DNA of 64,000 nucleotides. It comes from Burkholderiales bacterium. Its GTDB lineage: Bacteria; Pseudomonadota; Gammaproteobacteria; Burkholderiales; Burkholderiaceae_C. The translations under genes were made by a program, and so were the position numbers. The stretch's first letter is position 1. Each line of letters starts with the position of its first letter. The stretch covers positions 1 to 64,000 of the forward strand of contig JAFLDE010000016.1 of assembly GCA_017302655.1 (NCBI GenBank), given 5' to 3'. Below, one piece after another: positions 1 through 64,000 of this stretch. The notes under the pieces are model-generated. The model saw only the letters and a program-made list of their open reading frames with translations, searched no databases and was not told the DNA's origin.

Positions 1-475
1 CCGGCAACTCGGCGCCGGCCGGCAGCAGCGCCAGCCCGACGTCGAGCTCGCCCCGGGCCATCCACTCCAGTTGCATGTCCAGCGTGGCCTCGCGAAGTTG
101 CAGCTCCACGCCAGGCTGAGCGTCGCGAAACTCGCGCAGCCAGCGCGGCAAGTCCCCAAAACCGGCGGGCGACACGAAACCCAGGCGAAAACGCCCCAAT
201 TGCCCGCGCGCCGCCGCCTGAGCCAGGGGCAAGGGTGCCCCACCCGCCTGCAGCCACTCCGTCAAAGGCCCGCGCAGCGCCTGGCCGGCGGCGCTGAGTT
301 GCACGCGCCGGCTGGTGCGCAGCAGCAGCGGGGCGCCAGCACGCGCTTCCAGCGCGGCCAGCGCCTTGCTGACCTGCGGCTGCCTCAGTCCCAAGCGCTC
401 GGCGGCGCGCCCGAAGTGCAACTCCTCGGCCAACACCAGGAACACGCGGGCATGGGCGGGGTCGATCCATTCCAT
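1..475 (-). CDS. LysR-family transcriptional regulator (C-terminus beyond the left edge)
   Basis: About 158 N-terminal residues are visible, starting at MEWIDPAHARVFLVLAEELH. The first ~60 residues form the LysR winged helix-turn-helix (FGRAAERLGLRQPQVSKALAALE), followed by the linker helix and the start of the effector-binding domain (GRFRLGFVSPAGFGDLPRWL). The gene runs leftward, back to back with ilvD across about 100 bp, the usual arrangement in which a LysR protein controls its divergent neighbour and itself. A palindrome begins two bases upstream of the start codon, which fits autoregulation. The ligand is unknown. Roughly half of a typical ~300-residue LysR protein is present. Confidence 0.93.
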   Translation of the reverse strand, partial: MEWIDPAHARVFLVLAEELHFGRAAERLGLRQPQVSKALAALEARAGAPLLLRTSRRVQLSAAGQALRGPLTEWLQAGGAPLPLAQAAARGQLGRFRLGFVSPAGFGDLPRWLREFRDAQPGVELQLREATLDMQLEWMARGELDVGLALLPAGAELP

Positions 476-476
476 T

Positions 477-518
477 ATTGAATCAATTCTGCCCTTAATC
501 GGCTCTTGATCGAATCAA
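477..518. promoter_or_regulatory. Pair of palindromes between lysR-type gene and ilvD (candidate LysR operator)
   Basis: Two related palindromes lie in the divergent intergenic region: ATTGAATCAAT at 477-487 and TTGATCGAATCAA at 506-518. Both contain TTGA/TCAA-type arms and their centres are about 30 bp apart, roughly three helical turns. The first abuts the regulator start codon. This is the expected geometry for a LysR tetramer controlling a divergent pair. Binding is inferred from position and symmetry only. Confidence 0.55.
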
Positions 519-579
519 TGTCCCGTTCCGATACTGGCGACCTTCCCCGCTCCGCTCGCCAGAACCCCAAGGATTGCCC

Positions 580-2268
580 ATGACCGCCGCCAACCGCCGC
601 AGCAAGAACATCACCGAGGGCGTCGCCCGCGCGCCGAACCGCTCCATGTACTACGGCATGGGCTATCAGGAAGGCGACTTCGGCAAGCCCATGGTCGGCG
701 TGGCCAACGGCCACTCGACCATCACGCCCTGCAACTCCGGCCTGCAAAAGCTTGCTGACGCGGCAGTGGTCGGCCTCAAGGCAGCCGGCGCCAACGCCCA
801 GCTCTTTGGCACCCCAACCATCAGCGACGGCATGGCCATGGGCACCGAGGGCATGAAGTACAGCCTGGTGAGCCGAGAGGTCATCGCCGACTGCGTGGAG
901 ACCTGCGTCGGCGGCCAGTGGCTGGACGGCGTGATGGTCATTGGTGGCTGCGACAAGAACATGCCGGGCGGCATGATGGGCATGCTGCGCGCCAACGTGC
1001 CGGCCATCTACATCTACGGCGGCACCATCAAGCCCGGGCACTACAAGGGCCAGGATCTGAACATCGTGTCCGTCTTCGAGGCGGTCGGCCAGTTCAGCGC
1101 CGGCAACATGAGCGAGGAGGACTTCTGCCAGATCGAGAAGCGCGCGATTCCCGGCAGCGGCTCTTGCGGCGGCATGTACACCGCCAACACCATGAGCTCG
1201 GCCTTCGAGGCACTGGGCATGAGCTTGCCCTATTCCTCGTCGATGTCCAATGTCGAGGACGAGGTGGTCGAGAACACCAAGAAGGCGGCGGCGGTGCTGG
1301 TCGAGGCGGTCAAGGCCGACCTCAAGCCGCGCGACATCGTGACCAAGAAGGCCATCGAGAACGCGGTGGCGGTCATCATGGCCACCGGCGGCTCGACCAA
1401 CGCGGTGCTGCACTTCCTGGCCATCGCCCACGCGGCCGGCGTGGACTGGACCATCGACGACTTCGAGCGCATGCGCAAGAAGATCCCCGTGCTCTGCGAC
1501 CTCAAGCCAAGCGGCCGCTTCCTGGCCGTGGACCTGCACAAGGCCGGCGGCATCCCGGCGGTGATGAAGGTGCTGCTGAAGGCCGGCCTGCTGCACGGCG
1601 ACTGCATCACCATCACCGGCAAGACCGTGGCCGAGAACCTGGCCGAGGTGCCCGAGTTGCGCGCCGACCAGGAAGTGATCCGCGACATCAGCGACCCGAT
1701 GTACGCCGAGGGCCACCTGGCCATCCTGCGCGGCAACCTGTCGCCCGAGGGGTGTGTGGCCAAGATCACCGGACTGAAGAACCCGGTCATCACCGGCCCG
1801 GCACGCGTGTTCGACGACGAGCAGTCGGCGCTGGCCGCCATCATGGCCAAGCAGATCAACGCCGGGGACGTGATGGTGCTGCGCTACCTGGGCCCTAAGG
1901 GCGGCCCCGGCATGCCGGAGATGCTAGCGCCCACCGGCGCGCTGATTGGCCAGGGCCTGGGCGAATCGGTCGGACTGATCACCGACGGGCGCTTCAGCGG
2001 TGGCACCTGGGGCATGGTCGTGGGCCACGTGGCGCCCGAGGCCTACGAGGGCGGCACCATCGCCCTGGTGCAGGAGGGCGACTCGATCACCATCGACGCC
2101 CACCAGTTGCTGCTGCAACTGCACGTCTCGGACGAAGAACTGGCGCGGCGCAAGGCCGCTTGGGTGCGGCCCGCGCCGCGCTACACGCGGGGCGTGCTGG
2201 CCAAGTTCGCGTTCAACGCCAGCAGCGCGTCCAGCGGGGCGGTGCTCGACCGCTTTGACGCACGCTGA
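580..2268 (+). CDS. ilvD: Dihydroxy-acid dehydratase
   Basis: The 562-residue protein dehydrates 2,3-dihydroxy-isovalerate and 2,3-dihydroxy-3-methylvalerate to the 2-keto acids, the step before transamination in valine and isoleucine synthesis. Full IlvD/Edd length is present with the three iron-sulfur cysteines at C51 (TPCNSGL), C124 ([10 protein letters not shown]) and C196 ([14 protein letters not shown]), and the C-terminal [14 protein letters not shown] signature. The start is the ATG at 580 because AAGGA lies at 569-573; a TTG two codons upstream is less likely. It is transcribed away from the LysR gene and is probably its target. Its stop abuts the stop of the next gene on the other strand. 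Confidence 0.97.
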
Positions 2269-2514
2269 TCAGCGCCGTTTGTTGATGTCTCCACGGCCCA
2301 TCGCTTCGAGCGAGCGCTGGCGCCGTGCTTCCTTGCGCGCTTCCATCTTGTCCATGGCGCGTTTCTGCGTGTAGCCGAACTTGTCGGCCAGTTCCCACCA
2401 AAGCAGCGCGCAGCCCACGGGCAGCCAGGCCCAATGCCAGCTCAGGGCCGAGACAAAGCCCACGTCCAACAACTTCAGCACGATGTAAGCGACGGCAATC
2501 AGGATGAAGGCCAT
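2269..2514 (-). CDS. Small Trp-rich membrane protein (TIGR04438-like)
   Basis: This 81-residue protein begins MAFILIAVAYIVLKLLDVGF and has two hydrophobic segments separated by a tryptophan-rich stretch (ALSWHWAWLPVGCALLWWEL), then a basic, charged cytoplasmic tail ending DINKRR. It resembles the Burkholderiales-restricted small Trp-rich family, which has no assigned function. The ATG at 2514 is preceded by GGAG at good spacing; a GTG four codons upstream is an alternative start. It converges on ilvD, with the two stop codons directly adjacent and no room for a terminator between them. Confidence 0.75.
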   Translation of the reverse strand: MAFILIAVAYIVLKLLDVGFVSALSWHWAWLPVGCALLWWELADKFGYTQKRAMDKMEARKEARRQRSLEAMGRGDINKRR

Positions 2515-2605
2515 GGCAATCTCCACAAGACAGGCCCACTGTATGCCCTGGCTTGGGTAGCATCGTTACCGGATTCCCCTCCACTCCCGAAAGGTCCCTC
2601 GAACC

Positions 2606-2908
2606 ATGAAGAAAGCCCTGTTCGCTGCCGCAGCAGCCGTCCTGTTCAGCCCTCTGGCGCAAGCCGATCAGGCACTGGCACAGAAGAAGAACTGCATGGC
2701 CTGCCATGCGGTGGACAAGAAGCTCGTCGGACCGTCCTACAAGGACGTCGCGGCCAAGTACGCCAAGGACAAGGCGGCCGCTGACAAACTGGCTGAAAAG
2801 ATCATCAAGGGCGGCTCGGGTGTCTGGGGTGCAGTCCCCATGCCCCCGAACGCAGTCTCGCCCGACGAGGCCAAGAAGCTGGCCGCCTGGGTGCTGAGCG
2901 TCAAGTAA
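2606..2908 (+). CDS. Periplasmic c-type cytochrome (c551/c552-like)
   Basis: The 100-residue precursor has a cleavable signal peptide (MKKALFAAAAAVLFSPLAQA, probable cut after residue 20), a heme c attachment motif CMACH at 30-34, and a candidate axial methionine in VPMPPN (M79). Size and layout fit single-heme class I cytochromes of the c551/c552 type that shuttle electrons in the periplasm. It is a single-gene unit ending in an intrinsic terminator. The redox partners cannot be told from this window. Confidence 0.9.
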   Translation: MKKALFAAAAAVLFSPLAQADQALAQKKNCMACHAVDKKLVGPSYKDVAAKYAKDKAAADKLAEKIIKGGSGVWGAVPMPPNAVSPDEAKKLAAWVLSVK

Positions 2909-2930
2909 GCCAGTTCGACGCAGTCAGGAC

Positions 2931-2959
2931 AAGGGCCCCTTTCGGGGCCCTTCGTCTTT
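2931..2959 (+). terminator. Intrinsic terminator of the cytochrome c gene
   Basis: A perfect 9-bp stem, AAGGGCCCC at 2931-2939 and GGGGCCCTT at 2944-2952, with a 4-nt loop is followed by the T-rich CGTCTTT. It lies about 20 bp after the cytochrome stop codon. For transcripts arriving from acs on the other strand the stem is equally stable but no T tract follows. Confidence 0.85.
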
Positions 2960-2995
2960 CGGTTGCCGCATCCGAGCCAGCGCCCGGCCCCCGCT

Positions 2996-3229
2996 TCAGT
3001 TGGCCTGCGCCCACTGCTCCAGGATCACCGGCTTGCCGGCTGCGCCGTCCCCCTGCAAACGCCGCTGCGCGGCGCCGGGCTCTCGCCCGGACCTGCATCA
3101 GTTGGCTTGCGCCAACTGCTCCAGGATCACCGGCTTGCCGGCTGCGCCGTCCCCCTGCAAACGCCGCTGCGCGGCGCCGGGCTCTCGCCCGGACCTGCAT
3201 CAGTTGGCTTGCGCCAACTGCTCCAGGAT
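2996..3229. repeat. 102-bp tandem duplication of the acs 3' end with a palindromic spacer
   Basis: The last 30 bp of acs (last nine codons and the TGA) occur three times: the genuine end at 3200-3229 and copies starting at 3098 and 2996, with a period of exactly 102 bp. Each downstream copy is joined to a 72-bp GC-rich spacer holding inverted repeats such as CCGGCTTGCCGG and GCCGGGC-TCTC-GCCCGG. The two full units differ at two positions, both in the acs-derived part; the outermost copy would read ILEQWAQAN instead of ILEQLAQAN. The spacer is absent inside acs, so the array looks like a gene tail captured together with a palindromic element and then tandemly duplicated. Confidence 0.9.
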
Positions 3230-5146
3230 TGCAGGGTTCTCAAGCGTGCTGGTGTCTTGCGTGACCGCCTCGTTCTTGGCCAGCGAGCGCAGCAGGCGGC
3301 GCATGATCTTGCCGCTGCGGGTCTTGGGCAAGTTGTCGCCGAAGCGGATCTCCTTGGGCTTGGCGATCGGGCCGATCTCCTTGGCCACCCAGTCGCGCAG
3401 TTCCTTGGCGATGGCCTTGGCTTCGTCGCCACTCGGGCGGGCGCGCTTGAGCACCACGAAGGCACAGATGGCCTCGCCGGTCAGGTCGTCGGGGCGCCCC
3501 ACCACGGCGGCTTCGGCCACCAGGTCGGTGTGCGCAACGAGCGCGCTCTCGATCTCCATCGTGCCCATGCGGTGGCCGCTGACGTTGAGCACGTCATCGA
3601 TGCGGCCGGTGATGGTGAAGTAGCCACGGTCCTCGGAGCGGATCGCACCGTCACCCGCGAGGTAGTAGCCCTTGAGCTCCTCGGGGTAGTAGCTCTTCTT
3701 GAAGCGTTCGGGGTCACCCCAGATGGTGCGGATCATGCTGGGCCAGGGCTTCTTCACGACCAGGATGCCGCCGGTGCCGTTGGGCACGTCGTTGCCCATC
3801 TCGTCGACGATGGCCGCCTGGATGCCGGGGAATGGCAAGGTGCAGGAGCCCGGCACCATGGGCGTCACGCCCGGCAGAGGGGTGATCATGTGGCCACCGG
3901 TCTCGGTCTGCCAGAAGGTGTCCACGATGGGGCAGCGGCCGCCACCCACGTTCCGGAAGTACCACTCCCAGGCGGCGGGGTTGATCGGCTCACCCACGCT
4001 GCCGAGCAAGCGCAGCGAAGACAGGTCGTGGTGCTTCGGGTGCACCGCGTCATTGGTCTCGGCAGCCTTGATCAAGGAACGGATCGCCGTCGGCGCCGTG
4101 TAGAAGATCGTGACCTTGTGCTTGGCGATCATCTGCCAGAAGCGCGAGGCGTCCGGGAAGGTGGGCACGCCCTCGAACACCACCTGCGTGCCGCCCAAGG
4201 CCAGTGGGCCGTAGGCGATGTAGCTGTGCCCCGTGACCCAGCCGATGTCGGCGGTGCACCAGAAGATGTCGGAATCCTGCAGGTCGAAGGTCCAACTGGT
4301 GGTCAGCGCTGCGTGAAGCAGATAGCCGCCGCTGGAGTGCTGCACGCCCTTGGGCTTGCCGGTGCTCCCGCTCGTGTAGAGCAGGAACAGCGGGTGCTCG
4401 GCCTCCACCCACTCGGGCTCGCAGCTGCTCGCTACACCGTCCGTCAGCTCGTGCAGCCATTGGTCGCGGCCGGCCACCCAGCCGATGTTGCCACCGGTGC
4501 GCTTGTAGACCAGCACGTCCTTCAGCGTCGGGCAAGCGCCGTCGGCCAGCGCCTCGTCCACGATGCTCTTCAGAGGCAGGGCCTTGCCGCCGCGCATCTG
4601 CTCGTCGGCGGTGACGAGCAGCACCGCGCCGGCGTCGTTGATGCGGTCGCGCAAGCTCTGCGCCGAGAAACCGCCGAACACCACCGAGTGCGTGGCGCCG
4701 ATGCGCGCGCAGGCCTGCATGGCGGCCACGCCTTCCACGCTCATCGGCATGTAGATGACGACGCGGTCACCCTTCTTGACGCCCTTGGCCTTGAGCACAT
4801 TCGCCATACGGCTGACCACGCCCAGCAACTCGGCGTAGCTGACCTTGCGCGTCTCGCCGCCGTCGGTCTCGAAGATGATGGCGGTGCGCTCGCCCTTGCC
4901 AGCCTCCACATGGCGGTCCAGGCAGTTGTAGGAAACGTTCAGCTGACCGTCCTCGAACCACTTGAAGAATGGCGCTTCGCTCTCGTTCAGTGCGCGGGTG
5001 AAGGGCTGCTTCCAGCTCAGGTACTCGCGCGCCAGGCGGGCCCAATAGCCCGCGTAGTCGGTCTCGGCTTCCTTGCACAGCGCCTCGTAGGCAGCCATGC
5101 CTTGGATGCGGGCTTGGGCGGCGGGCGGGTAGACGGTCGCATTCAT
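3200..5146 (-). CDS. acs: Acetyl-CoA synthetase (AMP-forming)
   Basis: The 648-residue enzyme activates acetate to acetyl-CoA through acetyl-AMP in the cytoplasm. Landmarks are the P-loop-like [11 protein letters not shown], the adenylation motif [10 protein letters not shown], the hinge region [21 protein letters not shown] and the C-terminal [11 protein letters not shown], whose lysine near residue 613 is the site of regulatory acetylation in the family. The start is the ATG at 5146 with GGAG upstream; the frame stays open 55 codons further without family similarity. It faces the YqhA-like gene and lies near DUF485-actP, making a local acetate assimilation group. Its 3' end is tandemly duplicated downstream. 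Confidence 0.97.
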
Positions 5147-5291
5147 CGGCGGGGCTCCAGAGGGGGTTGGACTTGTGGGCTCGGCATGGTGCGAATCCTC
5201 GCTGACATCACCCTGACCCGCGCCTTGCGCCGGCATCAGGGTTGACACGGAGGGCTGCCTAGAATCGGCGCCCTTTCCGTGGTCCTGTCGC

Positions 5292-5861
5292 ATGCGCCCC
5301 AACCTGCCCAACCTGATCTTCGCCAGCCGCTGGCTTCAGTTGCCCCTTTATCTCGGGCTGATCCTGGCGCAGGCGGTCTATGTCTTCCACTTCTGGGTGG
5401 AGTTGGTGCACCTCATCGAGGCGGCCTTCGGCAACCAGGAAGCGCTGGCCAAGCTGATCACCAGCATCGGCTACAAGAGCGGCACCGCCATCAGCGGCCT
5501 GAACGAGACCATCATCATGCTGGTGGTGCTGGCGCTGATCGACGTGGTGATGATCAGCAACCTGCTCATCATGGTCATCGTCGGCGGCTACGAGACCTTC
5601 GTCTCGCGGCTCAATCTCGACGGCCACCCCGACCAGCCCGAGTGGCTGAGCCACGTCAATGCCTCGGTGCTGAAGGTCAAGCTGGCCACGGCCATCATCG
5701 GCATCTCCAGCATCCACCTGCTGAAGACCTTCATCAACGCGGCCAACTACGACGAGAAGGTCCTGCTCTGGCAGACCGTCATCCACGTCGTATTCCTGCT
5801 CAGCGCCATGGCGATCGCCTACACCGACAGGCTGCTGCAGCCGGCTGGAAAAGGCCACTGA
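5292..5861 (+). CDS. YqhA-family inner membrane protein (TIGR00645)
   Basis: A 189-residue integral membrane protein with about four hydrophobic segments ([71 protein letters not shown]). The internal [12 protein letters not shown] is characteristic of the YqhA/UPF0114 family, whose function is not established. It is divergent from acs across 145 bp. A hairpin follows its stop codon and the acetate permease genes lie just downstream, but nothing in the sequence links it biochemically to acetate. Confidence 0.88.
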
Positions 5862-5864
5862 GCT

Positions 5865-5886
5865 TAGGTGTGAAGTTGCACACCTA
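5865..5886. other. Perfect hairpin after the YqhA-like gene
   Basis: TAGGTGTG (5865-5872) and CACACCTA (5879-5886) form a perfect 8-bp inverted repeat around a 6-nt loop, starting three bases after the TGA stop. No T tract follows on the plus strand, so it is either a weak or factor-assisted terminator, an mRNA end stabiliser, or an operator for the downstream acetate permease genes. Confidence 0.45.
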
Positions 5887-5945
5887 GCGCCCGCGCACGA
5901 TGGCGCGACAAGCTTTCACCAGGCTTGCACGCTCCCTTGGGATAT

Positions 5946-5962
5946 CCACTACCGCGTAGTGG
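5946..5962. promoter_or_regulatory. Palindrome upstream of DUF485-actP (candidate operator)
   Basis: CCACTAC (5946-5952) and GTAGTGG (5956-5962) form a perfect 7-bp inverted repeat with a 3-bp centre, about 100 bp before the DUF485 start. Acetate permease operons in proteobacteria are commonly controlled by LuxR-type response regulators that bind short palindromes, so an activator site is plausible. The regulator is not in this window. Confidence 0.45.
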
Positions 5963-6059
5963 CAATCCGTGTAAGTACGAGGTCAGCCCCGGCTCCGACA
6001 TTGAGCGCCATGACGTCCCGGCCAGGCGTCCGTCGTCTCATCCACCTTGGAGCCATGCC

Positions 6060-6368
6060 ATGCAAGACCCCGTCGTCGAGCGCATCCAGCGCCACCCCAA
6101 GTACCAGGAGCTGCGTCGCAAGCGCAATGCCCTGGGCTTTCTGCTCACCGCCCTGATGCTGGTCGTGTACTACGGCTTCATCTCGCTGATCGCCTTTGAC
6201 AAGGCCTTCCTCGCCAAACCCCTGGGCGCCGGCGTGACCACGCTTGGCGTGCCCATCGGCATGGGCGTCATCGTCTTCACGGTGGTGGTGACGGCCGTCT
6301 ATGTGCTGCGCGCCAACCGCGAGTTCGACCAACTGACCCGCGACATCCTGAAGGAGGCCCAGCGATGA
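6060..6368 (+). CDS. DUF485 family membrane protein (YjcH-like)
   Basis: The 102-residue protein has a short basic N-terminus ([22 protein letters not shown]) and two transmembrane helices ([18 protein letters not shown] and [23 protein letters not shown]), the standard DUF485/YjcH layout. It overlaps the actP start by four bases (ATGA), the conserved yjcH-actP arrangement, and is presumably a partner or accessory of the acetate symporter. The ATG at 6060 is preceded by GGAG at 6049-6052; the frame is open further upstream but without family similarity. Confidence 0.92.
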
Positions 6369-8083
6369 AACGCCTCGTCCTCTCTGTGCTTGCTTTGCTT
6401 GCGACGGGCACAGCCTTCGCCGCCGGTGGCGACCTCGGACCCACCGCCAAGCAGGCCACCAACTGGACCGCGATCAGCATGTTCTCGGTCTTCGTGCTGG
6501 GCACGCTGTGGATCACCAAATGGGCGGCCGCTCGCACCCGTTCGGCGGCCGACTTCTACACCGCAGGCGGCGGCATCACGGGCTTCCAGAACGGCCTGGC
6601 GATCGCGGGTGACTACATGAGCGCGGCGTCCTTCTTGGGCATTTCCGCCGCGGTGATGGCCTCGGGCTTCGACGGCCTGATCTACTCGATCGGCTTCCTC
6701 GTCGGCTGGCCCATCATCACCTTCCTGATGGCGGAGCGCCTGCGCAACCTGGGCAAGTTCACCTTCGCCGACGTGGCAGGCTACCGCTTCAAGCAAACGC
6801 CAATCCGCGCCTTCGCCGCCAGCGGCACCTTGGTCGTGGTGGCCTTCTACCTGATCGCCCAGATGGTCGGAGCGGGCAGCCTCATCAAGCTGCTCTTCGG
6901 TCTGGACTACTGGATCGCCGTGGTGCTGGTCGGCGCACTGATGATGGTCTACGTGCTCTTCGGCGGCATGACGGCCACCACCTGGGTGCAGATCATCAAG
7001 GCCGTGCTGCTGCTCTCGGGCGTGACCTTCATGGCCATCATGGTGCTGGCGCAGTACGGCTTCAGCCCGGAAGCCTTGTTCGCCAAGGCCGTGTCGGTGA
7101 AGTCCGGCATCGCAGTAGCGGGCGGCAAGACGGCCGAAGAAGCGGCCAAGAGCGGCCTGTCCATCATGGGCCCCGGCGGCTTCATCAAGGATCCGATCTC
7201 GGCCATCAGCTTCGGCATCGCGCTGATGTTCGGTACGGCCGGCCTGCCGCACATCCTGATGCGTTTCTTCACCGTGCCTGATGCGAAGGAAGCGCGCAAG
7301 TCGGTGCTCTGGGCCACCACTTGGATCGGTTACTTCTACATCCTGATCTTCTTCATCGGCTTCGGCGCCATCACCCTGGTGCTCACCAACCCCGAGATGG
7401 CCGACACCGCCAAGGGCGTCATCCTCGGCGGCGCAGGCACCAGCAATATGGCAGCGGTTCTGGTGGCCAAGACGGTCGGCGGCAACGTGTTCTACGGCTT
7501 CATCTCGGCGGTGGCCTTCGCCACGATCCTGGCGGTGGTGGCCGGCCTGACGCTGTCGGGCGCCTCGGCGGTCAGCCACGACCTCTACGCCACGGTGTTT
7601 AAGAAGGGCAAGGCCGACTCGGCCTCGGAGCTGAAGGTCTCGCGCATCACCACCCTGGCGCTCGGCGCGCTGGCCGTGGTGCTCGGCATCGCCTTCGAGA
7701 AGCAGAACATTGCATTCATGGTCAGCCTGGCCTTCGCCGTGGCCGCCAGCGCCAATTTCCCGGTGCTCTTCATGAGCGTGCTGTGGAAGGACTGCACGAC
7801 CAAGGGGGCGGTGATCGGCGGCTTCGTCGGTCTGATCCTCTCGGTGGGCCTGACCATCGTCAGCCCGGCCGTCTGGGAAGCCACCTTCGGCAACCCCAAG
7901 GGCTCAGCCTGGTTCCCCTACGCCTCACCCGCGCTGTTCAGCATGACGGCCGCCTTCCTCACCATCTGGCTGGTCTCGCTGCTCGACCGCAGCCAGCAGG
8001 CGCGCAAGGAGCGAGACAACTTCGCCGCCCAGCTGGTGCGCAGCGAAACCGGTCTGGGCGCTGCGGGAGCCAGCGGGCACTGA
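6365..8083 (+). CDS. actP: Cation/acetate symporter
   Basis: The 572-residue permease belongs to the sodium:solute symporter family and imports acetate and other short carboxylates. It has an N-terminal signal-like segment ([19 protein letters not shown]), then about 13 hydrophobic helices. Family landmarks include the early helix [20 protein letters not shown] and [13 protein letters not shown]; a long loop near residues 230-275 precedes [20 protein letters not shown]. It is translationally coupled to DUF485 (ATGA) and is followed by a strong terminator. Together with acs it supplies and activates acetate. Confidence 0.95.
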
Positions 8084-8103
8084 GGCATCCTGGCATTGAA
8101 GCA

Positions 8104-8130
8104 ACCGGCCGCTCTTCAGCGGCCGGTTTT
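8104..8130. terminator. Intrinsic terminator after actP
   Basis: A perfect 10-bp stem, ACCGGCCGCT (8104-8113) and AGCGGCCGGT (8118-8127), with loop CTTC is followed by TTT. It lies about 20 bp past the actP stop and about 27 bp from the stop of the convergent S9 peptidase gene. The stem would also act on the opposite strand, though without a good U tract there. Confidence 0.88.
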
Positions 8131-8156
8131 CAATTCGGCGGCGACTTGGCGAGGGC

Positions 8157-10136
8157 TCAGCCCGCGTGGCGCCGAATCCAGTCGAAGAACTCGCCGTACC
8201 AGAGCTTCGAATTGCGCGGCTTGAGGATCCAGTGGTTCTCATCCGGGAACCACACCAGCCGCGCCGGCACGCCGCGCGCCTTCAGCGTGTTGTAGTAAGC
8301 CAGGCCCTGGGCATCGGGCACGCGGTAGTCGAGCTGACCGTGGATGACGAGTGTGGGTGTGGCGAAGTGCTGCGCAAAGCTGTGCGGTGATTGCGCCGCC
8401 ACCTTGGTCGGGTCGTCCCAGTAGCTGGCGCCCAGTTCCAGCGGGAACCATGTGTAGCCATCGGTGGCGAACATGGCCTGCCAGTCGTAGCAGCCGGCGT
8501 GGCACACATACGCTTGGTAGCGGCCTGGTTTCACATGGCCGTTCATCCAGGCCACCATGTAGCCGCCGTAGCTGCCGCCGGTGGCGGTGATGCGCTTCCT
8601 ATCAACCCAGCGCTGCTTCAAGAGCCAGTCGGTGCCGGCCTCCACGTCCTGCAACTCCAGCTCTCCCCAGCGACCGCTGATGCTGTCCTTGAACGCATGG
8701 CCGAAGCTGGAGCTGCCGTGGTAGTTCACGCAGGCCACCACCTGGCCCTGCGCGGCGAAGACCTGATGGTTCCAGCGCCAGTGCCAGGAGTCGCCGAAGG
8801 CGGTGTGCGGCCCGCCGTGGATGACCTGCATGGCCGGCCATTTCTTCTTGGCATCGAAACCGGGCGGGTAGACCAGCCACATCTGCACGTCCTCGCCCAG
8901 CGCGCCCTTCACCACCACCTCCTGATGACGGCCGAAGGGGTGCCGCGCCAGCAGCGCGTCGTTCAGGGCCTCGATTCGACGCGGCGCATCGCTCGTCAGC
9001 GTGGACAGGCGCGGCGGGAACTGCACCGAGTCGTGCAGCACCAGCACCGCGCCGGCCTGCGCATCGAAGGCGGCGACATGGCCGCCTTCGAAGAGGCGAT
9101 GCGGCTGCCGCTCCTGCAGCAGGAACTCGATGAGATGGCTGCGGCCGCGGTCTTCGCTGGCGAAGCGGATGGCCAGGTCGTCCTCGCGCCAGCGCAGCGG
9201 CGCCTGCACCTCGCGGTCGAGGGCCTCGCTGAGCACCGCCCAGCGGCCCTGGGTGTCGAGCACGCCCAGCTCGGCCGGCGCAGTGTGCGCACGCCCCCGG
9301 TGCGTGGCCACGAAGGCCAGGTGCTGCCCGCCATGGCTGAAGCAAGGCGCGTCGAAGTCCCAGCCCTCCTGCTGCAGCAGGACGCGCTGGCGGCCGCTGC
9401 GCACGTCCAGTTCGGCCAGCGCGAAGCAGTTCTCCGCGCGCTTCTCGGCCGCAGGGTCGAAGGCAAACACGATGCGGTGGCCATCGGGCGAGATGCAAAA
9501 GCCGTTGGCGCCCGGCTCCTTCCACTCCAGCGAATGATCGCTGCCCTGCATCAGGTCGCGCCAGCGGCCGGTCTGCGTGTCCAGCACATGCAGATGGGGC
9601 ACGCGGCCCATGGGGATGTGGTGATCCCAGTGGCGGTAGAGCAACTCGTCGGTCACGTAGGCCGACTCCTTGCGTGCCTTGAAGGCGGCCATGGCCTTCG
9701 CCTGCGCGGCGGCCGTCTTGAGCTTCGGCCAGACCCAGGAGATGAAGGCGATGCGGCGGCCGTCGGGGAACCAGCGGAAGGCCTCGACGCCGGTGGCCAC
9801 ACGAGCCAGGCGCCGCGCCTCGCCGCCGTCGGGGTGGATGAGGTAGAGCTGCGGCACCTCGTCCTTCACGCCGCCCTGCTCGCGCTGCGCCAAGAAGGCG
9901 ATGGCGTCGCCGGTCGGGCTCCAGCGCGGCTGGCCGTCCTTCTCACCGGCCTCGGTCAGGCGGCGCGGCTCCTCGCCGAGCAGCGAGAACAACCACAGCG
10001 CCGAGCGGCCCCGGTTGTCCTCCATGTCGTAGCGGGTGACCGAGGCCACGGCGGCGGCGCCGCTGGGGCTGAGGCTGGGCTCGCCGATGCGGGCGAGTTG
10101 CCAGAGGGCATCGACATCGAAGCTCTTCTTTTTCAT
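8157..10136 (-). CDS. S9-family prolyl oligopeptidase-like serine peptidase
   Basis: The 659-residue protein has an N-terminal WD40/TolB-like beta-propeller (repeated PRWSPTGDAIAFLA, WFPDGRRIAFIS, CISPDGHRIVFAF) followed by an alpha/beta-hydrolase peptidase domain. The triad is visible: S522 in GGSYGGY, D603 in GQLDYRVP, H635 in ENHWI. No signal peptide is apparent with the ATG at 10136 (MKKKSFDVDALW), so it is probably cytoplasmic, cleaving short peptides in the acylaminoacyl-peptidase style. It is the last gene of the leftward run containing the SIR2 gene, 42 bp upstream. A second S9 peptidase, exported, lies at 17.6 kb. Confidence 0.93.
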   Translation of the reverse strand: MKKKSFDVDALWQLARIGEPSLSPSGAAAVASVTRYDMEDNRGRSALWLFSLLGEEPRRLTEAGEKDGQPRWSPTGDAIAFLAQREQGGVKDEVPQLYLIHPDGGEARRLARVATGVEAFRWFPDGRRIAFISWVWPKLKTAAAQAKAMAAFKARKESAYVTDELLYRHWDHHIPMGRVPHLHVLDTQTGRWRDLMQGSDHSLEWKEPGANGFCISPDGHRIVFAFDPAAEKRAENCFALAELDVRSGRQRVLLQQEGWDFDAPCFSHGGQHLAFVATHRGRAHTAPAELGVLDTQGRWAVLSEALDREVQAPLRWREDDLAIRFASEDRGRSHLIEFLLQERQPHRLFEGGHVAAFDAQAGAVLVLHDSVQFPPRLSTLTSDAPRRIEALNDALLARHPFGRHQEVVVKGALGEDVQMWLVYPPGFDAKKKWPAMQVIHGGPHTAFGDSWHWRWNHQVFAAQGQVVACVNYHGSSSFGHAFKDSISGRWGELELQDVEAGTDWLLKQRWVDRKRITATGGSYGGYMVAWMNGHVKPGRYQAYVCHAGCYDWQAMFATDGYTWFPLELGASYWDDPTKVAAQSPHSFAQHFATPTLVIHGQLDYRVPDAQGLAYYNTLKARGVPARLVWFPDENHWILKPRNSKLWYGEFFDWIRRHAG

Positions 10137-10178
10137 GAACCGATCCAGCAATGAAAGGCGCGAAGTGTGCACGCCGCC

Positions 10179-13100
10179 TCACACGCCGACCGCGCGAAGC
10201 GCCGCCTCCAGGACCCTGCGCTGTGCCGGCGTGAGTGCTGTCAGTCGGTCGGCCACTTCGCGCAGGAATGAGCGTTCGTGCCCTTGCACATGGATGCTCA
10301 AATGAGCCAAGAGCAGGGCCGTTTCCGCCTGGTAGGTAGTCGCCAGCGCACTCTCCCTCAGCGTGAAGAGCAAGTCGCAGTGCTGCAATTCAGGGGCGGG
10401 ACTGCGCACCAGGCAATCCACGGCCTCCGGGTATCCCTCTTGCAGATCATCCAGCCACTCCACCATGGCTCCAACCTCAGCAGCCAGCAATGGCCGGGGC
10501 AGTCCGCTGATCCGTCCTTCCCAATACGGCTGTAACCAGTCGCGCCAAAGTTCCAAGCGCCGTGCCTCGGGGCTCCGCCGCAGGATGGTCCCAACGTGAT
10601 GGGCCAAGTTCGTGCGGTCCTCCTCCTCGGCCTGTCCAAAGAAGTGGGCGAGCAAGTCGTCGCGACACTGTTTTGCGCGAAAGGCCAACAGCCCGGTGTA
10701 CCAGCGCACATACGCGACCCGCTGCTGCGTGCGCCGAGGCTGAAAGAAACGCGGAAGTGCGACCCTGAAAGCGGGCACCAAGGCATCGCCCAGCCCTGCC
10801 GACAAGCGCCCCCTTGAGAGGAATCCATCCCAAGCTTGGTCAAAGAGCGCGTCGTCTGCCGCAGTGAAGAGCGGCAGGACGTGCTGGCTGGCCCATTGCG
10901 GCGCCAGCCCAAACAAGAAGCCAGCTTCGCCGGCAAGCATGGTTCGCGCCAAACCGCCATTGCGCCCCGGGTCAGCAAGAGCACGCTCAAAGCAGCGTCG
11001 ATAGCGGTCCGGCAGCTGGCGCTGCAGCCCTTCCTTGCCTTGCAGCTGCAGTGCCAGCCCCCTCAGCCAGAACTCCATGAGCTGGCCAGCCGGGCGATTG
11101 ATGGCTTCACTCAGCCAATTGCGCTGCTTCTCCTCAACCGCACTCGCCTCCCGCAAGCGCGGCCAGAGCTCCTCGCCTACGGCATGGGCCTCATCCAGCA
11201 GGTCGCGCGCGAAAGGTTTGCCGCCGTTCGCCACCAGCCAGAACAACCAGTCGGCAATGGCGTGGGAATGATCCTTCGCCTGGGCCTGCTGCAACTCCGT
11301 TCGTGCCGCCCAGGCCAAGACTTGACGCCCAACCATCACATCCACGCTGGAGCCCAGGGCTTTGAACAGAGGCGGCCATAGATCAGACGCCCAGTGCTCA
11401 CCACGCACCAGGGCCTGCCCCAGGTCCAGCCCCCATTGCGCGTTCTGGCTCACGGCCTCGCGCAGAGCCTCAAGGCCAGCGCTGCGCGAGGGACCCCAGA
11501 ACGATTCGGTCTGAAAACTCAGCAACTCATCCAGCCATTCATGCGCCGGCCGCCCCAGCAGGGTCTCAACCGTCCAAGGGCTGGGTGACGAGTGCCAGCC
11601 TCCACGCGAAAACGCCTCGGACTGACGCTGCTCTTCCAGGTATTCAGGGTGGGCCTGCAACAGCTCCACCCTTCTTGGCACCGCGAACTCGCAATCCGGT
11701 TTGGTCCTGCACAGCAAGTCCAACCACCCCAGCTGTACATAGGCTGTGCGGAGCACTGCGGTCGCCTCTTCCTCGTGCGCCTCGCGGTGACTCATCACGC
11801 CATCCACGAAGCGCGAACGCATGGATGGGCCAGCCTGCGCATAGTTCTTCGCCAACAGCCCCTCGGCCTCCGTGCGCAGGCACTCGTCGTTCCATTCACA
11901 GCGCTCCAGCCACCAGGCCATGCGCTGCTCGGCCGAGCGATGGGGATGCTCGGCCATGCCGTACAAGGCGATCCGGCGCAGCCATGGTGCATCCGCGTTC
12001 ACCCAGGTCGCCAGCCAGCCGTCCAGCGTCGGGCTACCGATCTTCGCCAGGTGCGCCAGCGCATCACGCGCTGCGTCGATCAATACGTCTTGTGGCTCGT
12101 GGTAGCGGTCATGCTCGCCCGGCGCCACCGTGCGAACTCCGTAGTCCAGCGCGGGCTCAATCGGCGTCCGGGCCCATAGAGCTGACTGCTGGCGATGCAT
12201 CTCGTTCAGGGCGCTTGCCAGGCCCAGTAGCAACGCCTCTGCTTGCCGGTACAACCGGGGCTGCAAGTACTTCTGCCAGATGGTGGACAAGGCCCAGTGG
12301 TCGCCGCGCAAGGTCAACTCAGATCGGATGCGAACCTCGAACGCGTCTTCGCCCCCCCCTTCATCGTCCAGCTGCCAACCTGGCTCCAGCACCAGTCGAG
12401 TACGACACAGGGCCAGGAAAGCGTCCAGCACCAGATGGGCATGACCGTCGTGGTGCGCGCGCTCCGCCATACACATCAAGCCATACCCAGCGGCCTTCGA
12501 ATCTGGAACGGCATGAAGCAAGATGGGCCAAAGCTGTAGCAGGCCACGACAGTCCATGGGCTGGTTCAAGTCCTCGGCCAAGGCCCTGCACACATGCCAC
12601 CAAAACCGGCTGCCCATGCGAGCACCTGGCTGAGCCAGCAGGCCAAGCAGCACCTGCGGTTGATGGCGCGCATAGCTGCTTGCCAACCAAAGGGCGCAGG
12701 CTTCAGTGCGCTCCTCGTGAGGACCATCCTGGTAGAGCGAGTTCAAATGACCTCGCGCATGCAGCCATGTCGGCCAGCGCGCATCACGCATGGCCTTGAG
12801 CAAGAAGCGCGTCGTGCTGAGTTCACGCAGGCCTCGCTCAATCAGTGAACACTCCTGGTCATCCAAGGGAGGTGGGCGCGAACCCAACTCGGCGAGTTTG
12901 GCCTCCCAGTCCAGCACCCCGTAATTGGCCTCCTGAGCCAAGCGGGCCACCGCCTCGTACAGGTGGCGGTACGAGTCTGCGCCCTCTGCCGGGGGAAAAC
13001 TCAGCAACTGAATACCCAGGCGGCGCCACTTGTGTTCACCCTCGGCCTGCCTGACATCCAGTGCGAAGCGCCCGGCCACAGGGTTCGGCGGCAAGGCTCG

Positions 13101-13724
13101 CGCCAGATAGCTCACCACCAAGTCCTCGTGGCTGTAGCCGACAAATAGCACGGTGTAGCGCTGAAAGAGCTGCAAGAGAAAGCGCGCGGCCCAGGCTTGC
13201 GTGAGGTAGGCGCGGCCGAAGTCCGCGTCGGTGAGCACCATGCCCCTCGGCCGCGCCACCGTGCCGTGCAGTTTGATGAGGCCTTGGAAATCGTCACCCA
13301 GCGGCAGAGCGGGCGCGCAATGGCATTCAAGGGTCTGGCCGAACACCTCCAGCGCGGCGGCCTCGAAATGCCGGTCGAAGTTGGTGGTGACCAAGCGCAC
13401 CTTGTCCGGCGTGCGAAACAGGCGCAGCAAATCCTTGTGCAACGCGTTGGGCAGGCGGCCAGGAGGATCGAGCACGTCTGCCGCCAATTGGTGAACAGGA
13501 ATCCCAAGACCGTTCAGCTGGCCGAGAAACTGATCGGGCTCATCTTTCTCTTTCCATTCTTTGCCGGCCTTCTTGGCGAGTTCGTGGACCAAGCCTTTGA
13601 AGTTCGGCAAGTCTGCGGGTAAGCCTTTGGAAACCCCGGCGCCGGCAAATACCACCAGACAGCCGTCCCTCAAGGCGTCGAGCACTCGTTCATCGAAGTC
13701 AATCTGCCCCAGACGCGTGCTCAT
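10179..13724 (-). CDS. SIR2-domain protein, probable NAD-depleting anti-phage effector
   Basis: The 1181-residue protein starts MSTRLGQIDFDERVLDALRD. Residues 20-300 form a SIR2 fold: the NAD loop GAGVSKG at 28-34, N115 and D117 in LVTTNFDRHFE, H153 in IKLHGT. The remaining ~880 residues are helical, rich in Trp, Leu and Arg, resembling HEAT-like sensor regions of large defence sirtuins (DSR/SIR2-DUF4020 type). The N115 to H153 spacing matches NADase SIR2 effectors such as ThsA and DSR2. Such proteins sense phage components and destroy NAD. It sits between a DsbA-fold isomerase gene (10 bp gap) and an S9 peptidase gene (42 bp), with no partner or mobile genes. Three 60-base lines counted by hand gave 57-65% GC, slightly under the neighbours. 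The defence role is inference; the SIR2 assignment is firm. Confidence 0.85.
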   Translation of the reverse strand: MSTRLGQIDFDERVLDALRDGCLVVFAGAGVSKGLPADLPNFKGLVHELAKKAGKEWKEKDEPDQFLGQLNGLGIPVHQLAADVLDPPGRLPNALHKDLLRLFRTPDKVRLVTTNFDRHFEAAALEVFGQTLECHCAPALPLGDDFQGLIKLHGTVARPRGMVLTDADFGRAYLTQAWAARFLLQLFQRYTVLFVGYSHEDLVVSYLARALPPNPVAGRFALDVRQAEGEHKWRRLGIQLLSFPPAEGADSYRHLYEAVARLAQEANYGVLDWEAKLAELGSRPPPLDDQECSLIERGLRELSTTRFLLKAMRDARWPTWLHARGHLNSLYQDGPHEERTEACALWLASSYARHQPQVLLGLLAQPGARMGSRFWWHVCRALAEDLNQPMDCRGLLQLWPILLHAVPDSKAAGYGLMCMAERAHHDGHAHLVLDAFLALCRTRLVLEPGWQLDDEGGGEDAFEVRIRSELTLRGDHWALSTIWQKYLQPRLYRQAEALLLGLASALNEMHRQQSALWARTPIEPALDYGVRTVAPGEHDRYHEPQDVLIDAARDALAHLAKIGSPTLDGWLATWVNADAPWLRRIALYGMAEHPHRSAEQRMAWWLERCEWNDECLRTEAEGLLAKNYAQAGPSMRSRFVDGVMSHREAHEEEATAVLRTAYVQLGWLDLLCRTKPDCEFAVPRRVELLQAHPEYLEEQRQSEAFSRGGWHSSPSPWTVETLLGRPAHEWLDELLSFQTESFWGPSRSAGLEALREAVSQNAQWGLDLGQALVRGEHWASDLWPPLFKALGSSVDVMVGRQVLAWAARTELQQAQAKDHSHAIADWLFWLVANGGKPFARDLLDEAHAVGEELWPRLREASAVEEKQRNWLSEAINRPAGQLMEFWLRGLALQLQGKEGLQRQLPDRYRRCFERALADPGRNGGLARTMLAGEAGFLFGLAPQWASQHVLPLFTAADDALFDQAWDGFLSRGRLSAGLGDALVPAFRVALPRFFQPRRTQQRVAYVRWYTGLLAFRAKQCRDDLLAHFFGQAEEEDRTNLAHHVGTILRRSPEARRLELWRDWLQPYWEGRISGLPRPLLAAEVGAMVEWLDDLQEGYPEAVDCLVRSPAPELQHCDLLFTLRESALATTYQAETALLLAHLSIHVQGHERSFLREVADRLTALTPAQRRVLEAALRAVGV

Positions 13725-13734
13725 TCTTCGCTCA

Positions 13735-14382
13735 CTAAGGTGTTCGCTGAACGCCCACCGGCAGCGCGCCGGCCTGATGCCAAGCCTCACTGTCGAACCA
13801 GGGATCGCCATCGAGCAGGGCGGCGAGCATGTCCAGGCTGTCCTGGCCCCAGATCAGCTTGCCGTCGACTTCAAAGGTCGGCACCCCGAACACGCCAGCG
13901 GCCAGGGCTGCGTCGGTGGCCTCGCGCAGGCGGGTCTTGGCCGTTTCCTCGTCGGTCGCGCGCTGCGGGGCCAGCAGCTTCGCCAGTTGGGCCAGGCGCG
14001 CCGGGTCGGCGGCCTCGGCACCATCGGATTGCCAGGCGTGCGCGAAGAGCTGCTCGACCACCCAGCGCGAGGGGGTCTTGCCTGCCGGTGCGCAGGCCCA
14101 GCCCAGCCGCAGCAGGGGCAGCGGGTTGAACGGATGGCTGGCCGGCAGGCTGAGCGGCAGCTGCCACTGGCGGGCCCGCCACAGCACCTGGCGGTAGGTC
14201 CAGTCCCGTTTGCCGGGAATCTCCGCCGGGCCCTTGCTACCGTGGGCCTTGAGCGCCGCGGCGAAGAGGATGGGCACGTAGTCCACCGCGTAGTGCCGGC
14301 CGACCAGCACCTCGGGCAGGCGCCAGAACGCCAGCGCGGCGTAGGGCGAGATGGGGTCGAAGTAGAAACGCAGGGTCTTCAT
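13735..14382 (-). CDS. 2-hydroxychromene-2-carboxylate isomerase-like protein (DsbA/kappa-GST fold)
   Basis: The 215-residue protein begins MKTLRFYFDPISPYAALAFW, the thioredoxin-fold start typical of HCCA isomerases and kappa-class GSTs, with Ser-Pro-Tyr where thiol oxidoreductases have Cys-x-x-Cys. The C-terminal AAGVFGVPTFEVDGKLIWGQDSLDML is the conserved cis-Pro region and glutathione-side strand. The family isomerises aromatic ring-cleavage products using glutathione, but many members are of unknown substrate, and no naphthalene pathway genes are nearby. It overlaps the DUF1289 gene by four bases (ATGA) and precedes the SIR2 gene by 10 bp. Confidence 0.88.
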   Translation of the reverse strand: MKTLRFYFDPISPYAALAFWRLPEVLVGRHYAVDYVPILFAAALKAHGSKGPAEIPGKRDWTYRQVLWRARQWQLPLSLPASHPFNPLPLLRLGWACAPAGKTPSRWVVEQLFAHAWQSDGAEAADPARLAQLAKLLAPQRATDEETAKTRLREATDAALAAGVFGVPTFEVDGKLIWGQDSLDMLAALLDGDPWFDSEAWHQAGALPVGVQRTP

Positions 14383-14603
14383 GGGCGCGACTCGCCTTGA
14401 GCAGGCCATCCCAGCGCCGCACGGCGCGCCGGCAGTTGCTGCAACACGGCCAGCCGCTGCGCCGAGCCCGCTTGCGACCAGCTGGCGATTTCATCCAGCG
14501 TGCGCGCGCAACCCAGGCACAGGCCGGATGCGGCATCCATTCGGCAGACGTTGATGCAAGGCGAAGCCACGGGCGCCTCAGGGCTGGGCAAGGGATCAGT
14601 CAT
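14379..14603 (-). CDS. DUF1289 small cysteine-rich protein
   Basis: The 74-residue protein contains the DUF1289 signature: SPCINVCRMD near residue 14 and GLCLGCARTLDEIASW near residue 27. The four cysteines suggest a metal site, though this has not been shown here. It overlaps the end of the YbaK gene by eight bases and the isomerase start by four, so the three genes are probably translationally coupled. Function of the family is unknown. Confidence 0.88.
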   Translation of the reverse strand: MTDPLPSPEAPVASPCINVCRMDAASGLCLGCARTLDEIASWSQAGSAQRLAVLQQLPARRAALGWPAQGESRP

Positions 14604-15087
14604 CGGTGAACACCGCTCGGGTGGCGCCGCTGATGCGCAGCAACTCGTCCGGCGTGGCCGGGAACACCGCCATGGGGTGGCCCGCAGCCGCCCACACGCG
14701 TTCGAAGCGCCACAGGCTTTCGTCCATCAGCAGGCGAGGGGCCGAGGCCCCCTCCTGCGGCGCGAAGCCCAGGGGCGAGACGCCACCGATGGCAAAGCCG
14801 CTGTGGCGGCGCACGCAGTCGGCGTCGGCGCGCGCGGTGGGCGCGGGCAGCTTGGCGGCGTTGACACGTCGGTCGCCGGCGGTGATGCAGAGCCAGACCG
14901 CATCCTCTTGCGCGTCGCGCAGGATCACCGACTTGGCAATCGCGCCCTGCGGCACGCCGAGCTGCGCCGCGGCTTCCGCGGCGGTGCGCGCGCTGCCGTC
15001 CAGCCAGCGCGGCGCCTCGGTGTGAGCGCGCTCGCTCAACGCGGCGCGCACACGCGCCACGGCGGGGTGTTCGTTGGTGTCGTGCAT
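14596..15087 (-). CDS. YbaK/EbsC-family aminoacyl-tRNA deacylase
   Basis: The 163-residue protein (start MHDTNEHPAVARVRAALSER at ATG 15087) matches the YbaK/ProX editing fold. Landmarks are GAIAKSVILRDAQEDAVWLCITAGDRRVN, where the lysine is the expected catalytic residue, and the later HSGFAIGGVSPLGF. Family members hydrolyse mischarged Cys-tRNA(Pro) or Ala-tRNA(Pro), or other mischarged tRNAs; this sequence alone does not choose the substrate. It lies 17 bp downstream of the SbtB-like gene and overlaps the DUF1289 gene. Confidence 0.9.
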   Translation of the reverse strand: MHDTNEHPAVARVRAALSERAHTEAPRWLDGSARTAAEAAAQLGVPQGAIAKSVILRDAQEDAVWLCITAGDRRVNAAKLPAPTARADADCVRRHSGFAIGGVSPLGFAPQEGASAPRLLMDESLWRFERVWAAAGHPMAVFPATPDELLRISGATRAVFTDD

Positions 15088-15104
15088 GCTGCGATTACAA
15101 CGCT

Positions 15105-15410
15105 TCAAAAGCGCTCTGGTCGCAAGACCTGGACTTCGCCGAAGTGCACCACCACGCTGTAGTGCGGCGCGTACTTCTGCAGCACGGCCTCGGCAATGGC
15201 GTCGGCCGTGGCCGGCTCGCAGATCACGCGGACTTCGATCGTGCGATCGGCCTCCCAGTCCCCACTGCGCTCGCCCTCGGGAAAGGCGCCGCGCACCTCC
15301 GAGATGGTCCACACATGGGCATGATGCCGCTTCAGCTCGGCCAGCAGCCGGGGTTCCAGCGCGCTCTCGGCAATCACCGTGAGCTGGGTCTTGATGTGCT
15401 TGGCAATCAT
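15105..15410 (-). CDS. SbtB-like PII signalling protein
   Basis: The 101-residue protein has the PII ferredoxin-like pattern: strand MIAKHIKTQLTVIAESALEP, helix, a loop at about residues 37-55 (SEVRGAFPEGERSGDWEADR) in the T-loop position, strand TIEVRVICEP, a second helix, and a final strand SVVVHFGEVQVLRPERF. It overlaps the SbtA-type transporter by four bases (ATGA). In cyanobacteria SbtB is a trimeric PII-like protein that binds adenine nucleotides including cAMP and gates SbtA, so this is the likely regulator of the adjacent transporter. The C-terminal CGPxGxC redox loop of cyanobacterial SbtB is absent. Confidence 0.85.
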   Translation of the reverse strand: MIAKHIKTQLTVIAESALEPRLLAELKRHHAHVWTISEVRGAFPEGERSGDWEADRTIEVRVICEPATADAIAEAVLQKYAPHYSVVVHFGEVQVLRPERF

Positions 15411-16354
15411 GTGAACCAGGGGGCGAGCTGGATGTACAGCGGAATGCCGACCAGCAGGTTGAAGGGGAAGGTCACGCCCAGCGCGCAGGCGATGGCCAGC
15501 CCGGCGTTGGCCTGGGGCACAGCCACGCGCAGCGCCGCTGGCGCCGCGATGTAGCTGGCGCTGGCCGCCAGCGTGGCCAAGAGGGCCACCCCACCGACCT
15601 GCAGGCCGAGCAGCTGGCCGGTGAACGCGCCAGCCACGGCAAGCAGCGGCGGCACCAGACAGCCCACCAGGATCAGCTTCAGGCCATGGCGGCGAAGGGC
15701 GCCGATCTGGCCTCCGGCGACCAGGCCGAGCTCCAGCAGGAACAAGGCCAGCACGCCCTTGAAGGGGTCGATGAACACCGCCTGGATGGGCTTCACGCCG
15801 GCATCGCCCGCCACGGCCCCGATGAGCAGACCGCCGAGCAGCAGCAGCACCGACTTGCCGAGCAAGACCTCATGCGCCAGCAGGTCCCAGCGGATGCCGC
15901 CCTTGCTGCCGTCCTGCTTCTTGAGCGCCAGGCGCGCCAGCACGATGCCCACCACCAGGCCCGGCGCCTCCATGGCCGCCACCCACAGTGCCGCGTGGCT
16001 CTCATGCGGCAGCTGGGCCGCCTGCACGGCCGTCAGCGCCACGGCGAAGGTGACGACGCTGACCGAGCCGTAATGCGCGGACAGACCGGCGGCGTCCACC
16101 GCGCTCAAACCCGCCAGCCGAAGCAGCGGCGCCACGGCCAAAGGGATCAGCGCCCCGAGCAGCACCACGGCGCCCACCTGCGGCAGCAAATCCATCAAAG
16201 GCTGGCGACTGAGCTCCAAGCCGCCCTTCAGGCCGATGGCCAGCAGCAGGTAGATGGTCAGGGTTTCGTAGAGGGCCTCGGGCAGGCGCAGGTCGCTCTT
16301 GACGACACGCGCAAACACCCCAAGCGCAAAGAACAGGACGACGACATCGAACAT
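15407..16354 (-). CDS. SbtA-type sodium-dependent bicarbonate transporter
   Basis: The 315-residue protein (start MFDVVVLFFALGVFARVVKS) has about ten transmembrane helices in two inverted halves and matches the SbtA/DUF897 family: LYETLTIYLLLAIGLKGGLEL in the first half, HYGSVSVVTFAVALTAVQ in the middle, and FLLELGLVAGGQI with LATLAASASYIAAPAALRVA in the second. Cyanobacterial SbtA imports bicarbonate with sodium; many proteobacterial homologues have untested substrates. The ATG at 16354 is chosen because the family start follows it directly. It leads the leftward operon with the PII-like gene, diverging from a phosphatase gene. Confidence 0.88.
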   Translation of the reverse strand: MFDVVVLFFALGVFARVVKSDLRLPEALYETLTIYLLLAIGLKGGLELSRQPLMDLLPQVGAVVLLGALIPLAVAPLLRLAGLSAVDAAGLSAHYGSVSVVTFAVALTAVQAAQLPHESHAALWVAAMEAPGLVVGIVLARLALKKQDGSKGGIRWDLLAHEVLLGKSVLLLLGGLLIGAVAGDAGVKPIQAVFIDPFKGVLALFLLELGLVAGGQIGALRRHGLKLILVGCLVPPLLAVAGAFTGQLLGLQVGGVALLATLAASASYIAAPAALRVAVPQANAGLAIACALGVTFPFNLLVGIPLYIQLAPWFT

Positions 16355-16480
16355 GGGGCCGGCATTGTGGCGGTCGGTGCAATGGGACGTCGCGCTGCGG
16401 GACATCGTGGGCTTGGAGTGCATGGCACAAGCCATTCGTGCCCGTCGCCTGCCGAAGGCGAGGCTGCAGACAATGCACGC

Positions 16481-16957
16481 ATGAGCTTTCGCCCGCTGCC
16501 GCTGCCCGCGACCGTTTCTGGTCGGCTCTGCTTGCATTCGATGCCAGGCCGGCGCGAGGACTGGCTGGCGTTTCTTCGAATGGCAGACGAGGCAGGGCTG
16601 CAACGCATCGTGTGCCTGACACCGCGCCATGAGATCGCCCTACTCAGCCCTGAGTACCTCCATGCGATCGAAGAGGAGTTGCTGCCCTGCCGCTTGCAGG
16701 AGCTCGCGATGGCCGACTTCGGCCTGAGCGCCGACGCACAGGCCTTCGCCGACGGGGTGCGCGAGCTGGCGCAGGCACTGCGCGACGGCGAGTCGGTGCT
16801 GCTGCACTGCGCCGCTGGCATCGGCCGCACCGGCACCGTCGCGGCCTGCACGCTGAAGGCGCTGGGCTTGCCCACGTATGACGCCCTGGCGCGGGTGGCC
16901 GAGGCCGGCTCGCGCCCGGAGTCGGCGCTGCAGTCAGGTTGGGTGCATGCCTTCTGA
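16481..16957 (+). CDS. Dual-specificity/tyrosine protein phosphatase-like protein
   Basis: The 158-residue protein carries the cysteine phosphatase signature HCAAGIGRTG, with nucleophile C110 and phosphate-binding R116 (C-x5-R). An aspartate in AMADFGLS (D79) is a good general-acid candidate about 30 residues upstream, as in dual-specificity phosphatases. It could act on phosphoproteins or on small phosphates. The pseudouridine synthase gene downstream starts inside its last codons, so the two are coupled. Start ATG 16481. Confidence 0.85.
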   Translation: MSFRPLPLPATVSGRLCLHSMPGRREDWLAFLRMADEAGLQRIVCLTPRHEIALLSPEYLHAIEEELLPCRLQELAMADFGLSADAQAFADGVRELAQALRDGESVLLHCAAGIGRTGTVAACTLKALGLPTYDALARVAEAGSRPESALQSGWVHAF

Positions 16958-17549
16958 AATCCCACTGCTGCATGTCGACGAGCGCCTCATTGCCATCGAC
17001 AAGCCGGCCGGCCTGCTCAGCGTGCCAGGCCGTGGCGAGGACAAGCAGGACTGCGCTTGGTCGCGCGTGCGCACCCAGTTCCCCGAAGCCCTGGTGGTGC
17101 ACCGGCTCGACCAGGCGACTTCGGGCTTGTTGCTCTTCGCCCGCACGCTCGAGGCGCAGCGGGAGCTCGGCAGCGCCTTCGAACGGCGGCAGGTGAGCAA
17201 GCGCTACCAGGCCCTGGTCTGGGGCGAGTTGACCGAGGCCGAGGGCCTCATCGACCTGCCGCTGGCGGCGGATTGGCCCAACCGGCCACGCCAGCGGGTG
17301 TGCTTCGACGGGGGACGCCCTAGCCAGACCCGATGGCGCCGCGGCACCATGGGCGATGGGCAGACACGCCTGCTGCTGGAGCCCTTGACCGGCCGCTCGC
17401 ACCAGCTGCGCGTGCACCTGCTGGCCATCGGTCACCCCATCGTGGGCGACACGCTGTACGACCCGGATCGGCACGCGCCTCGGCTGATGCTGCATGCTCA
17501 AGACCTGGTGCTCCCCGGACTAACCCTGAACAGTCCCTGCCCCTTCTGA
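16947..17549 (+). CDS. RluA-family pseudouridine synthase
   Basis: The 200-residue enzyme has the catalytic motif HRLDQATSG with nucleophilic aspartate D55, the early IAIDKPAGLLSVPGRG, and the C-terminal GRSHQLRVHLLAIGHPIVGDTLY. It makes pseudouridine in rRNA or tRNA. The short length without an S4 domain resembles RluA or the YlyB-like subgroup, but the target uridine cannot be assigned. The ATG at 16947 overlaps the phosphatase stop codon by 11 bases. Confidence 0.92.
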   Translation: MPSEIPLLHVDERLIAIDKPAGLLSVPGRGEDKQDCAWSRVRTQFPEALVVHRLDQATSGLLLFARTLEAQRELGSAFERRQVSKRYQALVWGELTEAEGLIDLPLAADWPNRPRQRVCFDGGRPSQTRWRRGTMGDGQTRLLLEPLTGRSHQLRVHLLAIGHPIVGDTLYDPDRHAPRLMLHAQDLVLPGLTLNSPCPF

Positions 17550-17614
17550 GCAACTTCCGGCATGGCGCCGCAGCTTCTGACAGCATGCGCGTTTTCCCAA
17601 CTCGGAATGCGCCC

Positions 17615-19612
17615 ATGAAGCTGACCCGCCGCACCGTCGCCGCCCTCTTTGCCAGCAGCCCGCTGCTGTCCCTGGCCCAAGGCGCTGACCTGATGACGCC
17701 ACCGGCTGCCCTGCACATGCAGAACGTGCCGCCGGTCCCCAAGAGCCTGGCCGACCGCATGGCCGCCTACACCGAGTTCCGCGGCCACGGCTTCTCGGAC
17801 TGGCACCCGACCAAGGCGGAGATGCTGGTGGGCCACCGCGAAGCCGGTGCCAGCACGCCCCAGCTGTTCCGGCTGGACACGGCCATGGGCACGCTCAAGC
17901 CGGTCACCCAAGGCCCTGAGCCCGCAGGCGCCGGCAGCTACGAACCCAAGGACGGCCGCTTCATTGTGTTCAGCCGCTCCAGCGGCGGCAACGAGGTGAC
18001 GCAGATCTACCGCCAGGGCTTCGACGGCGCACCGGCTGTGCAGCTCACCCACCCCGACGAGCGCACCAGCTTGAACGGCTGGCGCAAGCCGCAGGGCGAG
18101 ATCGTCTACACCAGCGTACCGATCGACCGCACCGCACAGGGCGGCACGCGGGCCAAGATCATGACCAGCTTCTGGGCCGTGAATCCTGAAGCCAAGGACC
18201 CGCTCGCCGAGCGCCGCAAGCTCGTCGAGCTGGAAGGCGGCGGCTGGGGCGGAAACGTCAGCGAAGACGGCAAGCGCATGGTGCTGACCAAGTACATGAG
18301 CGCCAACGAGTCGCAGCTGTGGCTGATGGAGCTGGAAGGCGAGAGCGCCGGTAAGCCGGTGCAGGTGCTGCCCAAGCCGGGCAGCAACGACGCCAAGGCG
18401 GTGCATTTCGGCAGCTTCATGCCCGACAACCGCACGCTGCTGGTGGCCACCGACCGCTTCGGCGAGTTCCGCGAACTGGCTGTGCTGGATGCCAAGACCC
18501 AGGAGCTCAAGCGCATCACAGCGCACATCCCCTGGGACATCAGCGGCGGCGACGTGAGCGCCGACGGCAAGACCCTGGTGGTGCAAGCCAATGCCGATGG
18601 GCGCGACCTGGTGCATGTGTTCGACACCAGCACCTGGAAGGAGCTGCCGGCGCCCAAGCTGGCCGCCGGTTCGGTGGGCAGTGCGCGCTTCCACCCCAGC
18701 CTGCCACTGCTCGTGTACTCGGTGAGTAGCCCGAAGGGGCCGAGCCAGATCCACGTGCTGGACGCCAAGGGCGCCAGCACCCAGTGGACCAGGGCTGCAG
18801 TGCCGGCCGGCATCGACACCCAGGCGTTCAACGACACCGAGATCATTCGCTGGAAGAGCTTCGACGGCTTGAGCATCAGCGGCCTGATCAACCGCCCGCC
18901 CGCCAGCTTCAAGGGCAAGCGACCGGTGCTGATCAGCATCCACGGCGGGCCCGAAGCGCAGGCCACGGTGGGCTTTTTGAGCCGCTGGCAGTACTTCATC
19001 CAGGAACTCGGCATCACCCTGATCCAACCCAATGTGCGCGGCTCCTCGGGCTTCGGCAAGACCTTCCTGGCGCTGGACAACGGCTTCAAGCGCGAAGACT
19101 CGGTGAAGGACATCGGCGCGCTGCTGGAGTGGATCAAGACGCAGCCGGATTTGGACGCCGATCGCGTCGTCGTCACCGGTGGCAGCTACGGCGGTTACAT
19201 GAGCCTGGCCGTGGCCACGCATTACAGCGACCGCATCGCTGGCGCCATCGACATCGTCGGCATCAGCCACTTCGTGACCTTCCTGAACAACACCGAAAGC
19301 TACCGCCGCGACTTGCGCCGTGTGGAGTACGGCGACGAGCGCGATCCGGCCATGCGCGAGCATCTGGAGAAGATCTCGCCGCTGACCAACGCGCACAAGA
19401 TCAAGAAACCGCTGTTCGTCATCCAAGGCAAGAACGACCCGCGGGTGCCTTACACCGAGGCCGAGCAGATCGTGGCCAAGGTGCGTGAACTCGGCACGCC
19501 GGTCTGGTACCTGCGCGCCGACAACGAAGGCCACGGCTTCGCGCGCAAGGAGAACAACGACTACATGCAGTGGAGCATGGTGCAGTTCCTGCAGCAGACG
19601 ATGCTGAAGTGA
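17615..19612 (+). CDS. Exported S9 prolyl oligopeptidase (DPP IV/AAP-like)
   Basis: The 665-residue protein has an N-terminal export signal (MKLTRRTVAALFASSPLLSL); the twin arginine makes a Tat route possible, though Sec fits as well. A beta-propeller spans roughly residues 50-400, followed by the hydrolase domain with S524 in GGSYGGYM, D608 in GKNDPRVP and H640 in NEGHGF. It is likely a periplasmic di- or oligopeptidase. Start is ATG 17615; an in-frame ATG nine codons upstream is possible. It is a single gene closed by a strong terminator. Confidence 0.93.
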   Translation: MKLTRRTVAALFASSPLLSLAQGADLMTPPAALHMQNVPPVPKSLADRMAAYTEFRGHGFSDWHPTKAEMLVGHREAGASTPQLFRLDTAMGTLKPVTQGPEPAGAGSYEPKDGRFIVFSRSSGGNEVTQIYRQGFDGAPAVQLTHPDERTSLNGWRKPQGEIVYTSVPIDRTAQGGTRAKIMTSFWAVNPEAKDPLAERRKLVELEGGGWGGNVSEDGKRMVLTKYMSANESQLWLMELEGESAGKPVQVLPKPGSNDAKAVHFGSFMPDNRTLLVATDRFGEFRELAVLDAKTQELKRITAHIPWDISGGDVSADGKTLVVQANADGRDLVHVFDTSTWKELPAPKLAAGSVGSARFHPSLPLLVYSVSSPKGPSQIHVLDAKGASTQWTRAAVPAGIDTQAFNDTEIIRWKSFDGLSISGLINRPPASFKGKRPVLISIHGGPEAQATVGFLSRWQYFIQELGITLIQPNVRGSSGFGKTFLALDNGFKREDSVKDIGALLEWIKTQPDLDADRVVVTGGSYGGYMSLAVATHYSDRIAGAIDIVGISHFVTFLNNTESYRRDLRRVEYGDERDPAMREHLEKISPLTNAHKIKKPLFVIQGKNDPRVPYTEAEQIVAKVRELGTPVWYLRADNEGHGFARKENNDYMQWSMVQFLQQTMLK

Positions 19613-19616
19613 ATCC

Positions 19617-19645
19617 AAGGGCCCCGTTTGGGGCCCTTGCTCTTT
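19617..19645 (+). terminator. Intrinsic terminator of the exported S9 peptidase gene
   Basis: AAGGGCCCC (19617-19625) and GGGGCCCTT (19630-19638) form a perfect 9-bp stem with loop GTTT, followed by GCTCTTT. It begins four bases after the stop codon. The stem is identical to that of the cytochrome c terminator at 2931. Confidence 0.88.
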
Positions 19646-19646
19646 C

Positions 19647-19884
19647 AGCCTAGAAGCGGCAGTTGACCGCTTGCCGCCGCATGCAAGTTCCGAGCAGCAC
19701 AACGAAATGTGCTCACGGCTCCGCTCACCGCTTGGGTGAGAGCGCTACGCGGCCGATTGCACCGTGCTGCGGCACGCTGGCGGCGTTGCTTCTCCTTGCG
19801 GGCACGAGCCCGCTGCGTCGGCGCGCCTTGCCAGCGCACCGAAGCACGGCGCACTCGACCGCGTCCAACTGCCGTTTCTAGGCT
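19647..19884. repeat. 238-bp MITE-like element with 19-bp terminal inverted repeats
   Basis: AGCCTAGAAGCGGCAGTTG at 19647-19665 is the reverse complement, with one mismatch, of CAACTGCCGTTTCTAGGCT at 19866-19884. The ends bracket 200 bp with no convincing gene. The interior holds several hairpins, for example AGCACA/TGTGCT at 19696-19713 and GCGGGC/GCCCGC at 19798-19813. No transposase is present, and a target-site duplication could not be identified. It fills the convergent gap between the S9 peptidase terminator and the cobD-type stop codon. It could be a miniature transposable element or a structured RNA locus. Confidence 0.7.
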
Positions 19885-20873
19885 CAGCCGATCAGATTGG
19901 CGAGCTTGAGCAGCGCCAGCAGCAGCATCCACAAGACCACAGAGCGCCAGACCAGGCGCACCACGGAATGCAGATGACCCAGTTGCGGCGGCTCACCCGG
20001 CGTGGAGCCCATGGCCGCCGTGGCGTCGGGGGCGCTGCCGGCCGCCAGGGTCTTGCTGCGATCTGGGAACACGCCCGGCGCCGAGGCTCCACCCAGTTGC
20101 ACACCCACCGCACCAGCGGCGGCGGCCAGGATGACGCCTTCGTTGTCCTGCGACCAGAGGCTGGCGTCGCGCCGCCAGCCGTTCACCGCCTCTTCAAAAT
20201 TGCCCACGATGGCAAAGCCTGCGGCCGTGAGGCGAGAGGGCACATGGTCCATGAGCGCAAAGCAGCGCCGTGACAGGCCATGCAGGCGCTCGTGCGTCAG
20301 CGTGTCCAGCTTGCGATTGCGGAAGGCCCAGTAGCGGCTGGCGAACTCCGCCAGCCGGAACAGCACGGCGCCCGCCGGCCCGCCCCCCAGGCTGGCCACC
20401 AGCACGAACCAGAAGAACACGCCGAACACATGCCGGTGCGCCGCCAGCAGCGAATGCTCGATGACGTGGCGCAGCAGCTCGGAGCGCGGCAGCTCAGAAG
20501 CATCCACATGCTGCCAACTGGCGAGCAGACGGCGTGCCTCCAACTCGTCGCCGCGCTCCAGGGCCTCGCGGATGTCGGTGAAGTAGTGGCTGAACTGTCG
20601 GAAGCCCAGCGTCAGGTAAAGCACCAGCACGTCAAAACCGAGCGCCAGAAAGAAGGACTGCTGGCGCAGCATCCAGTCGATCAGGAACACGACGACGGCC
20701 GGCAGCCCGACCGACACCAGCCAGGTGAGCCACGCATGCACGGGCTCGCCCGCGTCCATGTTGCGCCCGCACCAGCGCGACCACGCCACCACCGCGCCAT
20801 GCACCGCATTCCCATGCGGAAGGGGTTTGAGCTGCTCGCAGATCAGTGCCAGCAGCACGGCCAGAAAACTCAT
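19884..20873 (-). CDS. CobD/CbiB-family membrane protein
   Basis: The 329-residue protein has hydrophobic segments at the N-terminus (MSFLAVLLALICEQ), around residues 45-90, around 150-170, and at the C-terminus (VVLWMLLLALLKLANL). The central SRRCFALMDHVPSRLTAAGFAIVGNFEEAV matches the conserved CobD/CbiB core (DxxPxRLTA). CobD attaches aminopropanol in cobalamin synthesis, but no other cobalamin gene is present and the variable C-terminal part departs from true CobD, so the related AmpE/CobD-like Burkholderiales subfamily of unknown role is at least as likely. It follows the Nudix gene by seven bases. Confidence 0.8.
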   Translation of the reverse strand: MSFLAVLLALICEQLKPLPHGNAVHGAVVAWSRWCGRNMDAGEPVHAWLTWLVSVGLPAVVVFLIDWMLRQQSFFLALGFDVLVLYLTLGFRQFSHYFTDIREALERGDELEARRLLASWQHVDASELPRSELLRHVIEHSLLAAHRHVFGVFFWFVLVASLGGGPAGAVLFRLAEFASRYWAFRNRKLDTLTHERLHGLSRRCFALMDHVPSRLTAAGFAIVGNFEEAVNGWRRDASLWSQDNEGVILAAAAGAVGVQLGGASAPGVFPDRSKTLAAGSAPDATAAMGSTPGEPPQLGHLHSVVRLVWRSVVLWMLLLALLKLANLIG

Positions 20874-20880
20874 GCACGCA

Positions 20881-21576
20881 TCATAGAGAGCGCCCCTGCC
20901 GGAGCTGGTGGTAAAGGTTCCTCAGCATGGCCGCCGTGGCGCCCCAAATGAAGTAGTCGCGGCCCTGGTTCGACCAAGGCATGGAGAGGAACTCACGCGA
21001 CAAGCCCGGCAGTTCAAGGCGATGGTGGCGATGGTGCGCGGGCTGCATCAGAAAGCGGAGAGGCACCTCGAAGGCCTCGGCCACTTCGGCGGCCTGCAGG
21101 TGCAGATCGAACGGCGGGCGCACCAGGGCCACGCAGGGTTGCACCGAATAGGCGGTCACCGTGGTGTAAACGGGCAGCAGACCGATCGGTTCGACATGCT
21201 CGGCACCGAGTCCTATCTCTTCCGCCGCTTCACGCAGTGCCGCCGCCCAGGCATCCTCATCCGTGGCGTCGATGGCGCCCCCAGGGAAGCTGATCTGCCC
21301 GCCATGGTGCCTGAGCTGCTCTTGCCGGCGTGTCAACAGCACGGTCACCTCCGTCTCGCGCATCACCAGCGGCACCAGCACCGCCGCCTGACGCGGGTTC
21401 ATGCCGGGCAGCCGGCCGCCATCGCCAGGGCGCTCCGGCTCGGCCAGCGACACCTCTGAGAAGTGCTGCCGCAACGCGGCGGCTTTCAGCCAAGGCTCCG
21501 GCAGGGCGGGCAGGTGCGCATCCACGGCGCTCACGGGCACGGCATGCGGGTCGAAGATGGGGCGAATGCCGGTCAC
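20881..21576 (-). CDS. NudL-type CoA pyrophosphatase (Nudix hydrolase)
   Basis: The protein carries the CoA-hydrolase signature LLTRRQEQLRHHGGQISFPG directly followed by the Nudix box region GGAIDATDEDAWAAALREAA, laid out as in E. coli NudL (including D in place of the first Nudix E). It cleaves CoA or CoA esters into phosphopantetheine and 3',5'-ADP. The start is uncertain: no ATG lies near the expected N-terminus, and the GTG at 21576 (TGIRPIFDP) is the best candidate, giving 231 residues, but its Shine-Dalgarno is poor. It begins just beyond the rplS terminator and is followed by the cobD-type gene. Confidence 0.85.
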   Translation of the reverse strand: MTGIRPIFDPHAVPVSAVDAHLPALPEPWLKAAALRQHFSEVSLAEPERPGDGGRLPGMNPRQAAVLVPLVMRETEVTVLLTRRQEQLRHHGGQISFPGGAIDATDEDAWAAALREAAEEIGLGAEHVEPIGLLPVYTTVTAYSVQPCVALVRPPFDLHLQAAEVAEAFEVPLRFLMQPAHHRHHRLELPGLSREFLSMPWSNQGRDYFIWGATAAMLRNLYHQLRQGRSL

Positions 21577-21603
21577 GGCGCGAAGTATGGAGTGACCGAG
21601 AAA

Positions 21604-21629
21604 CAAAAAAGCCGCCCGGCGAGGGCGGC
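21604..21629 (-). terminator. Intrinsic terminator of the rpsP-rimM-trmD-rplS operon
   Basis: Reading leftward, GCCGCCC, a 5-nt loop and GGGCGGC (21611-21629 on the plus strand) are followed by six T residues (the A run at 21605-21610). It lies about 27 bp after the rplS stop codon and marks the end of the ribosomal operon. Confidence 0.93.
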
Positions 21630-21655
21630 TTCTGCGGCTGGGAGCCAAGGGCAGC

Positions 21656-22009
21656 TCAGGAGAGCTTTTCCTTGATGCGCGCGCTCTTGCCCGAGCGGCT
21701 GCGCAGGTAGTACAGCTTGGCGCGGCGAACGTCGCCACGGCGCTTGACTTCGATGCTGGCGATCAGCGGGCTGTACAGCTGGAAGGTGCGCTCCACGCCT
21801 TCGCCGCTGGACACCTTGCGCACGATGAAGCTGCTGTTCAGGCCGCGGTTGCGCTTGGCAATCACCACGCCTTCATAGGCTTGCACGCGCTTGCGGGTGC
21901 CTTCCACCACGTTCACGCTGACGATCACCGTGTCGCCGGGCATGAAAGCCGGGATGGTCTTGTTCAGGCGGGCGATTTCTTCTTGTTCAAGGGTTTGGAT
22001 CAGGTCCAT
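21656..22009 (-). CDS. rplS: 50S ribosomal protein L19
   Basis: The 117-residue protein matches bacterial L19 across its length: [20 protein letters not shown], the [20 protein letters not shown] core, [19 protein letters not shown], and the C-terminal [21 protein letters not shown]19 lies at the 30S-50S interface. It is the last gene of the rpsP operon, 101 bp after trmD, and is followed by an intrinsic terminator. Confidence 0.98.
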
Positions 22010-22086
22010 GAGGTTCTCCGGGGTTGCTCCGAAAGTGATCGTGCCGGCATCGCGCCCGTGATTTCACTGGACCCGGCAGAGGATCG

Positions 22087-22108
22087 AAAAGCCCGCGAGT
22101 ATACGGGC
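22087..22108 (-). terminator. Hairpin with short U run between trmD and rplS (possible attenuator)
   Basis: Reading leftward from the trmD stop, GCCCG and CGGGC (22104-22108 and 22091-22095) pair around an 8-nt loop and are followed by TTTT (22087-22090). The stem is short, so it may only partly terminate and thereby set the ratio of TrmD to L19, which differ greatly in abundance. A TATACT sequence in the loop region could alternatively be a -10 element for rplS. Confidence 0.5.
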
Positions 22109-22110
22109 AA

Positions 22111-22869
22111 TCACTGATCCCGCAAGGTACGGAGCCACTTTTCGTCGTCGGCCGTGAGGCGTCCTGCCGCCCGGGCGGCGTCGATCAAATCCGGGCGCCG
22201 CTCTTGCGTGTAGCGCAGCTGCTGCTCACGCCGCCAGCGCGCGATCTGCGCATGGTGGCCAGAAAGCAGCACGGCGGGCACGCGGTCCTCGCCCAGTTGC
22301 TCTGGGCGGCTGTAGTGGGGGCAGTCGAGCAGGCCGCCGCTGTCGGCTTGGAAGCTGTCCTGCTGGTGCGAGGCCTCATCGCCCAGCACGCCGGGCAGCA
22401 ATCGGGTCACGGCGTCCAGCAGGGCCAGAGCCGGCAACTCGCCCCCGGAGAGTACGAAGTCCCCGAGGCTGATCTCGCGGGTCACATGGCGTTCGACGAA
22501 GCGCTGGTCGATGCCTTCGTAGCGCCCACAGACCAGCACGGCCCCTTCCCCTGCGGCCAGTTCGGCCGCCACGGCTTGCGTCAGGCGCTCGCCAGAGGGA
22601 CTGAAATGGATCACCGGGCAATTGGAAGGGTCGCCTCGGTCCATTCGTGCCGCCGCCAGCGCCCGCTCAAGGGGTTCGACCAGCATGACCATGCCGGGCC
22701 CACCGCCGAAGGGGCGGTCATCGATGCGGCGGTAGTTGTCTTCGGTGAAGTCGCGTGGGTTCCAGCATTTCACCTGCACCTGCCCGCTGGCGAACGCGCG
22801 CCGGGTGATGCCGGATTCCAGGTGCGGCGCGATGAGCTCGGGAAAGATCGTGAGGAGGTCGAACCTCAC
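22111..22869 (-). CDS. trmD: tRNA (guanine37-N1)-methyltransferase
   Basis: The 252-residue SPOUT methyltransferase makes m1G37 in tRNAs reading CNN, GGG and related codons, preventing frameshifts. Visible motifs are MRFDLLTIFPELIAPHLESG, DDRPFGGGPGMVM, and the trefoil-knot AdoMet site VLVCGRYEGIDQRFVE with DFVLSGGELPALALLDAV. It overlaps rimM by four bases (ATGA) and is followed by a hairpin before rplS. Confidence 0.98.
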   Translation of the reverse strand: MRFDLLTIFPELIAPHLESGITRRAFASGQVQVKCWNPRDFTEDNYRRIDDRPFGGGPGMVMLVEPLERALAAARMDRGDPSNCPVIHFSPSGERLTQAVAAELAAGEGAVLVCGRYEGIDQRFVERHVTREISLGDFVLSGGELPALALLDAVTRLLPGVLGDEASHQQDSFQADSGGLLDCPHYSRPEQLGEDRVPAVLLSGHHAQIARWRREQQLRYTQERRPDLIDAARAAGRLTADDEKWLRTLRDQ

Positions 22870-23429
22870 TCAGCGTCCTTCCAGTCACTTTGCCAGTCGA
22901 CCGTGATGCGCTTGGCGTCCAGGTCGACATCGCAGCCGTACTGGCTGACGAACGGGATCAGCAGTTCCTGGGAGGGTGCAGGCCGTTCGATGCCCGGCGG
23001 CGCGATGCGCAGCACGCAATGCGGGCCGGTGTCGATGAGGTCGATGACGCGCCCAAGGTCCTGACCCGCACGGTTGACCACGGCCAAACCGATCAGGTCG
23101 ACCCAGTAAAACTCGTCCGCTTGCGCCGGCTTGGGGAAGCTGGAGCGCGGCACGTGAAGCACAGCGCCCCGCAAGGCTTCGGCCGCGTTGCGATCCTGCA
23201 CCCCTTCGACCAGCGCCACCAACTGATCGCTCTGCTCACGCAGCGTGAGCACCTTGAGCTGGCTGGGCAGTGGCTGAGCACGCGGGGCGTCGCTCGCCAG
23301 CCACCAGGTGGTGTTGGCGAACAGTGCGTCGGCGTCCAATGAAAAAGGCTGGACCTTGATCCAGCCTTTGACACCGAAAGCCCCACTGATGCGGCCGACT
23401 GGCACGGCGTCGGCGGGCATGGGGTTCAT
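22866..23429 (-). CDS. rimM: 16S rRNA processing protein RimM
   Basis: The 187-residue protein has the N-terminal RimM beta-barrel (VPVGRISGAFGVKGWIKVQP) and the C-terminal PRC-barrel (EFYWVDLIGLAVVNRAGQDL and LLIPFVSQYGCDVDLDAKRI). It helps mature the 30S head and binds S19. It lies five bases after rpsP and overlaps trmD, the usual arrangement. Confidence 0.97.
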   Translation of the reverse strand: MNPMPADAVPVGRISGAFGVKGWIKVQPFSLDADALFANTTWWLASDAPRAQPLPSQLKVLTLREQSDQLVALVEGVQDRNAAEALRGAVLHVPRSSFPKPAQADEFYWVDLIGLAVVNRAGQDLGRVIDLIDTGPHCVLRIAPPGIERPAPSQELLIPFVSQYGCDVDLDAKRITVDWQSDWKDAE

Positions 23430-23434
23430 GCTGA

Positions 23435-23692
23435 TTACGCGGCGACCACGGCCTTCTTGGCTTCGCCGACCAGACGGTCCACCACCGGGCTCATCTGGGC
23501 GCCAACGCCGGTCCAGTAGCTGATGCGGTCCAGCGCGATGCGCAGGCCCTCGGCCTTGCCGGAAGCGACCGGGTTGTAGAAACCCACGCGCTCGATGAAG
23601 CGGCCATCACGGCGCTCAGCCTTCGGGGCCACGACGATGTTGTAGAACGGGCGCTTCTTGGAGCCACCACGGGCGAGACGGATCACGACCAT
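23435..23692 (-). CDS. rpsP: 30S ribosomal protein S16
   Basis: The 85-residue protein matches S16 ([20 protein letters not shown], then [17 protein letters not shown]). The ATG at 23692 is preceded by AAGGA. It is the first gene of the rpsP-rimM-trmD-rplS operon. A consensus TATAAT about 170 bp upstream implies a long leader. Confidence 0.98.
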
Positions 23693-23862
23693 CTTGTTTC
23701 CTTCAAACCTAAGAGTGTTGTGTTCTCGGCCGCCCCAGGGACACGTCAGGGACTGCGGAACGAGTGAGTGCCAGCCGGATATGCTGGCAACCCTTGCTGG
23801 CGCCGTAGATACGCTTCCATCCCTGGAAGCCGTAGCCGCAAGAAAGCTGGCGATTATAGACA

Positions 23863-23868
23863 GCCGCG
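23863..23868 (-). promoter_or_regulatory. Consensus -10 element (TATAAT) upstream of rpsP
   Basis: Read on the minus strand this is a perfect TATAAT in the 204-bp region between rpsP and the divergent acetyltransferase gene. No good -35 is seen at 16-18 bp, so activity may depend on other elements. If used, the rpsP transcript would carry a leader of roughly 160 nt. Confidence 0.5.
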
Positions 23869-23896
23869 GCCGTTGCGCCGTGACGGCCTGCACATC

Positions 23897-24442
23897 ATGA
23901 GCGATTCCCCCCCTCCATCCTTGCTTTGGCTGCGCGACAGCCAGGACGCCGACTTGCCTGCGCTGACGGCCATCTACCGGCACCATGTGCTTCACGGCAC
24001 AGGCACCTTCGAGCTGGAAGCCCCCGACGAGGCGGAGATGGCTCGGCGTCGCGCGGAGGTCTTGGGGCGCCAGCTGCCATGGCTGGTGGCCGAACGCGAT
24101 GGTCGCGTGCTCGGCTACGCCTACGCCAACTACTTCCGCCCGCGGATGGCCTACCGCTTTTGCCTGGAAGACTCGATCTACTTGGCGCCCGAGGCGCAAG
24201 GCGCGGGGCTGGGCCGCTTGTTGTTGGCCGAGCTGATCTCGCGATGTGAGGCCCTGGGCGCACGGCAGATGGTGGCCGTGATTGGCGACAGCGCAAACGC
24301 CGCCTCGATCGGCGTGCACCGTCAAGCCGGCTTCGAGCCCATGGGTGTCATGAAGGCCGCAGGCTGGAAATTTGAGCGCTGGTTGGACGTGGTCTTCATG
24401 CAACGCGCACTGGGTCTGGGCAGCGAGGTGCCGGCGCCATGA
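23897..24442 (+). CDS. GNAT N-acetyltransferase (phosphinothricin acetyltransferase-like)
   Basis: The 181-residue protein is a single GNAT domain. The acetyl-CoA-binding motif A is [18 protein letters not shown] (QxxGxG/A form), followed by motif B around [20 protein letters not shown] and [20 protein letters not shown]. The early [13 protein letters not shown] and the central [15 protein letters not shown] are typical of the PAT/MddA subgroup, which acetylates phosphinothricin, methionine sulfoximine or methionine sulfone; the substrate here is unproven. It overlaps the TM2-like gene by four bases (ATGA). Confidence 0.88.
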
Positions 24443-24843
24443 GCCGCTCGAAAGCCGGGGCCGCCTGGTTGGCTGTGCTTCTCGGTGCGCTTGGCGCGCA
24501 CCGTTTCTATCTGCATGGCTTCAAGGACCGATGGGCGCACCTGCACTGGCTGGCCACCTTGACGGCTCTATGGGGGCTGCGTGATCTCGAACGCCTGGGT
24601 ACCGACGCTCCCAACCTGTCCTGGGCCCTGCCGCTGGGCTGCGCCATGCTCGCAGCCGGTGCGCTGCAGGGCATCGTGCTGGCGCTCAGCTCAGATGAGC
24701 GCTGGGAAGCCCGCTTCGGTCAGGCGAACTCCAGCAATTGGGGAAGTGTGCTGGCCGCCGTGTTCGGCTTGCTGACCGGCGGCATCTACCTGATGACTGC
24801 CATCGTCTACGCCGCCCAGCGCTACTTCGAGCTGAACAGTTGA
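24439..24843 (+). CDS. TM2-domain-like membrane protein
   Basis: The 134-residue protein starts with a TM2-like segment ([20 protein letters not shown], containing the G-x-x-G-xHRFYLG core) and has further hydrophobic helices around residues 62-85 and 102-125. The role of TM2 proteins is unknown. It is translationally coupled to the acetyltransferase (ATGA), and its last 22 bases overlap the 3' end of folK on the other strand, leaving no space for terminators. Confidence 0.8.
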
Positions 24844-25334
24844 AGCGGGCTGCGCTCGATGCGCTGATCGGCCACGCTGTGCACGAAGCACTCCAGTTCA
24901 CCCAGACCAGGCAGCGCCAAGCCCGACGCCAACTCCAGTAGCGGCAAGAGGACGAAGGCACGCTGGTGCAGGCGCGGGTGCGGCAGCAGCAACTGCTCGT
25001 CGGCGTGCGTGAGCTCACCCAGCGCCAGCAGGTCGAGGTCCAAGGTACGAGGCGCATGGTGGAACGGTCGTTCGCGACCATGCTGCCGTTCGATGTCCTG
25101 CAAGCGTTGCAGCAGAACCAGGGGGCTGGCGTCGGTGTCGAAGGCCAGCACGGCATTCCAGTAGTCAGGGCCTCCAGCATCCACGGGGGCGCTTCGATAG
25201 AGGCTGGAAGCTTGCACGTTCCGGGCATCGGACCAGCTGGCCACCTGCTCAGCGGCTCGCCTCAGCGTAGCCAACGCGTCCCCCAGGTTGGCGCCCAGGC
25301 CCACGTAGGCCCGCCGACTCACCCGGCGAGTCAC
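24822..25334 (-). CDS. folK: 2-amino-4-hydroxy-6-hydroxymethyldihydropteridine pyrophosphokinase
   Basis: The 170-residue HPPK transfers pyrophosphate from ATP to the pterin in folate synthesis. Motifs include AYVGLGANLGD near the start, the core DYWNAVLAFDTD, and HHAPRTLDLDLLALG, whose DLDLL provides the magnesium ligands. The start is GTG at 25334, overlapping the pcnB stop (GTGA). The pcnB-folK pairing is common in gamma- and betaproteobacteria. Confidence 0.95.
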   Translation of the reverse strand: MTRRVSRRAYVGLGANLGDALATLRRAAEQVASWSDARNVQASSLYRSAPVDAGGPDYWNAVLAFDTDASPLVLLQRLQDIERQHGRERPFHHAPRTLDLDLLALGELTHADEQLLLPHPRLHQRAFVLLPLLELASGLALPGLGELECFVHSVADQRIERSPLQLFSSK

Positions 25335-26893
25335 TCGCCGGCCGCGGACGGCCCTGGACCGCCCTCGCCGCGCGGCTTGCGCCGTCGGCGGCGGCGTTTG
25401 CGTGCCGGGTCAGGGGGCGCCAGGTCGGCGCCCGCGTCCGCAGAGTCCACACCGTCCGCACCCGCTGCCCCCAAAGGCTCGCGCACAGCGCGAGGCTGCC
25501 TCGGTTGTGCCCGCTCCTGGGCCTTGACTTCATCCACGAGGGCGCGCCGGTCTTCGTCGCTGCCCAACGCGAAGTCCTCCCACCAATCGGCCAGCAGCGG
25601 ATCGGCATCGCCTGCGTCGGCGCGCAGTCGCAAGAAATCGAATCCGGCCCGGTAGCGCGGCTGCTCAACCAGGCTGAACGGACCGCTGCCCACGCGCCGG
25701 TCAAAGCGCGGCTGCATCAGCCAGATCTCGCGCATGTCGGCGGCCAGCTTGCCGCGCCCGGAGATGTCTCCGATGCGCGCATCGAAGACCTGGTCGATGG
25801 CTTGTTGCAAGGCCGGCACCACCGGCTCGCCCGCGGCGCGCAACTGCGCCCAGCGGCCCTTCACCTCGGCCCACAGCAGGCAGGCCAGCAGGAAGCTGGG
25901 CGCCACGCTGCGGCCTTCCGCCACGCGCAAATCGGTGTCCTGCAGTGCCAGGCGAATCAGTTCACCATGCCATCCCGCCGGCAGCGAGCCGTCGGGCTGC
26001 AAGACGGCGTCAAGCACCGGAAAGAGTCCCCGGCCCAGGCCCTGGGCCTTGAGCTGTTCCAGGCTGGCCAGCCCGTGGCCGGTCTGCAACAACTTGACCA
26101 TTTCGTCGAAGAGCCGGCTCACCGGCACCTCGGGCAATTGCTTGGCGCAGGCCACGAGCGGGGTGCGGCTGGCGGGTTCGATGGCAAAGCCAAGCTTGGC
26201 GGCGAAGCGCACGGCGCGCAGGATGCGCACGGGGTCCTCGCGGTAGCGGGTTTCAGGGTCACCGATCATGCGCAGCAGCTTGGCCCGCAGGTCGGCCAAG
26301 CCGCCGTGGTAGTCCACCAGCAACTGCCGCGCGGGGTCGTAGTACATGGCGTTGACGGTGAAGTCGCGCCGCGCCGCATCCTCGACCTGCGGGCCCCAGA
26401 CGTTGTCGCGCAGCACTCGGCCGCTGGCGTCTACCACATGGGCCTTGTCGGCCAGTTCCTTCTTGCTGGTCTTCTCGTTGCCGCTCACGCGTTCGGCGCC
26501 GGCCTCGGCCAGCAGGGCGCGGAAGGTCGAGACCTCGATGACCTCGTGGTCGCGCCCGCGCCCATGCACCACGTGCACGATGCGAAATCGTCGGCCAATG
26601 ATGAAGGCGCGGCGAAACAGCCCCTTCACTTGCTCCGGCGTGGCGTTGGTGGCCACATCGAAGTCCTTGGGCCGACGGCCGAGCAGCAGGTCGCGCACCG
26701 CGCCACCCACGACGTAGGCTTCGAACCCCGCCTGTTGCAAGGTTTCGACGACGCGCACCGCCCGATCATCGAGCAGGCGCAGGTCGATACCGTGCTCGCT
26801 GACCGGCACTTCGACGCGGGTGCCTAGGACGGTGGTAGGCGCTGCGGCGGCGGCCTTGCCGCCGAACAGGGTCTTGATGAATTTTTTGATCAT
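25331..26893 (-). CDS. pcnB: Poly(A) polymerase I
   Basis: The 520-residue nucleotidyltransferase adds 3' poly(A) tails that direct RNA decay. The class II active site is GGAVRDLLLGRRPKDFDVAT, with the metal aspartates in DFD; the RNA-binding region RIVHVVHGRGRDHEVIEVST follows, and the C-terminus is basic (PDPARKRRRRRRKPRGEGGP). Length and basic tail favour poly(A) polymerase over CCA-adding enzyme. It overlaps folK (GTGA) downstream and the HAD gene (ATGA) upstream. Confidence 0.96.
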   Translation of the reverse strand: MIKKFIKTLFGGKAAAAAPTTVLGTRVEVPVSEHGIDLRLLDDRAVRVVETLQQAGFEAYVVGGAVRDLLLGRRPKDFDVATNATPEQVKGLFRRAFIIGRRFRIVHVVHGRGRDHEVIEVSTFRALLAEAGAERVSGNEKTSKKELADKAHVVDASGRVLRDNVWGPQVEDAARRDFTVNAMYYDPARQLLVDYHGGLADLRAKLLRMIGDPETRYREDPVRILRAVRFAAKLGFAIEPASRTPLVACAKQLPEVPVSRLFDEMVKLLQTGHGLASLEQLKAQGLGRGLFPVLDAVLQPDGSLPAGWHGELIRLALQDTDLRVAEGRSVAPSFLLACLLWAEVKGRWAQLRAAGEPVVPALQQAIDQVFDARIGDISGRGKLAADMREIWLMQPRFDRRVGSGPFSLVEQPRYRAGFDFLRLRADAGDADPLLADWWEDFALGSDEDRRALVDEVKAQERAQPRQPRAVREPLGAAGADGVDSADAGADLAPPDPARKRRRRRRKPRGEGGPGPSAAGE

Positions 26894-27561
26894 TCGAACA
26901 GCCTCAGAACCGGCCAGCCGCGAGCCGCAGCTTCAAGCGCCAGTGCCTGGTTGGGATTGGTGGCCACCGCCTCGTCGGCCCATTGCAGCAGCGGCAGGTC
27001 ATTGTGCGAGTCGGAGTAGCAGATCACCCGCCCGAAGTCGGACCGTAGGGCACCCTGGTCAGCCAGCCACTGCTCCACACGGGTGATCTTGCCTTCGCGA
27101 AAGGACGGCACGCCTTCGATCCCACCGCTGAACCAACCGTCAGCGCCCAATGCCAGACGCACGGCGATCAGGTGTTCGATGCCAAAGGCTTCCGCGATCG
27201 GCGCGGTGACGAACTCGTTGGTCGCCGTGACCAAGGCCACCCAATCGCCTGCTGCCTGGTGCCGCCGCACCAATTCCAGCGCCTGTGGCTGGATGCTGGG
27301 CCGCAGGCACTCGGCCATGAAACGCTCGCGCATGGCCTCGGCCGCCTCGCGGCCCCGGTGCCGCCAGCCCGAGGTGGCGAATTCGACGTAGGCATCCTGG
27401 TCCAACTGGCCCGCGCAATAGTCCGCGTAGAACTGGTCGTTGCGCGCGCCCCAGGTGGCGCCATCCACCCAGCCCTGTTGCACCAGGAACTGGCCGAAAG
27501 CGTGGTCGGAGTCGATCGGCAACAGCGTGCCGTCCAGGTCAAACAGGGTGAGGTTCTTCAT
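26890..27561 (-). CDS. HAD-superfamily IB hydrolase (SerB-like)
   Basis: The 223-residue protein has HAD motif I LTLFDLDGTLLP with the nucleophilic aspartate, motif II VALVTATNEFV, and motif IV VICYSDSHNDLPLL. The fold and cap match the PSPase-like IB subfamily (SerB, or CicA-like enzymes common beside hda in Burkholderiales); the natural phosphate substrate is unknown. Its start overlaps hda by 23 bases and its stop overlaps pcnB by four. Confidence 0.9.
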   Translation of the reverse strand: MKNLTLFDLDGTLLPIDSDHAFGQFLVQQGWVDGATWGARNDQFYADYCAGQLDQDAYVEFATSGWRHRGREAAEAMRERFMAECLRPSIQPQALELVRRHQAAGDWVALVTATNEFVTAPIAEAFGIEHLIAVRLALGADGWFSGGIEGVPSFREGKITRVEQWLADQGALRSDFGRVICYSDSHNDLPLLQWADEAVATNPNQALALEAAARGWPVLRLFE

Positions 27562-28219
27562 GCAGCATCTCGCGCAGCAGCGGCACCGTGGGCGCGCGCT
27601 TGGTACGCATGGCGTAGTCGTCCAGGCGTTGCAGGAGCGGCACCAGGTGGGAAGCGTCGCGCGCAAAGCGCAACATCAGGTACTCGAGCAAGTCGTCGCC
27701 CAGCTGCAGTCCCCGGCGTTGACCTTCCTGGCGCAGCAGCTGACGAAGCGCTGCTTCGCCCAGCGGCTGCAACGCGAAGCCCGCGCCCCAGGCCAGGCGG
27801 GTGCGCAAGTCTTCGCGCAAAGGCAGCTCGGCAGCGGGCAGGCGACTGGCCGCCACCACGGCGGCGCCCTGCCCGATGGCGTCAATGAACAGCGCAAAGG
27901 CGGCGTGCTGCTGATCGGGATCGAGTTGCTCGACCTCGTCGATGAGCACCAGGCGAGCAGCAGGCAGCAGTTTCCATGGCGGACGCGTGGCGGCGTCAAA
28001 ATGCTGCACCACATGCCCTCGCGACTGCCACTGCGCGGCCAATGCGCGGAGCAAGTGCGTCTTGCCGCTTGCGGACGGTCCGCTGATCAAGGTGGGCGCT
28101 TCTCCCGCCTGCAAGCCCTGCAGATGCGTCAGCAGCCAGGCGTTCTCGCCAGGAACGAAGCGTTCGAAGCGGTGATCCGGCGCCGGCTCCAGATCCAGGG
28201 GGAACTGCCGCGCACTCAT
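27539..28219 (-). CDS. hda: DnaA regulatory inactivator Hda
   Basis: The 226-residue AAA+ protein stimulates hydrolysis of DnaA-bound ATP after initiation, acting with the DNA-loaded sliding clamp. The N-terminal RQFPLDLEP is the clamp-binding motif expected for Hda, followed by Walker A GPSASGKTHL and Walker B LVLIDEVEQL. Length is typical. It overlaps the AI-2E transporter gene upstream (ATGA) and the HAD gene downstream. Confidence 0.93.
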   Translation of the reverse strand: MSARQFPLDLEPAPDHRFERFVPGENAWLLTHLQGLQAGEAPTLISGPSASGKTHLLRALAAQWQSRGHVVQHFDAATRPPWKLLPAARLVLIDEVEQLDPDQQHAAFALFIDAIGQGAAVVAASRLPAAELPLREDLRTRLAWGAGFALQPLGEAALRQLLRQEGQRRGLQLGDDLLEYLMLRFARDASHLVPLLQRLDDYAMRTKRAPTVPLLREMLHEEPHPV

Positions 28220-29286
28220 CCGCGGTACAGGCTGCTCTGCAAATAGCTGCGCTGCGCACGTCCCAGGGCCACCAGAGTGACCGCGCTGAGCGGCAGTGCG
28301 ACCAGGATGCCGACAAAGCCCAGCAGGTGCCCGAAGGCAAGCAGCGCAAAGATCACCATCAGCGGCGACAGGCCGATGCGCTCGCCCACCAAGCGCGGCG
28401 TGAGCACGAAGCTCTCCAGCACCTGGCCCAGTCCGAAGACCACGGCCACCACGATCACCGGGTACCAGGAAGCGAACTCCAACACGCCGGCCAGAAGCGT
28501 CAGCACCAGGCCCAGGCCGAAGCCAACATAGGGAATGAACACCGCCACGCCCGTAAAGACGCCCAGCGGCAAGGCCAAGTCGAAACCGGCGATGCCCAGT
28601 GCCACCGCGTAGTACAGCGCCAGCACACCCATCAGCATCAGCTGCCCACGCAGGTAATGGCCCAGCAGGTCGTCGCATTCCGCGAGGAAGCCACCCACCG
28701 ATTCCTTGGCGCGTGGAGGAACCAGTGCCCAGACGCGCTGAAGCAGCTGTGGCCAGTCCAGCAACAGATAGAAAAGCACCACCGGAATCAGCACCAAGTT
28801 GCCCACCAGCGCCAGGAGCAGCGAACCGCCGATGCGCACCGAACCGAGCAAGGTGCTCACCCAACTGCCGGCCTGGTCGCCGAAGTGCTCCAGCACGAAG
28901 GCCTTGATGCCGGGCACGTCAAGCGCGATGGGCACGCCCAGCTTGGCCAGCCAGGGAGCGAGCAGCGCATTGACCTTGCCGGCCAGCACCGGAATCTGCT
29001 CGCGAAGCAGCGGCAACTCCTTGGCGATCACCGGCACGAGCAGGAGCAGCAAGGAGGCCAGCACAAGCACGGCCAGCATCTCCACCAGGATCACCGCCAG
29101 CACGCGCGGCATGTGCCGAGCCAGGCGCTGAACCAGCGGCGCGAGCACGTAGGCCAGCACCGCCGCCGCCAAGAATGGCGACAGCACCGGTGCCAGCAGC
29201 CAAAGCAGTGCCAGCAAGGCGAAGAGCATGGCCCCCCAACCAAGCAGGCGGCGTTGCGCGGGCGTCAGCGTCTGGAAAAAGGGCAT
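28216..29286 (-). CDS. AI-2E/PerM-family permease
   Basis: The 356-residue protein has the AI-2E transporter family layout: paired N-terminal helices (LLGWGAMLFALLALLWLLAP, LAAAVLAYVLAPLVQRLARH), a long amphipathic central region, then clustered helices (PLGVFTGVAVFIPYVGFGLG and ESFVLTPRLVGERIGLSPLM). Family members export AI-2 or act as sodium/proton antiporters; which applies here is unknown. It is the first gene of the AI-2E-hda-HAD-pcnB-folK chain, in which every junction overlaps. Confidence 0.9.
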   Translation of the reverse strand: MPFFQTLTPAQRRLLGWGAMLFALLALLWLLAPVLSPFLAAAVLAYVLAPLVQRLARHMPRVLAVILVEMLAVLVLASLLLLLVPVIAKELPLLREQIPVLAGKVNALLAPWLAKLGVPIALDVPGIKAFVLEHFGDQAGSWVSTLLGSVRIGGSLLLALVGNLVLIPVVLFYLLLDWPQLLQRVWALVPPRAKESVGGFLAECDDLLGHYLRGQLMLMGVLALYYAVALGIAGFDLALPLGVFTGVAVFIPYVGFGLGLVLTLLAGVLEFASWYPVIVVAVVFGLGQVLESFVLTPRLVGERIGLSPLMVIFALLAFGHLLGFVGILVALPLSAVTLVALGRAQRSYLQSSLYRG

Positions 29287-29313
29287 CGAATGGCTCTCGC
29301 AGGGCGGCGGATT

Positions 29314-30894
29314 CTAGGAAGCCGCACGCCGCCGCATCAGCGCGCGCAGGTTCACGCGCACCAGCGCCAGAACACCGAAGTAAAGCAGAGCCGAAGCCAG
29401 CAAAGCGGCCGCCATGACGCCGGCACGTGGCAGCTTGTCCATGGCCAGCCAGTCCAAGCGCCAGGCCAGCCAGGCTTGCAGACTTCCCATGGCCACTGAC
29501 GCCAGGGCCACCTTGGCAGCAAATCCCAGCCAGCCCACCGTGGGCTGGAACACCCGATCACGCAGCAGGCCGCGCAGCAGCCAGCCCGCGTTGAGCAATG
29601 CGCCCAAGCCGATCGAGACCGCCAGCCCGGCGGCCCCGAGCCAGGGCACCAGACCCAGATTGAACAGTTGCGTACAGACCAGTACGACGATGGCGATGCG
29701 CACCGGCGTGCGCATGTCGCTGCGCGCGAAGTAGGCTGGCGCCAGCACCTTGATGGCGACGATGCCGATCAGGCCCAGGCCGTAGCCCGTCACCGCGCGC
29801 GCCGTTTGCTGAGCGTCCGCGGCCGTGAACGCACCATTGTGGAAAAGCACAGCCACCAGGGGCAGGCTGAACACCAGCAGCGCCACGGCGCAGGGCAAGG
29901 CGAGCAGCAGCACCAGGCGCAGCCCCCAATCCAGCAAGCTTGAGAACTCCGCCGCTTGATCTGGACTGCGGTCGCCCTGCACCTTGGCGGCCGCCAGCAG
30001 CGGCGTCAACACCACGCCGAGCGCCACGCCTGCCAGGGCGGTGGGGAACTCCATCAAGCGGTCGGCCATCGACACCCAGGTGACTGCCCCCACCGCCACA
30101 TGGCTGGCAATCTGCGTGTTGATGAGCAGGGACAACTGCGCCACGCCCACCCCCAGCAAGGCCGGACCCATGCGACCCAGGATGCTGCGCACCCCGGAGT
30201 GCGCCCAGGCGGCTCGAACCTCACTCGGCCGCCACCGAATGCGAGGCACCAACCCCAAGCTCGCCAGCGCCGGCACCTGCACAGCCAGTTGCAGCAGGCC
30301 GCCCAGCATCACCCCCAGCGCCAACGCATAGATGCCGGGCCACCCCGCCCGCTGCAGCGGGCCAGACAAGGCCAGGCCGCAGCCGATCACACAAAGGTTC
30401 AGCAGCACCGGAGTGGCAGCTGGCACCGCGAAGCGCTTCCACGTGTTGAGGATGCCCGCCGACAGGGCCACCATCGACATGCAGGCGATGTAAGGGAACA
30501 TCCAGCGAGTCATGACCACGGCGGCGTCATGGCCCTCTCTGGGAAGCCCACTGCCCATCGCCCAGACCAGAAGCGGTGCGGCGATCACTCCTGCCAAACT
30601 GACCAGCAGCAGCGCCCAGGCCAGCACCGTGGCTGTGGCGTCAATCAGGCTGCGGGTGGCCTCATCACCCTTTGCGGCACGCTCCGCCGCCAAGGAAGGC
30701 ACGAAGGCCTGGGCGAACGCACCCTCGGCAAACAGCCGTCGCAACATGTTCGGAATGCGGAAAGCCACCATGAAGGCATCGGTCAGCGCCGAAGCTCCGA
30801 ACAAGGTGGTCGTGAGGATCTCGCGCGCCAGCCCAGTGATGCGTGACAGCAGGGTGAACGCGGAAACGGTGCCGGCAGCGCGGAGCAGGTTCAT
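29314..30894 (-). CDS. murJ: Lipid II flippase MurJ
   Basis: The 526-residue MOP-superfamily protein has about 14 transmembrane helices and moves lipid II across the inner membrane for peptidoglycan synthesis. The start MNLLRAAGTVSAFTLLSRIT and the following DAFMVAFRIPNMLRRLFAEG are the classical MurJ N-terminus, whose cavity arginines are essential in the family. The ATG at 30894 is used; open frame further upstream is not family-like. It is divergent from rpsT, the conserved betaproteobacterial order. Confidence 0.96.
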   Translation of the reverse strand: MNLLRAAGTVSAFTLLSRITGLAREILTTTLFGASALTDAFMVAFRIPNMLRRLFAEGAFAQAFVPSLAAERAAKGDEATRSLIDATATVLAWALLLVSLAGVIAAPLLVWAMGSGLPREGHDAAVVMTRWMFPYIACMSMVALSAGILNTWKRFAVPAATPVLLNLCVIGCGLALSGPLQRAGWPGIYALALGVMLGGLLQLAVQVPALASLGLVPRIRWRPSEVRAAWAHSGVRSILGRMGPALLGVGVAQLSLLINTQIASHVAVGAVTWVSMADRLMEFPTALAGVALGVVLTPLLAAAKVQGDRSPDQAAEFSSLLDWGLRLVLLLALPCAVALLVFSLPLVAVLFHNGAFTAADAQQTARAVTGYGLGLIGIVAIKVLAPAYFARSDMRTPVRIAIVVLVCTQLFNLGLVPWLGAAGLAVSIGLGALLNAGWLLRGLLRDRVFQPTVGWLGFAAKVALASVAMGSLQAWLAWRLDWLAMDKLPRAGVMAAALLASALLYFGVLALVRVNLRALMRRRAAS

Positions 30895-30985
30895 TCTTCT
30901 TCTGAGCTTCGCCGGATGGCGAGTGCGGATTATCAACGCCCATGGTGACCGACTCAGGGCCAACCCTGGCCTTTTCGCGCCGCGC

Positions 30986-30994
30986 TGATATACT
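30986..30994 (+). promoter_or_regulatory. Extended -10 promoter element of rpsT
   Basis: TGATATACT reads as TG-n-TATACT, an extended -10, ending 31 bp before the rpsT start codon. The region about 17 bp upstream has no clear -35, as expected when an extended -10 is present. The short leader and weak Shine-Dalgarno fit the S20 gene, whose translation is autoregulated in E. coli. Confidence 0.6.
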
Positions 30995-31025
30995 CGCCGG
31001 CTTTTGCACCCAACCCCTACACAAG

Positions 31026-31331
31026 ATGGCAAGCTCCTCCAAAGCCAAGAAGAAGACCGTGCGCCTGGCCTCGGGCCGCAAGCGCGCGCGTCAGGACGTC
31101 AAGCGCAACGCTGAGAACACCTCGCTGCGCTCGCACTTCCGCACCGTGGTCAAGAACGTCCAGAAGGCCGTGGTGGCCGGCGACAAGCCGAAGGCCGCCG
31201 AACTCTTCAAGGCCGCGCAATCGGTGATCGACTCGATCGCTGACAAAGGCATCTTCCACAAGAACAAGGCTGCTCGTCACAAGAGCCGCCTCTCGGCCAA
31301 GATCAAGGCCCTGGGCGTGGCTGCGCAGTAA
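31026..31331 (+). CDS. rpsT: 30S ribosomal protein S20
   Basis: The 101-residue basic protein matches S20: [40 protein letters not shown] and [20 protein letters not shown]. It binds 16S rRNA during 30S assembly. It is somewhat longer than the 87-residue E. coli protein, mainly at the ends. A single-gene unit with a strong terminator, divergent from murJ. Confidence 0.97.
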
Positions 31332-31372
31332 GCGCTGCCTACCGACCCAGACACTTCTGGGTGCAAGAAAGC

Positions 31373-31406
31373 AAGCCCGCCGCGTGCAAACCGGCGGGCT
31401 TTGTCT
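31373..31406 (+). terminator. Intrinsic terminator of rpsT
   Basis: AAGCCCGCCG (31373-31382) pairs with CGGCGGGCTT (31392-31401) around a 9-nt loop and is followed by TGTCTTTT. It also separates rpsT from the convergent hydrolase gene, whose stop begins at 31415. Confidence 0.9.
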
Positions 31407-31414
31407 TTTGCGTT

Positions 31415-32266
31415 TCAGGTCGAATTCAGGCTGCCCGAGCCCACGGGCATCAGCCACTCCGCCACGGAGCGAGCCACCCAGGCCGGGTCGTCGAGCAGCA
31501 GATCGTGCCCAGCCTCTGGATGGACACGCAGAGCTGCCCCCCAGGCACGGCTGATGGCCGCCGACACACGCCAATCCAGCCAGACATCGCCCTTCCCGGC
31601 CAGCAGGAGCACCTGCGTGTGCGGGCGTCGCTTGGTGGTCTCGAAACGCCACACGGCGAGCATCTGGCGCCAGCCGTTGCGCGCCTTGAAAGGGTGAGCG
31701 CGGCGCAACTGGCGCCAATGCTTCAACACCTCCGCCGGCGGATGCTCCAGCTGGGTGTGGGTGTCCCAATAACGGCGATCACGCTCGAACGGCGAGCGTC
31801 GCCCAAGCACCTGAGCCAGGGCAAGGGTCCAGAACCCCGGCCGGACCGAGCGCAGCACGGGCGAGAAAGGTCGCATGCCTGGGCTCAGCATGACGATGAC
31901 TCCAAGTTCGTCCGCGTGTTGCCGAGCCCACTCGGCCGCCACACACGAGGCCCATGAACTGGCGATCAGGCCAAAGGGGCCGCACAAGCCCGACGCGTGC
32001 ACTCGCGAGCGCAACTGCTCCACCCACTCACTGACCTGCGATGGGGTGCGTTCCCGCCACAGCCTGCCAGTGCCGGGCAGGTCCAGTTCATAGAGGCTGG
32101 CACGTGGTTGCACAGTCTGTAGTTGACCGAGGATCACTTGTGGCGCCGCCCCCCAACTGGCACTCTCGCGGCCCAAGGGGCCGACCAGCAGCCACGTGAG
32201 CGGCGCCGTCGGGCAGCGCTCGACGGATCCGTTCGGCGCGACCGCCGGCGACACCGCATTTGGCAC
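31415..32266 (-). CDS. Alpha/beta-hydrolase fold protein with degenerate nucleophile elbow
   Basis: The 283-residue protein follows the alpha/beta-hydrolase order: YELDLPGTGRLW in the oxyanion region, a nucleophile elbow GLIASSWASCVAAEWA in which the usual G-x-S-x-G reads A-S-S-W-A, an acid site in LLAGKGDVWLD, and the catalytic histidine in HPEAGHDLLLDDP. It is probably an active esterase or lipase-like enzyme with unknown substrate. The GTG start at 32266 directly follows the TGA of the DUF3579 gene, so translation is presumably reinitiated. Confidence 0.72.
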   Translation of the reverse strand: MPNAVSPAVAPNGSVERCPTAPLTWLLVGPLGRESASWGAAPQVILGQLQTVQPRASLYELDLPGTGRLWRERTPSQVSEWVEQLRSRVHASGLCGPFGLIASSWASCVAAEWARQHADELGVIVMLSPGMRPFSPVLRSVRPGFWTLALAQVLGRRSPFERDRRYWDTHTQLEHPPAEVLKHWRQLRRAHPFKARNGWRQMLAVWRFETTKRRPHTQVLLLAGKGDVWLDWRVSAAISRAWGAALRVHPEAGHDLLLDDPAWVARSVAEWLMPVGSGSLNST

Positions 32267-32602
32267 TCAGGCTCCCCCGGGTGCGGCGTCGCGGTCTTCC
32301 GGCAGCAGGCAGGCGTCGACCACCGCCAGGCCGTTGTCCTTCGCGAAGTTGAGGACAAAAGCCCAGGCCTGCGGCTCAACCTCCTTCAGCGCCTCGTTGA
32401 CGATCACGCACTTCACGCCGTTGATGACGCGCGGCACGCAAAACGGGCTGTAGGCGAGGTGAGCGCCAGGGCGGGCGCGGGATCCGGGCGGCCGAAAGCA
32501 GGACATCACGCCAGCCAGCCGCTCGGCCCAATCGCTGGGTCGAAACGGCCGGCCGTCCTGGGTGATGCCCTGGATGAAGAGCTCGCGATACGGGCCGGAC
32601 AT
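32267..32602 (-). CDS. DUF3579 family protein
   Basis: The 111-residue soluble protein matches DUF3579 (start MSGPYRELFIQGITQDGRPF, then PSDWAERLAGVMSCF, PFCVPRVINGVKCVIVNEAL). It is a betaproteobacterial family found beside argD and rpsT; its role is unknown, though conserved linkage to arginine biosynthesis suggests a related function. It is divergent from argD across 122 bp and upstream of the hydrolase gene. Confidence 0.88.
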   Translation of the reverse strand: MSGPYRELFIQGITQDGRPFRPSDWAERLAGVMSCFRPPGSRARPGAHLAYSPFCVPRVINGVKCVIVNEALKEVEPQAWAFVLNFAKDNGLAVVDACLLPEDRDAAPGGA

Positions 32603-32724
32603 GTCTGCGGAAGATTCGGAAGCGCGGGATTGTGCCCGTGAGCCTGACGTGCGCTCGCCGCATGTTGCACTGCACACCCATAATCCGCGCTCCTTTTTCT
32701 CACCCGCCGCCCAGGAGCGCCGCC

Positions 32725-33939
32725 ATGGCCGACACCGCCAGCCCCATGCCCCATGTGATGCCGACCTACGGGCGCCTGCCCGTGGCGCTTGCGCGGGGCG
32801 ATGGCAGCCGGGTCTGGGATGTGAACGGCCATGAGTACCTGGACGCGCTCTCGGGCATCGCCGTCAATACGTTAGGCCATGCCCATCCTCGATTGGTGGC
32901 CGCACTTCAGGACCAGGTCGCCAAGCTCATCCACACCAGCAACTACTACCAGATCCCGCTGCAGGAGGAACTGGCTGCCCGCCTGGTGCGTCTCTCGGGC
33001 CTGAACAACGTCTTCTTTTGCAACTCCGGCCTGGAAGCCAATGAAGGCGCGTTGAAGTTGGCACGCAAGTACGGCCATGACGTGCTGGGATTCGACACCC
33101 CGCAGACCCTCGTGTTCGAAGGCGCCTTCCACGGCCGCTCTCTGGCCACCCTGTCGGCCACCGCAAACCCCAAGGTGCAGGCCGGCTTCGCGCCCTTGGT
33201 GCCGGGCTTCGTTCGGGTGGCGCTGAACGATCTGGCGGCCGTGGAAGCGGCCTTCGCAGCCCACCCGCAGATCAGCGCCATCTTCCTGGAGACCATCCAG
33301 GGCGAAGGCGGCATCAACCCGGCACGCGTCGAGTTCCTGCAAGGCCTGCGCAAGCTCTGCGACGCACGCAACGTGCTGCTGATGCTGGACGAGGTGCAAT
33401 GCGGCATCGGCCGCACCGGCAAGTGGTTCGCGCACCAATGGGCGGGCATCCAGCCCGATGTGATGCCACTGGCCAAGGGCCTGGGCTCCGGGGTGCCGGT
33501 GGGCGCCATCGTCTGCGGCCCGCGGGCTGCGGGCGTGCTTCAGGCCGGCAATCACGGCACCACCTTCGGCGGCAATCCGCTGGCCATGCGCGCCGGGGTG
33601 ACCACCATCGACGTCATGGAACAGGACGGTCTGGTGGCGCATGCCGCGGCCATGGGCGAGCGGCTCATGAACTTGCTCCGCGAAGGCCTCGCGGCCGACC
33701 TGGCCACCGGTCGCGTGCGCGAGATCCGCGGCCAGGGGCTGATGATCGGCATCGAACTCGATCGCCCCTGTGGCGTGCTGCTGCAGCGCGCGCTCGAAGC
33801 CCACCTGCTGATCAGCGTGACCGCCGACCGCGTGGTGCGCCTGCTGCCGGCACTGGTGGTCAGCGCGGCCGAGGTGGACGAGATCGCCGCGCGCCTGCTG
33901 CCCTTGATCCGCGCCTTCCTGCAGGAGCATTTGGCATGA
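32725..33939 (+). CDS. argD: Acetylornithine aminotransferase
   Basis: The 404-residue class III PLP aminotransferase converts N-acetylglutamate semialdehyde to N-acetylornithine, and may also serve lysine synthesis. Motifs include FFCNSGLEANEGALKLARKY, FEGAFHGRSLATLS, LLMLDEVQCGIGRTGKWFAH and the PLP lysine in MPLAKGLGSGVPVGA. AGGAG lies at 32713-32717 ahead of ATG 32725. It overlaps argF by four bases, so the two arginine enzymes are translationally coupled. Confidence 0.94.
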   Translation: MADTASPMPHVMPTYGRLPVALARGDGSRVWDVNGHEYLDALSGIAVNTLGHAHPRLVAALQDQVAKLIHTSNYYQIPLQEELAARLVRLSGLNNVFFCNSGLEANEGALKLARKYGHDVLGFDTPQTLVFEGAFHGRSLATLSATANPKVQAGFAPLVPGFVRVALNDLAAVEAAFAAHPQISAIFLETIQGEGGINPARVEFLQGLRKLCDARNVLLMLDEVQCGIGRTGKWFAHQWAGIQPDVMPLAKGLGSGVPVGAIVCGPRAAGVLQAGNHGTTFGGNPLAMRAGVTTIDVMEQDGLVAHAAAMGERLMNLLREGLAADLATGRVREIRGQGLMIGIELDRPCGVLLQRALEAHLLISVTADRVVRLLPALVVSAAEVDEIAARLLPLIRAFLQEHLA

Positions 33940-34886
33940 GGCATTACCTGCAGTTCAAGGACCTCTCGCGCGACGAGTACGCCTACCTGTTCCAGCGCAC
34001 CGCGCTCATCAAGCGCCGGTTCAAGAACTACGAGAAGTACCAGCCTCTGCAGGACCGCACGCTGGCCATGATCTTTGAGAAGGCCAGCACGCGCACGCGC
34101 GTCAGCTTCGAGGCCGGCATGTACCAGATGGGCGGCGCCGTGGTGCACCTGACCACGGGCGACAGCCAACTCGGTCGCGCCGAGCCCATCGAGGACAGCG
34201 CACGCGTCATCAGCCGCATGGTCGACTTGGTGATGATCCGCACCTTCGAGCACGAGAAGATCGAGCGTTTCGCCTCGCACTCGCGGGTGCCGGTCATCAA
34301 CGGCCTCACCAACGAGTTTCACCCCTGCCAGATCGTGGCCGACCTCTTCACCTGGCTGGAGAACCGTGCCATGGGCGCCCACGATGTGGTCAATCTGGAC
34401 GCGCTGCGTGGCCGCGTGGTGGCATGGGTGGGCGACGGCAACAACATGGCCAACACCTGGCTGCAGGCGGCCGAACTGCTCGGCTTCACGGTGCACATCA
34501 GCACCCCCAGCGGCTACGAAGTGAATCCGCAGGTGGCCGGCGTGCAGGGCGCCTGCTACCGCGTCTTCGACGACCCGCTGGAAGCCTGCCGTGGCGCCGA
34601 CCTGGTGACCACCGACGTCTGGACCAGCATGGGCTACGAAGCCGAGAACGAGGCGCGGAGGCAAGCCTTTGCCCGCTGGTGCGTGTCCCCAGCGATGATG
34701 GCCGTCGCGCGCCCGGACGCCCTCTTCATGCACTGCCTGCCCGCGCACCGCGGCGAAGAAGTGGCGGCCGAGGTCATCGACGGCCCGCAGTCCGTGGTCT
34801 GGGACGAAGCAGAGAACCGCATGCATGTGCAAAAGGCACTCATGGAGTGGCTTTTGCTGGGCAAGGTCGGCGGTAAGCCGGCCTAG
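33936..34886 (+). CDS. argF: Ornithine carbamoyltransferase
   Basis: The enzyme makes citrulline from ornithine and carbamoyl phosphate. Visible signatures are the carbamoyl-phosphate site EKASTRTRVSFE, FHPCQIVADL, the ornithine-binding DVWTSMGYE, and the catalytic HCLPAHRGEE. The C-terminus ends MEWLLLGKVGGKPA. It overlaps argD by four bases. The last ~75 coding bases and the stop region are duplicated about 114 bp downstream in a copy that is interrupted by a palindromic insert. Confidence 0.97.
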   Translation: MRHYLQFKDLSRDEYAYLFQRTALIKRRFKNYEKYQPLQDRTLAMIFEKASTRTRVSFEAGMYQMGGAVVHLTTGDSQLGRAEPIEDSARVISRMVDLVMIRTFEHEKIERFASHSRVPVINGLTNEFHPCQIVADLFTWLENRAMGAHDVVNLDALRGRVVAWVGDGNNMANTWLQAAELLGFTVHISTPSGYEVNPQVAGVQGACYRVFDDPLEACRGADLVTTDVWTSMGYEAENEARRQAFARWCVSPAMMAVARPDALFMHCLPAHRGEEVAAEVIDGPQSVVWDEAENRMHVQKALMEWLLLGKVGGKPA

Positions 34887-35090
34887 CCCGGAGCGCGCAG
34901 CGCTCGCATGCGGCTCCGGCGCAGCCAGAACCGCATGCACGTGCAAAAGGCTGAGCCCGGACACAGGCCGTCCTGAGGACAGCCTGTGCCTGGCGAAGGG
35001 CCGGGCGTCCCTGCCCGGCGCGGCCCGCAAGGCCTCATGGAGTGGTTTCTGCTGGGCCAAGTTGGCGGCTAGCCGGACTGGCCCGAAGCG
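34813..35090. repeat. Duplicated argF 3' end interrupted by an 82-bp palindromic insert
   Basis: The end of argF and its immediate downstream sequence (about 34813-34898) recur at 34927-35090 with scattered substitutions, start to start 114 bp. The copy is split by an 82-bp insert at 34952-35033 flanked by the direct repeat AAGGC (34947-34951 and 35029-35033), as expected for a 5-bp target duplication. The insert is almost entirely palindromic: CACAGGC/GCCTGTG enclosing GTCC/GGAC, then CCGGGC-GTCCCT-GCCCGG. Between original and copy is another inverted repeat, CCGGAGC/GCTCCGG (34888-34919). The copy is not translated with argF, because the true TAG precedes it. Confidence 0.85.
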
Positions 35091-35094
35091 CCCG

Positions 35095-35775
35095 TCAGTA
35101 ACCGGGAATCTTCAGCTCCTCGCTGGCCTTCTTCGGCTTGCGGGGCACCACCTGCGTGGCCAGGCGCTGCGCCGGCAGGCCGTCGGTCACGTTCAGCGCC
35201 TGCTGCGGGGTCTCGATCAACTCGTCGGCATGCCAGACACGCAGCCGCGCCGCGCCGTTCGGCACACCGGCCAAGCGCACCCGGCCCTCGGCATCGCTGA
35301 CTGCGGCCCAGGGCGAATCGGTGACGTAGAGGTAAGCGCGCATCGAACCATGCAGATGGCAGCCGAGCATCTGCGGTCCGGTCTGCGTGAAAGACTGTTC
35401 GGCACTGGACGGTGCCTTGCCCGGCGCCCGCCCGGCTAGGCGGAACGAGTAGCCCCTGCTCGCGTCGACATACACGCCACCGGGGCCGACCTGCCCCCCG
35501 CGCACATGGTGATCCCAGCGATCCAGATTGGTGAAGCGGACCTTGGTGCTGAGGTGCGCCACCGCCATCTCGGGCTGGAACTTCATCTTCTCCTGGCTGA
35601 TCACCAACTCAGCCGGCGGCGCAGGGCGCGCGCCCGGGCTGCTGGTCTCCAGCACGACCACGGCGCCCGCCAGCGGCTTGCCATCTCGGTCAAGCACCTG
35701 AACGTCCACGTCGGCTGCCTGGGCGCCGGCAGCCATCAGCAAGGTCAGGGGAAGAAGACGAAGCGAGAGCAGCAT
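35095..35775 (-). CDS. Exported cupredoxin-like protein (methylamine-utilisation/plastocyanin type)
   Basis: The 226-residue precursor has a signal peptide (MLLSLRLLPLTLLMAAGAQA). Candidate type 1 copper ligands are visible: a histidine in RWDHHVRGG and the C-x2-H-x2-M cluster in MLGCHLHGSM, near residues 95 and 145. A carboxypeptidase-regulatory-like beta domain follows (SDAEGRVRLAGVPNGAARLR). It is likely a periplasmic electron carrier or copper-binding protein. The ATG at 35775 is preceded by AGGAG. It is the last gene of a leftward run with the TPR lipoprotein, 29 bp away, and the pullulanase. Confidence 0.82.
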   Translation of the reverse strand: MLLSLRLLPLTLLMAAGAQAADVDVQVLDRDGKPLAGAVVVLETSSPGARPAPPAELVISQEKMKFQPEMAVAHLSTKVRFTNLDRWDHHVRGGQVGPGGVYVDASRGYSFRLAGRAPGKAPSSAEQSFTQTGPQMLGCHLHGSMRAYLYVTDSPWAAVSDAEGRVRLAGVPNGAARLRVWHADELIETPQQALNVTDGLPAQRLATQVVPRKPKKASEELKIPGY

Positions 35776-35804
35776 GCAGGGCTCCTGGACGAGGGGCGCT
35801 GATG

Positions 35805-36941
35805 CTAGCTGGCGCGGCGCAGCGCGCGCAGCTTGGCTTGGTAACGATCGCGCAACGCGGTGCTCGGTGCCTGCTCGGCGGCCTGTTCGAGGTGGTCCCG
35901 CGCTTGCCGCAGGTGGCCAAGCTCGAAATGCGCCCGCGCGAGCAGGAAATGCGCGCCATGGAAGTCCGGCGCCAGTCGCAGTTGCCGCTCGAAAGCTTGC
36001 AAGGCAGCATCCCAACGTCCCTCGCTCGCGAGCAGCAGGCCGCGCTCCAGGTTCTCGAAAGGCGCGGGCGGAAGTCGGGCTTCCAACTCGCGCGCCTCGC
36101 CATCACGACCCAGGCTGCGCAGCACGGTGACCAGGTTCGCCGCGCCATGCCGGTTGTCAGGGTCAGCGGCCATCAGGGCGCGCAAGGTGCGTTCGGCCAG
36201 CGGCAACTCGCCGGCCCGGCGGTAGAGCACCGCCAGGGTGTTCAAGGCGTTGAGGTAGTCGGGGTCGGCGCGCAGGGCGGCACGCAGCGCAGCGTAGGAC
36301 TGACGCAGGTCGCCCTTCTCCATCCACTCAACCGCGCGGTTGTTGAAGAACATCGCGATCAGCGTCGATTCTTCCAGGGGGCGGACGCGCATCAGGCGTG
36401 TGTCCTGAACAGGCTGGAAATCGACGATGAGCTGACCCAGCTCAGTGGCATTCCAGGAGCGGATGCCCATGCCAAGCCGCAGGTTCACGTGGCCATTGAG
36501 CATCACGAATTGGTCGGAGCGCGTCCAGATGTCGGGCACGTTCACCAATTGGTAGCCGACCGACAGACCCATCTCCCGCGCCATCGCCGCCGTCATCAGC
36601 ACCAGCGAAAGGCAGTTGCCCCGTCGTGCAGCGAAGGCCTCCGAAGCCGTGCGGGTGAGACTGGCGTCGTAGTCCAGGATCAGGTGCCCGCCTTCGTTCA
36701 GCGCATGGAACAGACCTTCCTGGGCCCCATGCTTGCGCACCGCCTGTCGCAACTCGTTGTCCATGAAGCGTCGCATCTCCGGGCTGAGCGCAAACAAGGG
36801 CTCCACCGATGGCAGCTGCGGGTTCCCAAAGCGCTCATCGGCCAGCAGGGCGTTGGTCTGCGGTGCCACCATGGGGCGGTGCGCGCAGGCCCCCAGCAGC
36901 AGCGCCAATGCCAGCACGGCAGCAATGCGAATCCACGGCAT
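35805..36941 (-). CDS. Lipoprotein with transglutaminase-like domain and TPR repeats
   Basis: The 378-residue protein has a lipobox (LALALLLGAC, cysteine at 19). A transglutaminase-like triad is visible in order: Cys in ARRGNCLSLVLMTAAMAREM, His in LNGHVNLRLG, Asp in LIVDFQPV. About three or four TPR units follow (RQSYAALRAALRADPDYLNA, LAERTLRALMAADPDNRHGA, AALQAFERQLRLAPDFHGAH). It is probably anchored in the outer membrane, perhaps a peptidase or scaffold. It sits 55 bp after the pullulanase gene and 29 bp before the cupredoxin-like gene. Confidence 0.85.
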   Translation of the reverse strand: MPWIRIAAVLALALLLGACAHRPMVAPQTNALLADERFGNPQLPSVEPLFALSPEMRRFMDNELRQAVRKHGAQEGLFHALNEGGHLILDYDASLTRTASEAFAARRGNCLSLVLMTAAMAREMGLSVGYQLVNVPDIWTRSDQFVMLNGHVNLRLGMGIRSWNATELGQLIVDFQPVQDTRLMRVRPLEESTLIAMFFNNRAVEWMEKGDLRQSYAALRAALRADPDYLNALNTLAVLYRRAGELPLAERTLRALMAADPDNRHGAANLVTVLRSLGRDGEARELEARLPPAPFENLERGLLLASEGRWDAALQAFERQLRLAPDFHGAHFLLARAHFELGHLRQARDHLEQAAEQAPSTALRDRYQAKLRALRRAS

Positions 36942-36996
36942 GATGACCTCCTAGCCCAGGCCCCAGGAAGTGGGCCGTCGTGCTGCGGAGCTTAGT

Positions 36997-39708
36997 TCAG
37001 CGCACGTACACCGCAACACTGCGGGAAGGCATGGTGAGCTGACCACCGCGCCAACGCGCCTCACGGGCGATGCGCGGGTCGCCCGCACCTGGCCGCGCCA
37101 GTTGTGGGTGCAGGCGCCAACCCTGGGTCGCGAGTTGCGGCAGCGCCAGTTGGCGCGACTGCGCTGCTCCGTTGAGCACCAGCAACAGGCCACGGGCGCC
37201 CGCGCCGGACCATCCTTCGCCATCCAGTTCGGCCACGATCAGCGCCGGATCCTGCTGCGGGCCGGTGTTGTGCAAGCGCAGGCGCTTCTGCACTTCCTCC
37301 GCCGAGCCCAGGCGGAACAGGCTGGAGCCATCACGGATGCGCAGCAGGTCCAGGAAGGCACGTCGCGCTTGCTCGATCTGCGCGCTGCTCGGCTTGGCAT
37401 GCGCCAGGCGCAGCAAGGGCTTGAGAGCTTCGAAGTCGCGGCCGTTGTCGGTCGCCGGGGGCAGACCGGCGGCGAAGCCGTTGTCGCGAAGGGTCGGGTC
37501 GTAGCGGTTGAACCAATCGCCGCTGTCGTAGCTGTTGCGGTCCAAGCTCTTGCTGCGCAGCAACTCCTGCCCCGCGTGGATGTAGGCCACGCCCTGACTG
37601 AACAGCACGGCGGCGCCGGCCACCGTCTGGGCCTGCAGGCGCTCCAGCGCGGTGCTGCTGGCGGGCATCTTCAGCACGTTGGCGTCGAAGAGGGTGTGGT
37701 TGTCGTGGTTCTCCACATAGGCCACTGCCTCCCCGGGCTGGGCCGCATAGCCGGCCCCGCCACCGCCGTAGGGCAGCTCGGCGCCGCGCCGCAACTGGCC
37801 ATCGGCCTGCACGAAGCGGTAGTCCCGCAAGGTGCCGGCCAGGCCCAGACGGATCTGGTCGGCCGCTTGCAGCTGCTGTGCACGGTTGCCGCTTTCCAGC
37901 AGGCCGTTGCTCCAGCCCTTGGCGGCCATCAGCTCGGCCACGCTGCCGAAACTGCCGCCGCGCAAGGCATCGCGCGCGCGGTCGCTGAAGGTGCCGATGC
38001 CATCCCCCGCCAGCTCGGTCTGGATGGCCTGACGGAAGCGTGCGCCGTTGGCCACCTCGCCAAAGTTCCAGCCCTCACCGATGAACAGGATGTCGCGGCC
38101 TAGCTCCTTTTTTAGCCGCGCCTGCATGGCCAGCATGGCCGCGCGCGGCTGGTGGCCCATCAGGTCGAAGCGGAAAGAGTCGAGCGCGTAATGCCGGGCC
38201 CAAAGCAGCACGGAGTCGCTCATCAACTTGTCCATCATGGCGTGCTCGGTGGCGGTGTTGTCGCAGCAGGTGCTGCGCTCCACCACGCCTTCGCCGTTCA
38301 GGCGCTGGTAGTAGCCGGGCACCACGCGGTCGAGCACCGACTTGGCCGCCTGCCCGGCATGGCTGGTGTGGTTGTAGACCACGTCCATGCCCACGCGCAG
38401 GCCGGCGCGGTGCAGGCCCATCACCATCTGGCGGAACTCGCGCACCCGCGCGGCCGGGTCCATGGCGCTGCTGGCGAAGCTGCCCTCGGGGGCGTTGAAG
38501 TGCTGCGGGTCGTAGCCCCAGTTGAAGCAGTCCTGGCCGGCCACCTTCATCACTGCCGCTTGCTGCGCGTCGCTGTCGGGCGCCGCGCGTGGCACGTCGG
38601 GGGACACACAGCCCTGCTCAGGCACGGTGCTCAGGTCGAAGGGCGGCAGCAGGTGCAGATCGGTCACCCCGGCCCGCGCCAGTTCGCGCAGGTGGCGCAT
38701 GCCGGCGCTCTGCGGCACGGTGAAAGCGCCGTACTTGCCTCGCAGCGCCCTGGGGACCGCCGGGTCCTGCAGGGAAAAGTCGCGCACGTGCAGTTCGTAC
38801 ACCACCATCTCATGCAGGCGCAGTCCGGCGCGCGGGCGTGGGTGCTGCGCCGCCTGCGACCAGCCGGAAGGCTTGAGCGAGGCGTCGTCCAGATCGAGCA
38901 GCGCGCTGCGCTGGCTGTTGGCGTTCAGACTGACCGAGTACGGGTCGGTCACGCGCTGGCGCACCCAACCCTGACCGGGCACCTGAACTTCCACCAAGTA
39001 GGTGTAGAGCCAGCCGCGCAGGTCGTCAGGCTGCTGCCAGTGCCAGCTGCCGCTGGCTGCCTCCCAACGTGCCGCCACGCGGCGCGCCGGCGCGGCCTCA
39101 GGCGCTGGATACAGGCAAACCTCGACACGCCGCGCCGTGGGTGCCCATACGCGTCCGCTGCTGCCACCCCGTCCGACTTGCGGTCCCATCGCCAGGGGCC
39201 ACGCGGCGCCGGCGAACAACGCGTCCAGCGCGCCGGGGTGCTGCAGGCGGGTGTGCGCCAGCAGCGCGCCGGTGGCCGGGTCCAGGGAGGCGAGCACCCA
39301 ACCCTCGCGCAGCGCCTGCACCAGGGCTTCACGCGTGGGCGTCTGGCTGAAGCCCAGCAACGCGCCCGCCGGCACGAATTTCCAGCGTTCGGCCGACGCA
39401 GGGGCCAGCGGTGCAGCCGGCTGCAGCGCCCAGCCGGTTTGCACCGGCGCCTCTCCCACCTTCAGGGCTTGCGGGGGCAGCAGCCGGTAGCGGCCGTTGG
39501 CCGGTTGACCCGGCCAAAGCAGGCGTTCCGCATCCAGCCAGTAAGCGCGCGCCGGCAACTCGCCCAGCAGGCTGCCCTCCAGGGGCTGGGCAAAGGGGCT
39601 GCGCGCCTCGTCACAGGCCGCCAGGTCGTCAGCGGCGGCCCAGACCGGCCCACCCCATACGGCCAGCAGCGCGCCCGCCACCCACAAGAGCTTGGAATCC
39701 TGGTGCAT
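36997..39708 (-). CDS. Exported pullulanase-type alpha-1,6-glucosidase
   Basis: The 903-residue GH13 enzyme hydrolyses alpha-1,6 branch links in pullulan and limit dextrins. It has a signal peptide ([19 protein letters not shown]), an N-terminal carbohydrate-type and CBM48-like beta region ([19 protein letters not shown]), then the catalytic barrel. The triad is D515 (FRFDLMGH), E545 (FIGEGWNF) and D669 ([10 protein letters not shown]); the pullulanase marker region YNHTSHAG is present and calcium-site residues are expected nearby. A DUF3372-like C-terminal domain follows. It is divergent from two alpha-amylases, so the three probably form one starch-degrading unit under shared control. Confidence 0.93.
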
Positions 39709-39732
39709 CGCCGACCTCGTTCAAGTTGAAGC

Positions 39733-39842
39733 AAAACTACATGATGCCCTCGGCCAGGCACCGGGGTAATCCTGACTTTCCTCAACCACCTGAATTGAGA
39801 GACATTGCCAACCACTGCAACTCAAATGTAGTTTTACGACAT
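39733..39842. promoter_or_regulatory. Inverted half-sites in the pullulanase/amylase divergent region
   Basis: AAAACTACAT at 39733-39742 and ATGTAGTTTT at 39826-39835 are exact inverted copies 83 bp apart, one beside each start. The right one extends to the pseudo-palindrome ATGTAGTTTTACGACAT (39826-39842; ATGTnGTnnnACnACAT), a form typical of LacI-type sugar repressors, immediately before the amylase start. The left one is a half-site only. Two sites in opposite orientation could support repression of both genes. The cognate regulator is not in the window. Confidence 0.55.
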
Positions 39843-39843
39843 C

Positions 39844-41484
39844 GTGCCGGAACTAACGCTCAGCGGGCTGATGCTCGTCTGCGCCCTCGCCCTGGCGGCG
39901 TGCGGCGGTGGTGGTGGCTCCGGCCCGCCCGCATCAGCTCCCGCGCCTCCTGCCCCGGCCCCAGCGTCCATCTCGCTACCGGACGCAGGACCGGTGGCGC
40001 GCAGCGATCCTGGCTCGCCTCTGGGCGCCGAATGGATGCATGGCGCCTTCATGCAGATTTTTGTGCGCAGCTACCAGGACAGCGACGGCGACGGCCACGG
40101 CGACCTGCGCGGCCTCATCCAGCGACTGGACTATCTGCAGCAACTGGGCGTTAGGGGCCTCTGGCTGCTGCCGGTGGCGCGCAGCCAGGACGGCGACCAT
40201 GGCTACGCAGTCTCCCAATACCGCGACATCGAAGCCGGCTACGGCTCCCTGGCCGACCTGGACGAGTTGCTGCGCCAGGCTCACGCGCGCGGTATCGGCG
40301 TGGTGCTGGACTATGTGGTGAACCATGCCGCCGCCCAGCACCCGGCCTTCCAGGCCGCACGCGCCGACGCGGCCAGCGCCACGCGCAACTGGTTTGTCTG
40401 GCAGGCACAAGCACCGAATGGCTGGAACGTGTTCGGCGGCAACCCCTGGCGAAACAGCCCAAGCGGCGCCTACTACGCCCCGTTCTGGGACCAGATGCCG
40501 GACTGGAACCTGCGCGACAGCGAGGTGCAGGCCTTCCACCGCCACAACCTGCGTTTCTGGCTGAACCGGGGCGTGGACGGTTTCCGCTTCGACGCGGTGG
40601 GCATGCTGTTCGAGAACGGCCCCTCGCAATGGGAAGACCAGCCCGAGAATTTCAGCTTCCTGCGCGAGCAGGTGGTGCCGGAGCTGGCCGCCTTCGCGAA
40701 CCGCTTCATGGTCTGCGAGGGCCCGACCCAGCCCCTGGCCTTCGCCGCCGCGTGCGGTCGCGCCTTCGCGTTCGGCACGCAAGCGGCGCTGCTGGCCGCC
40801 GCACGCGGGCAGAACTTGGCGGCGCTGGCAACGCTGCAGCCTGGCGCATCGCTCAGCCCTTTCCTGTCCAACCACGACAGCTTTGCCGGCGACCGCCCCT
40901 GGCAGCAACTCGCGGGCAACCTCGCACAGCTCAAACTGGCCGCCGGTCTGCTGCTGCTGCGCGAGGGCACGCCCTTCATCTACTACGGCGAAGAGATCGG
41001 CATGGGCCACGGCGCCGGACTGAGCGGCGACGCCCGCCTGCGCAGCCCCATGAGCTGGACGGCGGACAACCGCGGCGCGGAGGGCTTCTCCACCGCCGCG
41101 CCCTACCGCGCCTTGGCGCAGAACGTCGCGGCGCAGAACGTTGCAGCGCAACAGTCCGACCCGCAATCACTGCTGAATCACTACCGGGCGCTGCTGACCT
41201 TGCGCAACGCCCACTCGGCGCTCAGCCGCGGCAGCACGCACGATCAGCGCGCAATCGGCACCCTGTTTCACTTCCGCCGCGAACGGGGCGACGACCGCCT
41301 TTGGGTGCTCTATCACACCGGCCCAAGCAGGCTAAGCAGCGCAAGCATCGAAAGCCTGCCTTCTGGAGCGCGCCTGCAACGCCTGTTTGGTGGGGGCACG
41401 GACACTGCCACCGCTGACGCCCAAGGGCGCATCCAACTCGACCTGCCTGCCCAGTCCATCCACGTCTACCGCCTGCTGCCATGA
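39844..41484 (+). CDS. Alpha-amylase family lipoprotein (GH13)
   Basis: The 546-residue protein has a lipobox (LALAACGGGG, cysteine near 20) followed by a Gly/Pro/Ala linker, then a GH13 catalytic barrel. The triad is D250 (GFRFDAVGM), E292 (MVCEGPTQP) and D345 (LSNHDSFAG); the first conserved region is LDYVVNHAA and a late one is IYYGEEIGMG. It is probably a surface or periplasmic enzyme taking up maltooligosaccharides, or an oligo-1,6-glucosidase-like activity. The start is uncertain: GTG 39844 or ATG 39871, since an in-frame TAG lies at 39829. It overlaps the second amylase by four bases. Confidence 0.88.
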   Translation: MPELTLSGLMLVCALALAACGGGGGSGPPASAPAPPAPAPASISLPDAGPVARSDPGSPLGAEWMHGAFMQIFVRSYQDSDGDGHGDLRGLIQRLDYLQQLGVRGLWLLPVARSQDGDHGYAVSQYRDIEAGYGSLADLDELLRQAHARGIGVVLDYVVNHAAAQHPAFQAARADAASATRNWFVWQAQAPNGWNVFGGNPWRNSPSGAYYAPFWDQMPDWNLRDSEVQAFHRHNLRFWLNRGVDGFRFDAVGMLFENGPSQWEDQPENFSFLREQVVPELAAFANRFMVCEGPTQPLAFAAACGRAFAFGTQAALLAAARGQNLAALATLQPGASLSPFLSNHDSFAGDRPWQQLAGNLAQLKLAAGLLLLREGTPFIYYGEEIGMGHGAGLSGDARLRSPMSWTADNRGAEGFSTAAPYRALAQNVAAQNVAAQQSDPQSLLNHYRALLTLRNAHSALSRGSTHDQRAIGTLFHFRRERGDDRLWVLYHTGPSRLSSASIESLPSGARLQRLFGGGTDTATADAQGRIQLDLPAQSIHVYRLLP

Positions 41485-43157
41485 AGCGATTCGCCTTCTC
41501 TCTCGCCCCCACACTGGCCCTGTTAGCCCTGCTCGCTCCCGCAGCGCACACGGCTCCCCTGCCCCCGGTGCGCGACGTTGGCCCCGTGGCCGCCAAGCCA
41601 GTGAAGAACTCGCTGCCCGAGGGCTGGCAGCGCGGTCCCTTCATGGAGATCTTCGTGCGCGCCTACCAGGACAGCGACGGCGACGGCCACGGCGATCTGC
41701 GCGGTCTCATCCAGCGGCTGGATCACCTGAAGGAGCTCGGCGTCACCGGCATCTGGCTGATGCCGGTGCAGCAAAGCCAGGATCGCGATCACGGTTATGC
41801 CACGCGCGACTACCGAGCGATCGAGCGCGACTACGGCACCCTGGCCGACTTCGACGCTCTGCTCAAGGCCGCCCATGCGCGGGGCATCGGCGTCATCATT
41901 GATTACGTGGTGAACCACGGCGCCTGGACGCACCCGACCTTCCTCCACGCCAAGTCGAGCCCCAAGAGCCGCTACCGCGACTGGTACCTGTGGGCCGAGG
42001 GGCAGCCGCCCGGCTGGAGCATCTGGGACAAGCACCCCTGGTACCCGCTCGCGTACGAATGCCCCCAAGCTCAGGCTGCGCCTGAGCCGCCCCCCGAGGG
42101 GGTCAAGAAGCCTCGGGGCGGCCCTTCGGCTTCTTGCGCACCCTGGACCTTCAAGGGCGAGCTCAAGGACCTGCCCAAAGGAGAGGGCACGCACTACTAC
42201 GGCACCTTCGGGCCCCACATGCCCGACTTCAATCTGCGCCGTGCCGAGGTCTTCGACTGGCATCTGGACAACCTGCGCTTCTGGCTGAACCGCGGCCTCA
42301 ACGGCTTCCGACTCGACGCCGTGCCCCACTTGGTGGAGACCAGCGCCAAGGACTGGAACGACCAGCCCATCAGCCGCCGCCTGACCCGCCGCCTGGTCGA
42401 CCAGATCGAGGCCTACCCCCGGACCTACACGGTGTGCGAAGCCACGGCCGAGCCCGTGGCCTGGGCCTCGCCCGAGGTCTGCGGTTCGGCCTTCGCCTTC
42501 GGCCTGGAAGGCGCGGTGATGGACGCCGTGAAAGGCGAGAAGCGGGACGCGGTGCAACGCGTCGCCGACTTCTTCAAGACCCGCCCACTGCACATGGCCA
42601 CCATGCTGGCCAACCACGACATCTTTGCCGGCCATCGCATCTGGGATCAGGTGAAGGGCGACGAAGCGCGCTACCGCCTGGCGGCAGCGAGCCTGCTGCT
42701 GCTGCCCGGCACGCCCTTCCTCTACTACGGCGAGGAAATTGGGCAAGGCGGACTCACCCAGCTCAAAGGCGATTTCCCCATCCGCGGCCCGATGAGCTGG
42801 ACGGCCGCCGGCGGCTTCAGCCGGGGCACGCCCTTCCGGCCCGTCAGTCCCAACGCTGCCACCCACAACGCGGACGCTCAGCGCGCCCAGCCCGGGTCGC
42901 TGTTCCACCACTATCGGCAGCTGATCGCGCTGCGCAAGGCGCAGCCCGCACTGCACGCCGGCAGCTACGACAACGTGCAGGTGCAGGGCAGCCTGCTCCG
43001 CTTCGAACGCGCCACCGCCACCCAGCGCCTTCGCGTGACCCTGAATTACGCCACCGAGCCGGCCACCGCCCCGCGCCAGGGCCGGTTGCTGTGGGTCACA
43101 CCGGGTGGCGAAGGCGAACACCTGCCGGCCTGGGGCGCTCGCGTCGAACAACTCTGA
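41481..43157 (+). CDS. Exported alpha-amylase family protein (GH13) carrying an in-frame palindromic insert
   Basis: The 558-residue paralogue of the preceding enzyme has a signal peptide (RFAFSLAPTLALLALLAPAA) and the GH13 triad D279 (GFRLDAVPH), E320 (TVCEATAEP) and D380 (LANHDIFAG). Between WYPLAYE and PWTFKGEL (residues ~194-219) lies a low-complexity Pro/Gly/Lys stretch encoded by a palindromic repeat; the paralogue lacks it. The reading frame is intact, so the insert would form an exposed loop in the B-domain region. It starts in the stop of the first amylase (ATGA) and is followed 27 bp on by an EamA-type gene. Confidence 0.88.
   Translation: MKRFAFSLAPTLALLALLAPAAHTAPLPPVRDVGPVAAKPVKNSLPEGWQRGPFMEIFVRAYQDSDGDGHGDLRGLIQRLDHLKELGVTGIWLMPVQQSQDRDHGYATRDYRAIERDYGTLADFDALLKAAHARGIGVIIDYVVNHGAWTHPTFLHAKSSPKSRYRDWYLWAEGQPPGWSIWDKHPWYPLAYECPQAQAAPEPPPEGVKKPRGGPSASCAPWTFKGELKDLPKGEGTHYYGTFGPHMPDFNLRRAEVFDWHLDNLRFWLNRGLNGFRLDAVPHLVETSAKDWNDQPISRRLTRRLVDQIEAYPRTYTVCEATAEPVAWASPEVCGSAFAFGLEGAVMDAVKGEKRDAVQRVADFFKTRPLHMATMLANHDIFAGHRIWDQVKGDEARYRLAAASLLLLPGTPFLYYGEEIGQGGLTQLKGDFPIRGPMSWTAAGGFSRGTPFRPVSPNAATHNADAQRAQPGSLFHHYRQLIALRKAQPALHAGSYDNVQVQGSLLRFERATATQRLRVTLNYATEPATAPRQGRLLWVTPGGEGEHLPAWGARVEQL
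42062..42136. repeat. Palindromic intergenic-type repeat lodged within the amylase coding sequence
   Basis: About 75 bp are nested inverted repeats: GCTCAGGC/GCCTGAGC (42069-42087), CCCCGAGG/CCTCGGGG (42092-42118) and CAAGAAGCC/GGCTTCTTG (42104-42136). Such CCCCCGAGGGGG modules normally lie between genes in Burkholderiales. Here the element is a whole number of codons in frame, encoding about 25 residues rich in Pro, Gly and Lys with a cysteine at each end. Confidence 0.8.
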
Positions 43158-43184
43158 TGCGCTGATGCGTTACCTTGCGCGCCC

Positions 43185-44093
43185 ATGAACGGCGCGCATC
43201 CCCGGCTCGACCCCAGCCTCGTCCTGTTGCTCAGCTTGCCGCCGCTGCTGTGGGCCGGCAATGCGGTGGTCGGTCGCGCGCTGATCGACAGCGTGCCGCC
43301 GCTGCTGCTCAACACCCTGCGCTGGCTGCTGGCCCTGGCGCTGCTGTGGCCCTTCACCGCAGACCTGTGGGCCGGCCGCGCGCAGTGGCGGCTGCATTGG
43401 CGTTGGTGGCTGATTGGAGGCGTGCTGGGCATGGGCAGCTACAACAGCCTGCAGTACATGGCCCTGCACAGCAGCAGCGCGCTCAACGTGACCCTGATCG
43501 CCGCCAGCCTGCCACTGGCCATGCTGCTCATCGGCCGCCTGTTCTTCGCCGCCTCGCCGCGCCTTCCTCAACTGTTCGGGGCGCTGCTGGCGCTGGCCGG
43601 CGTGCTGGTGGTGGTGTCGCAAGGGCAGTGGCAGCGCCTGCTGGCCCTGCAGGCCGTGCCCGGCGACCTGCTGATGCTGCTGGCCACCCTGTGCTGGGCC
43701 GGCTACTCCTGGCTGCTCACCCGCCGCCCGGCCGCACTGGCCGATTGGCCCTGGCAGAACCTGCTGGCCACGCAAATGCTGTTCGGCCTCGCGGCCACGC
43801 TGCCGCTGACCGTCGCCGAGCAGTGCTGGACGGCCATCCCGCTGCGCATCGACACCCGGTTGCTGGCCTCCCTGGCCTACATCGCTGTCGGGCCCAGCCT
43901 GCTCGCCTACCGCTGCTGGGCGGTTGGTGTGGCCCGCGGTGGACCGCAACTCGCTGGCGTGTTCATCAACCTCACGCCGGTGTTCGCGGCCTTGCTGTCC
44001 CTGGCACTGTTGGGCGAAACACCCCAGGGTTTTCACGCGGTCGCCTTCCTGCTCATTGCTGCGGGGATCGGTGTGGCGGCGCGCGCTTCCTGA
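43185..44093 (+). CDS. EamA/DMT-superfamily transporter
   Basis: The 302-residue protein has ten hydrophobic helices in two EamA repeats: LLLSLPPLLWAGNAVVGRAL in the first, with SSALNVTLIAASLPLAMLLI, and LLMLLATLCWAGYSWLLTRR in the second, ending with FINLTPVFAALLSLALLGE. This is the drug/metabolite exporter fold; the substrate is unknown. It lies 27 bp after the second amylase and 15 bp before the first sensor kinase, so one transcript might run from 39.8 to 47.4 kb. Confidence 0.92.
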   Translation: MNGAHPRLDPSLVLLLSLPPLLWAGNAVVGRALIDSVPPLLLNTLRWLLALALLWPFTADLWAGRAQWRLHWRWWLIGGVLGMGSYNSLQYMALHSSSALNVTLIAASLPLAMLLIGRLFFAASPRLPQLFGALLALAGVLVVVSQGQWQRLLALQAVPGDLLMLLATLCWAGYSWLLTRRPAALADWPWQNLLATQMLFGLAATLPLTVAEQCWTAIPLRIDTRLLASLAYIAVGPSLLAYRCWAVGVARGGPQLAGVFINLTPVFAALLSLALLGETPQGFHAVAFLLIAAGIGVAARAS

Positions 44094-44108
44094 GGCAACA
44101 TCACGCCC

Positions 44109-45678
<1,570 letters not shown>

Positions 45679-45689
<11 letters not shown>

Positions 45690-47358
45690 GACAACACCGG
45701 GCGGTGCGGGCAACCCCGCCGCCCTGCTTGACACCCTGTGTCGTCACTTTCCAGGCGGCGTCACCGTGATGGACGCCGACCTTCGCCTGGTTTTGTGGAA
45801 CCAGCGCTTCCTGGACATGATGGGCCTGCCGGCCAGTCTCTTCGAGCAGCCGATCACGCTGCCCGACCTATGGCGTTTCAACATCCAGCGCGGCGAGTTC
45901 GGACAGATCAGCAACCCCGATGAACTGGTGGCCAGTTTCACCGAGCGAGCGCTGCGCTTCGAACCGCACCGCTTCACGCGCACACGACCGGATGGCCGGT
46001 TGATCGAAATCTGTGGCGAACCGGTGGCTGGAGGTGGCTTCGTCACGACCTGGATGGACGTCACCGAGACGCAGCGCCTGCACACCCAGGCCGCACGCCA
46101 CAACGCGCAGGTCACACAGCTGGTCAACCACCTGCCGCAAGGCATCAGCCTGTTCGACGAGACCCTGGCCCTGCAGCTGTGGAACCAGGCCTTCATCGAA
46201 ATGCTGGACTTTCCGCCGGAGGCCGTCTTCCAAGGTGCACGATTCGAAGACCTGCTGGCCATCATGGCGCGGCGCGGCGAGTACGGGCCGGGCGATGTGC
46301 AGACGCAGGTTGCCGAGCGCCTGGCCCTGGCGCGGCGCTTCGAGGCGCACCAGTTCGAGCGTGCCCGTCCGGACGGCCACACCCTGCTGGTGGTCGGTCG
46401 GCCCATCGTTTTCGAGAATCGTGTCGGAGGCTTCATCACCTCTTACACCGACATCACTGCGCAGAAGACCACCGAGCAGGCATTGCGCCAAACCAATGCC
46501 CAGCTCTCGGACGCCATGGCCGCGCGAGACGCTGCGCTGGACACCGCGCAAGGGCGCCTGTCCATCGCCTACGACCAGCTCGCACAGGCCGAGAAGCTGG
46601 CGTCGCTGGGCAATCTCGTGGCCGGCGTGGCCCATGAGCTGAACACGCCGATCGGCACGGCACGTCTGGCCGCCAGCACGTTGGAGGACCGCGTCCGGCA
46701 GTTCGAAGGTGAGATGACTCAGGGGACGCTGCGCCGTTCGGCGTTGAATGACTTTTTGCGTGGCACACACGACGCTGCAGCACTCGTGCACGCCAACCTC
46801 GCGCGCGCCGCTGAGCTCATCGCCGCCTTCAAGGAAGTCACCATCGACCAGACCTCGATGCGCCGGCGCGAGTACCTGCTGCACGAAGTTGTGGCGGGGG
46901 TCGGCGCCACGCTCGCCCACCTGCTGCGCAACGGTCAGCACCATTGGGTGGTCGAAGTGCCGCAAGGCATCCGCATGGAAGGCCACCCGGGCGCCCTGCA
47001 GCAGGTGCTGACCAACCTGGCACAGAACAGCCTGTTGCACGGCTTCGAGGGTCGCAGCGGGGGCCTCATCCGCATCAGTGCCCATGCCAACCGCGAGCAG
47101 GTACAGATCGACTACGAGGACAACGGCTTGGGCATGGCCCCCGAGATCCGCCGCCGCGCCTTCGAGCCATTCTTCACCACCAAGATGGGGCAGGGCGGCA
47201 GCGGCCTGGGCCTGCACCTGTCGCACCAGTTGGTCACGGGGCTGCTCGGTGGCACCCTGCATCTGCGCAGCCGAGTCGGTCAGGGCGTGCAGTTCAGCCT
47301 CACCCTGCCCTTGCGAGCCCCAGACAGCAACGCCGCAGGGCCATCCCCGGCCTCCTGA
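45679..47358 (+). CDS. Cytoplasmic PAS-domain sensor histidine kinase
   Basis: The 559-residue soluble protein starts at GTG 45679 inside the preceding kinase gene. Two tandem PAS_7-type domains occupy about residues 12-130 (FPGGVTVMDADLRLVLWNQR) and 140-260 (LPQGISLFDETLALQLWNQA), followed by a coiled coil and a kinase core with H-box SLGNLVAGVAHELNTPIGTA, N box LAQNSLLHGF, G1 DYEDNGLGMA and G2 GQGGSGLGLHLS. Kinase cores are closely related, so one may derive from the other. The signal is unknown; PAS_7 sensors are often found with hybrid or two-component networks. Confidence 0.92.
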
Positions 47359-47428
47359 ACCCAGCCCGAGGGGTCAGGACGCCGTCGCGTGCAGCGAGTG
47401 GCTCCAGGCTCGGCGTGTCACGTTCCGA

Positions 47429-48997
47429 TCAAGCCGACTCAAGTTCCAAGCGGTTGCGGCCATTCGCCTTGGCTCGGTACAGCGCGGCATCGGCCCTTTG
47501 CAGAAGAGACTCCGGCCCGTCCTGCGGCCGAGCCAAGGCCAGGCCGGCGGATACGGTGAGCTCCGCAGCCAGGATCTGACCTTCACCCACCGACTGCGCG
47601 GCGAGCAAGGCGCGCAAGGCCTTCACCCGCTGCGCTGCCAGTTCCGGTGGCAGGCCTTCGAACAGCAGCGCAAACTCCTCGCCACCCCAGCGTGCTGCCA
47701 TGTCATCACCACGCCGCGCCACCTCGCGAAGCGCCTGGGCCAAGGCCTGCAACGCGCGGTCGCCCGCCTGGTGACCATGCTCGTCGTTGAATCGTTTGAA
47801 GTGATCGGCGTCCAGCAGCACCAGACAAAGAGGATGGCCGCTGCGATTGCAGCGCGTCAGCGCCTCCTGCAGGCGCGCCTCGAATCCGCGGCGATTTGCC
47901 AGCCCGGTCAGGCTGTCGGTTCGTGACTGCGCGTCCAACACCTCCATCTGCTGCTCGATACGTTCCAGCAGGTGGTTGCCCTCGGCGGCCAGGGCAGCCA
48001 ACTCGTCATGCCCTTCGACCGTCAGGCGAAGTTGCCATTGCTCGCTGGTACGCACGGCGGACAGTTGCTGCTGCAGGTGGCGCAAGCGATGCACCAGGTG
48101 CACATTGATCACCACCAGCAAGGCCGCAGCGAGAAGCAGCGCAACACCCACCAGCAGCGCCTGCGCGCCGCGCAGCACCCGCTGCATCTGCGTATGCATC
48201 TCGCGCGGCCAGTCGAGCTTCAGCAGGCTGTGCGCCGCCTCGTCGCCCACGCGAAGCGGCCAGCTCAGACGAAGCTGCTGGCCGCCGGTCTCCAGTTGCG
48301 CGCCGGCGATGCCTTCGAAGTCGCTGCCTCCGGTGGGCGATGGGTCGTCGGCCAGCAAGTTGAAACGCAGGCCCAGAATGCTCCGCAGCTCGTCCAGCTT
48401 CCGTTCATCCAGGCTTTCTCCTGTGAGCAAGATGCCGACCGGCTCCCCGCCTCCCTCGCTGTCATGGATCGGCAACTGACAAATCACCACCAACTGGCCC
48501 AGCCAACGGTCGAGTGCGCAATGCCCGCCCGGAGGAGGCATCTTGAACAGTCGCTGGCCGCGGGGCGTGCCGCGGTTCAGAAGGTTCTCGGCATCGAAAT
48601 GGGATCCATCAGCGCTCGCCGTCCAGATCAACTCGCCCTCGCGGTCCAGCACGACCAACCAGTCCAGACGGGAAGCCCGTAGCGAAGCCGGAGAGAGGTT
48701 GCTGCGAGCAAAGTCTGTGTCGCGATTTCGAACGAAGTCGCGCAACTGTGTCCACTGGCTCCACTCACGCGCACCGCGTGCTCGCTGGGCCACCGCCTGA
48801 GCCAAGCCGGCCTGGAGACGAAGAGCGTCCTCGCGCAAGTGTTCGGTCTCGATCGCCGAGAAACTGCGCTGCAGGTACAGAGTGAGCACGAGCAGGCCCA
48901 GCCCACCCAGGCTCAGGCTCAGGCCCAGCGTCCAGAACAACCCCTTCGAGCGCAATCCCATCAGGACCCTCGTGAGCATGACCGGCGCTCGCATCAT
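47429..48997 (-). CDS. Membrane diguanylate cyclase with CHASE4-like sensor and HAMP
   Basis: The 522-residue protein has an N-terminal helix (FWTLGLSLSLGGLGLLVLTL), a periplasmic CHASE4-like sensor at about residues 40-250, a second helix (LLVGVALLLAAALLVVINVH), HAMP, and GGDEF. The active site is RWGGEEF, and the inhibitory RxxD site (RGDD, five residues before) is present, so it should make cyclic di-GMP with product inhibition. The start has two adjacent ATG codons (48997 and 48994) after GAGAGG. It converges on the sensor kinases and diverges from fumarase. Confidence 0.93.
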   Translation of the reverse strand: MMRAPVMLTRVLMGLRSKGLFWTLGLSLSLGGLGLLVLTLYLQRSFSAIETEHLREDALRLQAGLAQAVAQRARGAREWSQWTQLRDFVRNRDTDFARSNLSPASLRASRLDWLVVLDREGELIWTASADGSHFDAENLLNRGTPRGQRLFKMPPPGGHCALDRWLGQLVVICQLPIHDSEGGGEPVGILLTGESLDERKLDELRSILGLRFNLLADDPSPTGGSDFEGIAGAQLETGGQQLRLSWPLRVGDEAAHSLLKLDWPREMHTQMQRVLRGAQALLVGVALLLAAALLVVINVHLVHRLRHLQQQLSAVRTSEQWQLRLTVEGHDELAALAAEGNHLLERIEQQMEVLDAQSRTDSLTGLANRRGFEARLQEALTRCNRSGHPLCLVLLDADHFKRFNDEHGHQAGDRALQALAQALREVARRGDDMAARWGGEEFALLFEGLPPELAAQRVKALRALLAAQSVGEGQILAAELTVSAGLALARPQDGPESLLQRADAALYRAKANGRNRLELESA

Positions 48998-49137
48998 GCC
49001 CTCTCGTGTCGACGGTGGGGGCGGTTTGGAGGCGTGGCGCCCCATCGATCCTCGCGCCGTCGATCGCGCCAAGGACGCAAGCTTCGCGTCGGCCAGGGCT
49101 CCTAAACTGCCCGGCATCCCGTTTTCAGCCTCCTGCC

Positions 49138-50673
49138 ATGCCCACCACCATCCGCCACGACGACCTTGTCGATTCCGTCGCCGCCGCGCTGCAGTACATC
49201 AGCTACTACCACCCGGCCGACTACATCGCCCACCTGGCCCGCGCCTACGAGCGGGAGGCGAGCCCCGCCGCCAAGGACGCGATCGCGCAGATCCTCACCA
49301 ACAGCCGCCAGTGCGCGGAAGGCAAGCGGCCGATCTGCCAGGACACCGGCATCGTCAACGTGTTCCTGAAGATCGGCATGGACGTGCGCTGGGAAGGCTT
49401 TCCCGGCTCCATCCAAGAAGCCATCGACGAAGGCGTGCGCCGCGCCTACAACCACCCGGACAACCGCCTGCGCGCCTCGGTGCTGGCCGACCCGATCTTC
49501 GAACGCAAGAACACCAAGGACAACACCCCGGCTGTGGTCTTCATGGAGGTGGTGCCGGGCCACACGGTGGACGTCATCGTGGCGGCGAAGGGCGGCGGCT
49601 CGGAGAACAAGAGCAAGGTCTACATGCTGAACCCGAGCGACAACATCGTCGACTGGGTGCTGAACACCGTGCCGACCATGGGCGCAGGCTGGTGCCCGCC
49701 GGGCATGCTGGGCATCGGCGTGGGCGGCACGGCCGAGAAGGCAGCGCTGCTGGCCAAGGAAGCGCTGATGGACGACATCGACATGTACGAGTTGCTCGCG
49801 CGCGGCCCGCAGAACAAGCTGGAGGAGCTGCGCATCGAGCTCTACGAGAAGGTCAACGCCCTGGGCATCGGCGCGCAAGGCTTGGGTGGCCTGACCACGG
49901 TGCTCGACGTGAAGATCAAGACCTACCCCACGCACGCGGCGAGCAAGCCCATCGCGATGATCCCGAACTGCGCCGCCACGCGGCATGCGCACTTCGTGCT
50001 CGACGGTTCGGGCCCAAGCTACATCGAACCGCCCAGTCTCGACCTCTGGCCCGATGTGCACTGGGCACCCGACTACAACAAGAGCACGCGCGTCGACCTG
50101 AACACGCTCACCAAGGAGCAGGTGTCCAGCTGGAAACCCGGCCAGACCCTGCTGCTGAACGGCAAGATGCTCACCGGGCGCGACGCCGCGCACAAGCGCA
50201 TTCAGGACATGCTCGCCAAGGGCGAGCCGCTGCCGGTGGACTTCACCAACCGCGTCATCTACTACGTCGGCCCGGTGGATCCGGTGCGCGACGAGGTCGT
50301 CGGACCGGCCGGCCCCACCACCGCCACGCGCATGGACAAGTTCACCGAGATGATGTTGGCCAAGACCGGCCTCATCGCCATGGTCGGCAAGGCCGAGCGC
50401 GGCCCCGTCGCCATCGAGTCGATCAAGAACCACCAGTCGGCCTACCTGATGGCCGTGGGTGGGGCCGCCTACCTGGTCTCCAAGGCCATCAAGGCCGCCA
50501 AGGTCGTCGGCTTTGCCGACCTCGGCATGGAGGCCATCTACGAATTCGACGTGGTCGACATGCCGGTCACCGTGGCCGTGGACGCAGGCGGCACCAGCGC
50601 GCACATCACCGGCCCGCAGGCGTGGAAGGAGAAGATCGCCAAGGGCGAGACGATTCCGATCGCCGCCCTGTGA
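49138..50673 (+). CDS. Class I fumarate hydratase (fumarase)
   Basis: The 511-residue iron-sulfur hydratase interconverts fumarate and malate in the TCA cycle. The [4Fe-4S] cysteines are C67 (KRPICQDTGIV), C186 (GAGWCPPGM) and C278 (MIPNCAATRH). It is a single polypeptide joining the alpha and beta regions, as in FumA/FumB-type enzymes. The ATG at 49138 is used; the frame stays open upstream without family similarity. It is divergent from the diguanylate cyclase gene and is followed by a hairpin and the M16 peptidase gene. Confidence 0.95.
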   Translation: MPTTIRHDDLVDSVAAALQYISYYHPADYIAHLARAYEREASPAAKDAIAQILTNSRQCAEGKRPICQDTGIVNVFLKIGMDVRWEGFPGSIQEAIDEGVRRAYNHPDNRLRASVLADPIFERKNTKDNTPAVVFMEVVPGHTVDVIVAAKGGGSENKSKVYMLNPSDNIVDWVLNTVPTMGAGWCPPGMLGIGVGGTAEKAALLAKEALMDDIDMYELLARGPQNKLEELRIELYEKVNALGIGAQGLGGLTTVLDVKIKTYPTHAASKPIAMIPNCAATRHAHFVLDGSGPSYIEPPSLDLWPDVHWAPDYNKSTRVDLNTLTKEQVSSWKPGQTLLLNGKMLTGRDAAHKRIQDMLAKGEPLPVDFTNRVIYYVGPVDPVRDEVVGPAGPTTATRMDKFTEMMLAKTGLIAMVGKAERGPVAIESIKNHQSAYLMAVGGAAYLVSKAIKAAKVVGFADLGMEAIYEFDVVDMPVTVAVDAGGTSAHITGPQAWKEKIAKGETIPIAAL

Positions 50674-50757
50674 ACCCGTGACTTTGCACTCATGCCCCTC
50701 CCATTGGGGGATGCCTGCATGCCGGCCCGCGCCCCTACATTGCGCAGGCATGGATGG

Positions 50758-50789
50758 ACAGCCACGCTTCCCGCGTGGCTGTTTGCTTT
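50758..50789 (+). terminator. Intrinsic terminator after fumarase
   Basis: ACAGCCACGC (50758-50767) and GCGTGGCTGT (50773-50782) form a perfect 10-bp stem with loop TTCCC, followed by TTGCTTTG. It lies 85 bp after the fumarase stop and ends just before the GAGGAG ribosome site of the M16 peptidase gene, so it could also act as an attenuator for that gene. Confidence 0.8.
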
Positions 50790-50805
50790 GAGGAGTTTCT
50801 TTCCA

Positions 50806-53643
50806 ATGCGCAGCCGTCGCCGAACCTGCATCGCCCTCGCCCTCGTTGCCACGCTGAGCGCACAGGCCCAGAGCCCTCGCCCCGCCAAGGCCGCCGCCAA
50901 GCCCAAGGCCCCGCCTGCGGCTGTGGCGGCACCCGCGCCTGCACCCGCCCCAGTGCCCGCGGTGCTGCCAGCTCCTGTGGCGGTGCGAGAACTGGAAGGC
51001 ATCCTGGAATTCCGCTTGGCCAATGGCCTGCAGGTGCTGCTCTTCCCCGATCCTTCGGCGACCACCACCTTCCTGAATCTGGTCTACCGCGTCGGCAGCC
51101 GCCACGAGGGCGCAGGCGAAGCCGGCATGGCGCACCTGCTGGAGCATCTGCTTTTCAAAGGCGTGCCCTCGGTGGCCGACATCCCCAAGGCCATGAACGA
51201 GCGTGGCGTGCGATTCAACGCCACCACCAGCACCGACCGCACCAACTACTTCAGCAGCTTCAACGCGAGCGCCGACACGCTGGACTTCCTGCTGCAGCTG
51301 GAGTCCGAGCGCATGCAGCAAAGCCGCGTCGAGGCGGACGACCTGGCCAAGGAAATGCCGGTGGTGCGCAACGAGCTGGAGCAGGGCGAGAACAACCCCG
51401 GCCAGTTGCTTCGTCAGCGCCTGCTGGCCGCCGCCTACCGCTTTCACCCCTATGGCCGCCCGACCATCGGCACGCGCAGCGACGTCGAGAACGTACCCAT
51501 CGAGGCCCTGCGCCGCTTCTACCAGGCCCATTACCGGCCCGACAACGCGACGCTCATCATTGCTGGCGCCTTCGACCCTGCCGCCACCCTGGCGCGCGTG
51601 CAGCAGCGCTTCGGGCCGCTGAAAAACCCGAGCAGCAGCAAGCCCCTGACCTACACCATCGAGCCGCCGCAGGACGGCGAGCGCAGCGTGGTCGTGCGCC
51701 GAGTCGGCGGGCAGCCCCTGCTGGTGGCGGCCTATCACGTACCCGCCTTCGCCCACCCGGACTGCGCGGCCCTCAACCTGCTGGGGCAGATGCTCAGCCA
51801 GCCGCCCAGCGGGCCACTGCACCAACGCTTCGTCGAAAAGGACAAGCTGGCCGCCGCGGTGGGCGCCGGCGGCTGTGGAAGCCACGACGCGGGCCTGTTC
51901 AACGTGTTCGCCGTTCCCGCCGCCGGCGTGCCCATGGCGCGGCTGGAAGGGCCCCTGCTCGCCGCCGTGGAGCAGCGCGAGGGCATCGAAATCAGCCAGG
52001 AACAGTTCCAGCGCATGCAGGAGCAATTCGCACTGGGCTACAGCCAGTTGCTCAAGCGCCCGCAGGCCTTGGCCGGGCTGCTCAGCGAAGCGGTGGCGGC
52101 GGGCGACTGGCGTCTCGTCTTCAAGCTGCGCCGAGAGGTGGAAGCACTGAAGCTGGAGGACGTGCAGCGCGTCGCCGCGCACTACCTGCGCGCCAACAAC
52201 CGCACGCTGGCGCGCTACGAGCCGGCCAAGGAAAGCGGCGCGGTGGAAGTCCCGCAGGTGGCCGAGCGAAGCGCCGGCCTGGATGACCTGCGCACGCAGC
52301 CTGTGAGCGCGGGCGAACAGCTCGACCCCAGCCCGCTCGCGCTGCAGGCGCGCACGCAGTGGCAGACCCTGCCCAAGAGTAGGCTCAAGCTCAGCCTGCT
52401 GCCCAAGCAAAGCCGGGGAGACCAGGTGGTGGGCGAGCTCAGTTTGCGCTGGGGCGAGCGCGACGCGCTGCATGCTGCACACGAGGCCGGCTTCATCGCC
52501 CGCCTGCTGCAGGAAGGCACCGAGACCCTGAGCCGCCAGCAGTTCATCGATACCTCGGTGCGGCTCAAGGGCGGCTTCAACGTCAGCGCCGGACCACGCG
52601 GTCTGACCCTGCGCATCGAAGGCGAGCGCGATGGGTTCGTGGACCTGATGCGCCTGGCCTTCCAGGTGATGAAGGCCCCACGCCTGCCGGCTGACGCCTT
52701 CGAGCGCGCCAAGCGCGACACGCTGAAGGCCCTGCACGACAGCCGCACCGACCCGCAAACCCTGCGCCAGGAAGCCGTGCGCGCGCATTACAACCAGGCA
52801 CGCGGCGTGAGCCTCGGTCACCCGGACTACCAACCCAGCCTGGACGATCGCATCGGCTGGATCCAGGGTGTGAACCTGGACGCCGTGCGCGCCTTCCATG
52901 CGAAGTGGTGGAGTGCCAACGAGGGCGAAGCCGCCTTCGTGGGGCCCCTGCCCGACGGCCTGGCCGAGGCGCTTGACCACGAACTGGCCAGCTGGAAGAA
53001 GCCCGGCCTGCCGGCTTACCAACGCCACATCAGCCGCCACCAGCCGGTGCCGCCCGCCACCTTCCATGTGCAGGTGGCCGACAAGGCTTCCGCCGTGCTG
53101 CGGCTGCGGCAGCAGGTGCAACTCGACAGCGAGCACCCCGACGCCGTGGCCCTGGCCCTGGCCAACCATGTGCTGGGGGGCGGCTCGATGGCCAACCGCC
53201 TGAGCCAGAAACTGCGGGTGGACGGGGGGCTGACCTACGGCATCGCCAGCAACTTCTCCACCAGCAGCGACGGCGACGACGCCTCATGGACCATCGACAC
53301 CAGCGTCGCCCCCGAGAATCGCGACAAGGCGCTGGCCTTGATCGATGCCACCGTGCGCGACCTGCTGCGCGAGGGCGTGAGCGAGGCCGAGCTGAACGCG
53401 GCTCGCAACGCCCTGCTGCAGGATCGCCGCCTGGGCCGCTCGGGCGACGGCGCCCTGCCCGGCCGGCTCAATGCCCTGGCCGAACGGGGCCGAGACTGGA
53501 CCTACCCCGAGGCCTGGGACCAGCGCTACCGAGAAGCCACACTGGAGCAGGTGAACACTGCGCTGCGCCGCCACCTGAAGCCCGACGCCTGGGTCATTTC
53601 CAGCGCGGGCGACTACGCGAAGAAGCCGCCGATCAAACCCTGA
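50806..53643 (+). CDS. Exported M16-family zinc metallopeptidase, two fused halves
   Basis: The 945-residue protein has a signal peptide (CIALALVATLSAQAQ) and a Pro/Ala linker, then two M16 halves in one chain. The active half has the inverted zinc motif HLLEH at 110-114 with the distal glutamate expected near ARNELEQGENN; the second half (from about residue 500) lacks it and forms the clam-shell partner. It resembles PqqL-type periplasmic peptidases that degrade imported peptides. GAGGAG at 50790-50795 sets the ATG at 50806. A hairpin separates it from fumarase. Confidence 0.93.
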   Translation: MRSRRRTCIALALVATLSAQAQSPRPAKAAAKPKAPPAAVAAPAPAPAPVPAVLPAPVAVRELEGILEFRLANGLQVLLFPDPSATTTFLNLVYRVGSRHEGAGEAGMAHLLEHLLFKGVPSVADIPKAMNERGVRFNATTSTDRTNYFSSFNASADTLDFLLQLESERMQQSRVEADDLAKEMPVVRNELEQGENNPGQLLRQRLLAAAYRFHPYGRPTIGTRSDVENVPIEALRRFYQAHYRPDNATLIIAGAFDPAATLARVQQRFGPLKNPSSSKPLTYTIEPPQDGERSVVVRRVGGQPLLVAAYHVPAFAHPDCAALNLLGQMLSQPPSGPLHQRFVEKDKLAAAVGAGGCGSHDAGLFNVFAVPAAGVPMARLEGPLLAAVEQREGIEISQEQFQRMQEQFALGYSQLLKRPQALAGLLSEAVAAGDWRLVFKLRREVEALKLEDVQRVAAHYLRANNRTLARYEPAKESGAVEVPQVAERSAGLDDLRTQPVSAGEQLDPSPLALQARTQWQTLPKSRLKLSLLPKQSRGDQVVGELSLRWGERDALHAAHEAGFIARLLQEGTETLSRQQFIDTSVRLKGGFNVSAGPRGLTLRIEGERDGFVDLMRLAFQVMKAPRLPADAFERAKRDTLKALHDSRTDPQTLRQEAVRAHYNQARGVSLGHPDYQPSLDDRIGWIQGVNLDAVRAFHAKWWSANEGEAAFVGPLPDGLAEALDHELASWKKPGLPAYQRHISRHQPVPPATFHVQVADKASAVLRLRQQVQLDSEHPDAVALALANHVLGGGSMANRLSQKLRVDGGLTYGIASNFSTSSDGDDASWTIDTSVAPENRDKALALIDATVRDLLREGVSEAELNAARNALLQDRRLGRSGDGALPGRLNALAERGRDWTYPEAWDQRYREATLEQVNTALRRHLKPDAWVISSAGDYAKKPPIKP

Positions 53644-53654
53644 TCAAGGCCTGA

Positions 53655-53945
53655 TCAAGCGCGCTCGCGCAGCGCGCGCAGCTCGGCCTGCAGCATGCGC
53701 TCGCGCAGGTCGGTGCCCTGCAAGGAGAGCAGCGTGACCAGACCGTGGATGGCCAGGCCCAGGCCCCAGCCCCAGAGCGGCAGGCGGTGCAGACCGCGGA
53801 AGTCGCCATGCAAGCCGCCAAGCACAAACAGGCCGCCATTGACGCACACGAAAACCAGCAAGTGGGTGAGGAAGCCGAGCTTCATCTCGACGCGCTTCTT
53901 GGCCTGGCGGCGCAGCTGGATGTCCTGGGGGCTGAGGTTGGTCAT
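53655..53945 (-). CDS. 2TM-domain membrane protein
   Basis: The 96-residue protein has a basic N-terminus (LRRQAKKRVEMKLGF) and two helices (LTHLLVFVCVNGGLFVLGGL and LPLWGWGLGLAIHGLVTLLS), the 2TM-domain family pattern, often seen fused or next to LytS-like kinases. Function is unknown. The ATG at 53945 is preceded by GGAG. It converges on the M16 peptidase gene with only 11 bp between stops. Confidence 0.85.
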   Translation of the reverse strand: MTNLSPQDIQLRRQAKKRVEMKLGFLTHLLVFVCVNGGLFVLGGLHGDFRGLHRLPLWGWGLGLAIHGLVTLLSLQGTDLRERMLQAELRALRERA

Positions 53946-54091
53946 GGCATTCACTCCAAGGTGATGAGGGGCAATGGCGGCATGTTGGCCGCCGACTTTC
54001 GCCTCCACCACCGGCACGCGATGAATGGTGAGCTGGACGGGCGAATGGAAGGCTGTGCCCCTTGAACGGATGGCGATTCGCCCTGGCTCGA

Positions 54092-55012
54092 TCAGGCCTG
54101 CGTCACCGTCACCGCCACCTCGGGCTCCGACGCCCCGCCGCCGCGAATGACCCCGCGCAACGGGGCCACATCGGCCTGGTCGCGTCCCCAGGCCAGCAGG
54201 GCGTGCTGCTGGTTGACCGCCAGATCGTTGGTCGGGTCCAAGGCCAGCCAGCCCTGCACCGGGCACCAGACCTCGAACCAGGCATGCGAGGCGTCGGCCC
54301 CTTGAAGACGTGGCTGGCCGGGCGGCGGCTCGGTGAGCAGATAGCCGCTCACATAGCGCGCAGCCAGGCCGAGGCTGCGACAGGCGGCGATGGCGATCTG
54401 CGCGAAGTCCTGGCACACGCCGCGGCCACCACTCAGTGCCTCGGCCGCCGTGGTGTGCACCGCCGTGCTCTGGGTTTCGTAGCGCATGCGGCGGTGCACG
54501 AGTGCGTTGAGGGCCAGCGCGCCGGCGGCCAGCGTGAGGCCCGGGGCAAAGGCCTCGCGCGCAAAGGCGGCGAGCTGGGCGTCGGGCGCGGCGTAGGGCG
54601 AGGCCAGGCTGAACTCGGCTTCGGCCGCCTGCACCCGACCGGCGCGGTACTGCAGCAAGCCGGCCACCTGCTCCCAGGCTTGCCCGACCGCCGGGTCGAT
54701 GGACGCGTGCGGAACCACCTGCACGACGAATTCGCTGCACACCGACAGCTCCCGGTGCACGCGGCTGTGACCGAACACCAGTCGTGCATTGCCCCAGGCG
54801 TCCTCGGTCAGGTGCTGGTGGGCCTGCTGGGCGCCGTCCTGCCGGCCGCCCCAGCCGTCGGGCAGTGGGTCGATGGCAAGATGCCAACGCTCGAGGCGCT
54901 GGTGCTCGGTCTCGCGCGGCCTCAAGAAGGCGACATGCTGCGCCAGCTCCACCGGCACCGGGTGCGCATAGTGGGTGTCGTGGCGCACGTGAAGGCGCGA
55001 GGTCGTCGTCAT
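54092..55012 (-). CDS. Transglutaminase-like cysteine peptidase
   Basis: The 306-residue protein has an N-terminal bacterial transglutaminase-associated beta region (SRLHVRHDTHYAHPVPV) and a transglutaminase-like core with the catalytic triad: Cys in SGGRGVCQDFAQIAI, His in DASHAWFEVW and Asp in GWLALDPTND. It overlaps the CP-ATP-grasp/alpha-E fusion by four bases (ATGA), so it is the last gene of the leftward cluster. In such clusters this protein is predicted to cut or transfer peptides made by the ATP-grasp enzymes; no product is known. Confidence 0.92.
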   Translation of the reverse strand: MTTTSRLHVRHDTHYAHPVPVELAQHVAFLRPRETEHQRLERWHLAIDPLPDGWGGRQDGAQQAHQHLTEDAWGNARLVFGHSRVHRELSVCSEFVVQVVPHASIDPAVGQAWEQVAGLLQYRAGRVQAAEAEFSLASPYAAPDAQLAAFAREAFAPGLTLAAGALALNALVHRRMRYETQSTAVHTTAAEALSGGRGVCQDFAQIAIAACRSLGLAARYVSGYLLTEPPPGQPRLQGADASHAWFEVWCPVQGWLALDPTNDLAVNQQHALLAWGRDQADVAPLRGVIRGGGASEPEVAVTVTQA

Positions 55013-57606
55013 TGCCAGACCTGCTGTTGCTGCGCGTGAGCGAACAGTTTCTGGCCGATCTGCACCGACAGGCCTTGAGCCGCCTCGCCACACTGCTGCA
55101 GGAGGGCCTGCAGGAGAGCCGGCTCGCGCAAGAGCGCGGCGAGTGACCAGTCGTCAGGGTGCGGCAGTTCGTCCGCCACGCGCGTGGCCCAGACCGGCTC
55201 GTGGCGGGCAGCCTTGAGCAGGCGCTCACGCAAGGTGCCTGCCACCCAGGCCAGCGCCCGCGGGTTGTCACGGTCCATCAAGAGCAATTGCACCAGCGGG
55301 GCCAATTCGCGTCGGCTCTGGAACTGTGCGCGGTAGGTGATGGTGGAGTCGGCCAGCGCCAGCAGCAGCGAGAAGCCTTCTTCGTGCTCGGTGAGGCCCT
55401 GCTGCAAGCCGGTGAGCAGCATGTCGGATTGGAAGTCCAGACGCTCGATCTGCCGGCCCACGCTGAGCAGGCGCCAGCCGTCATCGCGTGTCATGCGGTC
55501 CAGCTGTCCGCCGGTGAGCGCGGCCAACTGCAGGTCGCAGGCCGCCAGCAGCGCCTGCACCTCCAGTTCGCCCCCGGCCAAGGCCTGCACAAAGCGAGCC
55601 TCGAAGTCCTCGACCAGCCGCTCGATCTGGCCCCAGTGCGCGCTGGACAGGCGCTCTCGCAGCTGCTGAGCGTTGTAAAGCAGGCGGCGCAGGGTGTGGG
55701 CGAGGCTGTAGGCCTTCGGGTCGCCGAGCTGCTGCAGGATCTCGCGGCGAAGCTCGCGCGCGTGCGTCGGCGCCGGCGGGTGCACCAGGCCGTGGCGTAG
55801 CGCCAGTCGCTTCAAGGCACCGTGCAGGGCCAGCGGCGCATCGGCGGCTGCTCGCTCGCTGGCGGCCAGGGCGAGGAGGCTGTGGCGCGCCAGGCGCAAG
55901 GTGTTCTCGGCGCGCTCGGTGTAGCGCCCCAGCCAAAAGAGGTGCTCGGCCGAGCGGCTGGTCACGGTGCGGCGCGTGCGCGCCAGCTCGTCCGGTTGCA
56001 GCGGGGGCGGCAGCAGGGTGCTGCGGTCCACCTCGGCAGCGCCCTCGGTGAGCACCCAGGTGTCCACGCTGGCGGCGCCGGCCTGCAGGCTCAGCAGCGC
56101 ATCGGGCGAGCGCACGCCGCGCTGTGCGGCGATGCGGGTGAGCCCGCCCGGCAGCACGCGCCAACCGCCCAGGCCATCGCTGAGCGCGTAGACCCGCAGC
56201 AACGCAGCCCGCGGCTCCAGGCAACGCCCCGTCCACAGCGGCTGCTTGGACGGTCGCACGCGCGTCTTGAGCGTGAACGCGGCGGGGTCATGGTCGATGC
56301 GCTCGCGCAATTGAGCAAGCTGGCTGGGTGAGAGCTCGTCTGCGGCAAAGGTCTGCGATGCACCGCCAGGGAAAGTGGGTGCGACCAAGTACTGCGCCAG
56401 ACGATCGCCCTGGCGCTCGCGTTGCCAGGCTGCAGCCTCGCCGCACCACCAGCCACGGCTCGACGGCAAGCTCAGCGATTCACCCAGCAGGGCCTCGGCC
56501 ACGCCCGGCCAGAAAGCATCCAGGCCTGGACTTTCCAGCCAGCCGCTGCCCGGTGCGTTGGCCACCACCACCTCGCCGGCGCGCAGGGCGTCCACGAGGC
56601 CGGGCACGCCGAGCTGCGAATCGGGGCGCAGTTCGAGCGGATCGAGGTACTCGTCGTCCACGCGGCGAAGGATGCCGTGCACACGCTGCAGGCCGTGCAG
56701 GGTCTTCAGGAAGACGCGACGGCCGCGTACGGTGAGGTCGCCCCCTTCGACCAGGGCCAGACCCAAGTAACGCGCCAGGAAGGCCTGCTCGAAGTAGGTC
56801 TCGTTGGCCGGGCCGGGGGTGAGCAGGACCAGATGCGGCGACTGCCCGCCCTCGACCAGGGGCTCGGCCAGCCGCACCAAGCCCTGCACAAGCACGCGGA
56901 ACGCCCCGGCCAGGCGCTGCACGGCCAGCGCGCGGAAGGCCTCGGGGAACTGCTCGGCCACGGTCAAACGGTTCTGCAGCATGTAGCCCAGGCCTGAGGG
57001 CGCCTGGGTGCGCTGCCCCACCACCCACCACAGGCCGTCGGGGCCGCGTGCGAGGTCGAAGGCCACCACATGCAGATGCACACCGCCGGGCGGCCGGCAG
57101 CCGTGCATGGCGCGCAGGAACTGCGGGTGCGCGAGCACCAGCGAGGCCGGCAGCAGGCTGCGCTGCAAGAGCTCGCGCGGGCCGTAGAGGTCAGCCAGCA
57201 CGGCGTTGAGCAGCTTCGCGCGCTGCTTCACGCCGGCTTCGATGCGCCGCCACTCCGCCGCCGGCACGAGCAGGGGCAGGAGTGCCAGCGGCCAGACCTG
57301 GCTACCAGCCGCTGGCGCACCTTCCTCGCTGCCTTGCGCGTAGACGGTGTAGCGCGCGCCGTCTTCCTGCACCCGCCGCCGCACCCGTGCCTGCCGGGCA
57401 TCGAGTTCGGCGGGTCCGCTCAGATGGCTGGCGGCCCAGAAGCGCTGCCAGGGCGAGGCGAGCGTGCGCGCCAGCTGGCCTGCCTCCACCGGAGCTGCGT
57501 GGAGCTCATCCCAATGACCCTCGCGAGGTCGAAGCGCCTCCGGCATCCAGAACGCATGGGCAGGATGCCCCGGCTCCGGCAGCAGCGAAACCTGCTCGGG
57601 ACTCAC
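55009..57606 (-). CDS. Fusion of circularly permuted ATP-grasp and alpha-E domains
   Basis: The 865-residue protein joins two families. Residues about 1-500 are a circularly permuted ATP-grasp (DUF404/407): VHLHVVAFDLARGPDGLWWV, LLTPGPANETYFEQAFLARY, GRRVFLKTLHGLQRVHGILR and DPAAFTLKTRVRPSKQPLW. Residues about 535-865 are an alpha-E (DUF403) domain beginning SAEHLFWLGRYTERAENTLR. Elsewhere in this cluster the same domains are separate genes. ATP-grasp proteins of this type are predicted peptide-bond-forming ligases. The GTG start at 57606 overlaps the DUF2126 gene's stop (GTGA). Confidence 0.88.
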   Translation of the reverse strand: MSPEQVSLLPEPGHPAHAFWMPEALRPREGHWDELHAAPVEAGQLARTLASPWQRFWAASHLSGPAELDARQARVRRRVQEDGARYTVYAQGSEEGAPAAGSQVWPLALLPLLVPAAEWRRIEAGVKQRAKLLNAVLADLYGPRELLQRSLLPASLVLAHPQFLRAMHGCRPPGGVHLHVVAFDLARGPDGLWWVVGQRTQAPSGLGYMLQNRLTVAEQFPEAFRALAVQRLAGAFRVLVQGLVRLAEPLVEGGQSPHLVLLTPGPANETYFEQAFLARYLGLALVEGGDLTVRGRRVFLKTLHGLQRVHGILRRVDDEYLDPLELRPDSQLGVPGLVDALRAGEVVVANAPGSGWLESPGLDAFWPGVAEALLGESLSLPSSRGWWCGEAAAWQRERQGDRLAQYLVAPTFPGGASQTFAADELSPSQLAQLRERIDHDPAAFTLKTRVRPSKQPLWTGRCLEPRAALLRVYALSDGLGGWRVLPGGLTRIAAQRGVRSPDALLSLQAGAASVDTWVLTEGAAEVDRSTLLPPPLQPDELARTRRTVTSRSAEHLFWLGRYTERAENTLRLARHSLLALAASERAAADAPLALHGALKRLALRHGLVHPPAPTHARELRREILQQLGDPKAYSLAHTLRRLLYNAQQLRERLSSAHWGQIERLVEDFEARFVQALAGGELEVQALLAACDLQLAALTGGQLDRMTRDDGWRLLSVGRQIERLDFQSDMLLTGLQQGLTEHEEGFSLLLALADSTITYRAQFQSRRELAPLVQLLLMDRDNPRALAWVAGTLRERLLKAARHEPVWATRVADELPHPDDWSLAALLREPALLQALLQQCGEAAQGLSVQIGQKLFAHAQQQQVWQ

Positions 57607-60600
57607 ACGCGCCGCAGATCCAGGGTGAAGGGGAACTCGCGGCTTGGCCGGGGCGGCCCGGCCGTCACCGCCTCGGTGCTGTGGTTCATCGCGAAGAAGC
57701 GTGCCAGACGCCGGCTTTCGGCCTCGTAGGCATTGACCGGCAGGGTGACGTAGTTGCGCCCACCCGGGTGGGCGACGTGGTACTGGCAGCCGGCCAGGCT
57801 GCGTTGCATCCAGGTGTCGATCAGGTCCAGGGTGAGCGGCACATGGGGTTCGATGGTGGGGTGCAGGCTGCTGGCCGGGTTCCAGGCGCGGTAGCGCACG
57901 CCACACACAAACTCCCCGGCCCGGCCGGTGGGCTGCAGCGGCAGGCTGTGGCCGTTGACGGTGATGCGGTGGCGAGGATCGGTGAGCCCGCTCACCTTCA
58001 CTTCCAGGCGCTCGAGCGAGGAATCCACGAAGCGCACCGTGCCCCCCGCCATGCCCTCCTCGCCCATCACATGCCATGGCTCCAGCGCCGCGCGCAGCTC
58101 CACGTGCACACCGCGCGCGGACAGCTCGCCCAGCTTGGGGAAGCGGAAGGCGAAGTGCGGGGCGAACCATTGCGCATCCAGCCGGTGACCACTGCGCGCC
58201 ATGTCTTCGAGCACGTCCTCCAGGTCCTGCTGGATGAAGTGCGGCAGCAGCCAGCGGTCGTGCAGGCTGGTGTCCCAGCGCACCAGGGTCTCGCAATAGG
58301 GTTGCCGCCAGAAGCGAGCCACCAACGCGCGGATGAGCAGCTGCTGCACCACGCTCATCCGGGCGTGCGGCGGCATCTCGAAAGCGCGCAACTCCAACAG
58401 ACCGAGGCGACCGGTCGGCCCGTCGGGGCTGTAGAGCTTGTCGATGCAGAACTCGCTGCGGTGCGTGTTGCCGGTGGCGTCGATGAGGATGTTGCGCAGG
58501 GAGCGGTCGATGAGCCAGGGCGGCACCTCGCCGCCCTGCTTCTCAATTTCGCCCAGCGCGATCTCGAGCTCGCGCAATTGGTCGTTGCGCGCCTCGTCCA
58601 CGCGCGGTGCCTGGCTGGTGGGGCCGATGAAGAGCCCGCTGAACAGGTAGCTGAGCGCCGGATGGTTGTGCCAGTAGCGCAGCAGGCTGCCCAGCAGGCT
58701 GGGCTTGCGCAGGAAGGGCGAGTCGGCCGGCGTGGCGCCGCCCAGCACGAAGTGGTTGCCACCCCCGGTGCCGGTGTGGCGGCCGTCGATGAGGAACTTC
58801 TCCGGCGCGAGCCGGGTCTGGTACGCGGCCTCGTAGAGGAACTCAGTGTGCGCCACCAGCTCTCGCCAGTTGCTCGCCGGGTGGATGTTGACCTCGATGA
58901 CGCCAGGATCAGGCGTGACCTGCAGGACCTTGAGGCGCGGGTCGCGCGGCGGCGGGTAGCCCTCCATCACCACGGGCAGCTGCAGCTGCGAGCAGGTCGC
59001 TTCGATGGCGGCGACCAGCTCCAGATAGTCCTCGAGCTGGGTGAGCGGTGGCATGAAGACATAGAGCACACCGGTGCGCGTGCCGACCGCCTCCGCTTTG
59101 GGCCCGTTGGCGCGGCGAGGGTCGCGGGCTTCGACGCAGAGCGCAGTGCGGGTGACCCAGTGTGCGCTCTGGAAGCGCTGGGGCAGCAAGGCGCTGGCGC
59201 TTTCCCCGCTTGCCCTGCTCTCCTCACCCGGCCCGGCGCCCTGCCCTTGCACGCCCACCATGCCGCCTTCGGCAAAGCCGTGCCCGGCCTGGTGCGCGTC
59301 GTAACCCGGCGGGCTGCCCTGGCCCTCGAACTGGCGGCGCAGCTGGGCCGAGGAAGGCAGCAGCTTGCGCGGTGCGAAGGGGTCGCTGGGGTGCTGGTAG
59401 GGGTACTCGCTGTCCTTCACCCAGGGCAGCGAGTCGAGCGGCAAGCGCAGGCCCATCGGCGAATCGCCGGGGTAAAGGTACATGCGTTCGTCGCGGAAGA
59501 ACCAAGGCCCCGTTCGCCAGCGGCCTGCGTCACGCGAAAGGGGCAGCGCGTAGCCGACGGTGGTGGTCAAGCCCTGCTCGAACACGCGGCGCAGGCGGGC
59601 GCGTTCCAGCTCGTCGTCGAGGCGGCTGTCGAAGGGGTCGACGTTGGTCGGCAGCCGCCGCTCGCGCCACAGGTAGTACCAGCTGTCCTCGTAGCCGGGC
59701 TGGATGAACTCCGTCGCCAGGCCGAGCTTCTGCGCCAGCAGCGCGATGAAGCGGCGCGCATCGTCCGGGCCGTAGTCATGGGCATCGCGTTCGTCGGCCA
59801 GCCACTTCGGCTCGTGCCAGCAGGGCTGGCCGTCGGCACGCCAGTAGCTGGATAAAGCCCAGCGCGGCAATTGCTCGCCCGGGTACCACTTGCCCTGGCC
59901 GAAGTGCAGGAAGCCGCCTCGGCCGTACTCGTCTCGGAGCCGCTGTACGAGCTCCTGGGCATACAGGCGTTTGGTGGGACCCACCGCATCGGTGTTCCAT
60001 TCCGCCGCGTCGCGGTCGCTGGTGGCCACGAAGGTCGGTTCGCCGCCCATGGTCAGGCGCACATCGTGGTCCACCAGATCGGCCTCCACGGCCTCGCCAG
60101 CGGCCAGGATGGCCTGCCATTGCGCGTCCGTGTAAGGCGCCGTGACGCGTGGGCTCTCCCAGATGCGGGTGACCGACATCTCGTGCCCGAAATCGACCTC
60201 GCAGGGGTCGACGCCGCCGGAGATGGGTGCCGCACTCGATGGCTGCGGCGTGCAGGCCAGCGGGATGTGCCCCTCGCCGGCCAACAGGCCGGAGGTCGGG
60301 TCCAGGCCGATCCAGCCGGCGCCGGGCAGGTAGACCTCGCACCAGGCGTGCAAGTCGGTGAAATCGTGCTCGGCGCCGCTCGGGCCGTCCAGCGCCTTCA
60401 CATCGGGGCGGAGCTGGATCAGGTAGCCGGACACGAAGCGCGCCGCCAGGCCCAGGTGGCGCAGCAACTGCACCAGCAGCCAGCCCGAGTCGCGGCAGGA
60501 GCCGCTGGCCTTGCACAAGGTCTCCTCGGGCGTCTGCACGCCGGGTTCGAGGCGGATCAGGTAGCTCACCGCCTGCTGCACGCGCCGGTTGAGCGCCACC

Positions 60601-61034
60601 AGGAAGTCGATGGTGGCGCGCGGCTCGCGCTCGATGCCGGCCAGGAAGGCGGCGAAGGCGGGCGTGGCCGCCTCCTTCACCAGGTAGGGCGCCAGCTCGG
60701 CCTGCTGGGCCTCGCCATAGCGGAAGGGGAACTGCTCGGCCCCGGGCTCCAGGAAGAAGTCGAAGGGGTTGAGCACCGCCATCTCGGCGACCAGATCGAC
60801 GGTGACGGTGAACTCGCGCGTCTTCTCGGGGAACACGAGCCGCGCCAGGTAGTTGGAGAAGGGATCCTGCTGCCAGTTGATGAAGTGCTCGCCCGGCTCG
60901 ATGCGCAGCGAGTAGCTGAGCACCTTGCTGCGGCAATGCGGCGCCGGGCGCAATCGCACCACTTGCGGCCCCAAACCCACCAGGCGGTCATACCGGTAAC
61001 GGGTGACATGCCGGAGCGCGACGTGGATGCTCAT
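57603..61034 (-). CDS. Large transglutaminase/DUF2126 protein
   Basis: The 1143-residue protein begins with a transglutaminase-N region (MSIHVALRHVTRYRYDRLVG) and a transglutaminase core at about residues 160-260 (KASGSCRDSGWLLVQLL with the Cys, AWCEVYLPGAGWIGLDPTSG with the His and Asp region), then the long DUF2126 segment (LTMGGEPTFVATSDRDAAEW, DGRHTGTGGGNHFVLGG, AWNPASSLHPTIEPHVPL). DUF2126 is a glutamine-synthetase-like amidoligase-type domain by fold prediction. Start ATG 61034 overlaps the alpha-E stop. It is the central gene of the cluster. Confidence 0.9.
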   Translation of the reverse strand: MSIHVALRHVTRYRYDRLVGLGPQVVRLRPAPHCRSKVLSYSLRIEPGEHFINWQQDPFSNYLARLVFPEKTREFTVTVDLVAEMAVLNPFDFFLEPGAEQFPFRYGEAQQAELAPYLVKEAATPAFAAFLAGIEREPRATIDFLVALNRRVQQAVSYLIRLEPGVQTPEETLCKASGSCRDSGWLLVQLLRHLGLAARFVSGYLIQLRPDVKALDGPSGAEHDFTDLHAWCEVYLPGAGWIGLDPTSGLLAGEGHIPLACTPQPSSAAPISGGVDPCEVDFGHEMSVTRIWESPRVTAPYTDAQWQAILAAGEAVEADLVDHDVRLTMGGEPTFVATSDRDAAEWNTDAVGPTKRLYAQELVQRLRDEYGRGGFLHFGQGKWYPGEQLPRWALSSYWRADGQPCWHEPKWLADERDAHDYGPDDARRFIALLAQKLGLATEFIQPGYEDSWYYLWRERRLPTNVDPFDSRLDDELERARLRRVFEQGLTTTVGYALPLSRDAGRWRTGPWFFRDERMYLYPGDSPMGLRLPLDSLPWVKDSEYPYQHPSDPFAPRKLLPSSAQLRRQFEGQGSPPGYDAHQAGHGFAEGGMVGVQGQGAGPGEESRASGESASALLPQRFQSAHWVTRTALCVEARDPRRANGPKAEAVGTRTGVLYVFMPPLTQLEDYLELVAAIEATCSQLQLPVVMEGYPPPRDPRLKVLQVTPDPGVIEVNIHPASNWRELVAHTEFLYEAAYQTRLAPEKFLIDGRHTGTGGGNHFVLGGATPADSPFLRKPSLLGSLLRYWHNHPALSYLFSGLFIGPTSQAPRVDEARNDQLRELEIALGEIEKQGGEVPPWLIDRSLRNILIDATGNTHRSEFCIDKLYSPDGPTGRLGLLELRAFEMPPHARMSVVQQLLIRALVARFWRQPYCETLVRWDTSLHDRWLLPHFIQQDLEDVLEDMARSGHRLDAQWFAPHFAFRFPKLGELSARGVHVELRAALEPWHVMGEEGMAGGTVRFVDSSLERLEVKVSGLTDPRHRITVNGHSLPLQPTGRAGEFVCGVRYRAWNPASSLHPTIEPHVPLTLDLIDTWMQRSLAGCQYHVAHPGGRNYVTLPVNAYEAESRRLARFFAMNHSTEAVTAGPPRPSREFPFTLDLRRV

Positions 61035-61960
61035 CGCAGGTACTCCTCGCTGATGTCCATGCCGAGTTGGTTGACGCGGGCCAGGAACTGCTTCAGATAG
61101 GGGTGCAGGCCGGCGGCGAAGACTTCGTCGATGCGACCGAATTGCAGTTCCGCGTGCAGGCGGTTGGCTTGGCGCAGGGTTTCGCCTCGGTGCCCCGGGC
61201 TGACCTTGGCGAGGTTGCTGACCACCCGCGTCATGCAGTAGCTGAGGGAGCGCGGCATGCCTTGGTTGAGGATCAGCAACTCGGCGACCTTCTCGGGTTG
61301 AATGACATTGCTGTAGACCTTGCGGTAGACCTCGAAGCCCGACACCGACAGCAGCACCGCGCTCCAGTGGTAGTAGTCGTCGACCGCGTCGCCGACCGCC
61401 TCGCGCGGGGCGTGGTACTTCACGTCGAGCAGGCGGGCGCTGTTGTCGGCACGCTCCAGGAAGCCGCCGATGCGCAGGAACTGCAGGGCCTCGTCCTGCA
61501 ACATGGTGCCCACGGTGACGCCGCCCAGCAGGTGCGAGCGGAACTTCACCCAGTCGAAGAAGGCCGCCGGGTCGCGCTGGTGCAGTTGCTCCTTGAGCAG
61601 GCGCCGGAACTCCAGCCAGGTGGTGTTGGTGGTCTCCCAGACCTCGGTGGTCAAGGTGCCGCGCACGGCGCGGGCGTTCTCGCGCATGGCGCGCAAGCAG
61701 TTGTAGATCGAGCTGAGGTTGCTCTCGTCGGCCACCATGAACTCGGTCACCAGTTCCGGTCGCACGTCGCCATAGCGCGTCTGGTAGGCAATGGTGAGCT
61801 CGGAGATCGAGAGCAGGCTGGCCCATCCCTGCGCCGCATCGCCGGCGGACTGCGGCAGCAAGGAGGTCTGGTAATTGACATCGAGCATGCGAGCGGTGTT
61901 CTCGGCCCGCTCCATGTACCGAGCCAGCCAAAAGAGGCTGTCTGCCGTCCTGGAAAGCAT
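61031..61960 (-). CDS. Stand-alone alpha-E domain protein (DUF403)
   Basis: The 309-residue helical protein matches the alpha-E family: MLSRTADSLFWLARYMERAE at the start and repeated Glu-rich helices (GGFLERADNSARLLDVKYHA). It shares the opening motif with the fused alpha-E domain at 55-57 kb, so the cluster holds two such domains. Function is unknown; it always occurs beside CP-ATP-grasp and transglutaminase proteins. It overlaps the DUF2126 gene by four bases and lies downstream of the stand-alone ATP-grasp gene across a repeat. Confidence 0.9.
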   Translation of the reverse strand: MLSRTADSLFWLARYMERAENTARMLDVNYQTSLLPQSAGDAAQGWASLLSISELTIAYQTRYGDVRPELVTEFMVADESNLSSIYNCLRAMRENARAVRGTLTTEVWETTNTTWLEFRRLLKEQLHQRDPAAFFDWVKFRSHLLGGVTVGTMLQDEALQFLRIGGFLERADNSARLLDVKYHAPREAVGDAVDDYYHWSAVLLSVSGFEVYRKVYSNVIQPEKVAELLILNQGMPRSLSYCMTRVVSNLAKVSPGHRGETLRQANRLHAELQFGRIDEVFAAGLHPYLKQFLARVNQLGMDISEEYLR

Positions 61961-62030
61961 CTCTCAAGTCTCCACGGAAGTAAGTGGCAGGCTCGTGAAG
62001 GTCAGCGAGCCATCAAGCGACCCCCGTGGA

Positions 62031-62097
62031 ACCGGCTTGGCCGGGCCACTGGGGGTGCCCCCTTGAGGGGGAGCGCGAAGCGCAACGGGGGTGGGTG
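62031..62097. repeat. Burkholderiales-type palindromic intergenic repeat between ATP-grasp and alpha-E genes
   Basis: This segment contains stacked inverted repeats: CCGGCTTGGCCGG, GGGGGTGCCCCC, CCCCCTTGAGGGGG and GCGCGAAGCGC. The form CCCTTGAGGGGGAGCGCGAA recurs between genes in many Comamonadaceae-type genomes. Here it sits inside the 137-bp gap between the ATP-grasp stop and alpha-E start, where it could stabilise or partly terminate the message. Confidence 0.75.
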
Positions 62098-63549
62098 TCA
62101 TGCTTCCAAGACCCAGGTGTCCTTGGTGCCGCCGCCTTGCGAGCTGTTCACCACCAACGAGCCTTCCTTCAGGGCCACACGCGTCAGGCCGCCGGGCACC
62201 ATGCGCACCTCGCGGCCGCACAGCACATAGGGTCGCAGGTCGATGTGACGCGGCGCGATGCCGCTTTCCACGTAGGTCGGGCAGGTCGACAGGGACAGGG
62301 TGGGTTGGGCGATGTAGTTGGCCGGGTTGGCGACGAGTTGCGCGCGGAAGGCTTCGATCTCGGCCTTGCTGGCGGCTGGCCCCACAAGCATGCCGTAGCC
62401 GCCCGCGCCATGCACCTCCTTGACCACCAGCTCCGGCAGGTGGGCCAGCACATGCTTGAGGTCGTCAGGGTCGTGGCACTGCCAGGTCGGCACGTTGTGC
62501 AGGATGGGCTTCTCACCCAGGTAGAACTCGACCATCTTGGGCACGTAGGGGTAGATGGACTTGTCGTCGGCGATGCCGGTGCCGATGGCATTGCACAGCG
62601 TCACCTTGCCCGCCTTGTAGGCGGCCAGCAAGCCGCGGCAGCCGAGCGTGGAGTCGGCACGGAAGGCGTCGGGGTCGAGGAAGTCGTCGTCGATGCGGCG
62701 GTAGATCACATCCACCCGCCTGGGCCCGTGCGTGGTGCGCATGTACACATAGCCCTGGTCGACGAACAGGTCCTGCCCTTCGACGAGTTCGACGCCCATC
62801 TGCTGCGCCAGGAAGGCGTGCTCGAAGTAGGCCGAGTTGTACATGCCGGGTGTCATGACGACCACGGTCGGGTCGGCGTTGCCGCCCGGCGCCACCGAAC
62901 GCAAGGTGTCCAACAGCAGGTCCGGGTAATGCGCGACCGGTGCGACGCGATGCTGGCTGAACAATTCGGGGAAGAGCCGCATCATCATCTTGCGGTTCTC
63001 CAGCATGTAGCTCACGCCGCTGGGCACGCGCAGGTTGTCCTCGAGCACATAGGTCTGGCCGCTGCCATCCGGCTGCGCCGCACGCACCAAGTCGACGCCG
63101 GCGATGTGGCTGTAGATCCCGCCCGGCACATCGACGCCCACCATCTCGGGGCGGTACTGGGCGTTGTTCAGGATGCGTTCTGCAGGCACCAGGCCGGCCT
63201 TGAGGATCTCCTGGCCGTGATAGACGTCGTGGATGAAGCGGTTCAGGGCCGTGACGCGCTGTGCCAGGCCCTTCTCCAGCTCGGTCCATTCGTCGGCCGG
63301 GATGACGCGGGGGATGAGGTCGAAGGGAATCAGGCGCTCGGTGCCCTCGCCGTCGTCCTTGTCTCCGTACACCGCGAAGGTGATGCCGACCCGCCGGAAG
63401 ATCAACTCAGCTTGCTCGCGCCGTTCGCGCATGCGCTGCAGCGGCTGCTCGGCCAGCCAGCGGGCATAGCTTTGGTAGTGCGCGCGGGCCGCCTCGGGCG
63501 AGGGTTGGCTGCCGCTGCGCAGCATCTCGTCAAACATCACACGGTTCAT
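62098..63549 (-). CDS. Stand-alone circularly permuted ATP-grasp protein (DUF404/DUF407)
   Basis: The 483-residue protein shows the CP-ATP-grasp pattern: VYHGQEILKAGLVPAERIL, YVLEDNLRVPSGVSYMLENR, VMTPGMYNSAYFEHAFLAQQ, DQGYVYMRTTHGPRRVDVIY, LVVKEVHGAGGYGMLVGP and the C-terminal EVRMVPGGLTRVALKEGSLV. The permuted fold is predicted to activate a carboxylate with ATP and form an amide. The ATG at 63549 is preceded by GGAGG. It is the first gene of the leftward five-gene cluster and is about 115 bp downstream of the MscS gene. Confidence 0.92.
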   Translation of the reverse strand: MNRVMFDEMLRSGSQPSPEAARAHYQSYARWLAEQPLQRMRERREQAELIFRRVGITFAVYGDKDDGEGTERLIPFDLIPRVIPADEWTELEKGLAQRVTALNRFIHDVYHGQEILKAGLVPAERILNNAQYRPEMVGVDVPGGIYSHIAGVDLVRAAQPDGSGQTYVLEDNLRVPSGVSYMLENRKMMMRLFPELFSQHRVAPVAHYPDLLLDTLRSVAPGGNADPTVVVMTPGMYNSAYFEHAFLAQQMGVELVEGQDLFVDQGYVYMRTTHGPRRVDVIYRRIDDDFLDPDAFRADSTLGCRGLLAAYKAGKVTLCNAIGTGIADDKSIYPYVPKMVEFYLGEKPILHNVPTWQCHDPDDLKHVLAHLPELVVKEVHGAGGYGMLVGPAASKAEIEAFRAQLVANPANYIAQPTLSLSTCPTYVESGIAPRHIDLRPYVLCGREVRMVPGGLTRVALKEGSLVVNSSQGGGTKDTWVLEA

Positions 63550-63664
63550 GAAAGCCGCCTCCTCATCTCCATCAGAGCAACTTTCGCGCCTTGTTCGCGG
63601 CCGGACATACCCGAGTGCCGCCCCAGGCTGGTGCCGCCGACGCACCGCCGCGGGGCGGATGCGC

Positions 63665-64000
63665 TCAGGCGGAGTGCACGACGCGCTGCGGGTAGGGAAT
63701 CGCCACCCCTTCTTGGCGCAGCAAGGCCAGCACCGCGAGGTTCACTTCGCTGCGCACATTGCCGCTGCCGTTCTCCGGGTCAGCGATCCAGAACACCACG
63801 GTGAGTTCGAGGCCATCGGCGCCGAAGTTGCTGAGCTGAATCGATGGATCGGGCTGCACGCGGGGCACCGCTGCCACCGCCGCGCAAAGCTTGGGGAAGA
63901 GCGCATCCAGGTCGGTGTCGTAGCCCACGCTCACCACCGTGGTCTGCGCGACGCGGGTGTCGGCCAGCGAACTGTTCTCCACCCGTTGGGTGATGAGCAG
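63665..64000 (-). CDS. MscS-family mechanosensitive channel (N-terminus beyond the right edge)
   Basis: The last 111 residues are visible, entering as LLITQRVENSSLADTRVAQT. This is the MscS beta domain (VENSSLADTRVA) followed by the alpha/beta C-terminal vestibule with PSIQLSNFGADGLELTVVFW, the conserved vestibule strand. Such channels open at high membrane tension to release solutes. The pore helices are outside the window, and the gene reads into the ATP-grasp cluster direction. Confidence 0.85.
   Translation of the reverse strand: MLITQRVENSSLADTRVAQTTVVSVGYDTDLDALFPKLCAAVAAVPRVQPDPSIQLSNFGADGLELTVVFWIADPENGSGNVRSEVNLAVLALLRQEGVAIPYPQRVVHSA

Follow-up and report, generated by a model that had tools for sequence, protein, structure and literature searches.

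A five-gene ATP-grasp, alpha-E and transglutaminase cluster with a putative pseudo-ligase and nitrogen-type promoter motifs

Related clusters and their nitrogen control

The ATP-grasp, alpha-E and transglutaminase-like families considered here were reportedly proposed by Iyer et al. (2009) to produce peptides or to modify proteins, and the passages of the literature that we searched name no substrate for them. Their closest described setting is the Anbu operon of P. putida (PP_2685-2688) and Yersinia bercovieri, whose stand-alone CP-ATP-grasp, alpha-E and transglutaminase-like protein are also present in the cluster described here. This operon is induced by nitrogen limitation (PMC8050072, PMC7801951), and its ATP-grasp from Y. 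bercovieri releases phosphate from ATP (PMC6376114). In contrast, our cluster lacks Anbu and adds a DUF2126 domain and a fused protein consisting of an apparent pseudo-ATP-grasp and an alpha-E. The same families are also clustered in B. cenocepacia H111 as I35_5080-5083 (DUF404/407, DUF403, TG and a large TG protein). By locus-tag order, an extra TG gene stands there between the alpha-E and the large protein, and the passages taken from PMC5491218 make no mention of a fused protein.

These passages describe I35_5080-5083 as common targets of NtrC and sigma-54, with table values of −8.2, −9.4, −9.4 and −6.0 in an ntrC mutant (PMC5491218). In P. putida, PMC7801951 reports upregulation of PP_2686-2688 at nitrogen limitation, with fold changes of 14.2, 16.0 and 19.6 in an rpoN mutant versus 12.6, 11.0 and 14.7 in the wild type; urtA-D, which the authors also assigned to NtrB/NtrC, were likewise induced in the rpoN mutant, and the Anbu gene PP_2685 was hardly altered in the wild type (1.12). 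The rpoN-mutant data speak against strict sigma-54 dependence in P. putida, although urtA-D responded in the same way. PP_2685 and PP_2688 are higher on nitrate (PMC8050072), and abundance in marine metagenomes ties these domains to urea metabolism (PMC3597751). Because such data have been published for both B. cenocepacia and P. putida, nitrogen control of this cluster family is already known from the published work.

Cluster layout and module distribution

In the window, by which we mean the whole stretch of 64,000 nucleotides that was analysed, open frames and domain profiles reveal five intact genes that run from 63549 to 54092 along the minus strand (Table 1). The initial annotation had listed these same five frames with their coordinates and domains, all of which are borne out. 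AG1 matches PF14403 and PF04174 over its full length (555.5 and 509 bits). TGbig begins with a papain-like transglutaminase domain at about residues 1-270, followed by DUF2126 at residues 276-1143, and the fused protein consists of AG2 (about residues 1-535) and AE2 (about residues 546-865). No further alpha-E was found in the window's assembly beyond AE1 and AE2 (E ≤ 0.001). Four overlapping or abutting junctions had been claimed for the cluster. The three that were listed are indeed 4-nt overlaps (ATGA at 61031/61034, GTGA at 57603/57606 and ATGA at 55009/55012), whereas the fourth is the gap between AG1 and AE1. The hairpin-like repeat in that gap occurs in two copies across the assembly when up to two mismatches are allowed.

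Table 1. Features of the cluster and its upstream region in window coordinates
Feature	Coordinates	Strand	Matches and remarks
Candidate sigma-54 promoter AGGCGCGAAAGTTGCT	63576..63591	-	score 11.4; start 42 nt before AG1 ATG
Weak NtrC-like palindrome GCACCAGCCTGGGGC	63620..63634	-	score 10.5, below the counting threshold of 11
AG1, stand-alone CP-ATP-grasp, 483 aa	62098..63549	-	PF14403/PF04174; PF14403 E 7.1e-167; PDB 3n6x E 1.9e-216
AG1-AE1 gap, 137 nt	61961..62097		holds hairpin-like repeat CCCCCTTGAGGGGGAGCGCGAAGCGC at 62058-62083
AE1, stand-alone alpha-E, 309 aa	61031..61960	-	PF04168 E 5.1e-98
TGbig, 1143 aa	57603..61034	-	PF08379+PF01841+PF09899
AG2-AE2 fusion	55009..57606	-	PF14403/PF04174+PF04168
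TG2, small transglutaminase-like, 306 aa	54092..55012	-	PF01841 E 2.4e-21, PF08379

The identical order of AG1, AE1, TG-DUF2126, AG2-AE2 and TG2 is found on the Enterobacter roggenkampii plasmid NZ_CP116251, where the run is plasmid-borne and an identity of 38.9% extends over 61% of the fused protein. Maps of 48 stretches resolve such loci into two modules; 47 of the stretches contained a match, and three belonged to the window's assembly. Module A is AG1-AE1, to which a third-gene transglutaminase and Anbu may be added; module B is TGbig, AG2-AE2 and TG2. The two may form one run as here, diverge from one another or lie apart. The order TGbig, AG2-AE2, TG2 is kept in 69 of 80 DUF2126 loci, these being the best 80 of at least 593 matches; all of these 80 come from beta- or gammaproteobacteria, apart from five titled Proteobacteria only.

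Both modules are widely spread. Among 150 Pseudomonadota genomes, alpha-E is present in 86, DUF2126 in 50 and the fused copy in 49, fused and stand-alone copies having been told apart by eye from score and open-frame length. Scored in the same way, 60 relatives, which are non-independent samples, include 42 with alpha-E, 25 with DUF2126 and 23 with the fused copy. DUF2126 or the fused protein occurs in 53 of the 150 genomes, and stand-alone alpha-E accompanies it in 53 of 53 (hypergeometric 5e-18). The only module-B relative of the 60 without stand-alone alpha-E is a 65% complete genome (G013). Module A, by itself, is frequently found without module B. As one refutation of its reading, the initial annotation had named fused and split forms that never co-occur; they do co-occur in 49 of the 150 genomes. 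Module B is not indivisible: the fused protein occurs without DUF2126 in 3 of the 150 genomes and 2 of the 60 relatives, and DUF2126 without the fused protein in four of each. The cluster belongs to a known, widespread kind of gene cluster.

Candidate ligases and processing domains

AG1 appears to contain a complete glutathione-synthetase/GspS-like Mg-ATP site. The ligands inferred for it, D153, E170, N172, K330 and K377, are present together with a GG.G loop in 92 of 92 AG1 sequences, the window's included. This mapping combines motif and fold similarity with GspS residue numbers; a profile-based comparison between AG1 and the E. coli GspS gave no match. The structural relative in Table 1, PDB 3n6x (Mfla_0391), is titled a putative glutathionylspermidine synthase, and its title names no ligand. 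From the completeness of the site we infer that AG1 is an active ligase.

The fused proteins present a very different picture, even though AG2 is a full-length homologue of AG1 with a full-length PF14403 match and the fold present. The complete set of five ligands is found in 0 of 117. E170, K330 and the GG.G loop are each retained in a single sequence and N172 in none, its position being occupied by R in 109, H in 7 and Q in 1. The motif common to eukaryotic-type glutathione synthetase, GspS, YgiC/YjfC and fungal Cp1B is one that AG2 lacks. In the window, AG2 has G197, R199, P360 and A409 at the positions of E170, N172, K330 and K377. Sequences outside set length ranges were excluded from these counts and from the trees, and the far sequence set comprised 14 AG1 and 22 AG2 from 25 loci (L160-L184). 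Since D153 is kept in 115 of 117 AG2 sequences and K377 in 77, AG2 may retain some nucleotide binding.

The trees of AG1 with AG2 and of AE1 with AE2 both split cleanly into stand-alone and fused forms (support 1.0 and 0.999). The phylogeny that had been suggested as a check on ancient duplication thus favors it, and the stand-alone and fused modules are, on these trees, the product of an old duplication. Purifying selection acts on the fused gene, whose dN/dS is 0.26 as compared with 0.10 for AG1. Taken together, AG2 looks like an ancient, conserved pseudo-ligase. In the literature passages retrieved by term searches we found no report that the active site of the fused ATP-grasp is lost, and an earlier publication is possible.

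These results bear directly on the proposal, made in the initial annotation, that the two ATP-grasps perform two successive ligations. In favor of two active enzymes, both domains are full-length homologues, selection maintains the fused gene, and many AG2 sequences keep K377. Nevertheless, the window's own AG2 is without this lysine as well, and the proposal is unsupported because no AG2 keeps the full inferred ligand set; we regard it as very improbable. The same annotation had counted two full copies of the ATP-grasp/alpha-E combination, which holds by homology but not by the inferred catalytic residues. It had also named the loss of catalytic residues in both ATP-grasps as a refutation, and here the loss affects AG2 only, AG1 being complete.

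AG2 might instead have acquired a new activity through a rebuilt active site, as in some pseudokinases. Indeed, its changes are themselves conserved. Besides the near-uniform arginine in place of N172, R174 is replaced by Q in 89 and D329 by S in 93 of the 95 nearer AG2 sequences, which keep D153 in 94 and R439, R457 and D477 in all 95. However, we can point to no set of catalytic residues for such a site, and 116 of 117 sequences are without the GG.G loop, so that we judge a rebuilt site to be unlikely. For a specialist, what most deserves testing is that the fused form has consistently lost the inferred ATP site. Sorting the catalytic from the non-catalytic domains, along with the timing of expression, leads to a short list of experiments.

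A second ligase in the cluster is still likely, and the DUF2126 domain, rather than AG2, is the better candidate because a glutamine-synthetase fold is predicted for it. The model is of middling quality (pLDDT 76.6). Among the 50 matches listed for it by VIA, 49 are titled glutamine synthetases or relatives and one Dop; the best Foldseek E value is 5.5e-3, with none below 1e-3. Profile comparison of DUF2126 with GCS2 gave no match, and no significant sequence relative of DUF2126 was found in the PDB. Residues E57, E439, N441, H486, R584, E606 and R608 are invariant in 45 of 45 sequences. The predicted fold is one common to the glutamine synthetase superfamily, yet at about 870 residues DUF2126 is longer than the matched glutamine synthetase chains and carries a fused transglutaminase domain in addition.

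Both transglutaminase domains keep a papain-like Cys-His-Asp triad in their sequences. In TG2 it consists of C200, H243 and D259, which all 101 small transglutaminase proteins from modules A and B have; in TGbig the C and H are present in 103 of 103 and the D in 102 of 103, with one gap. These proteins may process the cluster's product, as the initial annotation had suggested. The E-R pairs of AE1, E17-R18 and E169-R170, are conserved in 91 or 92 of 92 sequences.

Promoter motifs, a proposed pathway and neighboring genes

The sigma-54 pattern is informative only in comparison with relatives. In the window alone it has 341 matches versus 364 expected, which is uninformative, and GG-N10-GC has 1813 versus 1722. 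We therefore compared upstream regions across loci, counting a sigma-54 motif when the score reached at least 11 in the 300 nt upstream, with motif weights that we set from a consensus; a gene was classed by us as internal when a cluster gene of its own strand lay within the 500 nt before it, and otherwise as a leader. By this count AG1 leaders have the motif in 56 of 75 loci, or 55 of 74 once the window is set aside, and TGbig leaders in 61 of 77, compared with 51 of 930 control ORFs. Internal genes rarely have it (AE1 1/78, TGbig 2/25, AG2 3/84), except that internal TG2, at 14/102, exceeds the control rate. A 250-nt version gave AG1 27/41, TGbig 9/23 and controls 8/304. After thinning of similar sequences the leader counts were 52/71 for AG1 and 52/68 for TGbig, and none of 300 column-permuted motifs reached the real counts, thinned or not. 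The window was excluded from this permutation test because its site had prompted the sigma-54 idea, as were sequences containing N. NtrC-like palindromes scoring at least 11 occur at 23 of 75 AG1 leaders, 24 of 77 TGbig leaders and 15 of 930 controls. What is new here is that both modules carry the predicted sigma-54 motif at their own leaders and are mostly without it when internal.

The smaller classes are as follows. AG1 classed as internal has the motif in 3/3, AE1 as a leader in 0/1 and AG2 as a leader in 3/14. TG2 leaders give 3/4 and 5/13, some of the best TG2 matches being another transglutaminase gene. Anbu has it in 0/4 as a leader and in 1/17 as an internal gene.

The old duplication, the invariable accompaniment of module B by stand-alone alpha-E in the 150 genomes and the common promoter motif all favor the earlier pairing of split and fused modules in one pathway. 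We propose a single amide-forming pathway, induced by nitrogen limitation, in which two ligases are active and one paralogue is non-catalytic, and consider it somewhat probable. First, NtrC would turn on transcription of the cluster at nitrogen shortage. AG1, with AE1 as its partner, would convert a carboxylate into an acyl phosphate and then join it to an amine, and the DUF2126 domain would use ATP to form another amide (or gamma-amide) bond. AG2-AE2 would itself make no bond, acting instead as a docking or regulatory subunit that binds substrate, product or AG1. Finally, the two papain-like transglutaminase domains would cleave or transfer the amide product. The likely purpose would be the capture, re-routing or turnover of amine- or peptide-bound nitrogen, and this purpose, together with the substrates, is the weakest part of the proposal. 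We infer the catalysis by AG1 and DUF2126, the partner role of AG2-AE2, the transglutaminase processing and the nitrogen purpose alike. In its most specific form, AG2-AE2 is a required non-catalytic subunit, and the ATP-grasp and the glutamine-synthetase-fold ligase make an amide-linked nitrogen compound or protein mark during nitrogen starvation; this version we hold tentatively, as nearly an even prospect.

ATP-grasp ligases of other systems produce graspetide-like peptides, and the cluster could by analogy be dedicated to a peptide natural product with a ribosomal precursor. Conserved precursor peptides nearby had indeed been suggested as something to look for. Among ORFs of 20-110 aa located up to 1500 nt from the cluster genes, however, none belongs to a family that recurs in at least five of 101 loci, the sole exception being a partial copy of alpha-E. 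The broad distribution and the nitrogen-type promoter motifs also argue against such a product, which we consider extremely improbable.

A pupylation-like system of protein tagging and turnover is another alternative to the amide-forming pathway that we favor: the glutamine-synthetase-fold ligase and the ATP-grasp would attach a tag, and Anbu or the papain-like domains would remove it. The same scan offers no conserved small ORF as the tag. Moreover, Anbu is unlinked here. The window's assembly has a solo Anbu on another contig (C151), 83-84% identical to the operon Anbu of three same-genus genomes, with no cluster genes in the 15 kb around it and an upstream sigma-54 score of only 9.0. YbAnbu showed no peptidase activity with any substrate that was tried, nor did it interact specifically with the partners encoded in its operon (PMC6376114). 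Tagging therefore seems to us a minority prospect, not a probable one.

Four neighbor families, to which we give no weight as evidence, recur in at least 7 of 105 loci, none with a member from the window's own stretch; as in the small-ORF scan, 19 near-duplicate loci, L055 and L057 were excluded. Peptidase_Mx had no match in the window's assembly, and the control genomes were likewise blank. Two of the families, named from sequence without a family search, are ComEC-like (32 loci) and gyrase/topoisomerase-subunit-like (9 loci); the others are of YjgF/RidA type (10 loci) and Peptidase_Mx metallopeptidases (7 loci), with one member of each assigned by Pfam.

The junction between AG1 and AE1

The stand-alone ATP-grasp (AG1) and stand-alone alpha-E (AE1) genes are separated by more than 100 nt in 14 of 78 loci, the window included. 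The window's own gap carries a hairpin-like repeat, CCCCCTTGAGGGGGAGCGCGAAGCGC, which has two copies in the window's assembly, the second of them on another contig (C58). In seven of the 78 loci, the start of the alpha-E gene, approximately its first 60 nt, is duplicated 5′ of the real gene, between AG1 and AE1. The duplicated units are 77 to 98% identical, and at one locus (L044) they form two tandem units. At all seven loci, the duplicated start is followed by a spacer with hairpin-forming potential, and several of these spacers are similar to one another. The arrangement looks like either a small element that inserted at the conserved ER-A codons, re-creating the start of the gene, or a hairpin-bearing leader ORF.

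Features in the window and at other loci. L-numbers denote loci from other genomes or from the window's assembly (G000).
Feature	Location	Remark
Hairpin-like repeat	window 62058-62083	inside AG1-AE1 gap
Duplicated alpha-E start	L044, L050, L073, L081, L095, L097, L098	AG1-AE1 junction
Fused protein with SGGRG loop	L164:1995-4598	
Zinc-ribbon Peptidase_Mx metallopeptidase	L120:17804-18949	
2TM-domain protein	window 53658-53945	downstream neighbor of cluster
M16 peptidase	window 50692-53643	other strand; downstream neighbor of cluster
Solo Anbu gene	L055:6929-7672 (G000 contig C151)	

A fused protein retaining a glycine-rich loop

One fused ATP-grasp/alpha-E protein (L164) retains an SGGRG loop resembling the glycine-rich loop of AG1 and lacks E170, N172, K330, and K377 (AG1 numbering). 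It is possibly an intermediate on the way to loss of the putative ATP site.

A solo Anbu gene, and a peptidase family near the cluster genes

The window's assembly also contains a solo gene for the proteasome-like protein Anbu, with no further cluster genes in the 15 kb fetched around it. This Anbu is a close relative of those from same-genus Anbu operons, as if it were the remnant of a lost operon; the adjoining ORF we take, from reading its sequence, to be histidine kinase-like. Among genes neighboring the cluster, members of the Peptidase_Mx family occur at 7 of the 105 loci, and their median distance to the closest cluster gene is 20 nt.
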